From Clostridia bacterium (lineage in GTDB: Bacteria > Bacillota > Clostridia > RGIG6154), in assembly GCA_017410375.1 (NCBI GenBank), contig JAFQQW010000025.1, forward strand, positions 1 through 52,492: a stretch of 52,492 nucleotides of DNA, read 5' to 3'. This document shows positions 1-52,492 of this stretch, piece after piece (positions within the stretch are counted from its first letter, which is position 1; every line of letters starts with the position of its first letter). The notes beneath the pieces are model-generated. The model was not told the origin of the DNA. It did not search any database and was given only the letters and a program-made list of their open reading frames with translations. The translations under genes were made by a program, and so were the position numbers.

Positions 1-25
1 CGAGGATTCCGCTCCATTGCTTGCT

Positions 26-83
26 TTTTGTCAATTTGAACTCTACCGTACCTCTGTACGCCGACGAATTCAAATTGACAAAA
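26..83. repeat. 15-bp inverted repeat
   Basis: The arms at 26-40 and 69-83 are perfect reverse complements (core GTCAATTTGAA / TTCAAATTGAC). They enclose a smaller inverted repeat, CGTAC-CTCT-GTACG, at 47-60. The arm ends are T-rich and A-rich, so it could act as a terminator for a gene left of the window, or be a dispersed palindromic element. Confidence 0.5.
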
Positions 84-108
84 TATAACTTCCTTTTTCT
101 TAAGTCTA

Positions 109-138
109 CAGCGTGTCGATAGGTTTATCGACACGCTG
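109..138. terminator. 12-bp perfect hairpin, possible terminator
   Basis: A perfect 12-bp stem (109-120 with 127-138) closes a 6-base loop AGGTTT. It has no strong T-tract of its own and sits just before the next hairpin. It may belong to a gene upstream of the window. Confidence 0.4.
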
Positions 139-171
139 AGAGCATGCAATCGGATGATTGCATGCTCTTTT
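136..171 (-). terminator. Terminator of the AraC-type gene (bidirectional)
   Basis: A perfect stem GAGCATGCAATC / GATTGCATGCTC lies at 140-167 with a T-run on the plus side and mixed sequence on the minus side. It sits directly after the stop of the minus-strand regulator at 170. Confidence 0.5.
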
Positions 172-925
172 ACAATTTTTTACGGAATTCCGTTGGTGTA
201 CTGCCGGTCATTTTTTTAAATTGACGGCTGAAATGTGCAACACTTCTGTATCCGCAATTCTCTGCAATTTCATGGATGGCTTTGTCGGTGGTGCGCAGAA
301 GCGATTGGGCAATGATTATGCGATTTTGTATAATGTTTGCCATGGGAGAAATGCCGTATTTTTGCTTATACACGACATGAAAACGGGACGGGCTCATATG
401 GCAGGTGGCAGCAACCTTTTCGATGTTCCAGTCAAACTGCGCACAGCCCAGTATTTCGGTACGCATGTTATGGATTGTAATTTCTTTGTCGGTGCGAGGC
501 TGAACAGGTATGGTGCTGAAAATCTCTTTTGTTTTTTCCAGTAATGCTTTCAGCAAAAGGTCGAGGGTGGCACCGTGTTCGGTGCCGGAATGAAATTCTT
601 CATGCAGTAAACGTAAAAGTGTGTAAAAAAAGTCAGTGTTCTGTATTTGAATCGGTGTATCGAAAGTTAGCTGACATTGTTCCTTTTGCGTTGCACTGAA
701 CACCACAAAACTGTTGATAAAAGGACCTTTTGCACTTTTAAAATATTGCTTGCTTGCAGGGCTAAACAAAATGATGGTGTTTTTCGGCAAGACAGATAGT
801 GTACCGTTTAAAACAATTTTGGTGTCGCATTGAAAAAGCTGAAATGTGCAGTAAGGTGCATAGTCTCGCTTTGTATAAAATCTTTCTTTCTGTACGTTGT
901 CTATACCGGTACGATAAATTTTCAT
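170..925 (-). CDS. AraC-family transcriptional regulator
   Basis: A 251-residue regulator. The C-terminal ~100 residues form the double helix-turn-helix of AraC/XylS proteins, with the second recognition helix and signature ending in CGYRSVAHFSRQFKKMTGSTP. The N-terminal ~140 residues are beta-rich, as in the cupin-like effector-binding domain of sugar-responsive members, but the ligand cannot be read from the sequence. The ATG at 925 is chosen because GAGGTG lies 6 to 11 bases upstream; a longer frame to 1051 would add a hydrophobic, non-family extension with no ribosome binding site. It is transcribed divergently from the first giant secreted protein gene (1136), so that gene and its tandem paralogue are the obvious candidate targets. 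Family assignment is firm; regulatory target is inference. Confidence 0.9.
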   Translation of the reverse strand: MKIYRTGIDNVQKERFYTKRDYAPYCTFQLFQCDTKIVLNGTLSVLPKNTIILFSPASKQYFKSAKGPFINSFVVFSATQKEQCQLTFDTPIQIQNTDFFYTLLRLLHEEFHSGTEHGATLDLLLKALLEKTKEIFSTIPVQPRTDKEITIHNMRTEILGCAQFDWNIEKVAATCHMSPSRFHVVYKQKYGISPMANIIQNRIIIAQSLLRTTDKAIHEIAENCGYRSVAHFSRQFKKMTGSTPTEFRKKL

Positions 926-947
926 CAGCTTCACCTCGCTTTCTTTT

Positions 948-975
948 AGTATATCACACAAACAGAAAAAATCAA
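948..975 (-). promoter_or_regulatory. Sigma-A promoter of the AraC-type gene
   Basis: Minus strand: TTGATT (975-970), 16-base spacer, TATACT (953-948) with a TGA extended -10 immediately upstream. Confidence 0.5.
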
Positions 976-1071
976 GATTTTTAATAAAAAATGCAAAAAT
1001 CAGCTTTAAAAGAGCAAAAAAATGAACATTCGATACAAAAGAAAAATGCAAATTCCTAAAAGAAAAAGATA

Positions 1072-1100
1072 TTGAATGTCATCTGATTATATGATACAAT
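1072..1100 (+). promoter_or_regulatory. Sigma-A promoter of the first giant secreted protein
   Basis: TTGAAT (1072-1077), 17-base spacer, TACAAT (1095-1100). The leader would be about 30 bases, with AAAGGAAG 7 bases before the ATG at 1136. An 11-base direct repeat, AAAAATGCAAA, occurs upstream at 986 and 1042 in the shared divergent region. Confidence 0.6.
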
Positions 1101-1135
1101 GAAATTAGATTATAATCAGGAAAGGAAGATGAATA

Positions 1136-4100
1136 ATGAAAAGATGTATCAGTTTACTGTTAACACTTTGTATGTTGCTTTCGCTTGTTCCGGCAATCCC
1201 GGTATCGGCAGAACAACCAATAAGTGTATATGTAAACGGTGAAAAACTCGAGTTCGACGTAGACCCGGTTCTGATTAACGACAGAACCATGGTTCCTATG
1301 CGAAAAATCTTTGAAACCTTAGGTGCGGTTGTTTCCTGGAACGGAGACAGTGAAACTGCATCGGGTGTCCGCAACGGTGTTCGTGTTTCTGTGACCATTG
1401 ACAGCCCAAAAGCAAGGGTTGGCAACGAAACAAAAACGCTCGACCAGCCTCCGGTGCTGTTAAACGGCAGAACCTTAGTTCCGCTCCGCTTTATTTCCGA
1501 AAGCTTTGGTGCGAAGGTAGAGTGGGTGGATGAAACCCAGACGGTTAACATCACCATGGAAGGAACGGCGAACGAAACATATTATTTTGCGGCAAAAGCC
1601 TTTGAGGCGCTTGGCTCCTGGGAGCTTTCTTCTGATTGTTTATTCGGTTCTACCGGCTCTAAAGATGATGAAACCGGTACCGTTCCGGGTACAGAGCCTG
1701 CGGTAACCCGACTGAATGTGAATCAGGAAGGTACATACAAGGTTTGGGTGCTTGCCCGTGACTTTGCAACCAACCGCCAGGGACACCGTTATTTTAATGT
1801 TGCAATTGACGGAAAGATGAGTGATATGAAGGTTGGTACCCACGGCAAAGACGGGTTCCATTGGCAGGAAGCGGGCTTGTTTATCTTAAAACCCGGCAGC
1901 CATACCTTGGAATTGCATGATACCTCCGGTTATTGGGCGCGTTGTCAGGCGGTTTTGGTAACCGCGGACAAGGATTTTGTGCCGAGTGTGGATGCAATCG
2001 GTGAATATGCAATTAAATACAGCAGTGCAATCAATCAGAGTATTCCGGTTTGCGTATATCCTTACTGGGCAACACAGCCGATGCAGGAATCGGATGTTAT
2101 TTCTATTGAAAATGACGGCTACAAAGTAAACTTCATCAAAGGTCAGGGTGCAAAAGGTGCTTTGATTCAGAATGAAATCTTTGTAAAGAAAAACGGCGAA
2201 TGGTTAAAGGTGAAGGATAAATCCGAACAGTTCGGCTTTTTGATGATGGCGGCTGACCATTCCGAAACTGCAACACCCCGTGTAAAGGGGCAGGTCATTA
2301 CCTCCAATCTGGAAGGTGAATTCTTTAAGCAGACCTTAGAAATTAACGGTAAGCAGGAAACCATTACGGCTTCGAATTTCTATGAATCGGGCGTACCGTA
2401 CTGGTTCCTGGCGAACAATATGCAGAAAATTTCGGATACCGAGGTTAAACTGTTCTTCCCGACAAAAGCAGGTGCAACCGTAACGGCAATCTGCTCTTTG
2501 GATGCATTGTGCAATGAACCCAAATTCCAATTGAATGCGAAATTTGATAAAGATGGTGCATATTCGTTCCTGTTTTTCTCAGGTGATGCAATAGATGAAA
2601 GCAAATTTGAAAGAGTGCTTGCGCCCTTTATGTTTACCCGAGAATATGTTCCCACAACCGGTGTATTCTCCGAAGTTTATATGTTTACGCCCATGGTATC
2701 TTTCGTAACCAACACAGCAGATGGCGGTACCATGACCGAGGGGGTAGTGGTAGACCCGACCTCTACTGTTCAGGATGTGGCATACGTTGAAAATGCACGG
2801 TACGGTTTTGTGCTTCGTGATGAACAGGGTGGAATGCGACCTGCTCTTTGCGCGCCAATGTTTGGCACGCCTGCTTCTAACTTCAAGGCAGGGGATACCT
2901 ATTCCTTTGCGTACCGTGTGTTTGCAGGGACAGATGGTTGGTATGAAACCTTTAAGCATGTTTCGCAGGATATCTATGAAGTAAAAGACATCCGTACCAA
3001 TTACCATGCGACTTTAAATGAAGCTATTTTCAACATTACCGATTTGATGGCAGATGACCTTTATGGTGCATGGGATGAAAAGACCAAAGGCTTCTATTAT
3101 GCGGAAATGGATCATACGGCATCCCAGTGTAATCCTTTGGAAATTGTACAGCGCTACCTGCTTTCCGAGGATGAAGAATTTTATGAAGAACGCGTAGTGC
3201 CGACCATTGCATTCCTGCTTTCCAGACAGAACAATCATTTTAACCGCTATTTAGACGACGAGTCATATATGGGCACGAAAAAGTTAGGACTTTCGCCCAA
3301 CATCAGCGGCAGTGCGATGTACACAGCACTTTATAAGATGTCCCAGGGCAGAATGCCGTATCTGCTGGATGCAGCATTAACCAAAAATACCAAGGACGGT
3401 CTGGCAGGTGTTGCTGCGCAGGAAAGCTTCTACGAAATCACCGGTGATGCACAGTATAAGGAAAATGTGAAAAAAGCGGCGGATGCCATTATCAGCAGTT
3501 ATGAAACCGAAGCATTCAAGCGAGGGGACGACCTGCTCTTGAACGCGGGCTTTGTTTCCGGTGACTTTAATACCGAGCTTTCTGCGTTGATTTATACTTA
3601 TGAGCTGACCGGCGAACAAAAATACTTAGATGCAGCAGAAGAGGTCGGCAGAAATGCAGCTTTGACCCTCTCTTCTTTAGGCTACCAGAATGGTTATGAT
3701 GATAATATGTATCATGTAGATCCGCAGACTGCCGCGGATGCGCATGTTATCTACGCAGACAATACAGATGCGTGGTGGTGGAGAGGTGATGTGCAGTGGA
3801 GAATTGGTTTCCCGCATGGCACATGGGGACCTCTTGAAGGCACAGTTTCCACCATTGATGAGGACGATGCGCCCGGTTGGACATTTGCAACCGCAGGTCT
3901 TACCACAGAGCATGCAAGAACCGCAGGTCACAGTAACTTCATTTTAATGAATACCTGGGCACCGAGCTTCTTGAAGCTTGCACAGTATACAGGTGATGAA
4001 TATTTCACCACCCAGGCAAGAAATGCTATTGTCGGAAGATTCAGTAACTATCCCGGTTACTACATCGACCGTTATTACACCGACTATATGAAGGAAAGAT

Positions 4101-5713
4101 ATCCGTATGAAGGACCGGAATACAACATGTTCTACTATACCCATGTTGCACCCTTTGCGGCATTGGCGGAAGATTTCCTGATTACAGAATTCAAAACCCG
4201 TTCGAATGGAAAAGTGTCTTTCCCTGAAGTGCATTTTGACGGCTATTCCTACTTTACTGCAACCCAGTACGGTGCGCGTCCCGGTCAGATGTACGGAGAA
4301 CAGGATTTATGGCTGTGGAATACAGACGGTATTATGGAAACCTCTGATGTGAATGTAAACTTCCTGGCTGGCAGAAAAGATGGGGTAATGGGTCTTGCGC
4401 TCATGAATCAGTCTCAGAATGAGGTAACAACCGAAATTACTTTGGGTGCAAAAGTACCGAAGTTTACAGGCGAAGCGACCCTTTACGCACTTGACGGAAG
4501 TCAGTCTGCCGTGCAGGTAACAGACGGTAAGTTTACTGTAACCATCCCTGCAAAAGGTATGCAAACTGCAATTTTAAAGATTCCCGGCATGAAAAAGCCT
4601 GCCTACGCATTGGATGAAATCAAATATACCACAAACTACGGTAAAACTGTTACAACGCACAAAAATGGAAGAGGCTATTTGATTCAGCTGAATCCCGAAA
4701 AATATCATGCGTATGTATTTATTACCGATCAGGATATTAAATCGTTGCGTGTGGACTACGAAGTGAACGGTAAAAATGAAAGTGTTGTGTGCGACAGCTA
4801 TCCCTTTGAAGCTATTATTCCCGTAAATTCGCCCGATGCAGAGTTAACTTATAACTTATATGCAACTCTGGCAAACGGTACCGAATCCTATTACGGCAGC
4901 GGAAAACTGGCGCCGATGTCCAATGGCCCTGCAACAAATGACATCAGTAAATTCACCCCCGGTGTTTCGAATATTACAGATAACAGACTTGATTTGAGCG
5001 GTATGGAGATGTCTCCGGAAATCCCGAAGAGCTTTAAAGGTTCTAAACCGATTGTGTCTTATATCGGTGTGGGCGTGGGAACATTACGTGTTGTTTGCTT
5101 GCCGATTGCGTTTGGATATGATGTGAAAGAGAATACCGCAACAGGCTTGTATGTACGAGGCACCTTAAAACTTATTGACGGTTCGGGCGGATTTAATTTC
5201 GAGGCCCGTGTTTTGAGCAACGAAGCACGTTCTGATGTTCTTGTTTTGAATGTTGCGGAAACGCCTGATATGCACTTAGAGTATAAAACAGAAAATATGG
5301 AGCTTGTTAATTTTGAGGTTTCCAGAACACCTTTTACAGACAAGCTTCCTGAAATTGACAATTCCAACGTGCCTACCATCGAGGAGTTGGCAATGAAGAA
5401 TCTGCCCAAGAACTTTAAGGAACAACCCCTTAATGTAGATTATGCCGGTGTTGGCGTCGGAACCATCCGTATTGTTGCCTTTACAGACAATATGGATTAT
5501 GAAGTGAAGTCCGATATGTTCTTTGGTACCAGAGTGAAGGGTAACTTTGTTCATAACACCACCAAAGCAGTTACACCGTTTGAAGGCAAGGTTCTGGGCA
5601 ACGAAGTGCGTTCAAACAGTACCATTATTGTTGTTGAAGCATCCGTTCCCGGTAATGAACCTATTGAAAACTTCACATTGACAGATTGTGTTCTTTTCAA
5701 ACCCGAGAAATAA
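1136..5713 (+). CDS. Giant secreted CAZyme-like protein A (stalk domain, toroid-like core)
   Basis: 1525 residues. A signal peptide (1-25, cleavage after VSA) is followed by a copper-amine-oxidase N-terminal-like stalk domain (~27-142, with the paired motif INDRTMVPMRKIFETLGA / LNGRTLVPLRFISESFGA). Next come a carbohydrate-binding-like beta module (~150-285), a large beta-rich domain (~295-620), a helical region (~625-1050) resembling an alpha/alpha toroid, a beta-sandwich typical of glycosidase C-termini (~1075-1145), an Ig-like domain, and two copies of an unnamed ~100-residue module (~1290-1395 and ~1415-1525). The helical part carries WWWRGD at ~880 and TEHARTAGHSN (E925, H926, H932, N934). 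The beta/helical/beta order is that of many glycoside hydrolases and polysaccharide lyases, but I cannot assign a family. The stalk domain does not imply copper or amine oxidase activity. Tandem paralogue of 5859-10436. Confidence 0.85.
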   Translation: MKRCISLLLTLCMLLSLVPAIPVSAEQPISVYVNGEKLEFDVDPVLINDRTMVPMRKIFETLGAVVSWNGDSETASGVRNGVRVSVTIDSPKARVGNETKTLDQPPVLLNGRTLVPLRFISESFGAKVEWVDETQTVNITMEGTANETYYFAAKAFEALGSWELSSDCLFGSTGSKDDETGTVPGTEPAVTRLNVNQEGTYKVWVLARDFATNRQGHRYFNVAIDGKMSDMKVGTHGKDGFHWQEAGLFILKPGSHTLELHDTSGYWARCQAVLVTADKDFVPSVDAIGEYAIKYSSAINQSIPVCVYPYWATQPMQESDVISIENDGYKVNFIKGQGAKGALIQNEIFVKKNGEWLKVKDKSEQFGFLMMAADHSETATPRVKGQVITSNLEGEFFKQTLEINGKQETITASNFYESGVPYWFLANNMQKISDTEVKLFFPTKAGATVTAICSLDALCNEPKFQLNAKFDKDGAYSFLFFSGDAIDESKFERVLAPFMFTREYVPTTGVFSEVYMFTPMVSFVTNTADGGTMTEGVVVDPTSTVQDVAYVENARYGFVLRDEQGGMRPALCAPMFGTPASNFKAGDTYSFAYRVFAGTDGWYETFKHVSQDIYEVKDIRTNYHATLNEAIFNITDLMADDLYGAWDEKTKGFYYAEMDHTASQCNPLEIVQRYLLSEDEEFYEERVVPTIAFLLSRQNNHFNRYLDDESYMGTKKLGLSPNISGSAMYTALYKMSQGRMPYLLDAALTKNTKDGLAGVAAQESFYEITGDAQYKENVKKAADAIISSYETEAFKRGDDLLLNAGFVSGDFNTELSALIYTYELTGEQKYLDAAEEVGRNAALTLSSLGYQNGYDDNMYHVDPQTAADAHVIYADNTDAWWWRGDVQWRIGFPHGTWGPLEGTVSTIDEDDAPGWTFATAGLTTEHARTAGHSNFILMNTWAPSFLKLAQYTGDEYFTTQARNAIVGRFSNYPGYYIDRYYTDYMKERYPYEGPEYNMFYYTHVAPFAALAEDFLITEFKTRSNGKVSFPEVHFDGYSYFTATQYGARPGQMYGEQDLWLWNTDGIMETSDVNVNFLAGRKDGVMGLALMNQSQNEVTTEITLGAKVPKFTGEATLYALDGSQSAVQVTDGKFTVTIPAKGMQTAILKIPGMKKPAYALDEIKYTTNYGKTVTTHKNGRGYLIQLNPEKYHAYVFITDQDIKSLRVDYEVNGKNESVVCDSYPFEAIIPVNSPDAELTYNLYATLANGTESYYGSGKLAPMSNGPATNDISKFTPGVSNITDNRLDLSGMEMSPEIPKSFKGSKPIVSYIGVGVGTLRVVCLPIAFGYDVKENTATGLYVRGTLKLIDGSGGFNFEARVLSNEARSDVLVLNVAETPDMHLEYKTENMELVNFEVSRTPFTDKLPEIDNSNVPTIEELAMKNLPKNFKEQPLNVDYAGVGVGTIRIVAFTDNMDYEVKSDMFFGTRVKGNFVHNTTKAVTPFEGKVLGNEVRSNSTIIVVEASVPGNEPIENFTLTDCVLFKPEK

Positions 5714-5718
5714 TTATA

Positions 5719-5751
5719 AAGAAGGCATGCAGTCGCATGTCTTCTTTTTTT
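5719..5751 (+). terminator. Rho-independent terminator
   Basis: A 12-bp stem (5719-5730 with 5735-5746, one G-U pair) closes loop AGTC and is followed by a T-run. It lies 5 bases after the stop at 5713. Confidence 0.8.
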
Positions 5752-5765
5752 GAAGACACAATATT

Positions 5766-5798
5766 GTTGAAAAGTCCAGAAATTAGTTGAAAAATCCA
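5766..5798 (+). promoter_or_regulatory. Direct-repeat operator candidate
   Basis: GTTGAAAAGTCCA (5766-5778) and GTTGAAAAATCCA (5786-5798) are spaced exactly 20 bases apart and abut the -35 box at 5799. Two half-sites on the same face next to -35 is a typical activator arrangement, including for AraC proteins. Which protein binds is unknown. Confidence 0.45.
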
Positions 5799-5827
5799 TT
5801 GGAAATATGTAAAGTGTATGGTAAAAT
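5799..5827 (+). promoter_or_regulatory. Sigma-A promoter of giant protein B
   Basis: TTGGAA (5799-5804), 17-base spacer, TAAAAT (5822-5827) with an extended TGG upstream of the -10. Predicted leader ~25 bases. Confidence 0.6.
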
Positions 5828-5858
5828 TAGAATGAATAAAAGAGAAAGGGTGAAAATT

Positions 5859-8800
5859 ATGAAAAAGTGTTTAGGAATGTTTCTTGTGTTTTGTATGTTA
5901 CTTGCACTTAGCCCGACATCTTCTGTTGTTTCTGCACAGCAACCGATAAGAGTGTATGTAAACGGTGAAAAAATTGAATTTGACGTAGATCCGGTTTTGA
6001 TTAACGACAGAACTATGGTTCCCATGCGCAAAATATTTGAAACATTAGGTGCAGTTGTTTCCTGGAACGGAGATTCCGAAACCGCATCGGGGGTAAGAAA
6101 CGGAGTTCGGGTTTCGGTATCCATTGACAGTCCGATTGCTAAGGTAGGACGGGATATGAAAAAGCTGGATCAGCCTCCTGTTCTTTTGGATGGGAGAACA
6201 TTGATACCTCTTCGTTTTATTTCTGAAAGTTTTGGCGCTGAAGTTGAATGGGTAGATGAAACACAGACGGTTTATATCACTTTGAAAGACAGCGATGAAG
6301 GCACAATTTATTTTCCTGCTAAAATATTCAGTGATTTAGGCTCGTGGTCTGTTGAATCAGACTGTTTGTTTGGTTCTACAGGTTCTAAAGACGATGAAAC
6401 CGGCTCTGTGCCCGGCACTGCGCCTGCTATTACAGAATTTGAAATCAAAAGTGACGGAAAATACAATGTCTGGGTGCTTGCAAGAGATTTTGCGACCAAC
6501 CGTCAGGGACATCGCTATTACAATGTAGGTATTGATAATGAAATGAGTGATATCCGCGTAGGTACACACGGGAAAGACGGATTTCATTGGCAACTTGGTG
6601 GCACCTTTGATTTGAAATCCGGCGTACATCAGTTGAAATTGCATGATACCTCCGGTTATTGGGCACGTTGTCAGGCGGTTATGCTCGTGAAAAATCCGGA
6701 TTTTGTTCCAAACGTAGATGAAATAACAGACTATGCCTTGAAATATGCAGTCAACGAGGGACAGAACTTGCCTGCATGTGTGTATCCGTACTGGGCAACA
6801 CAGCCTATGACAGAATTTGAAACGGTTACTCTTGAAAATGATACATATAAAGTGCATTTTATCAAAGGACAGAGTGCAAAGGGGCAATTGATTCAGAATG
6901 AGATTTTTGTAAAGAAAAACGGTGAATGGATACAAATCAAGGATAAGACAGAGCAGTTCGGCGTTTTGATGATGCAGGCGGATTCGTCTGTTACCGGTAC
7001 ACCCAGAACAAAGGGGATGACCATTACCTCCAATTTGGAAGGCGAATTTTTTAACCAGACAGTCACGGTTAACGGTGAGCAAAAGCAGTTTATTGCAACA
7101 GATTTTTATGAAACGGGTATTCCGTACTGGTTTTTGGCAGATGATATGCTGAAAATTTCGGATACTGAAATTAAACTGTTCTTCCCGACAAAAGCCGGTG
7201 CAACACTGTCTGCAGTCTGCAGTCTGGATGCACTTTGCGACGAGCCGAAGTTTACCTTGAATGCAAAATTTGATGTGGATGGTGCGTATTCGTTTCTGTT
7301 CTTTTCAGGAGATGCTATTGATGAAAGTAAATTTGAACGTGTAATGGCACCGTTTATGTTTACCCGTTCGTATGTACCCCTATCCGGTGTGTTTTCTGAA
7401 CCGTATATGTTTACACCAATGGTTTCTTATGTAACCAAAACGGATGACGGTGGCACGCTCACAAGTGGTGTGGTGGTAGATCCTGTTTCTACCAAACAGG
7501 ATGTTGCTTATACTGAAAGTGCACGGTACGGGTTTGTTTTGCGGGACGAAAATGCAAAAATGCGTCCGGCGCTTTGTGCGCCTATGTTTGGTACACCCGG
7601 TTCAAACTTCAAAGCAGGGGATACATACTCTTTTGCGTATCGTGTGTTTGCGGGTTTGGATGGCTGGTATGAAACCTTTAAGCATATTTCACAAGATATT
7701 TATGAAGTGAAAGATATTCGCACAAATTATTATTCTACATTAAATGAAGCGGTTTACAACATTACGGATTTGCTTGCTGACGATTTATATGGTGGCTGGG
7801 ATGATAAAACAATGGGCTTTTATTATGCCGAAACCGACAACACGGCATCCCAGTGCAATCCTTTGGAAATTGTACAGCGGTATCTGCTTTCCGAGGACGA
7901 GTCATTCTATGAAGAAAGGGTTGTGCCTTCTGTTGCGTTTTTGCTGACCAGACAAGGCAACCATTTTAATCGGAATCTGAATGATACGTCTGTCATGGGC
8001 ACACAAAAATTGGGTATGGCACCCTCTATCAGCGGTGGTGCGATGTATACATCTCTTTATCAGATGTCGCAAGGCAGAATGCCATATCTGCTGGGTACGG
8101 CACTTGGTAAAAACAATATGTCCGGTCTGGCAGGGGTTGCGACACAGGAAAGCTTTTATCAGATTACCGGAGATGAGAAATATAAAAAGAATGTCATGAC
8201 GGTAGCGGATGAGATTATTGCTTCCTATGATTCGGATGCGTTTAAACAAGCGGATGCCCTTTTGAGAAATTCTGCATTTGTATCGGGCGATTTTAATACA
8301 CAGCTTTACGCATTGATTTATGCCTACGAGCTGACCGGCGACAAAAAATATCTGGACGCGGCAGAAGAAGTAGGACGTAATGCGGCACTTACGCTGTCTT
8401 CACAAGGTTTCCAGAACGGGTACGCCCATAATACCTATCATGTTGACCCACAAACAGCCGCAGATGCCCATGTAATTTGGGCAGATAACGTGGCAGGATG
8501 GTGGTGGAGAGGGGATATCCAATGGAGAATTGGTTTTCCGCACGGCACTTGGGGACCGCTTGAAGGCACAGTTTCCACCATCCACGAAGAGGATGCACCC
8601 GGCTGGCTGTTTGCAACTGCAGGTCTTACCACTGAGCATGCAAGAACGGCAGGACACAGCAACTTTATTTTAATGGAAACCTGGGCGCCTGCGTTTTTAA
8701 AGCTTGGTATGTATACAGGTGACGATTATTTCACAACACAGGCAAGAAACGCGCTGGTTGGCAGATTCAGCAATTATCCCGGTTACTATGTTGATCGCTA

Positions 8801-10436
8801 TTATACCAACTATATGAAGAATGAATATCCTTACGAGGGACCCGAATACAATATGTTCTATTATACACACGTGGCTCCCTTTGCCGCGATGGCGGAGGAT
8901 TTTCTGATTACCGAATTCAAAACCCGGTCGAATGGTAAAATTTCGTTTCCCGAACTGCACTTTGACGGATATTCCTATTTTACGGCAAGCCAATACGGTG
9001 CACGCCCCGGAAAAATGTATGATGTAGATGGTTTATGGCTCTGGAACACGAAAGGAATTCTGACAACCTCGGATGTAAATGTGAATTTTCTGGCAGGCAG
9101 AAAAGATGGTACTTTGGCACTTGCTTTAATGAACCAGTCACAAGAAACTGTCACAACAGAAATTACTTTGGGTGAAAAAGTGCCGAATTTTACCGGTGAA
9201 GCAACCCTTTATGCCCTTGACGGCAGTCAGTCTTCGGTGCAGGTGACGGATGGAAGATTTTCTCTTACTATTCCGGGACGAGGTATACAAACTGTTGTTT
9301 TGAAAATAGACGGTATCCAAAAGCCCTCCTATGCACTGGATGAAATTAAATATACTACAGAGTATGAAAAGACGGTTTCCGCGCATAAAAACGGCAGAGG
9401 ATATGTGATTCAGTTTAATCCGGATAAGTATCATGCCTATATTTATGTAACTGATAATAATCTGAAGTCTTTGAAGATTGATTATGAAGTCGATGGAAAA
9501 AAGGAAAGCCGAGTGATTGAATCTTATCCTTTTGAAACCATTATTCGCGTGGATTCTTCGACAGAAGAAATAAGTTACAGCGTTACGGCAACATTAGCAG
9601 ACGGGTCTGTGGCAGATTACGGCAACGGTGTTCTGGCACCTATGTCGGACGGACCACAGGAAACCAATCTTAAGAATTTTGTTCCGGGTGAAAGCGGATT
9701 TACAGCCTCCGGGGTAAATTTATCAACTCTTCAAGTTTCTTCTAAGGTTCCGGCGAATTTTGACAAATGCGTTGTGGAAGTTTCAAGAATCGGTTTGGGA
9801 CCGGATGCGTTGCGTGTTGTGATTCCGACAGGCAAACTCAGCATTCCGGATGAAAATAATGCATATACCGGATTATATGTGCGCGGTGTTCTGCAAATGA
9901 AGAATGGGACAGGTGTGTTTCAATTTGACAGTCGTGTAATGAGCAATGAAATTATCGGTACGGAGAACATTATGAATGTATTGTCAAACGCAAATATGCA
10001 TCTGGAAAACAAACCAGAAAATATGAATTTGGTTTATTATGAAATTTCTAAGAAACCGTTTACCGATGAAATTCCGATGGATGAAATTCAACTGGAAATT
10101 GAGAAGGAAAATGAAAAGGCGGAGCTTCCGGACGGACTGGAACAGTTGAAATTGAATGTAGATTATATCGGTGTTGGTCCCGGTGTGTTGCGTGTGGTTG
10201 CAAAAACAGACGGAATGGGCTTTGATGTGCAACAGGATATGTTTAAGAAGCTGAAGGCAAAGGTTTCGCTGAAACAGAAATCCGGGGACGGAACTTTGAA
10301 TTTTGATGGTGTAGTAGTCGGAAATGAAATGCGAGCCGGTGCAACGGTGGTGCTTGTTGCCATAGATGGATTGCCGGTAGGTGTAGCAGATAATTACGAC
10401 CTTACCGAATGCGTTCTTTACACAGAAACTAAATGA
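5859..10436 (+). CDS. Giant secreted CAZyme-like protein B (paralogue of A)
   Basis: 1525 residues, co-linear over its whole length with protein A and near-identical in the stalk domain. Signal peptide ~1-26 (cleavage after VVSA), stalk domain ~28-143, carbohydrate-binding-like module ~150-285, beta-rich domain, helical toroid-like region with WWWRGD and TEHARTAGHSN (E926, H927, H933), C-terminal beta-sandwich, Ig-like domain, then two unnamed ~100-residue modules (~1300-1403, ~1425-1525). The ATG at 5859 has AAAGGG 8 bases upstream; the open frame continues to 5787, but that extension covers the promoter and lacks a ribosome binding site. It has its own promoter and terminator, so A and B are separate transcription units despite being adjacent. 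The second unnamed module carries an acidic/Lys-rich linker before it. Likely extracellular polysaccharide-acting; the function is inferred from fold-level resemblance only. Confidence 0.85.
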   Translation: MKKCLGMFLVFCMLLALSPTSSVVSAQQPIRVYVNGEKIEFDVDPVLINDRTMVPMRKIFETLGAVVSWNGDSETASGVRNGVRVSVSIDSPIAKVGRDMKKLDQPPVLLDGRTLIPLRFISESFGAEVEWVDETQTVYITLKDSDEGTIYFPAKIFSDLGSWSVESDCLFGSTGSKDDETGSVPGTAPAITEFEIKSDGKYNVWVLARDFATNRQGHRYYNVGIDNEMSDIRVGTHGKDGFHWQLGGTFDLKSGVHQLKLHDTSGYWARCQAVMLVKNPDFVPNVDEITDYALKYAVNEGQNLPACVYPYWATQPMTEFETVTLENDTYKVHFIKGQSAKGQLIQNEIFVKKNGEWIQIKDKTEQFGVLMMQADSSVTGTPRTKGMTITSNLEGEFFNQTVTVNGEQKQFIATDFYETGIPYWFLADDMLKISDTEIKLFFPTKAGATLSAVCSLDALCDEPKFTLNAKFDVDGAYSFLFFSGDAIDESKFERVMAPFMFTRSYVPLSGVFSEPYMFTPMVSYVTKTDDGGTLTSGVVVDPVSTKQDVAYTESARYGFVLRDENAKMRPALCAPMFGTPGSNFKAGDTYSFAYRVFAGLDGWYETFKHISQDIYEVKDIRTNYYSTLNEAVYNITDLLADDLYGGWDDKTMGFYYAETDNTASQCNPLEIVQRYLLSEDESFYEERVVPSVAFLLTRQGNHFNRNLNDTSVMGTQKLGMAPSISGGAMYTSLYQMSQGRMPYLLGTALGKNNMSGLAGVATQESFYQITGDEKYKKNVMTVADEIIASYDSDAFKQADALLRNSAFVSGDFNTQLYALIYAYELTGDKKYLDAAEEVGRNAALTLSSQGFQNGYAHNTYHVDPQTAADAHVIWADNVAGWWWRGDIQWRIGFPHGTWGPLEGTVSTIHEEDAPGWLFATAGLTTEHARTAGHSNFILMETWAPAFLKLGMYTGDDYFTTQARNALVGRFSNYPGYYVDRYYTNYMKNEYPYEGPEYNMFYYTHVAPFAAMAEDFLITEFKTRSNGKISFPELHFDGYSYFTASQYGARPGKMYDVDGLWLWNTKGILTTSDVNVNFLAGRKDGTLALALMNQSQETVTTEITLGEKVPNFTGEATLYALDGSQSSVQVTDGRFSLTIPGRGIQTVVLKIDGIQKPSYALDEIKYTTEYEKTVSAHKNGRGYVIQFNPDKYHAYIYVTDNNLKSLKIDYEVDGKKESRVIESYPFETIIRVDSSTEEISYSVTATLADGSVADYGNGVLAPMSDGPQETNLKNFVPGESGFTASGVNLSTLQVSSKVPANFDKCVVEVSRIGLGPDALRVVIPTGKLSIPDENNAYTGLYVRGVLQMKNGTGVFQFDSRVMSNEIIGTENIMNVLSNANMHLENKPENMNLVYYEISKKPFTDEIPMDEIQLEIEKENEKAELPDGLEQLKLNVDYIGVGPGVLRVVAKTDGMGFDVQQDMFKKLKAKVSLKQKSGDGTLNFDGVVVGNEMRAGATVVLVAIDGLPVGVADNYDLTECVLYTETK

Positions 10437-10448
10437 TATTTAAAAGAG

Positions 10449-10475
10449 GACTGTGCGTAAGCATGGTCTTTTTTT
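10449..10475 (+). terminator. Rho-independent terminator
   Basis: Stem GACTGTGC / GCATGGTC (10449-10456 with 10461-10468, two G-U pairs), loop GTAA, then seven T. Confidence 0.75.
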
Positions 10476-10577
10476 AATCGATAATAAAATTTAAAATGAG
10501 AAAAAAAGAGAAAAAAGATAGAAAACGAAGAAAAAACGAGATATAATCGAATAGTTTAAAAAATTTTATTTTTTCGC

Positions 10578-10606
10578 TTGACAAATCATAAAAGTTGTTG
10601 TACAAT
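10578..10606 (+). promoter_or_regulatory. Sigma-A promoter of rplM-rpsI
   Basis: TTGACA (10578-10583), 17-base spacer, TACAAT (10601-10606): close to consensus, as expected for ribosomal protein genes. Confidence 0.8.
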
Positions 10607-10650
10607 AATCAAGTGTTGAAAATCAAGAATTTTGAAGGAGGTAAATTTCT

Positions 10651-11088
10651 ATGCGTACTTACATGGCGAAAGCAAGTGAAATCGAAAGAAAATGGTACAT
10701 CATAGATGCGGAAGGCAAACCCCTCGGTCGTGTAGCTGCTCAGGCTGCTGCTATTTTAAGAGGTAAGCACCTTCCCACATTCACACCCCATGCAGACTGC
10801 GGTGACCACGTAATCATCGTAAATGCTGCTAAGGCTATCCTGACCGGTAACAAAGAAGGTCAGAAGGTTTACTACCGTCATACCGGTTGGATCGGCGGTT
10901 TGAAGGAAACCAGCTACAAAGAAATGATGGAAAAATTCCCCACCAGAGCAATGACAATGGCAATCAAAGGTATGCTTCCCGGCAACACCTTGGGTGCAAA
11001 TGCATTAAAAAGACTCAGAGTATACGCTGGTGCAGAACATGACAATGCTGCACAGAAGCCCGAACTCTGGACCAGAGAAATTAAATAA
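10651..11088 (+). CDS. rplM: 50S ribosomal protein L13
   Basis: 145 residues, the usual length for bacterial L13 (142-147). The family signature is clear: [20 protein letters not shown] near the N-terminus, [11 protein letters not shown] at ~50, [13 protein letters not shown] at ~75 and [20 protein letters not shown] at ~112. It is an early-assembling large-subunit protein binding 23S rRNA. The ATG at 10651 has AAGGAGGT 8 bases upstream. It is followed after 14 bases by rpsI, the standard bacterial L13-S9 operon. Confidence 0.98.
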
Positions 11089-11102
11089 GGAGGTAATGGT
11101 AA

Positions 11103-11498
11103 ATGGCTAACGAAAAAGGACTTTATGGTACCGGTAGAAGAAAGAAGTCTGTTGCCAGAGTAAGACTGTTACCCGGCAAAGGCGAAATCACTATCAACAA
11201 AAAATCTATTGACGAATATTTCGGTCTCGAAACTTTGAAGACAATCGTTAAGCAGCCCCTGGTTGCTACCGATACACTTTCTAAGTTCGATGTGATTGTA
11301 AACGTTGCAGGCGGCGGTTTTACCGGCCAGGCAGGTGCAATCAGACACGGTGTTGCAAGAGCATTGCTTGAAGCTGATGATTCTTTCAGAGCAATCTTAA
11401 AGGCTGCAGGCTTCCTCACCCGTGACCCGAGAATGAAGGAAAGAAAGAAGTACGGCTTGAAAGCTGCACGTCGTGCTCCGCAGTTCTCCAAACGTTAA
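11103..11498 (+). CDS. rpsI: 30S ribosomal protein S9
   Basis: 131 residues, normal for S9. It begins with [20 protein letters not shown] and ends in the conserved basic tail [17 protein letters not shown], whose last Arg reaches the P-site tRNA in the 30S subunit. [16 protein letters not shown]-like segment is present at ~75-88. AGGAGGT overlaps the stop of rplM, so the two genes are co-transcribed and probably coupled. A terminator hairpin follows at 11514. Confidence 0.98.
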
Positions 11499-11513
11499 AA
11501 GATATCGTTTTTT

Positions 11514-11547
11514 ACAACCCCACTTTTTCGGTGGGGTTGTTATTTTA
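11514..11547 (+). terminator. Terminator of rplM-rpsI
   Basis: A perfect 10-bp stem ACAACCCCAC / GTGGGGTTGT (11514-11523 with 11531-11540), loop TTTTTCG, followed by a T-rich tail. Confidence 0.85.
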
Positions 11548-11621
11548 TATGAAAAAAACTCTATAAGGGGAGTCGTTTGTCCGAAATCGAAAAACTTTTT
11601 TCTAAAAAATATAATTTTCTC

Positions 11622-11650
11622 TTTACTTTTTGATTTTGTTGTGTTACAAT
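11622..11650 (+). promoter_or_regulatory. Distal sigma-A promoter candidate for the SLH protein
   Basis: TTTACT (11622-11627), 17-base spacer, TACAAT (11645-11650). It lies upstream of the conserved element at 11661-11746, so the SLH gene may have two promoters. Confidence 0.45.
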
Positions 11651-11660
11651 GAAATAGGAA

Positions 11661-11746
11661 TTATGTGTGTATGTTAGATTTTGAATTCTGAAAAAATTAA
11701 AAAACTAATATAAACACATGTATTTTTGAAAAAATTGTGGTATAAT
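11661..11746 (+). promoter_or_regulatory. Upstream element and promoter shared with the gene at 18692
   Basis: TTATGTG at 11661 and ATAAACACATG at 11710 are separated by the same 49 bases as the identical pair at 18567 and 18616. AAACTAATATAAACACATGT (11702-11721) matches AAACCAACATAAACACATGG upstream of the FN3 gene. The -10 TATAAT (11741-11746, extended TGG) and a weak -35 TGTATT (11719-11724, 16-base spacer) follow. The weak -35 together with upstream conservation suggests an activator. Confidence 0.5.
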
Positions 11747-11759
11747 TATTTGTATAATA

Positions 11760-11774
11760 AGGTCGGTATGACCT
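11760..11774 (+). promoter_or_regulatory. Palindrome near the SLH gene transcription start
   Basis: AGGTC-GGTAT-GACCT, a perfect 5-bp inverted repeat 13 bases after the -10 box. It could be an operator or a leader hairpin. Confidence 0.3.
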
Positions 11775-11818
11775 ATTAAAAAGTAAAAAATAGAAATATA
11801 TAAAAGGAGTGGATTTAA

Positions 11819-13357
11819 ATGATGACTATTACACGCACAAGCAGAATCCTTGCAATTGTTTTGGCATTTGCTATGATTTTGTCTTTAGTTCCTGTAATGG
11901 CGGCAGCAGCAAGTGCAGAAAATTATGTGGGTTATGCAGAAATTACATACCCGGAAGATGGTTCTGCTACTTATGAAATCAAAACCAATTACTTTAATGC
12001 AGAAGGCAAACCTATCCAAGGTACCGTTGCAGTAAGAATTGCATCTCCCGTAGATGAATTGTTCTACTATGACATGCTTGCAGTTAAAGAAGACGGTGAA
12101 ATCTCCATCCAGATCACCATGGACGCTGATGAAGATGTTCAGGGCAGATATGATGTTGAGTTCATCAACGAAGATCTCGGTGACCAGAGATATGCTTGCT
12201 ACTACTTTACTGCAGATAGCGAAGGCAATGATACTTCTGCAGCTTCTTTTGAAGAAGTTGTTGCAGATCAGATTGAAGCAAACAACTTTGACAGCATTGA
12301 AGTTCAGCAGATGCTCGCAACTTCTGATGCTAAAATCTACAAAAAGTATGTTGTAGAAAACACCGGTGTTTCCAAGGAATTTGCTGACGAAGTAGCAGAA
12401 GCTGTGGCTACAGCTCTTGAAGGTATCGATTACGATGGCGAATACATTGACAATGTAGAAGTTGAAACTGTAGTTGCTTTGTTCGATTCTATTAAGAACA
12501 ACTCTACCAAATCTTATATGGATACCTTTATTGGTGACTCCATGATTATGGATCTTATCGAAGAAGAAAGCGGCGAAGATTTTGATGATGCAAGATCTCA
12601 GTTTAAGATGCTTTCCTCCAGTGCAAAAGCTCAGGTTGCAACCAAAATGTGTGCATACCTCGGTAGCTTCGATAACATTCAGGATATCGTAGATGCTTTT
12701 ATTGATTCTCTTCCTGAAGAAAATGACGACTACACACCCGGTCCTGGTGGCGGTAACAAGGTTCTCGGTGGCGGTACCACCAAGCCTTCTACAATCGCTG
12801 TAACAAGTGTATTCACCGATATCGATACAACTGCATACTGGTGGATGATTGAACCCTTACAGGTTCTGTATGATAACGGTTTCATCAATGGTAGAACTGC
12901 TACTACCTTTGCTCCCGGTGAAAACATCACCAGAGCTGAATACTTAAAGATTTTGGTTGCTGAACTTGGTCTTGATGCACCCGGTGCAACTGAAAACTTT
13001 GATGATGTAAGTGATTATGACTGGTATTACAAATATGTTGTTGTAGGTTCGGCTCTTGGTATTGTTAAGGGTAGAAGCGCAACTGAATTTGCTCCGAACG
13101 AGCTTATTACCAGAGAAGAAATTTCCGTAATGACTATGCGTGCAGTTCGTGTTGCAAACATCAAACTGAACGTAGTTTCCACCGGTGCAACCTTCACCGA
13201 TCAGGCTTCCATTTCTGATTGGGCTGTTGAAGATGTAGTTGCTTTGAAAGAAGCAGGTATCGTTTCCGGTAGAGACACCGGCGCATTTGATCCGAAAGCA
13301 AATGCTATCAGAGCTGAAGCTGTTAAGATTCTCCACGGTATCTATGCTGCAAAATAA
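11819..13357 (+). CDS. SLH-domain surface protein
   Basis: 512 residues. Signal peptide ~1-34, then a ~290-residue acidic region of unknown fold (beta-rich to ~110, helical from ~135 to ~310), a Gly/Pro-rich linker (~315-330), and three S-layer-homology repeats (~335-390, ~395-450, ~455-510). The SLH repeats carry the expected INGRTATTFAPGENITRAE, VKGRSATEFAPNELITREE and VSGRDTGAFDPKANAIRAE segments. SLH triplets bind pyruvylated secondary cell-wall polymers, so the protein is anchored to the wall with its N-terminal part displayed. The first 300 residues resemble nothing I can name. Start ATG at 11819 follows AAAGGAG by ~9 bases. It shares an unusual upstream promoter element with the FN3 gene at 18692, suggesting co-regulation of surface proteins. 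Confidence 0.9.
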   Translation: MMTITRTSRILAIVLAFAMILSLVPVMAAAASAENYVGYAEITYPEDGSATYEIKTNYFNAEGKPIQGTVAVRIASPVDELFYYDMLAVKEDGEISIQITMDADEDVQGRYDVEFINEDLGDQRYACYYFTADSEGNDTSAASFEEVVADQIEANNFDSIEVQQMLATSDAKIYKKYVVENTGVSKEFADEVAEAVATALEGIDYDGEYIDNVEVETVVALFDSIKNNSTKSYMDTFIGDSMIMDLIEEESGEDFDDARSQFKMLSSSAKAQVATKMCAYLGSFDNIQDIVDAFIDSLPEENDDYTPGPGGGNKVLGGGTTKPSTIAVTSVFTDIDTTAYWWMIEPLQVLYDNGFINGRTATTFAPGENITRAEYLKILVAELGLDAPGATENFDDVSDYDWYYKYVVVGSALGIVKGRSATEFAPNELITREEISVMTMRAVRVANIKLNVVSTGATFTDQASISDWAVEDVVALKEAGIVSGRDTGAFDPKANAIRAEAVKILHGIYAAK

Positions 13358-13374
13358 GATATAAGAAATGGTAT

Positions 13375-13397
13375 AACGGAGGCTCTGCCTCCGTTTA
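13375..13397 (+). terminator. Terminator of the SLH gene
   Basis: A perfect 9-bp stem AACGGAGGC / GCCTCCGTT with loop TCT. The T-tract is short (TTT). Confidence 0.65.
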
Positions 13398-13424
13398 CTG
13401 ATTATTAGACATTACATGGTTTAA

Positions 13425-13438
13425 ATTCTTATAAGAAT
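13425..13438. promoter_or_regulatory. 14-bp perfect palindrome, operator candidate
   Basis: ATTCTTATAAGAAT is fully self-complementary, lies 52 bases before the ATG at 13490, and contains a possible -10 (TATAAG). A bound protein would occlude that promoter. Confidence 0.4.
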
Positions 13439-13489
13439 GGTTAACATGAATGTAACGACATGATTTATCAGGAAAAGGAGGCGTTATTT

Positions 13490-13795
13490 ATGGCAACCAA
13501 GAAAGCAAAATCTGACGAACTGATGTACAAAAATCGTCCCCTTGTCAGAAGAGGTAATGTTTTGTATTATGGTTTTATCGACGATAATTTTATTGTAAAG
13601 CTTACCGAAGACGAAACCGAAAAAGTGGGAGATGTAGAATTGGGTACTAAGGTTACTGTCCAGTTGACCACCAATAACACTCGTCTGAAGGACAAAGAAC
13701 GTATTATCCGCCAAAGCAAAAAGAACGGTCTTTATGACGCGTTAGACATTGGCGTTGTTTGGTTAGAAGAAGTTTTGGACTATCAGGACGCGTAA
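13490..13795 (+). CDS. Small conserved-looking protein of unknown function
   Basis: 101 residues, soluble, charged. The chain runs MATKKAKSDELMYKNRPLV, then a beta-rich core (VLYYGFIDDNFIVKLTE) and a C-terminal segment with KNGLYDALDIGVVWLEEVL. It resembles small uncharacterised proteins I recall from other Clostridia with a KPLVR...YYG...KNGLY...DIG..WLE pattern, but I know no function for them. The ATG at 13490 is preferred over the in-frame ATG at 13460 because AAAAGGAGG lies ~9 bases upstream of it. It is monocistronic, between a palindrome-bearing promoter region and a strong terminator. Confidence 0.8.
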   Translation: MATKKAKSDELMYKNRPLVRRGNVLYYGFIDDNFIVKLTEDETEKVGDVELGTKVTVQLTTNNTRLKDKERIIRQSKKNGLYDALDIGVVWLEEVLDYQDA

Positions 13796-13800
13796 ATTGA

Positions 13801-13841
13801 AAGGTGTTAATTCGCTTGTTTAGCGGGTTAACACCTTATTT
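13801..13841 (+). terminator. Rho-independent terminator
   Basis: The stem AAGGTGTTAA / TTAACACCTT (13801-13810 with 13828-13837) extends inward through TCGC / GCGG. It is followed by a short T-rich stretch. Confidence 0.75.
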
Positions 13842-13886
13842 GTTAAAAAAATGTTACAAAAAAATGTAAAAAATGCTTCAAAAGCA

Positions 13887-13915
13887 TTGACAAATTGGTA
13901 AAAATGTATTATAAT
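13887..13915 (+). promoter_or_regulatory. Consensus sigma-A promoter
   Basis: TTGACA (13887-13892), 17-base spacer, TATAAT (13910-13915): full consensus for the NlpC/P60 gene. Confidence 0.85.
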
Positions 13916-13946
13916 AAGCACATCAATAATGAAAGGTGTGTTTAAC

Positions 13947-14840
13947 ATGTTTATAAAAGGTAAATCTGTTAAAAAGCTCATCGCCATTCTTTTGGTTGGC
14001 GTAAATCTTTTAACAGCGATACCTGCATTGGCGATTGATTATACCGGCATTTGTAAAATTTCCGGTGATGCGGTCAATATCAGAAGCGAAGCGAATACAT
14101 GGTCCACAGTTTTAGGCATGGAAACATATGGGGATTCCTTCCCGGTTTTTGGTGCTGCAAACGGCTGGTACAATATTTCATATAAAGGCAAATCCGCCTG
14201 GATTTGCGGAGATTATGTGGAAGTGTCTGATGTAAATGAATGGAATAGCAGCAGTACAGTTACCGGTGATTATGTGAATGTTCGCAGTGAAGCCGGGATC
14301 TACAGTTCAGTCCTGACATGTGTTACATATGGAACCAAAGTTACCGTATGTGGTGAAGAAAACGGCTGGTACAAAGTGAAAGCAAACGGTGTGGAAGGAT
14401 ACATAAGAGGCGATTATCTTAGCAACGGTGGCGAAACTATAAGTGTAGAACGCGCGGTTGCAACCGGGACCGGGAGCAATGCTGTTGTACAGGAAGCAAT
14501 GAAGCATCTGGGCAAAGCATATATTTATGGTGACGAAGGACCGAATTCTTTTGACTGCTCCGGTTTAGTATGGTATGTGTACAAACAGCTTGGATATAAT
14601 ATGCACCGTACAGCAGATATGCAGATTTATAACGGTATCCAAATCAGCAAGAGTGAGCTTCTGCCGGGTGACCTTGTGTTCTTTTCGTCCAATGGCTATT
14701 CAATTACACATGTAGGTATTTATATTGGCGATAATAAAATGATTCATGCAAGCACAAGCACCACAGGTGTTATTATTTCGGATTTAACCTCCAACTATTA
14801 CATGCGTGTTTACTATGGTGCGTGCAGAGTTATAAATTAG
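13947..14840 (+). CDS. Secreted SH3b-SH3b-NlpC/P60 cell-wall hydrolase
   Basis: 297 residues. Signal peptide ~1-29 (ends IPALA), two bacterial SH3 domains (~33-90 and ~100-155, each with the VNIRSE/VNVRSEAG and NGWY signatures), and a C-terminal NlpC/P60 domain (~180-297). The catalytic Cys is C204 in FDCSGLVWYV and the catalytic His is H255 in ITHVGIYIGDNKMIHAS. The family cleaves D-gamma-glutamyl-diaminopimelate or related bonds in peptidoglycan peptides; SH3b domains bind wall peptides. ATG 13947 is chosen over 13929 because GAAAGGTG lies 9 bases upstream and the signal peptide starts there. Monocistronic, with a full-consensus promoter, so probably highly expressed. Confidence 0.93.
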   Translation: MFIKGKSVKKLIAILLVGVNLLTAIPALAIDYTGICKISGDAVNIRSEANTWSTVLGMETYGDSFPVFGAANGWYNISYKGKSAWICGDYVEVSDVNEWNSSSTVTGDYVNVRSEAGIYSSVLTCVTYGTKVTVCGEENGWYKVKANGVEGYIRGDYLSNGGETISVERAVATGTGSNAVVQEAMKHLGKAYIYGDEGPNSFDCSGLVWYVYKQLGYNMHRTADMQIYNGIQISKSELLPGDLVFFSSNGYSITHVGIYIGDNKMIHASTSTTGVIISDLTSNYYMRVYYGACRVIN

Positions 14841-14841
14841 G

Positions 14842-14870
14842 TTGAAATTTCAATTGGGATATGATATAAT
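14842..14870 (+). promoter_or_regulatory. Sigma-A promoter of comEC-holA
   Basis: TTGAAA (14842-14847), 17-base spacer, TATAAT (14865-14870). The predicted start (~14877) lies inside the terminator hairpin of the upstream gene, so transcripts from here would not re-form that hairpin. Confidence 0.65.
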
Positions 14871-14898
14871 AGGACTCGTATAGAGTCCTGTTTTTTTT
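14871..14898 (+). terminator. Terminator of the NlpC/P60 gene
   Basis: Stem AGGACTC / GAGTCCT (14871-14877 with 14883-14889), loop GTATA, G then eight T. It abuts the -10 box of the comEC promoter. Confidence 0.75.
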
Positions 14899-14912
14899 GG
14901 AGTGATTTATTT

Positions 14913-17141
14913 GTGAACCGTGTGCTGTTTGTTTTTTCAGTTTCCGTGCTGTCGGGCATTCTTTTGCCGGATAACTTGCCGATATTGATGAGTGTGCTCG
15001 GCTTTCTTGTTTTGATACAGGTTTCTGTTTACGCATATAGCAAACGTTTTACGATTTTGCCTGTTATCCTTGGCGTTTCTTTCGGTTTCTTGCTTTCTGT
15101 TTTCGGCACGCCGGACAGCGTGCTTTTGCCACAATGCGGAAAAACTGTTTCGTGTACAATTGAAGTGCAAAGCGTCCCGGAAAAGAATACTTACGGTTTT
15201 TCTTTTGAAGGTATGGTTCGTTCCGTGAGCGGAAAACCGGTGTCTGAGCGGACAATCGTTTATGTTAACGGTGAAAGAGAAATCAAAGAAAACACCCTTC
15301 TTACTTTTAATACAGCGAAACTTAATTTACCATCCGAGCAGATGAATTTCAACAGCTTCGATTATCAGAAATACCTAAAAAGTAAAAAGATTTTTGTAAC
15401 CGTAACAGCAAAAGCAGAGAATATCACAAAGGCTACAGCTTGTAAAATGAATCTTTCACGGCTGGCATTGAAAACAAATGCCTATCTTTGTAGGATTATT
15501 GATAAAAGCTTTGGTAAAGACGATGCCGCTCTTCTTAAAGGTTTGTTGCTGGGAGATAAATCCGGATTAAGCGGAGATGTAATTGCAGATTTTAGAAGCA
15601 GTGGTCTTTCACATGTGCTTGCGGTTTCCGGATTGCATTTGTCAATGATTACAATGATTTTGGGACTGTTTTTGCGTTTCTTCAGTAAACGAACCAGAGC
15701 ATTTTTCCTTTTGCTTTGCATATGGGGCTTTGCTTTTATTGTCGGTTTGCCTGTTTCGGTGGTTCGTGCGGCATTTATGTTGAGTGTATTGACGCTTTCA
15801 GATTGCTTGCATTGTGAAAATGACACACTGACAAATATGGCACTTGTAGCTCTGGTGCTTATGGTTCAGAATCTGTATGTGATTTATGATACAAGCTTTA
15901 CCATGTCTTTTTCAGCAACACTTGGTATTGTTTGTGTAATGCCGTTCTTTAAAGACAGAAAACCGAAAAGGCTTCCTTCTATGCTTTGGGAAAGTCTTAT
16001 GATTTCTTTTTCTGCGCAAATCGGAATCATGCCGGTTTCTTTACTGAATTTTGGTCATATATCATTTGTGGGGCTTATCGGAAATCTTTTGATTGCTATT
16101 TTGATTCCTGTCATATATTTAATGACATTCCTCTCTTTTATTTTCAGATTTCAATTTCTGCTTTCTGTAAACGGCTTTCTTTTGAAAATGTTGTCTTTGT
16201 GGGCGGAGATTTGTGCAAAAATTCCTTTTGGTACATTTGTTCTTCCTTTTGAGCCAATACTGATTTTCGGTGTTTTCGCACTCGCACTTGTTTTTCTTTT
16301 GCTTCAGGCTTTTCCGAATGTTAAAATACCATCAATTGCCATTGGGGTATGCTTACTATTAATTGTTAGCGGTTACTTTATCGGTACAGCACCGCCAAAG
16401 CATACTGAGCTCACTTTTATTAATGTAGGACAGGCAGATTGTGCAATTCTGCGAACAACAGCCGGTGAAAACTATTTAATTGATGTGGGTACAGAGAAAG
16501 ATGCTGAAAATGAAGTGGTGCCGTTTTTACAACGGGAAGGTGTTACACACTTAAACGGAATTTTCATTTCACATTTTGATGATGACCATTGCGGTGGTAT
16601 TGAGAAAGTTACAGAAAGTCTGAAAACGGATGTGCTGTATGTGCCGGACACAACAGATGTCGGTGTCAGACAGTATGAGATTATAGTACATGCCAGGGAA
16701 AATGGGATTCAGGTTATTCCGTTACAAAAAGATGATGTGTTGCAGGCACAATCAGTCAAGTTTACCGTTTTACATCCCGATGGAACCGTCCCGGACAAGC
16801 ATAATATAAGCTCGTTGGTTGTTCGTGCAGACAACGGGGATTTTTCCGCCGTGTTTCCCGGAGACCTTGAAAAAGATAATGTGCTAAGGAACTGTGATGC
16901 TGATATTTTAAAGGTTGCCCATCACGGTTCTGCAAACGGTTCAACACAAGCTTTTATTGACAGTTGCACACCGGAAATCGCGGTGATTTCTCTGGCGAAA
17001 AACAATTCTTACGGATTTCCCGTACCCGTTGTGCTGGATCGGCTAAGACAACACACAAATCATATTTACCGAACGGACCTGAACGGAACGGTTCGGATTA
17101 CATGCAATAACTTTACATATTATGTACATACGCTCAGATAG
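14913..17141 (+). CDS. comEC: ComEC/Rec2 competence DNA channel
   Basis: 742 residues, full length for the family. The N-terminus has two or three membrane segments and an OB-like DUF4131 region (~1-175). The central Competence domain (~185-455) contains LLKGLLLGDKSGLS and GLSHVLAVSGLHLSMI followed by 8 or so membrane helices. The C-terminus is a metallo-beta-lactamase domain (~495-740) with SHFDDDHCGG at ~551 and VAHHGSANGS at ~670. The protein translocates single-stranded DNA through the cell membrane; the hydrolase domain is thought to degrade the other strand. The start is GTG with GGAG ~10 bases upstream. holA follows after 11 bases. Presence of comEC alone does not prove competence. Confidence 0.95.
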   Translation: MNRVLFVFSVSVLSGILLPDNLPILMSVLGFLVLIQVSVYAYSKRFTILPVILGVSFGFLLSVFGTPDSVLLPQCGKTVSCTIEVQSVPEKNTYGFSFEGMVRSVSGKPVSERTIVYVNGEREIKENTLLTFNTAKLNLPSEQMNFNSFDYQKYLKSKKIFVTVTAKAENITKATACKMNLSRLALKTNAYLCRIIDKSFGKDDAALLKGLLLGDKSGLSGDVIADFRSSGLSHVLAVSGLHLSMITMILGLFLRFFSKRTRAFFLLLCIWGFAFIVGLPVSVVRAAFMLSVLTLSDCLHCENDTLTNMALVALVLMVQNLYVIYDTSFTMSFSATLGIVCVMPFFKDRKPKRLPSMLWESLMISFSAQIGIMPVSLLNFGHISFVGLIGNLLIAILIPVIYLMTFLSFIFRFQFLLSVNGFLLKMLSLWAEICAKIPFGTFVLPFEPILIFGVFALALVFLLLQAFPNVKIPSIAIGVCLLLIVSGYFIGTAPPKHTELTFINVGQADCAILRTTAGENYLIDVGTEKDAENEVVPFLQREGVTHLNGIFISHFDDDHCGGIEKVTESLKTDVLYVPDTTDVGVRQYEIIVHARENGIQVIPLQKDDVLQAQSVKFTVLHPDGTVPDKHNISSLVVRADNGDFSAVFPGDLEKDNVLRNCDADILKVAHHGSANGSTQAFIDSCTPEIAVISLAKNNSYGFPVPVVLDRLRQHTNHIYRTDLNGTVRITCNNFTYYVHTLR

Positions 17142-17152
17142 GAGATGGGAAA

Positions 17153-18142
17153 TTGGAAAAGATAAAAGCAGCAATTAAAAATAAAAATTTAGACCACATG
17201 TACTTTTTCTTTGGGGAAGAGGTGTATCTGGCAAATTACTATGTTCAGCAGGTAAAAAACACGCTGCTTTCGGATGCTTCGTTTGATTTTACACAGTTTG
17301 AGAGTGAAGATATTTCTGAGCTGCAGGAGGCTGTAGAAAGTGTCCCTGTGCTGAATGAACGAAAAGTCGTTGTGGTTAAAGGACAGGACTTAAGTTCCGA
17401 GCTTAAGGCGGCCGATGTGGAGTTTCTTTCGCAACTTTTAGAAGGTGTGCCGAATTCGACTTGTCTGGTTTTTGTTTCTGTAAGCATTAAAAAGAACACA
17501 AAGCTTTATAAGCTTTTGCAGGATAAATGTACAGTATGCCAGTTTGACAGACAAAAGCCTGCGGAAATCATAAGATGGCTTGTGAATTTAGCAAAAGCCA
17601 ACGGGATGCTGTTGGGGCGTGATGCGGCGGCGTTGCTTCTTGAATATGCAGGTTCGGATATGACGACATTAAAAACCGAAATGGAAAAGCTCTTTTCTTA
17701 CTGCATAGATACAAATATTATTTCCGAAAAAGCAATTGAGGAAATTGTAATCCGAAGTGTGGACGCGAAAATTTATTATTTGCTGGATGCTGTTTTTGGC
17801 GGAGACGGCGAGAGAGCTTTTATGCTGTTGCAGGAGCTTAAAGTGGAAAACGAAAAGCCGATATATATCAATGCATCTGTTATGGGCACACTGCGGTCGC
17901 TGATTGAACATGCCTACTTACAGAAAGAGGGGAGAAGTCCTGCGTCGATAGCGGACAAGCTTCGCCTCCGTCCCATTCAGGCAAAAAAAAATACCGCTTA
18001 CTTAAAGCGGATTGACGTGCCGTTTTTAGAAAACATGTTAAAACGGTGTGTAGATCTGGATATGCGTATGAAACGAGGAGCGGACGGTTTTGCGGGGCTT
18101 TCTTTGGTTATCGGGGAAATGCTTATGAAAACCAAAAGATAA
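17153..18142 (+). CDS. holA: DNA polymerase III delta subunit
   Basis: 329 residues, normal length. N-terminal HMYFFFGEEVYLANYYVQQV is the degenerate P-loop segment of the clamp-loader delta subunit, followed by the AAA+ fold (~1-200) and the C-terminal collar helices. Delta opens the beta sliding clamp within the clamp loader. The start is TTG, with GGAG overlapping the comEC stop, so translation is probably coupled to comEC. The comEC-holA-rpsT order is conserved in Firmicutes. A strong bidirectional terminator separates it from rpsT. Confidence 0.95.
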   Translation: MEKIKAAIKNKNLDHMYFFFGEEVYLANYYVQQVKNTLLSDASFDFTQFESEDISELQEAVESVPVLNERKVVVVKGQDLSSELKAADVEFLSQLLEGVPNSTCLVFVSVSIKKNTKLYKLLQDKCTVCQFDRQKPAEIIRWLVNLAKANGMLLGRDAAALLLEYAGSDMTTLKTEMEKLFSYCIDTNIISEKAIEEIVIRSVDAKIYYLLDAVFGGDGERAFMLLQELKVENEKPIYINASVMGTLRSLIEHAYLQKEGRSPASIADKLRLRPIQAKKNTAYLKRIDVPFLENMLKRCVDLDMRMKRGADGFAGLSLVIGEMLMKTKR

Positions 18143-18145
18143 AAT

Positions 18146-18177
18146 AAAAACGGCAAACCGAAAGGTTTGCCGTTTTT
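18146..18177. terminator. Bidirectional terminator between holA and rpsT
   Basis: A 9-bp GC-rich stem CGGCAAACC / GGTTTGCCG with GAAA tetraloop is flanked by A5 and T5. It serves both convergent genes. Confidence 0.9.
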
Positions 18178-18190
18178 CACTTAATTAAAA

Positions 18191-18457
18191 TTAAGCACCA
18201 ATCTTATTAAACTTCAAAGTCATCTGAGACTTCTTTCTGGAAGCAGTATTCTTTTTCAAGATACCCTTGGCAACAGCCTGGTCTAACTTCTTCACAGTTA
18301 ATCTATACAGTGCCTGGCACTGTTCTTTGTCTCCTGCAGCTACAGCTGCTTCAAACTTTTTGATGGTTGTTTTTAAATTGGTTTTAACCATTTGGTTTTG
18401 CAAAGTTTTGGTTGCGATAACCTTAACTCTTTTTTTCGCAGATTTAATATTCGGCAT
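18191..18457 (-). CDS. rpsT: 30S ribosomal protein S20
   Basis: 88 residues, normal length. It starts MPNIKSAKKRVKVIATKTLQ and is Lys/Ala-rich and wholly helical, with KKLDQAVAKGILKKNTASRKKS near the C-terminus as in S20. It binds the 5' domain and helix 44 of 16S rRNA. ATG 18457 follows GGAGGTGAAACGT; an in-frame extension to 18487 lacks family similarity. Confidence 0.97.
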   Translation of the reverse strand: MPNIKSAKKRVKVIATKTLQNQMVKTNLKTTIKKFEAAVAAGDKEQCQALYRLTVKKLDQAVAKGILKKNTASRKKSQMTLKFNKIGA

Positions 18458-18492
18458 ACGTTTCACCTCCATAAAGATATTCAGCAACCAAT

Positions 18493-18521
18493 ATTATACA
18501 TCCTTTTTTTAAAAAAAGCAA
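18493..18521 (-). promoter_or_regulatory. Sigma-A promoter of rpsT
   Basis: Minus strand: TTGCTT (18521-18516), 17-base spacer, TATAAT (18498-18493). Confidence 0.6.
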
Positions 18522-18566
18522 GTCTTTTTTTGAAAAAAAACAAATTTTTTTAAGAAAATAGAATGT

Positions 18567-18653
18567 TTATGTGCTTTTTTTAGTATGAATCTAGTTAAGA
18601 TGGAATAAAACCAACATAAACACATGGATTTTTTGAGTTTTTTACTTTATAAT
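18567..18653 (+). promoter_or_regulatory. Upstream element and promoter shared with the SLH gene
   Basis: TTATGTG (18567) and ATAAACACATG (18616) recur with the same 49-base offset as upstream of the SLH gene. The weak -35 TGGATT (18625-18630) and -10 TATAAT (18648-18653) have a 17-base spacer. The rhaA promoter (39137) has a similar ATTGATTTTTTGGG core but lacks the upstream part. Confidence 0.5.
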
Positions 18654-18691
18654 AATATTGGACATTTAATATTATAAAGGAGTGATTTTGA

Positions 18692-21600
18692 ATGTTTAAG
18701 AAAACATTAAGTGTTGTTTTGGCACTCAGCATGATTTGTGCAATGCTTCCGGCATTTACGATTGTTTCCTCTGCTGAAGCTGTGACAGATATTGTTTATC
18801 CTATGGACTATATCCGTCTTGCTGTAAACGGCACAACCGAAAAGGATGTAGGTGTCATTTATCCGGACACCCTTTCTAGAACAATGTATAACATCAACAG
18901 CTGGACATCAACACAGCCTGCTTCGGACTGGGAACCGAATCCGGAAAACCATGTTACATATTTCTTACTTGCGTACGACGGTGCAACTTCCAACATGAAG
19001 TTCTCTGTTCCCGGCGGTACAAAAAATCCACGTAATGAAAACCCCTGGATTGGATATAACTTGCTTCGCGGCAACGGTGCTTACGGTTATTGGAACGGCA
19101 CAATCGTAATTCCCGAAAGTGCGATTGATGACCCCAATACTGCAGAAGTGGAAACCGAAAGAGAATTCCAGTTCGCATCCTATGTTGCACGTACTCCCTC
19201 TAATGGTGCCTGGAACCGTTATGCTATTGGTGGCACCAATGGTACAAGCGGACGTGGTATATTTATCTCTGTTGACGGTAAATATGTTTCTGTAAGTCAG
19301 GAAGAGGGTAAAATCGACGCGTTTACCAACCTCATCAATGTTCATGAAGAAGGAAAACTTGATATCTATCCCTTTATACAGGCAGGTTATGTAGACTACA
19401 ATAATACTACCTCTACTTATTGGCAGTGGGAGTGGAGTGCACCTATTTCCTTGACCGCAGGTGTTCATGAAATTGAATGTAAGCTTGCAGGTGGTGCGTT
19501 CTTCCCCGGTTTGGTCATTTCTTCCAAGCTTGGTCATGACTGGACAAAGGCTGTGCCGATGTATGATAGGAGTGTTTCCTTTAACACCGGTACCGGTAAT
19601 CTCAAGAATAGAGAATTCGTTGCAAATTCCTTCGGCGCAAAAGGTTATATCGATACTACTGCACCAAGCACGGTTTCTAATGTAAACAGAACCGACTATG
19701 ATTTTGATGAAGTAACACTTGCGTGGAATGCAGCTACCGATGCAAAAAATGCAAACAACCTCAACCCCTACAGCGTTGGTTATGAAGTAACCATGTCTTT
19801 GGATGATGAAGTAGTAAAGACAGTTTCTACTGTTGACACTTCTATTACAATTGATGAATTGTCACCGAGTGCGACTTATGATTACAGCATCGTTGCAATT
19901 GACGGTGTAGGTAACAAATCCACTGCTGTAACAGGTACTGTTGCAACCAAGGATGCATCCGAATCGGATGAAGCATATTTTGCACCCGAAGCTGAACTTA
20001 CAGCATACGAAACAACCACAAGTTCCGTTTCCCTTACATGGGATTCTGCACTCTTGGGTGATGCGGCAACCGGCACAGCAGACGATATTTCTTACAATGT
20101 GTATGTAAACGGCGTTTTCTGTGAAAATATCGATGGTAACAACATTACAATAGAAGGCTTGAATGCTGAAGTTGAATACAATTTTGCAGTTATTCCAATG
20201 TTGGGTGATGCAGAAAGCACCATGTCCAAATTAGTATTGGATGCATCTACTGCTGATTTGCCTTATCATGATACAGGTGTTCCTCCGGTTCTCTGCTATG
20301 AGACGGTGGAAAACTGGACAGGTGGCGGTGCTGCCGGTAATGGCTTCTTGTATGCTACCACCTGGTTGGGTGCATCCAACGAGTATAGAGAAGTTGAAGT
20401 CGATATTGCTGAAGCAGGTAATTATTATGTAATTGCAAATGCTTATGCTTATGGTGAAACCTTAGACAGACACATTACTGTGGATGTTACACAAAATGGT
20501 ACAACTTACAATGCATATAAGGGCGGACAGGATGCAGACGATGTAAAACTTTGCATAAACACCGGCAACGATTACAAAGCTGAAACATCTAAAGCAATCG
20601 CTTTGAATGCGGGTAAAGCAACCATTAAGGTTACTGCTAAAGGCGGTGCAGTTCGTGTTGACTATGTTGCGCTTGTAAAGGCAGATAGTTTCGATGCTGC
20701 AGATGCTGTAAACCAGTCCTTTAAAGACGAATTTAATACGTCCAGCCATATTCCTTCCGACGTGGACAGAGCACAGTTCCAGGAATATTTTGGTTTAGGT
20801 CTTATGTCTGCAGATCAGGTAACCTTTGAAAAAGACGGTACAAATGCAATCATCAACTGGACACCTAACAGCCTTGTAAAAGGAAATAAAGCAATTGAAT
20901 ATGCTGTTTCCATTAATGGTGTTAAAACCAAAACCTATGATTATCAGGCAAGAACACACACTTATGAAATGTCTGACGACGATGAATTCGGCGGCTTGCT
21001 GCTCGGTGATAACACTTTGACACTTACCGTTTATAACGATGGTGAAGAAGTGTTCAAAAAGAGCGGTACAGTAACCTTAGATGCATCTGAATTGGAAACA
21101 CCGTACTTCTCTGGCACAGCACTGGCTACAACTCTTACTGCTGACGCGGATGAAGACGCATTAACCTCTACCTTGCCCTTAACCTGGGGTGCGGCAGTTG
21201 TAAATGACGGTGAATTCACAGGCTCTTATAATGTATATGTAAACGACGAACTGAAAGCAAACGTTTCCGAGCCGGAATATGTTGCAGAAGGTTTGGAACC
21301 GGCTACCGAATACAATGTTAAGGTTGTTGTTGTGGATGGCGAAACCGAGCTTGACGAATATGTAACCACATTAACAGCTTCCTTCACAACTGCGGTTGAA
21401 CCTTCTATTGCTCTTGTAGAAGCAGGCGAGAACAGCGCTACTGTTAATGTAACAGATTTGTATGGTGTAGGCGAATATGAAATCGCTTTGTACGGCGCGG
21501 CTGCAAACTGGTCATTAAACGATGACGGTTCTGTTACTATTATTGATTTACTCCCGGGCACAAGATATGAAATTACCGTAAAATCTATTGTAGATTTCCC

Positions 21601-22813
21601 GTATTCGGAAGAAAAAATCACTTATGTACACAAAAAGTTTGCATTTACCACAGCAGGTAGCGCTTCGGGTGAAGCAACTTATACAACCGGCATGCCGATT
21701 TTGAACGGTGAGTATGCTGAGGAATTAGGACTTCTTGGTTCGGACGGTGCATCTCCTTCTTCAAACGGCAAGTGGAACTACAATTCCGCTGACGGCTATA
21801 AGGGTGCATACGGTCAGGCAGGTGTTCCGGTATTCTATGCAGGTGCAGGACACTCTGTAACCTTTACTGTAGAAAGCTCGCAGGAAGCACAGTACTATGT
21901 AGGCGTTCAGTCTGCAAACTATGCATCCGGCACCCGTTATGTAACTGTTGCAGTAAACGGTGTGGAAATGGGATATCACTTCGCTGAAAACGATTCTTCC
22001 ATGAAGAAGGTTGTAGCGCCCAACCCGGTTACTCTGAACGAAGGTACAAACACCATCAAGGTTCAGGCAAACGGCGGTTGGTGCCGTATTGACCACGCGG
22101 TACTCATTTCTGCAAACTCTTATGCAGATGCGCAGGCTAAGTATGATGCTGCAACAGGCGGTGCAGCAGGCATTACCGATGCATTTGGTATTCCTACAAC
22201 CCTGATTTCCGAAGGCAGTGTGATTTTGACACAGCTTGGTACTGACAGCGTAATGGCTTCCTGGACTCCTAACGAAGTGGCACGCGACAAGACCCTCACC
22301 TTCTCGCTGACCTTAAATGACGAGCCACCGGTTGTTCTGAACAACAATGCAAGAAGATATACCTTTAACGCCTTCGACGGTCTTGTGCTTGGTACAAACA
22401 CCTTAAAGATGGTTGTAACAGATGAACTGGGTAACGAAGAAGTGGTTAACAAGACCATTGAAATTGCGACCTTGCTCGAAACTGAAGTTAGCGAAGTTAT
22501 GATTCAGGAAGAGGTTGACGGTGTAATGCAGGATAGCGATTATACCGATTCTGTAACAATTTCCGTTTCTAACCCGACAGGTGAAGTGAAACCCGTTAAG
22601 GTTATGGCTGTTGTATACAGCGGCAACCGTGTAATTGAAAAGCATGTAAAAGATATTGACTTGTTGTTAAGCGAGAGTGTAACATTTGATTTGGCAAACG
22701 ATGCAAGATCAATCAAAGCGACTGCTAAGCTTTCGCCCGCACTTGTACAGGTTAAGTATTTTATGCTGGATATGACTGACGACGGTTACTTACCCTTAGA
22801 ACTTAACTACTAA
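18692..22813 (+). CDS. Secreted multi-FN3/CBM-like surface protein E
   Basis: 1373 residues. Signal peptide ~1-30, an N-terminal beta-rich module (~31-300, carbohydrate-binding-like, ending in a GVHEIECKL segment), two fibronectin-III-like domains (~325-430, ~435-525), a CBM-like module (~530-670), an Ig-like INWTPN domain (~705-800), more FN3-like domains (~805-990), a second CBM-like module (~1000-1150), a second SWTPN domain (~1185-1260) and a C-terminal beta domain (~1265-1373) rich in VKVMAVVY-type strands. The FN3-CBM-WTPN block therefore occurs twice. There is no catalytic motif, SLH, sortase or dockerin signal, so cell attachment is unclear. It is a likely adhesin or polysaccharide-binding scaffold, acidic overall. 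The whole protein is paralogous to the next one. Confidence 0.82.
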   Translation: MFKKTLSVVLALSMICAMLPAFTIVSSAEAVTDIVYPMDYIRLAVNGTTEKDVGVIYPDTLSRTMYNINSWTSTQPASDWEPNPENHVTYFLLAYDGATSNMKFSVPGGTKNPRNENPWIGYNLLRGNGAYGYWNGTIVIPESAIDDPNTAEVETEREFQFASYVARTPSNGAWNRYAIGGTNGTSGRGIFISVDGKYVSVSQEEGKIDAFTNLINVHEEGKLDIYPFIQAGYVDYNNTTSTYWQWEWSAPISLTAGVHEIECKLAGGAFFPGLVISSKLGHDWTKAVPMYDRSVSFNTGTGNLKNREFVANSFGAKGYIDTTAPSTVSNVNRTDYDFDEVTLAWNAATDAKNANNLNPYSVGYEVTMSLDDEVVKTVSTVDTSITIDELSPSATYDYSIVAIDGVGNKSTAVTGTVATKDASESDEAYFAPEAELTAYETTTSSVSLTWDSALLGDAATGTADDISYNVYVNGVFCENIDGNNITIEGLNAEVEYNFAVIPMLGDAESTMSKLVLDASTADLPYHDTGVPPVLCYETVENWTGGGAAGNGFLYATTWLGASNEYREVEVDIAEAGNYYVIANAYAYGETLDRHITVDVTQNGTTYNAYKGGQDADDVKLCINTGNDYKAETSKAIALNAGKATIKVTAKGGAVRVDYVALVKADSFDAADAVNQSFKDEFNTSSHIPSDVDRAQFQEYFGLGLMSADQVTFEKDGTNAIINWTPNSLVKGNKAIEYAVSINGVKTKTYDYQARTHTYEMSDDDEFGGLLLGDNTLTLTVYNDGEEVFKKSGTVTLDASELETPYFSGTALATTLTADADEDALTSTLPLTWGAAVVNDGEFTGSYNVYVNDELKANVSEPEYVAEGLEPATEYNVKVVVVDGETELDEYVTTLTASFTTAVEPSIALVEAGENSATVNVTDLYGVGEYEIALYGAAANWSLNDDGSVTIIDLLPGTRYEITVKSIVDFPYSEEKITYVHKKFAFTTAGSASGEATYTTGMPILNGEYAEELGLLGSDGASPSSNGKWNYNSADGYKGAYGQAGVPVFYAGAGHSVTFTVESSQEAQYYVGVQSANYASGTRYVTVAVNGVEMGYHFAENDSSMKKVVAPNPVTLNEGTNTIKVQANGGWCRIDHAVLISANSYADAQAKYDAATGGAAGITDAFGIPTTLISEGSVILTQLGTDSVMASWTPNEVARDKTLTFSLTLNDEPPVVLNNNARRYTFNAFDGLVLGTNTLKMVVTDELGNEEVVNKTIEIATLLETEVSEVMIQEEVDGVMQDSDYTDSVTISVSNPTGEVKPVKVMAVVYSGNRVIEKHVKDIDLLLSESVTFDLANDARSIKATAKLSPALVQVKYFMLDMTDDGYLPLELNY

Positions 22814-22821
22814 TTCAAGTT

Positions 22822-22856
22822 AAAAAAGCATGATGCGTTTGCATCATGCTTTTTTT
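22822..22856 (+). terminator. Rho-independent terminator
   Basis: Stem GCATGATGC / GCATCATGC (22828-22836 with 22841-22849), loop GTTT, flanked by A6 and T7. Confidence 0.9.
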
Positions 22857-22937
22857 GTGTTTTTTGCAGCGTGAGAGGTGTTTTGAATAAAGCAAAAACG
22901 ATAAAAATAAAAAATGTAAAAGTTTTTAAAATTTTTC

Positions 22938-22966
22938 TTTACATTTTGCTTTTTTTGTAGTACAAT
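22938..22966 (+). promoter_or_regulatory. Sigma-A promoter of FN3 protein F
   Basis: TTTACA (22938-22943), 17-base spacer, TACAAT (22961-22966). The -35 lies within an imperfect inverted repeat (AAATGTAAAAG at 22912, CTTTACATTT at 22937). The leader is about 98 bases and contains the palindrome CGGAGTTCCG at 22989-22998. Confidence 0.6.
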
Positions 22967-23070
22967 ATAGTATATAAAAGCATATTTACGGAGTTCCGAA
23001 GGTAGTGGATGAAAAAAGGACTCTTGTGAAAATGTAAAAAAACAAAATTTATATAAGGAGTGATTTTTGA

Positions 23071-26000
23071 ATGTTTAGAAAAACATTAAGTATGGTTTTA
23101 GTAATTGCTATGCTTTGCACAATGCTTCCCGCATTTGCACTGACTGCTTCTGCTGAAACCGTAGCGGATGATGTGTATACCGAAGGTATTCCGTATCTCC
23201 GCAAAGTAATCAATGGCTTAGACGAAAACGGCACACCTAAAAATGAGCCTATCGCTTTGCCGGATTCATTCGAATTTAACACAGTAAATGACAACGCATC
23301 CACAAGTGATTTGCCGGCAGGTGAGCTGACATATATTTTGACAGCTTCTACCACACCTGCGGTATCTAACTTTACCGGCACCATGACATCATCGAATATT
23401 CTTAACCCGGTTACAGGTAACGGTAACGGCATACGTCAAACAGAAGATGTAAACGCTACAATTGTTGTTCCCGGTCCGCAGGCTAAGGCATTTCAGTTGG
23501 TTACCGTTGCACGTTCTCCTTCTGCCGCCGGTAATCCCGGTACGGTAGAAGTTACAATTGACGGCGAGTTGGTTGATAGCAAACTTGGCGGTGGTCATGC
23601 ATATGTAGGTGCATGGACTGCGGCAGGCTTCGGTACAACTACCGACCAATCCAACAGCCAGTGGGCAGTGTCTCCCCGTTGGGACTGGGGTAATACCGTT
23701 ACCTTAGAACCCGGTGTTCATGAGATTGACGTTAAAATGAAGAATGGTTCCAGTGCAGGTCTTTATGCATTGGTGCTTTCTACCGCAAGAGGTTATGACT
23801 GGACTAAGATTCATGGCTTGATGGCTGCTGTTCCGCAGGGTTCTGCCGCATCTGTAGACGCGTTCCAGAATTCTTTCGGTGCAGCAGGCTTGTTGGACTA
23901 CACTGCTCCTGCAGCTGTTACAGGTGCTTCTGCTGAAGTAGATTTTGTTGAAGCTACTTTGAGCTGGAACGGCATTTCCGAAGCAAACGGCTATAATGAT
24001 GTTTATGCTTACACTGTAACAGTTGAGGGCCCCGGCTATGAAAAAACTAAAACAACGATTGATGAAGAAATTACCTTTGAGGGTCTGCTTGCAGATACTG
24101 AATACACCTATACCATTAAAGCAATGGACATGGTAGGTAACGTAGGTGCTGCTGCAACCGGTACATTCACAACCCTTTCTGCAGCAGATTCCGATGAAGC
24201 ATATTTTGGCGCAGGTGCAACTCTTTCCAAAATCGGTGCTACCGTTTCTTCTTTGGATCTGACCTGGGATTCTGCACTTTTGGGTGCATTGGCTTCGGGC
24301 GAAATTACATATAATGTATATGTAGAAGATGAATTGCTTGAAAATACAGCTGGCAATACAATTACTGTTTCCGGCTTGAAGGCTGAAACAGAATATGATG
24401 TGAAGATTGTTCCCGTACTTAACGGTGTTGAAGGTTCCTTCTCTGCTTTGGCTGATACCTTTGCTACTGCTGATTTGACCTATACTACAGTTACTGCAGG
24501 TCCGTTGGTAGCATACGAAACTGTAAATAACGGCAACGGCTGGACAGGTAACGTAACCGACTCCTCTTTGGGTGGCGGTAATATGGCTTACCGTTATTGG
24601 AAATCTCCTGACGAAGCTTGGGCAATCTCTGATGACGAACCCTGCTACTTCGTTGGTAACAACAACAGTGCTGCACAGACTGCAACTGTAAATGTTCCGG
24701 AAAACGGCAACTATTATGTTGTAGCACGTGGTTCGGTTTGGACCGGTACAAACAGATACCTTTCTATTAAGATTGACGGTACAGATGCACAGGCAAATAC
24801 CACAGAAGGTACACACTTCTTAGGCTGGGGTGGCGGTAACAACGAACCTGCTCCTGTAGGTAACACCATGGTTAACGACTACTCTGAAAGCCCCATTGCT
24901 TTGACTGCAGGCGAACATACCGTTACTCTTGCAACTAAAAATGGTTGGGTACGTGTTGACTATGCAGGTTTGGTAAAAGAAGCTGACTATGATGAAGATG
25001 GCGATGCTGACAATGCAGATATCTACTGGTTGCTCAACAACACCCTGACTTCTAAGGAAGCTGTTATGGAATTCTTCGGTTTCAACCTGATGAAGGATAC
25101 CGATGTTACCATGACACAGACCGAAGATAACACGGTTGAAATCGCATGGAAGCCCACCACACAGGCAAAGGGTAACAAAAACCTTACTTTTGAACTTTAC
25201 ATCAATGGTAATAAGACCAAGACTTATGATTACGAAGGCAGAAGCCACACCTATTCCATGTCTACTGACCCTGAAAACGGCGGTCTCGGCATTGGCGAGA
25301 ATGTAGTTAAGTTTGTGGCTAAGAACGGCAACACCGTTCTGGTTGAAAAGGAAGAAACCTTTACAATTACTGCTGAAGATATTACCACTGCATATTTCAG
25401 TGGTGCAGCTCTTGAAACACCTTACAATGCAACCACTCCGGTTGAAGATATGACAGATACTCTGGAAATCAACTGGACTGCTGCAATTGTAAACAATGGT
25501 GAATTCGAAGGTTCTTACAACGTATACGTTGATGATGAACTGGTAGGCAACACCGCAGATACTGCATATGAAATCACCGGCTTAACTCCGGGTACTGAAT
25601 ACGAAGTTAAGGTTGCAATCGTTGAAAACGAAGTAGAGCTTGATTCTTACATCACAACCTTAACCAAGACCTTCACAACTGCAAATCAGCCTGAGATTGC
25701 TTTGGTTGGTGATGCAGGTGAAACAGAAGTTGTTCTTGAAATTACCGATATGTTTGAAGCAGAAGAATACGAAATTGCTTTGTATGGCTCTGCAGCAGTT
25801 TGGACTCTTAACGATGACGGTACAGTTACCATCACCGAATTGCTCCCCGGCACAAGATACGAAGTAACTGTTAAATCTACCGTTGCTTCTCCTTATGCAG
25901 ATGAACCCATTACTTATGTACACAAGAAGTTTGCATTTACCACAGACGGCAGTGCTTCGGGTGAAGCAACCTATACCTCCGGTATGCCGATTTTAAACGG

Positions 26001-27099
26001 TGAGTATGCTGAAGAACAAGGCAAACTTGGTGTGGACGGCGGTCAGAACAACAATGACGGCAAATGGAACTATGTTTCTAGTGACGGCTATAAGGGTGTA
26101 TTTGGTCAGGCAGGTGTTCCGGTATTTTATGCAGGTAGCGGTCATGCGGTAACCTTTACTGTAGAGTCTCCGGCAGAAGCACAGTATTACGTTGGTGTAG
26201 AAACAGGTTGTTATGATGCAAATGCCCGTTATGTAACTGTGACCGTAAATGGTCAGACAATTGATTATCGCTATACTGGTCAAGATATGACCAAGAGCGT
26301 TGCACCGACTCCTGTAACCTTAAATGAAGGCGAAAACACCATTGTTATTAAAGCAAACGGCGGTTGGTGCCGTATTGACCACGTAGTGTTTATTTCGGCA
26401 AATTCTCAGGCGAAGGCAATGGCTGAGTATTCTGCAGCAAACGATGCAACTGCAATGGAGGGTGCATTCGGTATTCCTTCAACCATGATTTCCGAAGGCA
26501 ATGTGATTTTGACACAGCTTGGTACAGACAGCGTAATGGTTTCCTGGACTCCTAACGAAGTTGCACGCGATAAGACTCTTACCTATAAACTGTCCTTGAA
26601 CGGTGAACCGGAAGTTACTTTGAACAACACAGCAAGAAAATATATCTTTAACACCTTTGATGGTCTTGTACTTGGTACAAACACCTTAAAGATGACCATT
26701 ACAGATGAACTGGGTAACGAAGAAGTGGTTAACAAGACCATTGAAATTGCTACATTGTTAAATGTTGACGTTGCACAGGAAATGATTGTGGAAGGCGAAG
26801 GCGAGGATGCTGTTGAAACAGAATATGTGGATAAAGCAACTATTACCGTATCCAATCCGACAGGTGCAGTGAAGAAGGTTAAGGTTATGGCAGTTGTATA
26901 CAACGGCAACCGTGTAATTGAAAAGCAGATTCAGGATATTGACCTGCTTTTGAGCGATACCATCGTATTTGATCTGGAAACAACAAACGCAAGAGCGATC
27001 AGACCGACCGGTAAGCTTTCACCTACACTTACACAGGTTAAGTATTTCGTTCTGGATATGGACAACAATGCATATCTCCCGCTCGAAATCAACTATTAA
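23071..27099 (+). CDS. Secreted multi-FN3/CBM-like surface protein F (paralogue of E)
   Basis: 1342 residues, the same module order as protein E. Signal peptide ~1-29, N-terminal beta-rich module, two FN3-like domains (TAPAAVTGASAEVDFVEATL onward), CBM-like module (~470-635), an Ig-like AWKPT domain (~690), two further FN3-like domains (~770-950), a second CBM-like module (~960-1115), the SWTPNEVARDKTLTY domain (~1155) and the same C-terminal domain ending PLEINY (PLELNY in E). Similarity to E is highest in the last ~400 residues, where long stretches are nearly identical, and lower at the N-terminus, suggesting that the two bind different ligands. The ATG at 23071 follows AAGGAGTG. Own promoter and terminator. 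Function inferred only from modules. Confidence 0.82.
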   Translation: MFRKTLSMVLVIAMLCTMLPAFALTASAETVADDVYTEGIPYLRKVINGLDENGTPKNEPIALPDSFEFNTVNDNASTSDLPAGELTYILTASTTPAVSNFTGTMTSSNILNPVTGNGNGIRQTEDVNATIVVPGPQAKAFQLVTVARSPSAAGNPGTVEVTIDGELVDSKLGGGHAYVGAWTAAGFGTTTDQSNSQWAVSPRWDWGNTVTLEPGVHEIDVKMKNGSSAGLYALVLSTARGYDWTKIHGLMAAVPQGSAASVDAFQNSFGAAGLLDYTAPAAVTGASAEVDFVEATLSWNGISEANGYNDVYAYTVTVEGPGYEKTKTTIDEEITFEGLLADTEYTYTIKAMDMVGNVGAAATGTFTTLSAADSDEAYFGAGATLSKIGATVSSLDLTWDSALLGALASGEITYNVYVEDELLENTAGNTITVSGLKAETEYDVKIVPVLNGVEGSFSALADTFATADLTYTTVTAGPLVAYETVNNGNGWTGNVTDSSLGGGNMAYRYWKSPDEAWAISDDEPCYFVGNNNSAAQTATVNVPENGNYYVVARGSVWTGTNRYLSIKIDGTDAQANTTEGTHFLGWGGGNNEPAPVGNTMVNDYSESPIALTAGEHTVTLATKNGWVRVDYAGLVKEADYDEDGDADNADIYWLLNNTLTSKEAVMEFFGFNLMKDTDVTMTQTEDNTVEIAWKPTTQAKGNKNLTFELYINGNKTKTYDYEGRSHTYSMSTDPENGGLGIGENVVKFVAKNGNTVLVEKEETFTITAEDITTAYFSGAALETPYNATTPVEDMTDTLEINWTAAIVNNGEFEGSYNVYVDDELVGNTADTAYEITGLTPGTEYEVKVAIVENEVELDSYITTLTKTFTTANQPEIALVGDAGETEVVLEITDMFEAEEYEIALYGSAAVWTLNDDGTVTITELLPGTRYEVTVKSTVASPYADEPITYVHKKFAFTTDGSASGEATYTSGMPILNGEYAEEQGKLGVDGGQNNNDGKWNYVSSDGYKGVFGQAGVPVFYAGSGHAVTFTVESPAEAQYYVGVETGCYDANARYVTVTVNGQTIDYRYTGQDMTKSVAPTPVTLNEGENTIVIKANGGWCRIDHVVFISANSQAKAMAEYSAANDATAMEGAFGIPSTMISEGNVILTQLGTDSVMVSWTPNEVARDKTLTYKLSLNGEPEVTLNNTARKYIFNTFDGLVLGTNTLKMTITDELGNEEVVNKTIEIATLLNVDVAQEMIVEGEGEDAVETEYVDKATITVSNPTGAVKKVKVMAVVYNGNRVIEKQIQDIDLLLSDTIVFDLETTNARAIRPTGKLSPTLTQVKYFVLDMDNNAYLPLEINY

Positions 27100-27107
27100 T
27101 TAAACCA

Positions 27108-27140
27108 AAGACGCCATAGCGAGGCTGTGGCGTCTTGCTT
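27108..27140 (+). terminator. Rho-independent terminator
   Basis: A 13-bp stem (27108-27120 with 27124-27136, one G-U pair), loop GAG, followed by TGCTTTT. Confidence 0.8.
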
Positions 27141-27169
27141 TTCCAAAACACAGAAAGGAAATCAGATTT

Positions 27170-27694
27170 ATGCAACTTACGCAGGAAGAAATTATGAAAA
27201 AATCAACTATGACTGTTTTTAAATGTCATCTGATTATGATTTTCGTAACCTTTTTACTTATGTTCTTTTTATCAAGCTCCAAATGGTTTGTGATTGCGTT
27301 TTATACGTTTATCACCGTAAGCTACGGCTTTTTGCTATACTCTGAAAGTCTTATGGCGGCACGAAGAGATTTTTACAACGCTAACGGTGATATGAAAAAG
27401 GTGGATTTGAAATTTGGATTTAAAATCGGCTTCCGTGCGCATATTTTGTCATTGGCGCTACTGCTTGCAGAGCTCTTGTTTTATCTGGTTTGTATGGCAA
27501 CCGGGCGCATGGAGTTGTTTACTGATAATCCAATGCGATTCTGGATGTTCCCGTTCTTTGGCTTTTTCCCGAATGTCGGAACTTACCAATGGCTGACTTT
27601 CCTTGTGTATCTGCTTATGTGTTTCTTTCCCTGCATTGTATGTGGAATCTGTTATTATATCGGAATCCGTCAATGCAAAACAAAAAACAACTAA
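27170..27694 (+). CDS. Small polytopic membrane protein, unknown function
   Basis: 174 residues with four predicted membrane segments (~20-40, ~42-58, ~92-112, ~145-165). A soluble charged stretch (~60-90) lies between segments 2 and 3. There is no catalytic or transporter motif that I recognise. The ATG at 27170 has AAAGGAAA ~9 bases upstream. It is bounded by terminators on both sides, so it is monocistronic or expressed from read-through; I see no clear promoter. Confidence 0.75.
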   Translation: MQLTQEEIMKKSTMTVFKCHLIMIFVTFLLMFFLSSSKWFVIAFYTFITVSYGFLLYSESLMAARRDFYNANGDMKKVDLKFGFKIGFRAHILSLALLLAELLFYLVCMATGRMELFTDNPMRFWMFPFFGFFPNVGTYQWLTFLVYLLMCFFPCIVCGICYYIGIRQCKTKNN

Positions 27695-27734
27695 AAAAAG
27701 CATCCCGAAAAATTCTTTCGGGATGCTTTTTTAC
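27693..27734 (+). terminator. Rho-independent terminator
   Basis: Stem GCATCCCGAAA / TTTCGGGATGC (27700-27710 with 27716-27726), loop AATTC, flanked by A7 and T6. Confidence 0.9.
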
Positions 27735-27760
27735 ATATATTTTCATTGAGGTGGTTTATA

Positions 27761-28474
27761 ATGGTCATTAAAATGAACGGTAGAGTGGTGTTGTTGATTC
27801 TGACAACGATTTTGGTGCTTTTGGGAACAATTCTTGTATCTTTTGGGTTACGAACAGAAACGGTAGCCAGATTTCCAATGGAGGGTCAAATTTTTGTTGT
27901 GGATGCAGGGCATGGAGGGTTGGATGGCGGTGCGAGTACAGCAGATGGTGCTTTGGAAAAAGACATCAATCTAAAAATTGCCAAATATTTGGAGGCATAC
28001 TTAAAGCAAAGCGGTGCAAAGGTAGTGATGACCCGAACAAAGGATATTTCTTTGCATAAAACGGATGAAAGCTCTGTGAAAAACCGAAAACGAGAGGATT
28101 TGTTAAAGCGCAGGGAAATTGCAAACACTTCCGGAGCAGATTTAATGGTAAGCATTCATTTAAATTGCTTTGAACAGACAAAATACAGCGGTGCGCAGGT
28201 GTTTTATGAGCAGAATTTTGCCGAAAGCAAAGCTTTGGCGACTGCTTTGCAAAATACAATGCGTGAAAATTTAAATAAAGAAAACAAAAGGGTGGAGCAG
28301 AAGATTCCTGCGGATAAATTGCAGTTTCAAAATCTCTCTGTGCCGACCGTGCTTGTCGAATGCGGTTTTTTGTCCAATCCTGAAGAGTCTGCACTTCTGA
28401 AAACCCCTGAATATCAGCAAAAGGTTGCACTTGCCATTTACATGGGGATTTTAAGATTTTATAACGCGGAATAA
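27761..28474 (+). CDS. cwlD: N-acetylmuramoyl-L-alanine amidase, CwlD type
   Basis: 237 residues: one N-terminal membrane anchor (~6-28) then an Amidase_3 domain (~45-235). Zinc ligands and catalytic residues are visible in VVDAGHGGLDGGAS, GALEKDINL, SIHLNC and the C-terminal LVECGFLSNPEE. CwlD cleaves stem peptides from muramic acid as the first step towards muramic-delta-lactam in the spore cortex, so this points to a spore-forming ancestry, though related amidases also act in vegetative walls. ATG 27761 has GAGGTGG 6 bases upstream; an in-frame ATG at 27746 lacks a site. Confidence 0.9.
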   Translation: MVIKMNGRVVLLILTTILVLLGTILVSFGLRTETVARFPMEGQIFVVDAGHGGLDGGASTADGALEKDINLKIAKYLEAYLKQSGAKVVMTRTKDISLHKTDESSVKNRKREDLLKRREIANTSGADLMVSIHLNCFEQTKYSGAQVFYEQNFAESKALATALQNTMRENLNKENKRVEQKIPADKLQFQNLSVPTVLVECGFLSNPEESALLKTPEYQQKVALAIYMGILRFYNAE

Positions 28475-28579
28475 TAAATTGTACGATTACACCGTTTCTT
28501 CGAAGGCTTAAAAAGTGTCATTTGTGCATTTTTTTATATCATTAATATAAGATTTGAACAAAATGATGTTTTATAATAA

Positions 28580-28588
28580 TGGTATAAG
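28580..28588 (+). promoter_or_regulatory. Extended -10 promoter candidate
   Basis: TGGTATAAG lies ~45 bases before the ATG at 28633. A similar ATGGTAwAAk core precedes the paralogues at 5859 and 33935. No good -35 at 16-18 bases. Confidence 0.35.
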
Positions 28589-28632
28589 TGGATTTGTATT
28601 CACAAGAAAAATGAAAAGGAGAGATGAAGAAC

Positions 28633-31600
28633 ATGAAAAAGACAATAGCATCATTTTTAGTACTGACTATGCTTATGTCTCTTTTTGCAGGCATTTCGGT
28701 GTTTGCAGAAGCAAAAACGGATTTTGAAGCCTTTGACTTGAAATATGCTTCTCACGGCATGAAAGAAAACGGCACATTCCGTTTTATTGTCTTAAAAAGT
28801 GATGTTCCTTTTGAAATCACCGAAGACAATATGTTAAACCTTGCGGTAAAGGGGGTTTTAGAACACGATGGCGGTTCTATTCCTTTTGAAAGCTACATTA
28901 AAAGTGTAGAAATGCGTGATCCCAAGGTTGTTTTGGTTGTTCCGCAAACTAAGGAAGTTACCGTAAAGGAATTCCCGGATTCTGAACCCAAAACCAAAAA
29001 ACATACTTTTAAGTGTAAAATCTATCCGGAAATTTATGAAGCGCCCAAGGAGGAAACCAGCATTGTGATTCAGGATGACGGTCCGGTGCAGGAAATGCCT
29101 TACAGAGCAAACAAGCTCTATTATTTCTTGGACACAGACAATTTCCTGGATAACAAAGGAACCTGGAATGTAGGGCAGGATTCTCCTTTTAAGAATTTTG
29201 ATGCTTACAACAAAAAAGATTGCCGTGCGACCTCTGCGTTAACGGTTGGCAGAGACGGAACCTATTATGTGTGGGTTCGTGCCCGCGATTATGCAACTGA
29301 CAAGACCGGTTCCAGACGTTCGGTGGTTGAAATCAACGAAACACAGCTTCCGAATCAGGTTGGTAATCATTTAGGTGAAGGCTATGTATGGCAGCTCGCG
29401 GGTACAATCGACTTAATTGCAGGTCAGAAATACGATTTATCTGTGGTTGCAGCTACCGCTTATGCAAAGTTTGATATGGTATGCGTAACCAACGACAGTG
29501 TTTTCAAGCCCGTAAACAGTCTTACAACCTTAAAAGATATTGTAGTGGGTGAGAGCTATGATGCATCTAAGGTTGTAGCAGACAACAGTCCGCTTCCGGC
29601 AGATCCGAACAGACCGAATACAGAAATTGCAGTAAATTTCAACGGTGAATACATGACCTTTGATGTGGAACCGCAGCTTATCAACGACAGAACTATGGTT
29701 CCTTTAAGAGCTATTTTTGAAAGACTTGGCTGTGATGTGGAATGGATTGACGAAACCCAGACCGTTATCGCAAAAAGAAACGGCAGAACCGTAGCAGTTA
29801 CCATTGGCAGTAATGAAGCAAGTGTTGCCGGCAATCCGGCTTATGTAGATCAGCCTCCCGTGCTGATTGACAGCAGAACTTTAGTACCGCTTCGCTTTGT
29901 ATCTGAAGCCTTTGGCTGCGGTGTAGAATGGGAAAATGATTCGCAGACTGTATTTATCTTTGCGGAAGAACCGGTTGACGCAACTTATATTGATGCCAAC
30001 GGCTTTGCAGTTCTTGGTTCCTGGAAATACAGCAAGGACGGCGAGGTTGAAATTCTGCAGGGTATTTCCGACTCCAAAAACGAAGAAGGATTTAACGGCG
30101 AAGGTGCTGTACCTGCTGAAACCACAATCAACATTGATGAAGCAGGTACATATAAAATCTGGGTTCGTTCCAAAGACTATCCGACCAACAAACCCGGCTC
30201 GCGTTACTTCCATGTTGCGTTTAACGGACAAAGATATCCCGATAAATTCGGTGATCACGGTAAGGCTGGTTACGGCTGGGAAGAAGCAGGTGTGCACGAG
30301 CTTCAGCCTGGTTCATATAAATTAGAACTTATTGATACCTCCGGCTTCTATGCAAGATTCGGTGGCGTTTTAGTTACTTCCGAACTGGATTTTGTTCCCT
30401 CAGACGATGATACAGAACTGCGTAAGGTGGTTGCACCGTATAATCGCTTTAATGAGATTTTACCGCCCAGCTATCCGGCTTATGCAAAAGAGGATATTGC
30501 GGCAGTAAAACAGGATTCCATTGAAAATGAATCCAATAAAATCGTATTCTATCAGGGTGAATCTTCTAAGGGTGCGTTGGTACAGTATGAGTTGTATGCA
30601 AAAGACAAGGCGAACGGTGAATGGGTACTTGTTAAGGATAAAACCGAAGACCAGGGCTTTTTGATGATGTATGCAAAGAAGGCATCGGTTTCCAGCAAAA
30701 CCATGGGATCTCCGGTAGGTATTGTGGCTGATATTGGTGGATTTGAAGTTTCCAGCGCAACAGACAATTACTATCGTATGGGTCTTTCCGAATGGTTAAT
30801 GCCTGCTGATTTTGAAAAGATTTCCGACAAGGAAGTTAAGCTGACTTTTGCGCCTAAGCAGGGTGTAACTTTTAGCGCAACCTATTCCTTTGACGATTTT
30901 GTAGATGACCTTAAGGTAACAATCCATGCATCTTTTGAAAACGACGGGGCATATTCCTTTGAAATGTATAATGGTAACGGTGTGATGCCCGAACAGTTCG
31001 ATACCGTTACTGCACCGATGGTTTATGTAAAGCACGCGCTTCCTGAAACCTCCATCCTGCTGTCCGAACCCTGGATGTTCACACCTATGAACACCTTGCA
31101 TTTTACAGCAGACAACAACGTAAAAACACCGGGTAGAGCATTAACTGCAGGCCTTGCAGTTGATCCGACCTGTGTAGCACAGCATGTGGCACATCCGGAT
31201 ACGGCTGATTTTGGTACTGTATTCTATACAACCGGCGGTCAGGTTCGTCCGCATCTGGTTGCGCCTGCAATGGGTGCAAACGACTCTAACTTCAAAGCAG
31301 GGGATACCTATACCTTCTCTTACCGTGTAATTAACCGCTTTGAAGACTGGTATGATACCTATAAGCACATTGCAATTGATATGTACAATTGTAATGATAT
31401 CCGTACCAACTACTACGGTTCTTTAAATGATACCATCTACAACACCACCGAGCTGATGTTAAACGATGATTATGGCGGATGGGATGACGACTGGATGGGC
31501 TGGTACAATATGGAAGGTAAAAACTTGGTTACCCAGTCAAATTTCCTGACTCTGTTCCAGAGATATCTGCTTACAGAAGATGAAACTTTACTGAACGAAC

Positions 31601-33735
31601 GTGTTGTTCCGACCATTGCATATTCTCTTTCCAGAGGTGGCAGATCGTTTATGCCGTCGAGAGAAACATCTACCACAAACTATGCTTCTCCCATGGCTCC
31701 GCTCAGCGGTATCGCATCCGGCTACGGCGTTTCTACCTACGGTGGTATGTATGAAATGTCGCAGGGCAGAATGCCGTATCTTTTAGACTTGGCATTGCGT
31801 GAAGCAAGCAACGATTCTGTTTCTAACCTTGGTGCAATGTATAAATACACCGGTGATGAAGCCTACAAGAAGGAATTGATTGCAACAGCGGATGCGTACT
31901 TAGCGAACAATCCCATGGTAGGCAAAAACCGTGAGGATGAGCTTGTAAACAACTTTGTGTTTGGTGATTATACCATCATGACCTCCACTTTGGTGGCAGC
32001 ATACGAATTAACCGGCGATCAGAAGTACTTAGATGCGGCTGAAGAAGCAGGCAGACTGCTTATGACCTCTGTATGGACAACCGGTTATCAGAATGATTAT
32101 ACCACAAACACCTATCATATAGACCCGGCAGAAACCACCGCCCGTCGCCTGAATGCAGAAAACTATAATTTCTGGTGGCATGGTGCAGAAAAGTGGAGAC
32201 TGGGTAACGTGGACGGTGAAGCTAAGACTGCACAGGATCTGTTTAATGCAGGCGTTCTGGCTCTTCCCGAAGAAGATGTTCCCGGATGGCTTCCGTCCAG
32301 AACCGGTCAGGGTACCGAGCATCTGGTAACACCCGGTCACGGTAATATTATTACCATGAACAACTGGGCAGGTGTTGCGGTTCGTTTGTCTAAGTATACC
32401 GGTGACGAATGGTTTGAAACTCAGGCGAGAAACGCGCTGGTTGGCAGATATACCAACTATCCCGGTTATTATACCGACCGTTACATCACACACCACATGC
32501 ATCCTGATTACCCGTATAAAGGACCTGACCTGACTTCGGTATACTGGCATCATATTCCGATTTTCCTGACCATGGTTGAAGACTTCTTAATCAATGAAGC
32601 ATGGGCGAAATCCAACGGTCATATTGAATGGCCACACCTGTATCAGAGTGGTTATGCATACTTTAATTCTTACCACTTCGGTCAGGAAGCAGGTAAGTTT
32701 TATGACGAAAATGATATGTGGTTGTGGCTCGACCGTGGCATTATCGAAGTAGATAACTTCAACATCGACTATGTAGCGGCTCGCAAAGACGGCGTTTTAG
32801 GCTTGGCACTCATGAACGAGGACAATGCTGAACGCACCACAACCATCACTTTGGGCGATAAGATTCCGAATGCAACTGCTGTAAACGGCAAAGCAATCGT
32901 ATATGATGAAAACGGCAATAAGGCTGAAGCGGACGTGGTAAACGGTCAGTTTACGTTAAACATTCCCTCCAAAGGCTTAAGAGCAGTTGTAATCAAGGAT
33001 ATTGAAGTAAAAACACCTGCATTTGTAAAAGAGTACAAATATTCGAACGAAATTGGCTCTACCGCATCGGAACACACCAACGGTAAGGGGTATGTGATTC
33101 AGGTTACCGATGATTACTATCATGCATACGTTTACATTTCCGACACCTCTGAGCAGATTCAGAGTGCAACACTTACTTATACTGTGAACGGCAAGACAGA
33201 ATCTGTTACCGATACCACCCAGGGTATTGAATGGCTTGTTAAGGTGGATGATCCCAATGCAGAATTCAAGTATACCATTGAAGTGACAAATCTTGATGGC
33301 AACAAAGTAAGCTATGGTGGCGGTTCACTGAAAACACTTGCAAATTCCACCCTTAAGGGTACCGGCGTAGATGTTTCTGCACCTCCGGTTGTTGCAGGCG
33401 AATTAGATCCCGCACTTCCGAACTTTGACCCCATTGATGTGACTTATAAGGCACAGGGGACCGGTGGCGGATATATCCGTCTGGTTATTCCGGCAGGTCA
33501 ACTTCCGTTTAACGCAACCAAGAATATTTTAAAGAATGTAAAGGCAACCATTATCATGAAGGAAGTGGAATCCGGTAAAGAAACAACGGTTGAAACTACA
33601 CTTGCAGGTAATGAAGAGCGTTCGGATGGCGGTACAACCCTGCTTGTGAAGCCTACTCAGGATATGCCCGTTAAGGACTATGACAACGACAAAGCAAAAA
33701 CACATAAATTTATTCAAATCACATTATCGAGATAA
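28633..33735 (+). CDS. Giant secreted CAZyme-like protein C
   Basis: 1700 residues. Signal peptide ~1-26; an unnamed ~100-residue module (~30-135) beginning TDFEAFDLKYASHGM; carbohydrate-binding-like module 1 (~155-290); stalk domain (~330-446, INDRTMVPLRAIFERLGC / IDSRTLVPLRFVSEAFGC); carbohydrate-binding-like module 2 (~450-590); large beta domain (~600-920); helical toroid-like region (~925-1340) with FWWHGAEKW and TEHLVTPGHGN (E1229, H1230, H1236); beta-sandwich; Ig-like domain; a terminal copy of the unnamed module (~1595-1700). Relative to proteins A and B it has one extra carbohydrate-binding-like module, and one unnamed module has moved to the N-terminus. ATG 28633 (RBS AAAAGGAGAG, 9 bases) is preferred over the in-frame ATG 28624, which would abut the RBS. 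Catalysis unproven. Confidence 0.85.
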   Translation: MKKTIASFLVLTMLMSLFAGISVFAEAKTDFEAFDLKYASHGMKENGTFRFIVLKSDVPFEITEDNMLNLAVKGVLEHDGGSIPFESYIKSVEMRDPKVVLVVPQTKEVTVKEFPDSEPKTKKHTFKCKIYPEIYEAPKEETSIVIQDDGPVQEMPYRANKLYYFLDTDNFLDNKGTWNVGQDSPFKNFDAYNKKDCRATSALTVGRDGTYYVWVRARDYATDKTGSRRSVVEINETQLPNQVGNHLGEGYVWQLAGTIDLIAGQKYDLSVVAATAYAKFDMVCVTNDSVFKPVNSLTTLKDIVVGESYDASKVVADNSPLPADPNRPNTEIAVNFNGEYMTFDVEPQLINDRTMVPLRAIFERLGCDVEWIDETQTVIAKRNGRTVAVTIGSNEASVAGNPAYVDQPPVLIDSRTLVPLRFVSEAFGCGVEWENDSQTVFIFAEEPVDATYIDANGFAVLGSWKYSKDGEVEILQGISDSKNEEGFNGEGAVPAETTINIDEAGTYKIWVRSKDYPTNKPGSRYFHVAFNGQRYPDKFGDHGKAGYGWEEAGVHELQPGSYKLELIDTSGFYARFGGVLVTSELDFVPSDDDTELRKVVAPYNRFNEILPPSYPAYAKEDIAAVKQDSIENESNKIVFYQGESSKGALVQYELYAKDKANGEWVLVKDKTEDQGFLMMYAKKASVSSKTMGSPVGIVADIGGFEVSSATDNYYRMGLSEWLMPADFEKISDKEVKLTFAPKQGVTFSATYSFDDFVDDLKVTIHASFENDGAYSFEMYNGNGVMPEQFDTVTAPMVYVKHALPETSILLSEPWMFTPMNTLHFTADNNVKTPGRALTAGLAVDPTCVAQHVAHPDTADFGTVFYTTGGQVRPHLVAPAMGANDSNFKAGDTYTFSYRVINRFEDWYDTYKHIAIDMYNCNDIRTNYYGSLNDTIYNTTELMLNDDYGGWDDDWMGWYNMEGKNLVTQSNFLTLFQRYLLTEDETLLNERVVPTIAYSLSRGGRSFMPSRETSTTNYASPMAPLSGIASGYGVSTYGGMYEMSQGRMPYLLDLALREASNDSVSNLGAMYKYTGDEAYKKELIATADAYLANNPMVGKNREDELVNNFVFGDYTIMTSTLVAAYELTGDQKYLDAAEEAGRLLMTSVWTTGYQNDYTTNTYHIDPAETTARRLNAENYNFWWHGAEKWRLGNVDGEAKTAQDLFNAGVLALPEEDVPGWLPSRTGQGTEHLVTPGHGNIITMNNWAGVAVRLSKYTGDEWFETQARNALVGRYTNYPGYYTDRYITHHMHPDYPYKGPDLTSVYWHHIPIFLTMVEDFLINEAWAKSNGHIEWPHLYQSGYAYFNSYHFGQEAGKFYDENDMWLWLDRGIIEVDNFNIDYVAARKDGVLGLALMNEDNAERTTTITLGDKIPNATAVNGKAIVYDENGNKAEADVVNGQFTLNIPSKGLRAVVIKDIEVKTPAFVKEYKYSNEIGSTASEHTNGKGYVIQVTDDYYHAYVYISDTSEQIQSATLTYTVNGKTESVTDTTQGIEWLVKVDDPNAEFKYTIEVTNLDGNKVSYGGGSLKTLANSTLKGTGVDVSAPPVVAGELDPALPNFDPIDVTYKAQGTGGGYIRLVIPAGQLPFNATKNILKNVKATIIMKEVESGKETTVETTLAGNEERSDGGTTLLVKPTQDMPVKDYDNDKAKTHKFIQITLSR

Positions 33736-33740
33736 AGATA

Positions 33741-33776
33741 AGGAGCAACGCAAATAATGCGTTGCTCCTGTTTTTT
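33741..33776 (+). terminator. Rho-independent terminator
   Basis: A perfect 12-bp stem AGGAGCAACGCA / TGCGTTGCTCCT (33741-33752 with 33758-33769), loop AATAA, G then six T. Confidence 0.9.
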
Positions 33777-33801
33777 CGAAAAATTTTCGTAAGTAACAAC
33801 A

Positions 33802-33830
33802 TTGACAGTCAAAAGTATTTTATGTATAAT
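33802..33830 (+). promoter_or_regulatory. Distal consensus sigma-A promoter
   Basis: TTGACA (33802-33807), 17-base spacer, TATAAT (33825-33830): full consensus, ~100 bases upstream of the start. Confidence 0.65.
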
Positions 33831-33878
33831 AATAGACAAATAGTTTTGTTTTGTCCACTAATTAATGCGTTTTGTACC

Positions 33879-33907
33879 TTTACAAAATGTTTTAATTATG
33901 GTATAAT
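33879..33907 (+). promoter_or_regulatory. Proximal sigma-A promoter
   Basis: TTTACA (33879-33884), 17-base spacer, TATAAT (33902-33907) with extended TGG. Leader ~20 bases. With the distal promoter this gives protein D two strong start sites. Confidence 0.65.
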
Positions 33908-33934
33908 TAAAAAAAATAAAAAGGAGAGATGAAC

Positions 33935-36900
33935 ATGACAAGAAAAATCCTGGCGTTGGTTTTAAGCTTAGTGATGGTTCTTTCATGCATGCCGGCACTG
34001 TCTGCTTTTGCAGCAGATACAAAGACGGATTTTGAGCCTTTTGACTTAAAATACGGCACACACGGCTATGATATGAAGGAAAGCTTTCGCTTTGTTGTAT
34101 CCAACGCAAGCATTCCTTTCGAGGTGACAGCAACCAATATGCTGAACCTCAAAGTAGAAGGTGAATTTGAGGCAGAAGGAAAAACCATTCCTTTTTCCAG
34201 CAGAATTACAGGCGTTGAACTGCGTGACGGCAGCAGCGTTCTGATTATTCCCGGAACAGAGGAAGTTCCTGCTTCTGAATGGCGAGATGTAACAAACAAA
34301 TATCCGCCACACACCTTTAACCTTAAGGTGTACCCCGAAATTGTAAAGGTAGAGATTAAGCCTTCGCAGATTGTGGTTGAAACGGATGAAACACCTGTCC
34401 CCATGAAATACAGAGAAAACTGTGTTTACTATTTCTTAAACAAAGTAAACTTCCAGAATGAGTTAGGCGGTTGGGCAAACGATACCCAGTCTCAGCTCGG
34501 CAACCTTTACGGTGGCGGTGCAGCGGGTGCAACAGCTTCTGCTGATCTGGTTTTACCTTACGATGAAACCTACTATATCTGGGTGCGTGCAAGAGACTAT
34601 GCAGGCGACCGTCCCGGTACACGCTATATGAATGCCGCAATTGACGGTACAACTTTACCGAACACGTTGGGTAAGCACGGTCAGGAAGGTTTTGCTTGGG
34701 AGCTTGCAGGCTCGGTTGATTTAAAAGCCGGTGCGCACGAGTTTTCCATGATACACACCAGCGGTCATTACGGAAGATTTGATATGGTTTGTGTAACCGA
34801 TGACAAACGCTTTGAACCGGTAAACAGCTTGCCGACTTTAGTGGAAATTGTGAACACCAATACATATGATCCGACTAAAGTTGTACCCTTTGAAAAAAAC
34901 AACGAGGTTAAAATCGATCCCAACAGACCGAAAACCGATATCGCTGTTAAATTCAATGACGAATGGATGCAGTTTGATGTAGACCCCGTTTTAGTGAACG
35001 ACAGAACCATGGTACCGCTCCGTGCCATTTTTGAAAAGCTCGGCTGTGATGTTTCCTGGGATGATGCGACTGAAACTGCAATTGCAAAAAGAAACGGTAC
35101 AATTGTAACCGTAACGGTTGGCTCGAACACGGCAACCATTGCAGGTGAACCGAAATATCTGGATCAGCCTCCGGTGCTTTTAAATGACAGAATCATGGTG
35201 CCGTTGCGCTTTGTATCCGAAGCGTTTGGTTGCTATGTAGAATGGGAAGATGCAACCCAGAGTGTATATATCGAAGCAGATGAAGTGCCGTATGCATTTT
35301 ATGTAACCGGTGACAGCTTTGGTACGCTTGGTACATGGTCCAGCCAGCCTGACGGTTTGTTACAGGGTATTTCTGTTGCAAGCAATGAGAATGGCTTTGA
35401 CGGAAACGGTGCAGAACCCGCTGTTGCAACCTTTAACATTACCAAAGCAGGTACTTATAAGCTTTGGATTCGTGCGAAAGACTATGCAACCAACAAGCCC
35501 GGTTCCCGTTACTTCCACATCAGCTTTAACGGTCAAAAATATCCGGAAAAGTTTGGTGACCACGGTAAAGAAGGCTTTGCCTGGGAAGAAGCAGGTACTT
35601 ATGAATTACAGCCCGGCAGTTACAACTTAGAGCTGCTGGATACTTCCGGCTTCTTTGCTCGTTTTAACGGTGCATTCTTAACCTCGGACGTAGACTTTGT
35701 TCCGCCCGCATCTGAATCGGATCTTCGCAAGATTGCAGCACCTTATAATGCGCTGGATGAAATTTTGCCCGCAACGTATCCGGGCTATGTTACCGAAGAT
35801 ATTGCGGTTGCAAAAACCGATTCGATTGAAAATGAAACTACAAAGGTGGTATTCTATCAGGGTGCCTCCTCTAAAGGCAATATTGTACAGTATGAAATCT
35901 TTGCAAAAGACCCGAGCGGCAACTGGCAGCTTGTAAAGGGCAAGAACGAAGAAAGCGGTTTCTTAATGAAATCTGCCGCAACAACTGATCTTGCAAATAA
36001 CGCTATTGGTTCGGGCATCGGTTTGTCTGTAAATAAAAACGGCACGACCATTTCGGGTACCGTGGATAACTATTACCGTATGGGTGATACCACATGGTTG
36101 ATTCCGGACGATTTTATTAAGGTTTCGGATTCCGAAGTGAAGCTGTACTTCCCGGCAAACGATAAAGTTGCATTCTCTGCAACCTATTCGTTTGACGATT
36201 TGGTAAAAGACCTTAAGGTTTCAATTGATGCAACTTTCAATCAGCCCGGTGACTATTCCTTCTCGATGTTTAACGGTGACGGTGTTGAAATGGAAGATTT
36301 CCATACTGTAACTGCACCGATGCTTTATGTAAAGCACGACATTCCGGATTCTCCGGTTGTTATTACACAGCCCTGGATGTTCACACCTATGAACACCTTG
36401 TATTTTACCGCTGACAATAACAAGAAAACTCCCGGATTGGAACTGACTTCAGGTCTTGTAGTAGACCCGACTTGTGTTGACCAGCGTTATACACATCCTG
36501 ATACCTCCGATTTTGGTACAATTTTCTATACAACAAGCGGTAAGGTTCGTCCCTCGTTGGTTGCACCTATGCTTGGTACAGACAGATGTACCTTTGCGGC
36601 AGGGGATACCTATAACTTCTCTTATAGAATTGTAAACCGCTTTGAATACTGGTATGATACCTTTAAGCACGTTGCGGTTGATATGTATAACAATACCGAC
36701 CTTCGTACCAACTACTATGGCTCTATCAATGATTCTATCTACAACATCGTAGATTTGATGAAGGATGATTTCTATGGTGGTTGGAGCGATGATTGGATGG
36801 GCTGGTACAACATGGAAGGCCAAAACCTTGTTTCACAGTCCAACTCCATGATTTTGTTCCAGAGATATCTGCTCTCGGAAGACCCTGAACTTTTAGAAGA

Positions 36901-39052
36901 AAGAGTTGTTCCCACCATTGCGTATGTACTTTCCAGAGGTGGCGCACACTTCCTGCCTTCGCATGAGTATTCCACAGAAAGCTATGCAAAATCCATGGCA
37001 CCTCTTTCAGGTTATGCAAACATTTATGGTGCCTCTGTTTGGGGCGGTATGTATGAAATGTCCCAGGGCAGAATGCCGTATCTTTTAAATCATGCAATCA
37101 CAAATGCAAGTAAAAGCAGTGTAACCCATGCAGGTGCGGTTTATAAATACACAGGCTCTGAAGAAGATAAGAAAGCTTTGATTGAGACTGCTGATAAATA
37201 TATGGCAAACAATGCATTTACAGGTGCAGGTCGAGAAAAATATCTGATTAACGGCTTTGTTTACGGTGACTATATTACAATAACTGCTACCTTGACTGCA
37301 GCATACGAATTAACAGGCGATAAGAAGTATTTGGATGCCGCTGAAGAAGCCGGCAGACTCTTGATGACTGTTATCTGGACAACCGGCTATCAGAATGATT
37401 ACGCAACCAACACCGTTCGTGTAGATCCTGCCGAAGTTGTTAAACGTCCCGTTAATGTAGACGTTGCAGGCTATAACTTCTTCTGGCACGGGGAACAGAA
37501 ATGGAGACCCGGTAACGAAGACGGCTTTGACTATAGTGCAAAAGAGCTTTACGATATGGGAACCGGAATCATGATTCCGGAAGAAGAAATTCCCGGCTGG
37601 CTGGCTGCACCTACCGCACACGGCACCGAGCATTCTTCCACCCCCGGTCACGGTAACGTAATTACCATGAACAACTGGTTGGGTATGATGGTAAGACTTT
37701 CCAAGTACACAGGCGATGAATGGTTTGAAACCCAGGCAAGAAACGCGATTGTAGGTCGTTACCAGAACTATCCCGGTTACTATATTGACCGCTATGTAAG
37801 CAGCCCGATGCATGCAGATTATCCCTACAAAGGACCTGACATCACATCGCTTTACTGGCACCATATTCCGATTTATCTGGCAATGGTAGAAGATTTCTTA
37901 ATCAACGAAGCGTGGGCAAAATCCAACGGCAATGTAGACTTCCCGTATCTGTACCAGAGCGGTTATGCATACTTTAATTCTTACCAATTCGGTCACGCCG
38001 CAGGTAAGTTCTATGATGAAGAAGATATGTGGCTCTGGATTGACAGAGACATCATTAATCCCGACAGTATCAATATTGACTACATCACTGCAAAGAAAGA
38101 CGGCGTTTTAGGTATCGAACTGATGAACGAAGATAATAAGGAACTTACCACCACTGTTAAATTGGGTGCTAAGATTCCGAATGCAGAATCTATCAATACC
38201 ACCGCAACACTTTATGATGAAAACGGTAACAAATCTACTGTGGACATCGTAAATGGTGCGTTTACCGTAACAATTCCGTCTAAGGGTATGCGAGCATTGG
38301 TTATTAAGGATATTGCGGTAGAAACTCCGAAATATGTTCGTGAGTACAGCTACTCCAATGAGCTTGGTTCTACCATGAGTGCACACACTAACGGTTTGGG
38401 TTATGTAATCCAGGTTGTGGATGATTTCTATCATGCATACATCTATATCTCCGATACTACCGATGATGTGAAGAGCGCAACCCTCACATATACCGTAAAC
38501 GGTGAAACCAAAACTGTAACGGATACCACCCAGGGCTTGGAATGGCTCATTAAGGTGGATGACCCGAATGCAGAATTCACTTACACAATTGAAGTGGAAA
38601 AAGCAGACGGCACAAAAGCATCCTACGGTGGCGGCACCTTAAAGACCCTTGCAAATTCTGAATTGAAGGGAACAGGTGTTACCAAACAGCAGGCGCCTGT
38701 TGCAGGTACAGATACAAATGCAAGTGTACCGGCAAATACATTAAAGTTTGATGCGTTTGATTTGACCTACGGTTCACAGGGTATGCAGCCCGGTGTCTTC
38801 CGCTTTGTGGTAAGCAAGACAGCGATTCCGTTTGAAATCAAAGAAGCAAAAGATGCCATCGGCTTAATTGTAAAAGGTGAGTTGGTAAACGGCAGCGAAA
38901 AGATTCCGTTCGAAAGCTATATTTCAAACGTAGAGTTCCGTGACACAGCTTATGTATTGGTTGTCAAGGAAACAGCTGAGGTTGACTCATCTGTCTACAC
39001 TGACAACAGCAAGGGCCACAAATTTGTCCTTAAAGTTTGTCCGCAGGAATAA
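33935..39052 (+). CDS. Giant secreted CAZyme-like protein D (paralogue of C)
   Basis: 1705 residues, co-linear with protein C throughout. Signal peptide ~1-27 (ends SAFAA), unnamed module (~30-140), carbohydrate-binding-like module 1 (~155-290), stalk domain (~330-450, VNDRTMVPLRAIFEKLGC / LNDRIMVPLRFVSEAFGC), carbohydrate-binding-like module 2 (~450-590), large beta domain, helical toroid-like region with FFWHGEQKW and TEHSSTPGHGN (E1232, H1233, H1239), beta-sandwich, Ig-like domain, terminal unnamed module (~1605-1705) beginning FDAFDLTYGSQGM. ATG 33935 has AGGAGAG 6 bases upstream; the in-frame ATG at 33929 directly abuts that site and is less likely. Two consensus promoters make this probably the best expressed of the four. 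L-rhamnose isomerase follows 150 bases downstream in its own unit. Confidence 0.85.
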   Translation: MTRKILALVLSLVMVLSCMPALSAFAADTKTDFEPFDLKYGTHGYDMKESFRFVVSNASIPFEVTATNMLNLKVEGEFEAEGKTIPFSSRITGVELRDGSSVLIIPGTEEVPASEWRDVTNKYPPHTFNLKVYPEIVKVEIKPSQIVVETDETPVPMKYRENCVYYFLNKVNFQNELGGWANDTQSQLGNLYGGGAAGATASADLVLPYDETYYIWVRARDYAGDRPGTRYMNAAIDGTTLPNTLGKHGQEGFAWELAGSVDLKAGAHEFSMIHTSGHYGRFDMVCVTDDKRFEPVNSLPTLVEIVNTNTYDPTKVVPFEKNNEVKIDPNRPKTDIAVKFNDEWMQFDVDPVLVNDRTMVPLRAIFEKLGCDVSWDDATETAIAKRNGTIVTVTVGSNTATIAGEPKYLDQPPVLLNDRIMVPLRFVSEAFGCYVEWEDATQSVYIEADEVPYAFYVTGDSFGTLGTWSSQPDGLLQGISVASNENGFDGNGAEPAVATFNITKAGTYKLWIRAKDYATNKPGSRYFHISFNGQKYPEKFGDHGKEGFAWEEAGTYELQPGSYNLELLDTSGFFARFNGAFLTSDVDFVPPASESDLRKIAAPYNALDEILPATYPGYVTEDIAVAKTDSIENETTKVVFYQGASSKGNIVQYEIFAKDPSGNWQLVKGKNEESGFLMKSAATTDLANNAIGSGIGLSVNKNGTTISGTVDNYYRMGDTTWLIPDDFIKVSDSEVKLYFPANDKVAFSATYSFDDLVKDLKVSIDATFNQPGDYSFSMFNGDGVEMEDFHTVTAPMLYVKHDIPDSPVVITQPWMFTPMNTLYFTADNNKKTPGLELTSGLVVDPTCVDQRYTHPDTSDFGTIFYTTSGKVRPSLVAPMLGTDRCTFAAGDTYNFSYRIVNRFEYWYDTFKHVAVDMYNNTDLRTNYYGSINDSIYNIVDLMKDDFYGGWSDDWMGWYNMEGQNLVSQSNSMILFQRYLLSEDPELLEERVVPTIAYVLSRGGAHFLPSHEYSTESYAKSMAPLSGYANIYGASVWGGMYEMSQGRMPYLLNHAITNASKSSVTHAGAVYKYTGSEEDKKALIETADKYMANNAFTGAGREKYLINGFVYGDYITITATLTAAYELTGDKKYLDAAEEAGRLLMTVIWTTGYQNDYATNTVRVDPAEVVKRPVNVDVAGYNFFWHGEQKWRPGNEDGFDYSAKELYDMGTGIMIPEEEIPGWLAAPTAHGTEHSSTPGHGNVITMNNWLGMMVRLSKYTGDEWFETQARNAIVGRYQNYPGYYIDRYVSSPMHADYPYKGPDITSLYWHHIPIYLAMVEDFLINEAWAKSNGNVDFPYLYQSGYAYFNSYQFGHAAGKFYDEEDMWLWIDRDIINPDSINIDYITAKKDGVLGIELMNEDNKELTTTVKLGAKIPNAESINTTATLYDENGNKSTVDIVNGAFTVTIPSKGMRALVIKDIAVETPKYVREYSYSNELGSTMSAHTNGLGYVIQVVDDFYHAYIYISDTTDDVKSATLTYTVNGETKTVTDTTQGLEWLIKVDDPNAEFTYTIEVEKADGTKASYGGGTLKTLANSELKGTGVTKQQAPVAGTDTNASVPANTLKFDAFDLTYGSQGMQPGVFRFVVSKTAIPFEIKEAKDAIGLIVKGELVNGSEKIPFESYISNVEFRDTAYVLVVKETAEVDSSVYTDNSKGHKFVLKVCPQE

Positions 39053-39060
39053 AATAACAA

Positions 39061-39098
39061 AAAATGCAAGCATACTGATGTATGTTTGCATTTTTTTA
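39061..39098 (+). terminator. Rho-independent terminator
   Basis: A long stem AAAATGCAAGCATAC / GTATGTTTGCATTTT with one G-U pair and a short TGAT-type loop, followed by T7. Confidence 0.8.
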
Positions 39099-39136
39099 CA
39101 GTTTATATAAAAATACTATAAAGTAAAAAAAGACCA

Positions 39137-39165
39137 TTGATTTTTTGGGAAAAATATACTAAAAT
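39137..39165 (+). promoter_or_regulatory. Sigma-A promoter of rhaA
   Basis: TTGATT (39137-39142), 17-base spacer, TAAAAT (39160-39165). Confidence 0.6.
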
Positions 39166-39201
39166 ATAAATATAGAGTAAAACAAAAAGGAGGAAATGAA
39201 T

Positions 39202-40443
39202 ATGACTGCATATGAAATTGCAAAAGAAAAATACGCTGCGATAGGCGTAAATACTGAAAAAGCCATTGAGGCACTTAAAAAAATCTCTGTTTCCATTCAT
39301 TGTTGGCAGGGTGATGACGTAAGTGGTTTTGAAAATCCGGATGGCGATTTAACCGGCGGTATCCAGACAACCGGTAATTATCCCGGTAAAGCAAGAACGC
39401 CCGAGGAATTGCGTTCCGATATTGTGAAAATGCTTACATATATTCCCGGCAAACACAAAATCAGCATCCATGCGTCCTATGCTGAAACGGATGGTGAAAA
39501 GGTTGAACGTGATAAATTAGAACCTAAACATTTTCAAGGCTGGATTGACTGGGCAAAAGAAAACAAGATTGGTCTTGACTATAACCACACTTTGTTCTCA
39601 CATCCGCTTTCCGCTGACGGCTTTACTTTAAGCCATGTTAACGATGATATCCGTAAATTCTGGATTGAACACTGCATCAAGGGCAGAGAAATTGCAGAAT
39701 ATATCGGTGAACAGCTGCAGGATAAGGTTATGAATAACCTCTGGATTCCGGACGGCTTTAAGGATATTCCTGTTGACCGTTATACACCCAGAAAGCTTTT
39801 GAACGATTCTCTGGATCAGGTTTTTGCTAAAGAAACAAAATGGAATGTGGATGCTGTAGAAAGCAAGGTGTTTGGTATCGGCTCTGAAAGCTGTGTAATT
39901 GGCTCTCATGAATTTTATACCGGCTATGCTGTAAAGAATCAGAAGTACATTACCTTAGATACCGGTCATTTCCATCCCACAGAAGTGGTTTCCAATAAAA
40001 TCACAGGTATTATTGATTTTGTTCCGGGTATTCTGCTTCACGTTTCCCGTCCGGTTCGTTGGGACTCTGACCATGTAGTTATTTTGGATGATGAACTGCA
40101 GACCTTAGCTGCCGAGATTGCAAGAAACAACTTCTTTGATAAGATTGCAATCGGTCTTGACTTCTTTGATGCTTCCATTAACCGTATCGCGGCATGGACA
40201 ATCGGTACAAGAAATACATTAAAAGCATTCTTAATCGGCTTACTTGAACCGACTTCGGCACTTAAGGATTACGAACATAAATTCGACTATACCTCCAGAC
40301 TTGCAATTTTAGAAGAATTAAAATCTATGCCCTGGGCAGATGTATGGAACGAATACTGCGAACGTGAAAATGTCCCCGTTGGTCTTGATTGGCTTAAGGA
40401 TGTTAAAAAATACGAAGCAGACGTATTACTTAAGAGAAACTAA
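39202..40443 (+). CDS. rhaA: L-rhamnose isomerase
   Basis: 413 residues, close to the ~419 of E. coli RhaA and alignable over the full length. The signature segments [92 protein letters not shown] and [18 protein letters not shown] are all present, including the His/Asp/Glu metal ligands. It converts L-rhamnose to L-rhamnulose in the cytoplasm. ATG 39202 has AAGGAGG 8 bases upstream; ATG 39196 is too close. No rhamnulokinase, aldolase or mutarotase is adjacent, so the rest of the pathway must lie elsewhere. It follows the giant secreted protein genes, hinting that they release rhamnose. Confidence 0.97.
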
Positions 40444-40447
40444 TCTT

Positions 40448-40482
40448 AAAAAACACCGAAAAGATATTTTCGGTGTTTTTCT
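40448..40482 (+). terminator. Terminator of rhaA
   Basis: Stem AAAAACACCGAAAA / TTTTCGGTGTTTTT around loop GATA, directly after the stop. Confidence 0.85.
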
Positions 40483-40510
40483 TGTTCTTTTTTGAAAAAT
40501 GTGTTATACT
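40482..40510 (+). promoter_or_regulatory. Sigma-A promoter of the hydrolase-PPTase operon
   Basis: TTGTTC (40482-40487), 17-base spacer, TATACT (40505-40510) with extended TGT. The -35 overlaps the T-tract end of the rhaA terminator. Confidence 0.5.
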
Positions 40511-40542
40511 ATATTCGGAAAATTTCTAAAGGGAGTGAAAAA

Positions 40543-41544
40543 ATGCGGTATCAACCCACATACCGGTTTGATGTGATACAGGATGCGCTTTACGAATCAG
40601 AAATGCTTAAAGCTGAGCAGGAACTTGAAAAATACGCAAATTATGATACCGTAACTTCTTTTGATGACGCAAAGCTTTTTTGTGTGTATTATCTTGCTGA
40701 AAATCCAAGGGCGAGTGTTGTATTTGTGCATGGCTTTAAAGAGTTTACAAAAAAATATTGCGAGCTTGCTTTATATTTCCTGCAGATGGGCTACAATGTG
40801 TTTCTGTATGACCAAAGAGGACATGGTCTGTCACACAGGGAAACGGAAGATGAAACGGTTATCCATATCAATCGTTTTGAGGATTATGTGGAGGATTTAC
40901 ACTGTGTTATACAGACGGTTGTGTTACCGCAAAGTCAGAAAATTCCCGTTTATCTGTATGCGCATTCCATGGGGGGAGCGGTGGCACTTTTATATCTTTC
41001 GGCACATAATGAAACTGTAAAAAAAGCACTTCTTTCCGCTCCGATGGTTTATCCGGTCTGTATGTCTCTTCCGCGGAAAGTGCTGCGTTTTCTGGTGAAA
41101 AAGAATGCCGGAAAGGATGGCTGGACCGCCAAATCAACTGAAAATGCTTTTTTTGATCCGAATCAGAAATATATTTACAGCAGTGATTTAAGTGAATGTC
41201 GGTTTAAACGTATTTTAAATTACCGTATTGCCGAGCCGAAATATCAGTATTCTACTGCTTCGCACCGTTGGAATTATGAAGCGTTGGGGGTTATTGAAAA
41301 GCTTTTTGATAAAAAGAACCTCCGCCAAATCCATGCTGAAATTTTTATGGTCAGTGCAGGGCAGGATACAGTTGTTGAGAATAAACCGCAGCAAAAGCTT
41401 GCAAAACAGCTCAAGTGCAAATTCAAATGTTTAGAGCACGCCAAGCATAGCTTGTACACACAAAAGGATACGGATTTGCAAGCTTATCTGGAAAAAGTTT
41501 TTGCTTTTTTTGATTCTGACAGAAAGGGGAGTGTTACGTCATGA
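40543..41544 (+). CDS. Alpha/beta hydrolase, monoacylglycerol lipase-like
   Basis: 333 residues. The fold markers are SVVFVHGFKEF (oxyanion region, ~65), YDQRGHGLS (~90), the nucleophile elbow AHSMGG (~145), an Asp in SAGQDTVVEN (~275) and the catalytic His in EHAKHSLY (~305). This is the Ser-Asp-His arrangement of lysophospholipase/monoacylglycerol lipase (Hydrolase_4) enzymes, which release fatty acids from mono- or lyso-lipids. No signal peptide, so it is cytoplasmic or membrane-associated. ATG 40543 has GGGAG 8 bases upstream. Its stop overlaps the start of the phosphopantetheinyl transferase (ATGA), so the pair is translationally coupled. Confidence 0.88.
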   Translation: MRYQPTYRFDVIQDALYESEMLKAEQELEKYANYDTVTSFDDAKLFCVYYLAENPRASVVFVHGFKEFTKKYCELALYFLQMGYNVFLYDQRGHGLSHRETEDETVIHINRFEDYVEDLHCVIQTVVLPQSQKIPVYLYAHSMGGAVALLYLSAHNETVKKALLSAPMVYPVCMSLPRKVLRFLVKKNAGKDGWTAKSTENAFFDPNQKYIYSSDLSECRFKRILNYRIAEPKYQYSTASHRWNYEALGVIEKLFDKKNLRQIHAEIFMVSAGQDTVVENKPQQKLAKQLKCKFKCLEHAKHSLYTQKDTDLQAYLEKVFAFFDSDRKGSVTS

Positions 41545-42137
41545 AGGAGATCCGCTACCTCTTCTTATCGGATATTTCGGACACAGACTTAACCAAAACC
41601 TTTTACGCAATGAGTCCGATGCGGCGTCAAAAGGTGTTAAAAGCATTGCGTGATACAGATAAAAAAATGACGTTAGCGGGCGAATTTCTGGCTCGTCAAA
41701 TGATAGAGACACATTTCGGCATTCCATTTGATAAAATGGAAATTTCAGAGACGGAAAAAGGAAAACCCTTTGTGCTTGATTTTCCGCTGTATTTCAGCAT
41801 CAGCCATTCCGGTGATATGGTTGCTGTTGCAATTTCTGATACGGAAATCGGCATAGACATCCAAAAATGCCGTCCGGTTTCTGTAAATCTTGTGAAGCGT
41901 GTTTGTAAAGCCAATGAACTTTCGTATGTTTTGGGCAAAATGCCCGAAAAAGAACCGTTGTCAGACGTTCAGATGGAACGTTTTTTTGAAATCTGGACTG
42001 CCAAAGAAGCATATTTTAAATGTATTGGCACGGGAATCACCCGATTTCAAAGAGTAGACACTTTTTCAAAGGAACTTGAAAAGGAGAAAATCAAAATTGG
42101 TGACTATATTTTGCATACAGTTACAATAAAACGGTGA
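41541..42137 (+). CDS. 4'-phosphopantetheinyl transferase, Sfp type
   Basis: 198 residues, short relative to Sfp (~224) but with both family motifs: IGIDIQKCRPV (~105) and FEIWTAKEAYFKCIGTGI (~150), which supply the Mg2+ and coenzyme A ligands. It moves the phosphopantetheine arm of CoA onto an acyl or peptidyl carrier protein. No carrier protein, NRPS or PKS gene is in the window; the client might be the fatty acid ACP, or a carrier encoded elsewhere that works with the acyl-CoA-ligase-like protein on the opposite strand. Overlaps the hydrolase stop by four bases. Confidence 0.9.
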   Translation: MKEIRYLFLSDISDTDLTKTFYAMSPMRRQKVLKALRDTDKKMTLAGEFLARQMIETHFGIPFDKMEISETEKGKPFVLDFPLYFSISHSGDMVAVAISDTEIGIDIQKCRPVSVNLVKRVCKANELSYVLGKMPEKEPLSDVQMERFFEIWTAKEAYFKCIGTGITRFQRVDTFSKELEKEKIKIGDYILHTVTIKR

Positions 42138-42162
42138 ACAAGTCTGCTCACCGTTTTTTAAT
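42128..42162. terminator. Convergent terminator
   Basis: Stem AAAACGGTGA / TCACCGTTTT around ACAAGTCTGC, followed by T-rich sequence. It overlaps the 3' ends of both convergent genes. Confidence 0.6.
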
Positions 42163-42901
42163 ATCCAAATATAAAATAAAGAACACCGTAAATAATCGGT
42201 TGATGTAAAACGTAAATGTAAAGGGTGTTTCTTCCAATCCATTCCAGCCAGCGTATGCGTATGCAGGAAAGATGCTTCAGCCAGTCTCTTTGCTTAAAAA
42301 TGTGATGCAGAAAAAAACCGGCTTCGTATAAAAACAGCCACGGAACAAGCGGAAAATAATCGGATGAATAAAAATCCGGTGCAGGAAATCCCAGGTAAGC
42401 AGTAAATAAATTACAATAAAGAAATTCAGGCAACTTTGCTTTGAAATGCCCCAATCCGATATAGCCAAACGAAACATTTTTTGTCAGTACAAACAGCAGA
42501 ACAAACAAGATGAAACCAATATACGGGTTCACTTTTTTGAGGGGCTTGTCTAAAACAGGCATCAAAAGCATGCCTGTTCCGATTAAGCTTAAAATCCCAA
42601 AATGTATAGGCGAGTCGGGAAATACAACTAAAGTAACAGCTGTTATAATCAAAGAAAAAGCCAGCACAACAAGCGTTCTGCTGATTTTCTGACGGCTTAA
42701 CGGTCTGCAAAAGCCGGAAAGCAATACAAACAGCCACCTGCCAAGCTCCTGGTAATAAAAAGTCTTGTCGAAATCAAGCCACGGAATCTCTATGTTGTAA
42801 ATGTAAATTAAATCCCATATGCCGTGCAGAACAACCATGTTCAATATTGCAAATCCGCGAAGAATGTCTAAGATTGCATAACGTTCTTTTTTCTGTGTCA
42901 T
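42158..42901 (-). CDS. Multi-TM acyltransferase, DUF1624/HGSNAT-like
   Basis: 247 residues, about seven membrane helices. The N-terminal RYAILDILRGFAILNMVVLHGIWDL is the signature of the heparan-alpha-glucosaminide N-acetyltransferase-type domain, with the candidate catalytic His in VVLHG. WIGRNTLYIYVLHQPIIYG near the C-terminus is also typical of acyltransferase-3/DUF1624 proteins. These proteins move acyl groups across the membrane onto sugars; the substrate here is unknown. ATG 42901 has GGAGG 9 bases upstream. It follows the acyl-CoA-ligase-like gene after 18 bases, so the two form an operon, possibly for an acyl modification of a surface glycan. Confidence 0.82.
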   Translation of the reverse strand: MTQKKERYAILDILRGFAILNMVVLHGIWDLIYIYNIEIPWLDFDKTFYYQELGRWLFVLLSGFCRPLSRQKISRTLVVLAFSLIITAVTLVVFPDSPIHFGILSLIGTGMLLMPVLDKPLKKVNPYIGFILFVLLFVLTKNVSFGYIGLGHFKAKLPEFLYCNLFTAYLGFPAPDFYSSDYFPLVPWLFLYEAGFFLHHIFKQRDWLKHLSCIRIRWLEWIGRNTLYIYVLHQPIIYGVLYFIFGY

Positions 42902-42919
42902 AAATGACAACCTCCAATG

Positions 42920-44347
42920 CTATTTAATGCGCACATCTAAGCTGTCGGAATAAACATCATATTCAAAAATCCGTGCATAGCCCGGAAGTGTTTTATTTAC
43001 ATCTTCTACAATTTTATCTATGCAAACAGATTTATCTTTTATATAAAATGCGGCAACAATTTTTTTATTTTTCTCAAAAACTTTGACTTTGTTTATGCCT
43101 TCAAATGCATCAAACAGTGCTTCGATTTTTTCGGGATACACGTTTTCACCATTGGAGAAAAGGATGATTCTTTTTTTACGCCCCACAATATAAAGTTTAT
43201 TGCTTTTTACATAACCTAAATCACCTGTTCTGAAAAAACCGTCCAGGTCAAAGGATGCGTCAGTCAACTCCGGGTTTCCGTAGTAGCCCGGGGTGACGTT
43301 TGCACCTTTTATCAGGATTTCACCGATTCCTTCTGCGCTTGGTTCAAGTATTTTAACGGTTATGTGTTCCATGATTGTACCGGCACAAGTGTTTTCGTTG
43401 CGATTGGGATACTCAAGGGCTACAAGTGCCGCTGCTTCGGTTAATCCGTAAGAGCAAAGCAAATTGATTCCGTTATCCTTAAAAAACTTTACAATTGCAG
43501 GCTCCAGTCCGGCACCGCCGATGAACAAATATCTGATTCTACCGCCAAGGAGAGCTTTCGGCGAGCATTTTTGAGACAGACAAATACTGTAAATGCGTTC
43601 ACAAATCAATGGAACGGCACATAAAACGGTTGGCTGTACCTCTTTAAGCTCGGACAGAATGCTTTTAACATCACTGCAAAGGTAGACAGACATTCCAAAA
43701 AGCAAGGAATATAAAAAATTGCAAATACCGCCATATACATGGTGAAGTGGTAAAAATAAATAACTTACATCACTGCTGTTCATGGGTGCGCGTCTGGTTA
43801 ACCCTTCAAAGTTTGCAAACATGTTATTCTGTGTAAGCGTTACGGCTTTGGAAAACCCTGTGCTGCCTGATGAAAAGAAAATTTTTGCTATGTCCATGCT
43901 TTTTCCGGGAACGAGTGTTGCTTTACCTGCAGGTAAACTTAAAAGTACATCTGTTGAAATACATTCAACGGCCGGAAAAAGCTTTGACAGTTTTGCGATG
44001 CAGTCTTGTTTACTTGGTGAAAATATGATGCATTTGCTGTTCAGTTGCTCGCATATGCAGGCTAATTCCTTGCAGGACCACTCTTTGGGTACAACGGCAG
44101 AAATACCGACATACCCCATGATTGCGATGTCTGCAACCATATAGGCGTAAGAGTTTTCTGCACAAATGATGATTTTTTCTCCTGCGTAACCTTTGCTTGT
44201 CAGATAAGAGGCAACCTTGTGAACATCGTCATAAAATTTTGAAAATGTGTGCGGAGTAAAAGCACCGTTCTTTTTTTCAAATATATAATGATCCGGATTG
44301 TTTTTCACGGCGCAGCTGTTTAAAATTTCAGCGATGTTACAGACCAT
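42920..44347 (-). CDS. AMP-forming acyl-CoA synthetase/acyl-ACP ligase-like protein
   Basis: 475 residues, ANL superfamily. Adenylation motifs in order: FFSSGSTGFSKAV (phosphate-binding loop, ~155), LPLHHVYG (~195), CSYGLTEAAA (~305), GFFRTGDLG (~375) and YIVGRKKRIILFSNGENVYPEKIE (~395). The enzyme should adenylate a carboxylic acid. The C-terminus ends abruptly at SDSLDVRIK and lacks the usual PxxxxGK catalytic Lys segment, so thioester formation may be altered, or the last Lys takes that role. The chain is also short (usually ~500 or more). ATG 44347 has GGGGTGAT upstream. Operon with the membrane acyltransferase. Confidence 0.85.
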   Translation of the reverse strand: MVCNIAEILNSCAVKNNPDHYIFEKKNGAFTPHTFSKFYDDVHKVASYLTSKGYAGEKIIICAENSYAYMVADIAIMGYVGISAVVPKEWSCKELACICEQLNSKCIIFSPSKQDCIAKLSKLFPAVECISTDVLLSLPAGKATLVPGKSMDIAKIFFSSGSTGFSKAVTLTQNNMFANFEGLTRRAPMNSSDVSYLFLPLHHVYGGICNFLYSLLFGMSVYLCSDVKSILSELKEVQPTVLCAVPLICERIYSICLSQKCSPKALLGGRIRYLFIGGAGLEPAIVKFFKDNGINLLCSYGLTEAAALVALEYPNRNENTCAGTIMEHITVKILEPSAEGIGEILIKGANVTPGYYGNPELTDASFDLDGFFRTGDLGYVKSNKLYIVGRKKRIILFSNGENVYPEKIEALFDAFEGINKVKVFEKNKKIVAAFYIKDKSVCIDKIVEDVNKTLPGYARIFEYDVYSDSLDVRIK

Positions 44348-44371
44348 TTTATCACCCCGCTTTTTTTATTT

Positions 44372-44399
44372 ATTATAACATTTTAAGTAAAAAAAGCAA
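44372..44399 (-). promoter_or_regulatory. Promoter of the acyl-CoA-ligase operon
   Basis: Minus strand: TTGCTT (44399-44394), 16-base spacer, TATAAT (44377-44372) with extended TGT. The -35 is built from the end of the upstream rubredoxin terminator. Confidence 0.5.
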
Positions 44400-44424
44400 G
44401 CGGCTTGCAATGCAAACCGCTTGC
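44386..44424 (-). terminator. Terminator of the rubredoxin gene
   Basis: Minus strand: stem GCAAGCGG / CCGCTTGC with an inner TTGCA/TGCAA pairing, then T7. Confidence 0.7.
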
Positions 44425-44445
44425 CGAAGATGTCGCCATTTATAG

Positions 44446-44583
44446 TTATTCTTCGACAGGCTCAAAGACATCTTTGCCGAGACCGCAAAGCTCACATGTG
44501 AAATCTTCCGGAAGTTCTTCCCATTTTGTGCCCTGTTCTTCTTCGTCGTAAATCCAGCCACAAGCTGTGCATACATATTTCAT
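44446..44583 (-). CDS. Short-loop rubredoxin
   Basis: 45 residues. The four iron-ligating cysteines lie in CTACGW (C5, C8) and [12 protein letters not shown] (C30, C33), with the conserved aromatic and Gly residues around them. It carries one electron through a mononuclear Fe(Cys)4 site, usually to rubrerythrin- or flavodiiron-type oxygen and peroxide reductases. Ordinary rubredoxins have 52-54 residues; here the loop between the Cys pairs is ~7 residues shorter, as in the known 45-residue Desulfovibrio desulfuricans form. GGGGGTGA lies 6 bases before the ATG. It has its own terminator. Confidence 0.93.
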
Positions 44584-44615
44584 CTAATTCACCCCCTTTA
44601 AAGCGTTTTTGTTTA

Positions 44616-44906
44616 TTAATCATTTGTATCTATCTCCCAGGAAAGTATGGTACCGTCTTCAGCCTTGATATCAGCACTGTATTCTATACCGTCTTTTATG
44701 AATTCCACTTCATACTTCCAGATGCCGTTGTCTCTGTCCAGCTCAGTCCGTTTCATAAAAACATCTTTTTGGGAAAGTTCTGCTTTTTCAAGCGCAATTT
44801 CAATCGCTTTTTCCTCTCCGATAACATCGGGATTTTGTTTGTTACACGCAACGGATAATAATAGTATACCGATTAAAAGAAATGTGCATATTACTCTTTT
44901 CTTCAT
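44616..44906 (-). CDS. PepSY-domain lipoprotein
   Basis: 96 residues. A type II signal peptide with lipobox LSVAC (Cys ~21) is followed by a single PepSY domain: AIEIALEKAELSQKDV, then WKYEVEFIKDGIEYSADI and DGTILSWEID. PepSY domains are small secreted or membrane-anchored modules, some of which inhibit peptidases; here the function is unknown. The lipoprotein faces outward from the cell membrane. AAAGGATG lies 6 bases upstream of the ATG. Confidence 0.85.
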   Translation of the reverse strand: MKKRVICTFLLIGILLLSVACNKQNPDVIGEEKAIEIALEKAELSQKDVFMKRTELDRDNGIWKYEVEFIKDGIEYSADIKAEDGTILSWEIDTND

Positions 44907-44946
44907 TTAAATCATCCTTTCTTTTATAGTATATCTTTGTAAGAAA

Positions 44947-44975
44947 ATTATATCACATTTTTTCAAGAAAATCAA
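44947..44975 (-). promoter_or_regulatory. Sigma-A promoter of the PepSY lipoprotein
   Basis: Minus strand: TTGATT (44975-44970), 17-base spacer containing TCTTGAAA, TATAAT (44952-44947) with extended TGA. It is strikingly similar to the promoter at 48738-48766. Confidence 0.65.
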
Positions 44976-45014
44976 TATAAATATACTACGTTTAATTGGT
45001 GAATCCTGATATAA

Positions 45015-45125
45015 ATGGATCAGAATTTCAAAATGAACCAAGAGAAGCATGGTAGATATCAAGTAAAAGCTCTACCTTACTTGACGTCCATAGAAAGAGA
45101 TGATGTTTTGTTGGTGAAGGATTAA
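45015..45125 (+). other. Short open frame of uncertain status (36 codons)
   Basis: ATG to TAA, beginning MDQNFKMNQEKHGRY and ending VLLVKD. Only a weak GGTGA lies upstream. I do not recognise it; it may be a gene remnant in the 256-base gap between the PepSY and transporter genes. Confidence 0.2.
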
Positions 45126-45162
45126 GAATTACCGATGCTGTTAAAACGCAGCAAAGTTTATT

Positions 45163-46350
45163 TTATTTATCTGCTTTTTTCTTTTTGTTTAAAATAATCA
45201 AACCAAGGGACAGAACGATTGGGAAGAACGTTGCAACCAATAGTCCGATTTTTAAATTACCGCCTGCCATTTCGGAAAACTTACCGACTGTGGCAGGGCT
45301 TACTGTTGCGCCCAAATCACCGGCTAATGCCAAAAAAGCGAACATAGCTGTTCCGCCTCTGGGGCATTTTTGCGAAGAAATACTGATTGTTCCCGGCCAC
45401 ATAATACCAACAGCCAACCCGCAAAGTGCACATCCCATAAGACCCAATATCGGAGAAGGGGAGAGTGATGCCGTTAAATAGCAGGCCGTACAAGCTAATG
45501 CACATAAGAGCATGGTTTTGGAAAGATCAAATTTATCGCCTTTTTTGCCGTATAACATGCGGGCGATACCCATAAACAAGGCAAACAGACAAGGAACTGC
45601 CAGATCACCAATGGCTTTGGACACACCAAGTGCAGATTCCGTAAAGGCCGATGCCCATTGGGACATGGTTGCTTCGGATGCACCTGCGCATATCATGAGA
45701 AGAATCATAAGCCAGAAAACAGGAACACCAAGCAACTGTCTTACACGCATACTTCCGCCGTCCTCATTTAATTTTTCGATGGGACAGCTTATGAAATTAA
45801 ACGTATTATACAGCGGAATCAGTGCCCAGATAAAGGTGAGAACTTTCCAGCATTCTATACCAAATATGGCAAAAAACGCAGTTGAACCTAAAATGACACC
45901 CATCGCACCCCAACAGTAAAAGGAGTGCAATAGACTCATCATACTGTCCTTGTTTTCAAAGGGACATGCCTCCACAATTGGGCTTACCAAAACCTCAATA
46001 AGACCGCTGCCGATTGCGTATAAGATTACCGATATAATAATTCCTGTAAAAGGAACGGGCATAAGTTCCGGTAAAACCGCCATCAGGATCAGCCCCAGAG
46101 AGGATAATAACTGCGATGCTACCACACATTTTCGGTAACCGATTTTGTCCGCAAATTTAGTCGCTGCTAAATCAACCAATAGTTGAGTCAGGTAAAATGT
46201 TACGGGAATCAGTGCGATTTCTTCAAATGAAATGTTGTAGGCATTTTTAAATGTAAGAAAGAGCAAGGGTGTAAAGTTTGCCGATATTGCTTGCGTTACA
46301 AAGCCAAGATAGCAGGCAATCAATGTTTTTTTATAGTTTTTTTGTTGCAT
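45163..46350 (-). CDS. MFS sugar transporter, FucP/GlcP-like
   Basis: 395 residues, 12 predicted membrane helices. The loop 2-3 motif appears as KFADKIGYRKCV, and SQKCPRGGTAMFAFLALAGDLG in the C-terminal half resembles FucP-type major facilitator permeases of hexoses and deoxyhexoses driven by proton symport. It lies 21 bases downstream of the GH2 gene in the same direction, so import of a sugar released by, or substrate for, that enzyme is likely. The exact sugar (mannose, glucose, fucose or a mannoside) is not readable. AAGAGGTC precedes the ATG at 46350. Confidence 0.85.
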   Translation of the reverse strand: MQQKNYKKTLIACYLGFVTQAISANFTPLLFLTFKNAYNISFEEIALIPVTFYLTQLLVDLAATKFADKIGYRKCVVASQLLSSLGLILMAVLPELMPVPFTGIIISVILYAIGSGLIEVLVSPIVEACPFENKDSMMSLLHSFYCWGAMGVILGSTAFFAIFGIECWKVLTFIWALIPLYNTFNFISCPIEKLNEDGGSMRVRQLLGVPVFWLMILLMICAGASEATMSQWASAFTESALGVSKAIGDLAVPCLFALFMGIARMLYGKKGDKFDLSKTMLLCALACTACYLTASLSPSPILGLMGCALCGLAVGIMWPGTISISSQKCPRGGTAMFAFLALAGDLGATVSPATVGKFSEMAGGNLKIGLLVATFFPIVLSLGLIILNKKKKADK

Positions 46351-46371
46351 TATGAGTAGACCTCTTATGTG

Positions 46372-48708
46372 TTAAAATTCTGTTATTTCATTAATAAAAC
46401 CGCATTCTTTACCGATTATTTCAACCCATTTGCGCATGGTCTCATAATCGGTATATTTCTTTGAGAATGCATGGTTTTTATATATTTTTCCGTCGACAGA
46501 CCATTCAATAATCCAAAGCTCCGCATCATCTGACGGTGCAAGCTTTTGAATTTCAGTTGCGCTGTTTCTGTCCTGCAGCCAAATACCTTTAGCGATTTGT
46601 TTTTTGTTTAAATCTTTGTCATACGCCGTAACAGTGTATTCTGCTTTCTTTTCAGAAAGGGTATCGTTCATGGCGTAAAGGTATAAATCTCCGCCAACCT
46701 CTTTGGATGTCGCGCTGATAAGAAATTCCTGCTGAGACTGTTTAATCCAGTGGTATGCAAGCTTTTTGTTAAAATCGCAATCTATAACCGAATAGTTACA
46801 AATCATGGGCCACATATCCATAAGCGACCACCAGATTACACCGGATTTGGACCAGCGACAAATTCTGCAGTACTCAATAATATCTTTAAAAAGCTCTGCG
46901 CTTATGAGATTGATTGCAAAAGCGTGATGCTTCCAGTCTGTAAAATCAAAATCTTTTTCAAAAAATTTCTTGATAAGATTTTTACCGCATCTTATCAGAC
47001 CTGCCATATATCCGTCCAGCTGATGAAGGGGTTCGAAAGCAGGAATATCGTTACTTTTCCATAATCTTTCAAGGCGTGCTTTTTCCAATTCAAATATGCG
47101 TTCGTTTACCGTGAACGAATTGATTTCAATCGGACCCGTTTCACCGATAAATATTGATTTTGTGGTTTTCAGCTCCTGCTCGTAATCTTCGAACAGAGGA
47201 TACATATGTGTTTCGGTCTGGTGATGTTCAAGCAATCCCTTTTTCCGTTCTCTAAAGTTGTCGTCACTTGCATAAGGCGAGCTTTCTATGTAAACGCGAT
47301 AGGGGTCAAAATGAATTACAGCATCTTTTAAAATCTTTCGTGTGATTGTATTGTTACTCGGAGCAACCTGAGAAAAACGGTGATGCCAAGAGAGACATTC
47401 ATCGTCTTCATTATCGCCACACCATATTGCCATAGACGGATGATTGCGGTATTTTTTGATTACATATTCTGCTTCTTTTGCAACAATACGGCAATACCAT
47501 TCTTCGGTTGCAGGTGTTTCGCAGGCAAACATGAAATCGTGCCAGATGAGCAGACCGTTCTGATCACAGAAATCAAAAAAGGCTTTGTCTTCGTAAATGC
47601 CGCCACCCCAGATACGAACGGCATTACAATTTAAGTTTACAATTTCGTTGAGTGCTCTTTGATTTCTTGTAAGCGCATCCGCAATAGAACCAAGAGGGTG
47701 GAGTGGCTTCCAGTTCGTACCCCTTATAAACACTTTTTCTCCGTTTACAACAAAAACAAATTCTCCGTTTCCATCGCTGTCTACAAACTCTGTTTTTTCA
47801 AGCTCTATGGTTCGGATACCAAGCTTTTGCGTATAGCTTGCAACAGATTTCCCGTTTCTTACAATTTCTATTTTTAAGTCATAAAGCTTTGCTTTTCCAA
47901 AGCCTGCGGGCCACCAGAGTTCAATCTTATCTCTCGGAATTTCTATGTGCGAGCTTCCTTGGGTGAAAAACACTTTATGTGAATATGTATGTACAATTTC
48001 GTCTCTATCCGAGATTGTGTAAACCATGGTATCCTTCAGGCAATTGGTTTCTTCCGAAACGTATTGCCAGAACGCGCCGATGGCAACACTTTCTTCGCCA
48101 ATTCTTTCAGTATACACATACACATCTTCAAAACGGTTTTTATCTAAAACTTCAATATATACCGGTCGGTATATGCCGGTTGTAAAGACTCTCGGTGCGT
48201 TGTCCCATCCACCATTATGCCGCGCCTTGCGGATGTGTGCAAGCATATCCCAGGTGCCGTAGTTGCCGTGTGGAGCAGAAAAAATATCATGCGGTTTATC
48301 TTGTGCATAAAGCTGACAGCTTCTGATGATAACCTTTAGTTCATTTTCATCCTTAAGCTTATCGGTTACGTCTAATTTATATGCAATGTGCATGTTTTCG
48401 CAATCTAAGATTTTTTCACCGTTTAAATAAACCTGTGCGATTGTATCTATACCCTCAAAAACAAGTTGTTTTTTTCCTTCGTTCAAATCTTTTGTAAGGA
48501 AGGTGGTCGTGTATGTCCAATCGTCAACAATTTCAAATTTTGTGGTTGCATACGCGTTGTCAACAGGCATATAGTCATCAATCAACCCAAGCTCAACAAG
48601 CTTTGGTTCCACATTGGACGGAACCTGAATTTTTGTATGAATCATTTTGTTATCGTCAGGATTTGTAAAGGATAAATCCCATAACCCGTTAAGAGAAAGC
48701 TGATTCAT
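46372..48708 (-). CDS. GH2 beta-mannosidase-like glycosidase
   Basis: 778 residues, no signal peptide. An N-terminal sugar-binding sandwich (LNGLWDLSF ... VYLNGEKIL), an Ig-like domain (WWPAGFGKAKLYDLKI) and a TIM barrel (~300-600). RGTNWKPLHPL, AVRIWGGGIYEDKAFFDFCD and ILIWHDFMFAC-type segments are those of GH2 mannosidases rather than galactosidases. The acid/base Glu is E434 in WCGDNEDDE and the nucleophile is E523 in FIGETGP. It should remove terminal beta-mannose from short mannosides in the cytoplasm. ATG 48708 has GGAGG 7 bases upstream; a TTG- or ATG-started extension to 48729 overlaps that site. Co-transcribed with the downstream MFS transporter. Confidence 0.88.
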   Translation of the reverse strand: MNQLSLNGLWDLSFTNPDDNKMIHTKIQVPSNVEPKLVELGLIDDYMPVDNAYATTKFEIVDDWTYTTTFLTKDLNEGKKQLVFEGIDTIAQVYLNGEKILDCENMHIAYKLDVTDKLKDENELKVIIRSCQLYAQDKPHDIFSAPHGNYGTWDMLAHIRKARHNGGWDNAPRVFTTGIYRPVYIEVLDKNRFEDVYVYTERIGEESVAIGAFWQYVSEETNCLKDTMVYTISDRDEIVHTYSHKVFFTQGSSHIEIPRDKIELWWPAGFGKAKLYDLKIEIVRNGKSVASYTQKLGIRTIELEKTEFVDSDGNGEFVFVVNGEKVFIRGTNWKPLHPLGSIADALTRNQRALNEIVNLNCNAVRIWGGGIYEDKAFFDFCDQNGLLIWHDFMFACETPATEEWYCRIVAKEAEYVIKKYRNHPSMAIWCGDNEDDECLSWHHRFSQVAPSNNTITRKILKDAVIHFDPYRVYIESSPYASDDNFRERKKGLLEHHQTETHMYPLFEDYEQELKTTKSIFIGETGPIEINSFTVNERIFELEKARLERLWKSNDIPAFEPLHQLDGYMAGLIRCGKNLIKKFFEKDFDFTDWKHHAFAINLISAELFKDIIEYCRICRWSKSGVIWWSLMDMWPMICNYSVIDCDFNKKLAYHWIKQSQQEFLISATSKEVGGDLYLYAMNDTLSEKKAEYTVTAYDKDLNKKQIAKGIWLQDRNSATEIQKLAPSDDAELWIIEWSVDGKIYKNHAFSKKYTDYETMRKWVEIIGKECGFINEITEF

Positions 48709-48737
48709 ATTTTTACCTCCGTAATTCATTTTACGTT

Positions 48738-48766
48738 ATTATATCACTATTCTTTCAAGAAAGCAA
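48738..48766 (-). promoter_or_regulatory. Sigma-A promoter of the GH2-transporter operon
   Basis: Minus strand: TTGCTT (48766-48761), 17-base spacer, TATAAT (48743-48738) with extended TGA. The spacer holds CTTTCTTGAAAG, an inverted repeat (CTTTC / GAAAG) that is an operator candidate. Confidence 0.65.
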
Positions 48767-48777
48767 GAACATAAAGA

Positions 48778-48811
48778 AAAAAGAGTATGAGGATAAAATC
48801 ACCTCATACTC
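48778..48811 (-). terminator. Terminator of the duplicated membrane protein gene
   Basis: A perfect 10-bp stem GAGTATGAGG / CCTCATACTC (48783-48792 with 48802-48811). On the minus strand it is followed by T6. Confidence 0.8.
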
Positions 48812-48916
48812 AAAAAGTACAGATTTTATTTTGTTTGAATCAGATGGAAGAAAAGAAAAATTGCATCTATTAAAAGATTACTCAATATCAGTTTTTGGCT
48901 GTAAATTCAACGTGGA

Positions 48917-49882
48917 CTAATTTTTGTCAATAGCCTTTTGCTGCAATTTTTTATAATTGTTTTTATATGCTATTCGCATTCCGCTAACCACCAAGCATAT
49001 AGCTGAAGATAATTTCATAATGCCAATTGAAGATACAAGCACCTTATTTGATATAATAAATTCTCTTACAGCACTGATTCCAATAGCATTTACATTAAAT
49101 TGTTGTACTAAATTTAAAATCCACATCAAAACCGGAACCCCGAAGCCTAACAGCGACATTGTGATAATCTCAATTGCAAAGGATCCATTTGATTTTTTGC
49201 TAAGGACAAGAATAATTGAGATAATTAAGCAAGCGACAATGTATAAAACACTTCCGATGGGTAAAATCGGTCGGTAATTAATAATATCAACTGAGGAAAC
49301 ATAGCGTGAAACCATTGGTTCCCAGAAGATTGTTAATACAGCTATCGAAATCAAAAATGAAACAGCAGAAATAATTACCGAAAGTATTGATAATACATTA
49401 ATCGGCATTTTCTTGTTTGAAATAACTTTTTCGATAATTCTCATTCCGCTTGTTATCAAGCTCAACGCAACGGACAAGTTTGCAAAACCTACTGGAATAG
49501 CCATTATACTATTTGCAGTCCCCAAGATGGCCATAGAATTTTCCCCCATAGGATGTCCTGTTAGCATAGTTTGATTCAAATCCAATCTATAAGTTAAATA
49601 CGGAAGAAGAAAACTTAAGAAAACTATTGATAAAATCTCAATTACAATAAACTTTCTTGATTTATAACTCGCAAGAAGAACTAAAGAAATAATAACACAT
49701 CCTAATATGTATACCATATTTCCTCTTGGAATAATAGGTGTAGCTTTCGTAATAACTTCAGGACTATTTAACAAAACATTAATCGGCTCCCAAAGAAATG
49801 TCAAAATTGCTGTAGCAAGTAAAACACCTATGAGAGAAAGTATAATAGAAATAATTGATAATATTTTTACTGACTTATTCAT
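48917..49882 (-). CDS. Internally duplicated polytopic membrane protein, unknown function
   Basis: 321 residues with about eight membrane segments, arising from two tandem halves (~1-155 and ~158-312). Each half has an ILSIISIILS / VLSILSVIIS start, then TFLWEP / TIFWEP, then TPIIPRGNMVYILGCVIIS / RPILPIGSVLYIVACLIIS, and ends in LITSGMRII / LVVSGMRIA. No known motif identifies it. Codon use is noticeably more AT-rich than in the genes to the left, suggesting a different origin. GGAGG lies ~8 bases before the ATG. It stands alone between a terminator and its own promoter. Confidence 0.8.
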   Translation of the reverse strand: MNKSVKILSIISIILSLIGVLLATAILTFLWEPINVLLNSPEVITKATPIIPRGNMVYILGCVIISLVLLASYKSRKFIVIEILSIVFLSFLLPYLTYRLDLNQTMLTGHPMGENSMAILGTANSIMAIPVGFANLSVALSLITSGMRIIEKVISNKKMPINVLSILSVIISAVSFLISIAVLTIFWEPMVSRYVSSVDIINYRPILPIGSVLYIVACLIISIILVLSKKSNGSFAIEIITMSLLGFGVPVLMWILNLVQQFNVNAIGISAVREFIISNKVLVSSIGIMKLSSAICLVVSGMRIAYKNNYKKLQQKAIDKN

Positions 49883-49911
49883 AAAAAGTCCTCCAAATTT
49901 ATTTTTTTATA

Positions 49912-49940
49912 ATTATACCTTAAATTGTCTATTATGTAAA
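49912..49940 (-). promoter_or_regulatory. Sigma-A promoter of the duplicated membrane protein
   Basis: Minus strand: TTTACA (49940-49935), 17-base spacer, TATAAT (49917-49912). Confidence 0.65.
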
Positions 49941-49975
49941 TATGTTTATATAAATTAAATTCATAAAGTGTGTGC

Positions 49976-50064
49976 AACTGGCAACAAAATTTGCTTCTAT
50001 AACAACCATCAAACCCTTGCAGGACATTGCTTTCAAGAGATTAACCGGCAATTTGTTGCCAGTT
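49976..50064. repeat. Spaced inverted repeat in a 324-base gene-free gap
   Basis: AACTGGCAACAAAATTTGC (49976-49994) and GCAATTTGTTGCCAGTT (50048-50064) are near-perfect reverse complements with ~53 bases between them. The rest of 49883-50206 holds a promoter, a terminator and nothing coding that I can see. It could be an element end or a recombination site remnant. Confidence 0.4.
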
Positions 50065-50144
50065 TGAACATCAAATTTACTGAAATGTTGAGATTACAAC
50101 AAATCGTACAATGTGGCATCAAAAAAATGCAAAAATAATACCAA

Positions 50145-50185
50145 AAACCCCTTGACAATAGGCTTTACCTAATGTCAAGGGGTTT
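50145..50185 (-). terminator. Terminator of the rubrerythrin remnant
   Basis: A perfect 13-bp stem AAACCCCTTGACA / TGTCAAGGGGTTT (50145-50157 with 50173-50185) closes a 15-base loop and ends in T-rich sequence on the minus strand. Confidence 0.75.
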
Positions 50186-50206
50186 GAGAATTCATTGTTA
50201 TTTCAA

Positions 50207-50263
50207 TTATTTGAAATATCTCTTTAAAAGACCTTCTAAGCCCTTACCATGACGAGCTTCGTC
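50207..50263 (-). pseudogene. Rubrerythrin 3' remnant
   Basis: The frame ends in DEARHGKGLEGLLKRYFK and a stop at 50207. DEARHGK...GLLKRYF is the highly characteristic C-terminal helix of rubrerythrin-family diiron proteins. The upstream frame stays open to ~50387 but its sequence (for example KSVGNGKIEVAKNAANADK) no longer resembles rubrerythrin, and there is no start with a ribosome binding site. The normal terminator still follows it. The simplest reading is that a rearrangement or element insertion removed the 5' part and joined the last ~18 codons to foreign DNA. Confidence 0.6.
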
Positions 50264-50389
50264 AAGAACCTCTGATTTTGGAATGCTGATTTTATCAGCA
50301 TTTGCGGCGTTTTTTGCTACTTCGATTTTGCCATTTCCCACGGATTTCCCACGAGTTAAAATTTCCCACGAAAAGTCCGTCAAAGCCAG

Positions 50390-50629
50390 TTATTTCAAGG
50401 GTTTGCAGGCTAAAATCTCGTCAAAATCCAAACCGTCGTATTTTTCTAAAAATTCCAGTAAAGATTTGCGTGTAACTTTCCTGCATCCAAGCTTAATTGA
50501 CTTAAGGTGTCCGGCGTTAATCAGAGTATAAACAAAATTTTTGTTTACTTTAAGTATTTCCGCTATTTCACTTATAGTATACAATAATTCCCCTGATTTG
50601 TCAATGTTCCTGTTTAATTTTCCGGTCAT
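50390..50629 (-). CDS. Excisionase-family DNA-binding protein
   Basis: 79 residues. A MerR-like/excisionase helix-turn-helix (LYTISEIAEILKVNKNFVYTLINAGHLKSIKLG) is followed by a beta-wing and a short C-terminal helix (VTRKSLLEFLEKYDG), as in the Tn916 Xis and HTH_17 families. Such proteins bend DNA at element ends and steer the integrase towards excision. Here no integrase follows; 120 bases downstream is the rubrerythrin remnant. It lies 15 bases after the sigma-like gene, probably co-transcribed. The ribosome binding site GGAGGTG precedes the ATG at 50629. Confidence 0.82.
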   Translation of the reverse strand: MTGKLNRNIDKSGELLYTISEIAEILKVNKNFVYTLINAGHLKSIKLGCRKVTRKSLLEFLEKYDGLDFDEILACKPLK

Positions 50630-50644
50630 GTTAACACCTCCTGA

Positions 50645-50989
50645 TTATGCAATATGTGCAAGTCCCGAACGTAGTTTTTTTAACGCTTTATTTTTCTGCA
50701 CATATATGTTGTTTGCACTTGTGCCAAGCAAGTACGCTATCTCTCCGGCAGTCAAGCCGCCGATAATGTTCAAAACAATAACAATCCTTTCAATCTCGTG
50801 GAGATTTAGAATTGCACTTATTACCATTTCGTTTTCAAGCTCGTTTATAATTATCCGGACCACCAATTTGTCAAATATCTTTTTGCAACCTTTTTTGATT
50901 TCTTTTTCAGTCAGTGGAACTGAGTCAGCAAAATCAGTTTTGTTTTTGTCGTACCAGTTTATAATTATGTATTGCATATAGGCTATCAT
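50645..50989 (-). CDS. Sigma-70 region 4-like regulator of a mobile element
   Basis: 114 residues. The C-terminal half is a sigma region 4-like helix-turn-helix: LNLHEIERIVIVLNIIGGLTAGEIAYLLGTSANNIYVQKNKALKKLRSGL. The N-terminal half (MIAYMQYIIINWYDKNK) has the look of the small sigma-like proteins encoded beside xis in Tn916-type conjugative transposons. ATG 50989 has GGGAGG 8 bases upstream; a TTG at 51004 overlaps that site. The gene is preceded by an unusually long, structured, repeat-bearing leader. Confidence 0.75.
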   Translation of the reverse strand: MIAYMQYIIINWYDKNKTDFADSVPLTEKEIKKGCKKIFDKLVVRIIINELENEMVISAILNLHEIERIVIVLNIIGGLTAGEIAYLLGTSANNIYVQKNKALKKLRSGLAHIA

Positions 50990-51004
50990 ATCATCGCCTC
51001 CCAA

Positions 51005-51250
51005 TCCGTAGTATGCCCCTTTTTAACAGCCGTTGGCTCGGCGTACATAGCATTTCAGCTCTCCCGGGTTCTCCGCGAGGACCGTAGTCAAGTATCAATT
51101 ACTGGCTGTATGTTTCATCGCATCCCGATTTGCCAATCAGTCGGTTTATAGTCTGATAGTTCTCGCTCGTGCCCTGTCGGGCAGTCTTGGCGTATCAACT
51201 AACGTGCTGGCAGTTTTGCCGCCCATACAGCTTTACGATTAAAAAGGTGC
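51005..51250 (-). ncRNA. GC-rich structured region upstream of the sigma-like gene (possible leader RNA)
   Basis: This stretch is clearly richer in G+C than the AT-rich DNA on either side and contains many short hairpins, such as GCCC-TGTC-GGGC at 51172, GGCA-GTTT-TGCC at ~51210 and GCCG-TTGGCT-CGGC at ~51030. All frames are broken by stops or lack a start with a ribosome binding site. It could be a regulatory leader RNA, an origin of transfer, or a decayed gene; I cannot choose. Confidence 0.35.
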
Positions 51251-51329
51251 TATTCAGTTGTAAATGTTCAGATAAGATTTATGTGATGCTTTTTGTGTTT
51301 TTTAGTATCACAATTTATCTGTTTAGCTT

Positions 51330-51575
51330 CATTATACATATCAAAGGTGTACGTACCGTTCACCTTATAAAAAATAATTTATATTTTTTCAAATCCTCCT
51401 TTCTTAAAACCCATTTTATCGGGTAAATATGAAAGAAACCTTCACATTTAAAAAATTTTTTTCAAAAATTTTTATCTCCCCTTTCTTGACACCCATTATA
51501 CAGGTCAAAGGTAAAAGCCAGCTTTACCTTTGAAAATTTTTTTTGATTTTTTTGAAGTTTATTATCTCTCCGCTG
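51330..51575. repeat. Three tandem 82-bp repeats, each with a hairpin
   Basis: Units start at 51330, 51412 and 51494 with CATTATACA, CATTTTATC and CATTATACA. Each holds a hairpin: AAGGTG/CACCTT at 51344-51366, TAAATATGAA/TTCACATTTA at 51424-51450, TCAAAGGTAAA/TTTACCTTTGA at 51505-51533. An A-run/T-run follows, then a CTCC-rich stretch that reads on the minus strand as a ribosome binding site (GAAAGGAGG, GAAAGGGGAG). Stems differ in sequence but keep pairing. No coding region accounts for them. Confidence 0.6.
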
Positions 51576-51680
51576 ATTTTAGTGTAACATCTAAATACCG
51601 CAGATTTTACGGGTAATTCAAAAATTATTTCAAGAACTTTAAAAAAAGTTTTGAAAGTGCGCATTAGCCTTATAAAAACA

Positions 51681-51730
51681 AAAAGACCATAGAAAACCTA
51701 TCAACGATAGAATTTCTATAGTCTTCTTCA
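51681..51730. terminator. Long bidirectional hairpin terminator
   Basis: AGACCATAGAAA pairs with TTTCTATAGTCT, enclosing an inner CTATC-AAC-GATAG hairpin. It is flanked by A4 on the left and TTC on the right; on the minus strand a T-rich tail follows. It separates the repeat region from the sigma operon. Confidence 0.6.
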
Positions 51731-51793
51731 AAGATGTTATGTAATTTAGGGGTAGTGAATCTGTTTTTTATTAAGTTTTTATTTTTCTTCGGA

Positions 51794-51822
51794 TTGAAAA
51801 AATTTGTAGCAAATACTATAAT
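51794..51822 (+). promoter_or_regulatory. Sigma-A promoter of the ECF sigma operon
   Basis: TTGAAA (51794-51799), 17-base spacer, TATAAT (51817-51822). Confidence 0.6.
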
Positions 51823-51837
51823 AAAAATAATATTTAT

Positions 51838-51863
51838 TTGACTTTTTTCGATTCTGAATCGTC
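51838..51863 (+). promoter_or_regulatory. Palindrome and possible ECF-type promoter
   Basis: CGATTC-T-GAATCG (51849-51861) is a perfect palindrome overlapping a CGTC (51860-51863), the typical -10 of ECF sigma promoters, with TTGACT 16 bases upstream. This could be an autoregulatory promoter or an operator. Confidence 0.35.
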
Positions 51864-51907
51864 TAATAGATGTAAGAGCTTTTACAAAGGCGAAAGGAGG
51901 ACTTGAT

Positions 51908-52375
51908 TTGTACGAACTGTTCGAGCAGAAATATAAAGAATGTGAAAAGTCTTTGTTCTTGGTCGCTTTCGGTTATTTGCACAATACCGAAGATGCAAAA
52001 GATTGTGTTCAGGAAGCCATTTTGTCGGCATTAAAATCTTTTAACTCATTAAATAATAAAGAGTTTTTCAAAACATGGCTTACAAGAATTGTAATCAACA
52101 AGAGCAAGGATTATCTGAAAAAACAAAGATTCACCGAGGAATTAACAGATAATCTAAATGTATTTTACGATATGCCTTTAGATGAAATAGGCATAATGGA
52201 TTGTATATGCAAGCTTGGCCCAAAGTTGTCAATATACATAACTCTCAGGTTTTATAACGATATGACTTATGACGAGGTTGCACGCACATTGAAATCACCC
52301 GTTTCAACTGTAAAATACAAAACTAAAAAGGCACTTAACGAACTCAAAACTCTTTTGGAAGGAGATGCAAAATGA
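51908..52375 (+). CDS. ECF-type RNA polymerase sigma factor
   Basis: 155 residues, usual size. Region 2 is visible in LFLVAFGYLHNTEDAKDCVQEAILSALKSF and FFKTWLTRIVINKSKDYLKK; region 4 in YITLRFYNDMTYDEVARTLKSPVSTVKYKTKKALNELK. Such factors redirect RNA polymerase to stress or envelope genes when released from an anti-sigma factor. The start is TTG at 51908 with AAAGGAGG 7 bases upstream. The next gene begins at 52372, overlapping the stop (ATGA), the usual coupling between an ECF sigma and its anti-sigma. Confidence 0.92.
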   Translation: MYELFEQKYKECEKSLFLVAFGYLHNTEDAKDCVQEAILSALKSFNSLNNKEFFKTWLTRIVINKSKDYLKKQRFTEELTDNLNVFYDMPLDEIGIMDCICKLGPKLSIYITLRFYNDMTYDEVARTLKSPVSTVKYKTKKALNELKTLLEGDAK

Positions 52376-52492
52376 GAATATCTGAATTGGAAAACAAATT
52401 AAGAAAACACGCTGAAACAACAAAAAGTGTCATGCAGGCTCCTTTCGACCTGAATGAAGAAATCAAAAATATGGAGGTAAATACTATGAGTA
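52372..52492 (+). CDS. Probable anti-sigma factor, 5' part only
   Basis: Runs off the right end of the window; 40 codons visible, beginning MRISELENKLRKHAE. Assignment rests on the four-base overlap with the ECF sigma gene, not on recognised motifs. A second in-frame ATG at 52486 has its own GGAGG, so a shorter product starting there is possible. Confidence 0.55.
   Translation, partial: MRISELENKLRKHAETTKSVMQAPFDLNEEIKNMEVNTMS

Follow-up and report, generated by a model that had tools for sequence, protein, structure and literature searches.

Close to the end of a 52,492-nucleotide stretch of DNA from a Clostridia bacterium (analysed in full and called the window below), three repeat units each contain an inverted repeat whose sequence changes between copies while its pairing is retained. 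Are these units parts of an RNA switch, namely the multi-unit attenuator or leader-peptide control of mobile-element genes originally predicted for them, or do they act as DNA? Judging from sequence comparisons, the repeats are fairly likely to be tandem promoter-operator modules on the minus strand, not an RNA attenuator or leader-peptide switch.

The repeat array

The exact 82-bp register of the original prediction, with units at 51330, 51412 and 51494, was recovered with the same coordinates. Self-identity at lag 82 was 0.567, against 0.442 at the next best lag, and none of 1000 dinucleotide shuffles was as high (99.9% limit 0.447). Since the copies are only 55-61% alike, the repeats are absent from the TRF list. 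In addition to the features predicted before, every unit carries a TATAAT-like box. Scores below refer to R1, a covariance model built from the seven units of the window and of a second genome (G056, see below), and to the model R2, which was built partly from loci picked with −10 box and dyad in view.

51671..51723, minus strand: terminator-like hairpin, GACTATAGAAA...TTTCTATGGTC then TTTTTGTTTTT, found by eye
51571..51653, minus strand: unit W4, upstream of W3, with a weak dyad and −10 box TACACT (R2 32.7 bits)
51494..51575, minus strand: unit W3, from the alignment (R1 81.8 bits, R2 66.4 bits), with UP-like A/T block 51533-51543, dyad 51506-51532 (centre 51519) and −10 box TATAAT 51495-51500
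51476-51485, minus strand: Shine-Dalgarno (SD) sequence GAAAGGGGAG following W3
51412..51493, minus strand: unit W2 (R1 76.0 bits, R2 64.4 bits), with UP-like block 51451-51461, dyad 51424-51450 (centre 51437) and −10 box TAAAAT 51413-51418
51395-51403, minus strand: SD sequence GAAAGGAGG following W2
51330..51411, minus strand: unit W1 (R1 76.3 bits, R2 57.7 bits), with UP-like block 51369-51379, dyad 51342-51368 (centre 51355) and −10 box TATAAT 51331-51336

Two of the three predicted ribosome-binding-like segments are present as GAAAGGGGAG and GAAAGGAGG; the third is only the weaker GCGGAGAG (51566-51573). W1 has no SD sequence after it, and its predicted transcript would reach the pemK motif described below. 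W4, whose match has an E-value of 0.015 within the 142 kb searched and of 0.29 over the whole genome, is probably a decayed fourth copy that extends the array. The terminator-like hairpin upstream of it would insulate the array from minus-strand transcription arriving from that side; it is absent from the terminator-scan output, and its loop is longer than the limit of the scan. A further match in the same genome (C68, 25.8 bits) was rejected as an A/T-rich segment with no HTH gene beside it.

Relatives and origin of the tandem state

A blastn search of 60 related genomes yielded one true homologue, an array of four units in G056, a genome of a different family in the same class (E-value 1e-21, 76% identity over 140 bp). 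Directly upstream of this array we observed a second tandem repeat (L024:365-560, roughly CAGCC.TTTTTCAACCC.TTT.TGAGAAATTCTTAAA.AAATCGTTCGACA, twice).

With R1 as query, modules in single copy were recovered from G101, G004 and G015 (52-57 bits), each directly upstream of a stand-alone HTH_11/DeoR-like gene of ~110 aa. The HTH protein as query gave HTH_11-type matches in 91 genomes at E-values ≤1e-5, with ~30 stand-alone genes of this size, and most of the upstream regions of the stand-alone genes, which were thus located without a DNA model, contain the module. About 30 single-copy relatives are known to us, directly 5' of ~110-aa HTH_11/DeoR-like genes in mobile elements. The module was found in 25 of 391 genomes of the class, and tandem copies in only two of the 391, the genome of the window (G000) and G056. 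Of the weak R1 matches in G103 and G107, the former was left out and the latter kept, because a second copy with an identical dyad is found 7 kb from it. The exact dyad pattern matched 30 stretches in wider genome and viral contigs, none of which scored with R1, and these were dismissed as chance; the plasmid and phage collections that we searched gave no match.

Along 141 bp that include a single gap, units W2-W1 are collinear with units G4-G3 of the G056 array, and W1 is identical to G3 in 59 of 82 positions, compared to 45 and 47 for W1 against W2 and W3 (column-shuffle maximum 56). The collinearity and the closeness of W1 to G3 indicate that the tandem state was inherited, being older than the divergence of the two arrays, and that the individual units have been maintained separately. 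Single-copy loci have two SD sequences 75-92 nt apart, and recent slippage between these, considered as an origin of the array, is disfavoured by the same collinearity and W1-G3 identity.

Anatomy of the module

The 31 modules that we compared align without gaps, and the T, A and T of their −10 boxes are invariant. Estrem et al. reportedly placed the UP element at −59 to −38. In the modules, an A/T block (AAAAANTTTTTN.AAA) stands in fixed register and agrees with the published UP consensus, AAAWWTWTTTTNNNAAA (PMC2412878). A −35 box is absent, its mean best match being 2.0/6 and thus below the shuffled value of 2.64 ± 0.16, and TGn occurs in only 6 of the 31 modules. The distance from the −10 box to the start codon is variable (about 23-42 nt among the aligned modules).

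The centre of the dyad lies 19 nt upstream of the first base of the −10 box, which is about −31, even among loci with dyads of unrelated sequence, and it does so in all three W units. When the −10 box was chosen blind to the dyad, which avoids the circularity of the R2 locus choice, this phasing had a mean z of 1.91, whereas none of 5000 random phasings exceeded 0.90. Symmetry at the −19 offset was 0.84 where a leader ORF is lacking, 0.65 where one is present and 0.83 in the arrays; at neighbouring offsets it was about 0.25 overall and 0.08-0.41 in the arrays.

Connection to the HTH regulator

Dyad similarity correlates with the identity of the HTH proteins encoded next to the modules (Mantel r 0.49; partial r 0.45 with flanks controlled, p 0.0005) in a set of 24 loci that are related to one another. 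Further, one element (L151) has two promoters 9 kb apart with a common dyad, AATACTCCGAAAAAACTGCGGAG, and unlike flanks; two promoters in L152 likewise share this dyad between unlike flanks, and L150 contains a dyad-sharing pair with another dyad. Outside the arrays, only 2 of roughly 27 elements scanned repeat their dyad at a second promoter. The L150 modules (4331-4412 and 11567-11648) precede a glycoside-hydrolase-like (Rv2525c-like) gene and a 177-aa gene and flank a 1893-aa ORF; the module is thus not confined to HTH genes.

True members of the stand-alone HTH family score 106-135 bits. None was found in the genome of the window, where the best match had 27 bits (NiaR-like by inspection), or in G056, where it had 31 bits and lay in a 257-aa frame, and no HTH_11 gene adjoins the array in the window. 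As neither genome has a detectable partner, the array may be an orphan that lacks its own regulator, or its dyads may be recognised by some other protein. The sigma-4-like protein encoded downstream (see below) was considered as cognate regulator, and the module has no convincing match upstream of its homologues.

DNA operator or RNA hairpin

The compensatory changes noted in the original prediction are real: they affect 6 of 10 pairs over the seven units of the two genomes and 9 of 9 pairs over 24 homologues (63 cells, against 19.2 after shuffling, 0/500), although the latter count only partly avoids the choice of loci with −10 box and dyad in view. Pairing is thus conserved in the homologue alignment that had been proposed as a check. 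Mismatches in the dyads were nearly as often A.C (5) as G.T (6), which counts against RNA wobble. The phasing to the −10 box, the lack of a −35 box, the tracking of the HTH protein and the shared dyads all point to the binding site of a DNA-binding protein, and what was taken for a hairpin is most plausibly an operator within the DNA of a promoter rather than an RNA structure.

An RNA-level leader, with translation of a short ORF through the hairpin that is coupled to the downstream gene or attenuates it, would draw on the fact that the hairpins do fold (z −2.4 to −2.7 for the minus-strand RNA of W1-W3) and that 14 of 24 single-copy relatives have an SD sequence and ATG before the dyad. In most of these 14, the ORF has 26-36 codons, runs across the module and stops 1-26 nt past the HTH start codon. 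We nevertheless consider such a leader improbable. The frame of the ORF through the dyad varies between relatives, and the ORF is absent or very short in the remaining ones, whose dyads are stronger. The hairpin keeps its phase with the TATAAT box and not with SD or ORF, G.U pairs are not in excess, and transcription is predicted to start only past the hairpin. The window itself is a poor source of the short minus-strand peptides once proposed: W3 has no ORF, W2 one of 5 codons from TTG and W1 one of 10 codons from TTG, 2 nt after GGAGG and without an ATG. The minus-strand stems are followed by TATAAT-like boxes instead of a U-run, and inside the array the only terminator-like match, at 51505-51533, belongs to the plus strand, so that the coding strand offers neither a translatable leader ORF nor a stem with U-run terminator. 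In one branch, the leader ORF is probably a real small ORF with coupling to the HTH gene, read from longer transcripts; since the other branch lacks it and the window has only a broken form, it cannot be what the modules do in common. Of the proposed control switch there remains a multi-unit minus-strand region of pairing-conserved dyads upstream of mobile-element genes, without the attenuator or leader-peptide mechanism.

Genes downstream of the array

The array is followed on the minus strand by an RNA motif and two small genes of a mobile-element remnant:

51045..51101, minus strand: pemK RNA motif (Rfam RF02913; 39.2 bits, gathering threshold 34.8), between the array and the next gene
50645..51004, minus strand: 119-aa protein with sigma-70 region 4 only and no region 2 (PF08281, 1e-7)
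50390..50629, minus strand: 79-aa excisionase-like HTH_17 protein (PF12728, 5e-13; TIGR01764, 2.4e-8)

Homologues of the sigma-4-like protein occur in three genomes (G079, G015, G193), and searches of wider genome contigs with the sigma gene gave no relatives. In G015 (L118, L187), the pemK motif and the sigma-4-like and excisionase-like genes have the order of the window without an array, showing that operon and array are separable. By eye, A/T blocks resembling those of the module precede the sigma-4-like gene in L117 and L119.

The pemK motif is a separate RNA element outside the repeats. In the window and in L113, L114 and L157, it adjoins the module or the regulator gene of the module, and in these three L loci the module comes first, followed by the HTH gene and then by the motif; in L117, L118 and L119, sigma-4-like genes are close to it (L113:9187-9282, L114:4643-4738, L117:2249-2362, L118:1459-1522, L119:1141-1236, L157:1968-2063). 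Small mobile-element regulators of the HTH_11 or sigma-4-like kind are thus its recurrent neighbours, and downstream of it lies a serine recombinase in L113 or else sigma-4-like and excisionase-like genes; we noticed no pemK toxin gene beside its copies in the window or the L loci.

A 58-aa ORF at 50207-50383 gave no identity. The region 3' of the excisionase-like gene (50207-50390) and its counterpart in L187 (560-770) have CGTGGGAAATCCGTGGGAAAT repeats, followed by similar short tails (GACGAAGCTCG.CATGG, and ...EARHGKGLEGLLKRYF in the window) and a terminator-like hairpin; this may be an attachment site, where the end of the element meets a host gene at its 3' end.

Proposed mechanism and direction of control

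The module anatomy, phasing, homology, dyad-regulator correlation and shared operators described above can be combined into a working model. The UP element would serve the alpha subunits of RNA polymerase, and the 27-bp palindromic operator, centred at about −31, would take the position of the −35 box in front of a sigma-A-type −10 box, after which W3 and W2 would supply SD sequences. In the relatives, the likely cognate of the operator is the small stand-alone HTH_11/DeoR-like protein encoded directly downstream. A dimer of it on the operator would recruit polymerase in place of sigma region 4, leaving the promoter off without the dimer. In the window, three such promoters would feed the pemK-motif RNA and the sigma-4-like and excisionase-like genes of the remnant, and the excision functions of the element would respond steeply to the regulator.

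The array has the architecture of a promoter whose activator replaces the −35 contact, with no −35 box, a good −10 box and a site in its place. Activation is the most likely direction of control, given an operator in the −35 position as at phage Mu Pm and T4 middle promoters. Its weak point is that nearly the same picture would be expected if a repressor bound across the core promoter. Most regulators of the DeoR type repress, and the HTH protein might do so on the same module, with UP element and −10 box basally active and the dimer blocking polymerase in negative autoregulation. The operator does overlap the core promoter, and an UP element can boost weak promoters (PMC4390567). However, a −35 match below chance and the scarcity of TGn predict low basal activity, and repression offers no reason for the loss of the −35 box; we regard it as rather unlikely. 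We find it very improbable that the array is a decoy, an orphan set of operators titrating the regulator of an incoming related element. The restriction of tandem copies to two genomes without a detectable HTH partner would fit, but these are two cases from incomplete assemblies, with the G056 array at a contig end, and the −10 boxes retain key bases that a pure decoy would not need.

Returning to activation, we tentatively suggest an undescribed, widespread promoter class in which an element-specific HTH dimer replaces sigma region 4 near −31, and which has in some cases become an inherited array controlling an excision operon. R2 provides a searchable signature for control promoters of this group of integrative elements in the class, and the naturally co-varying operator-regulator pairs could allow a recognition code to be derived.

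Comparison with known systems

At phage Mu Pm, a Mor dimer on an inverted-repeat site at −43.5 replaces the −35 box, next to a −10 box and an UP element (PMC4390567). Like Pm, the module has a −10 box, an UP element further upstream and, where the −35 box would be, an inverted repeat, which in the module is the putative site of an activator dimer. Yet the Mor site has 16 bp and is centred at −43.5, whereas the dyad has 27 bp and is centred near −31, and Pm is single-copy while the modules of the window are in tandem. Mor is, to our knowledge, not an HTH_11 protein. T4 middle promoters have a MotA box centred at −30 in place of the −35 box beside a good −10 box (PMC2988021), and the module has its putative activator site in this place too. 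In contrast to the long palindrome of the module, which has no known AsiA-like partner, the MotA box is not palindromic, is bound by a MotA monomer and works only with AsiA. The likeness to Mor and MotA is therefore one of architecture only, and if activation is true, the module would be a further, unrelated way to replace the −35 contact, used by mobile elements of anaerobes, in which little is known of excision control. The single-copy relatives also resemble autoregulated DeoR/HTH_11 regulators of integrative elements, with a small HTH gene directly 3' of a palindromic operator, but differ from them in having an UP element and no −35 box in every copy, and the array of the window differs further in being tandem and apart from any HTH gene.
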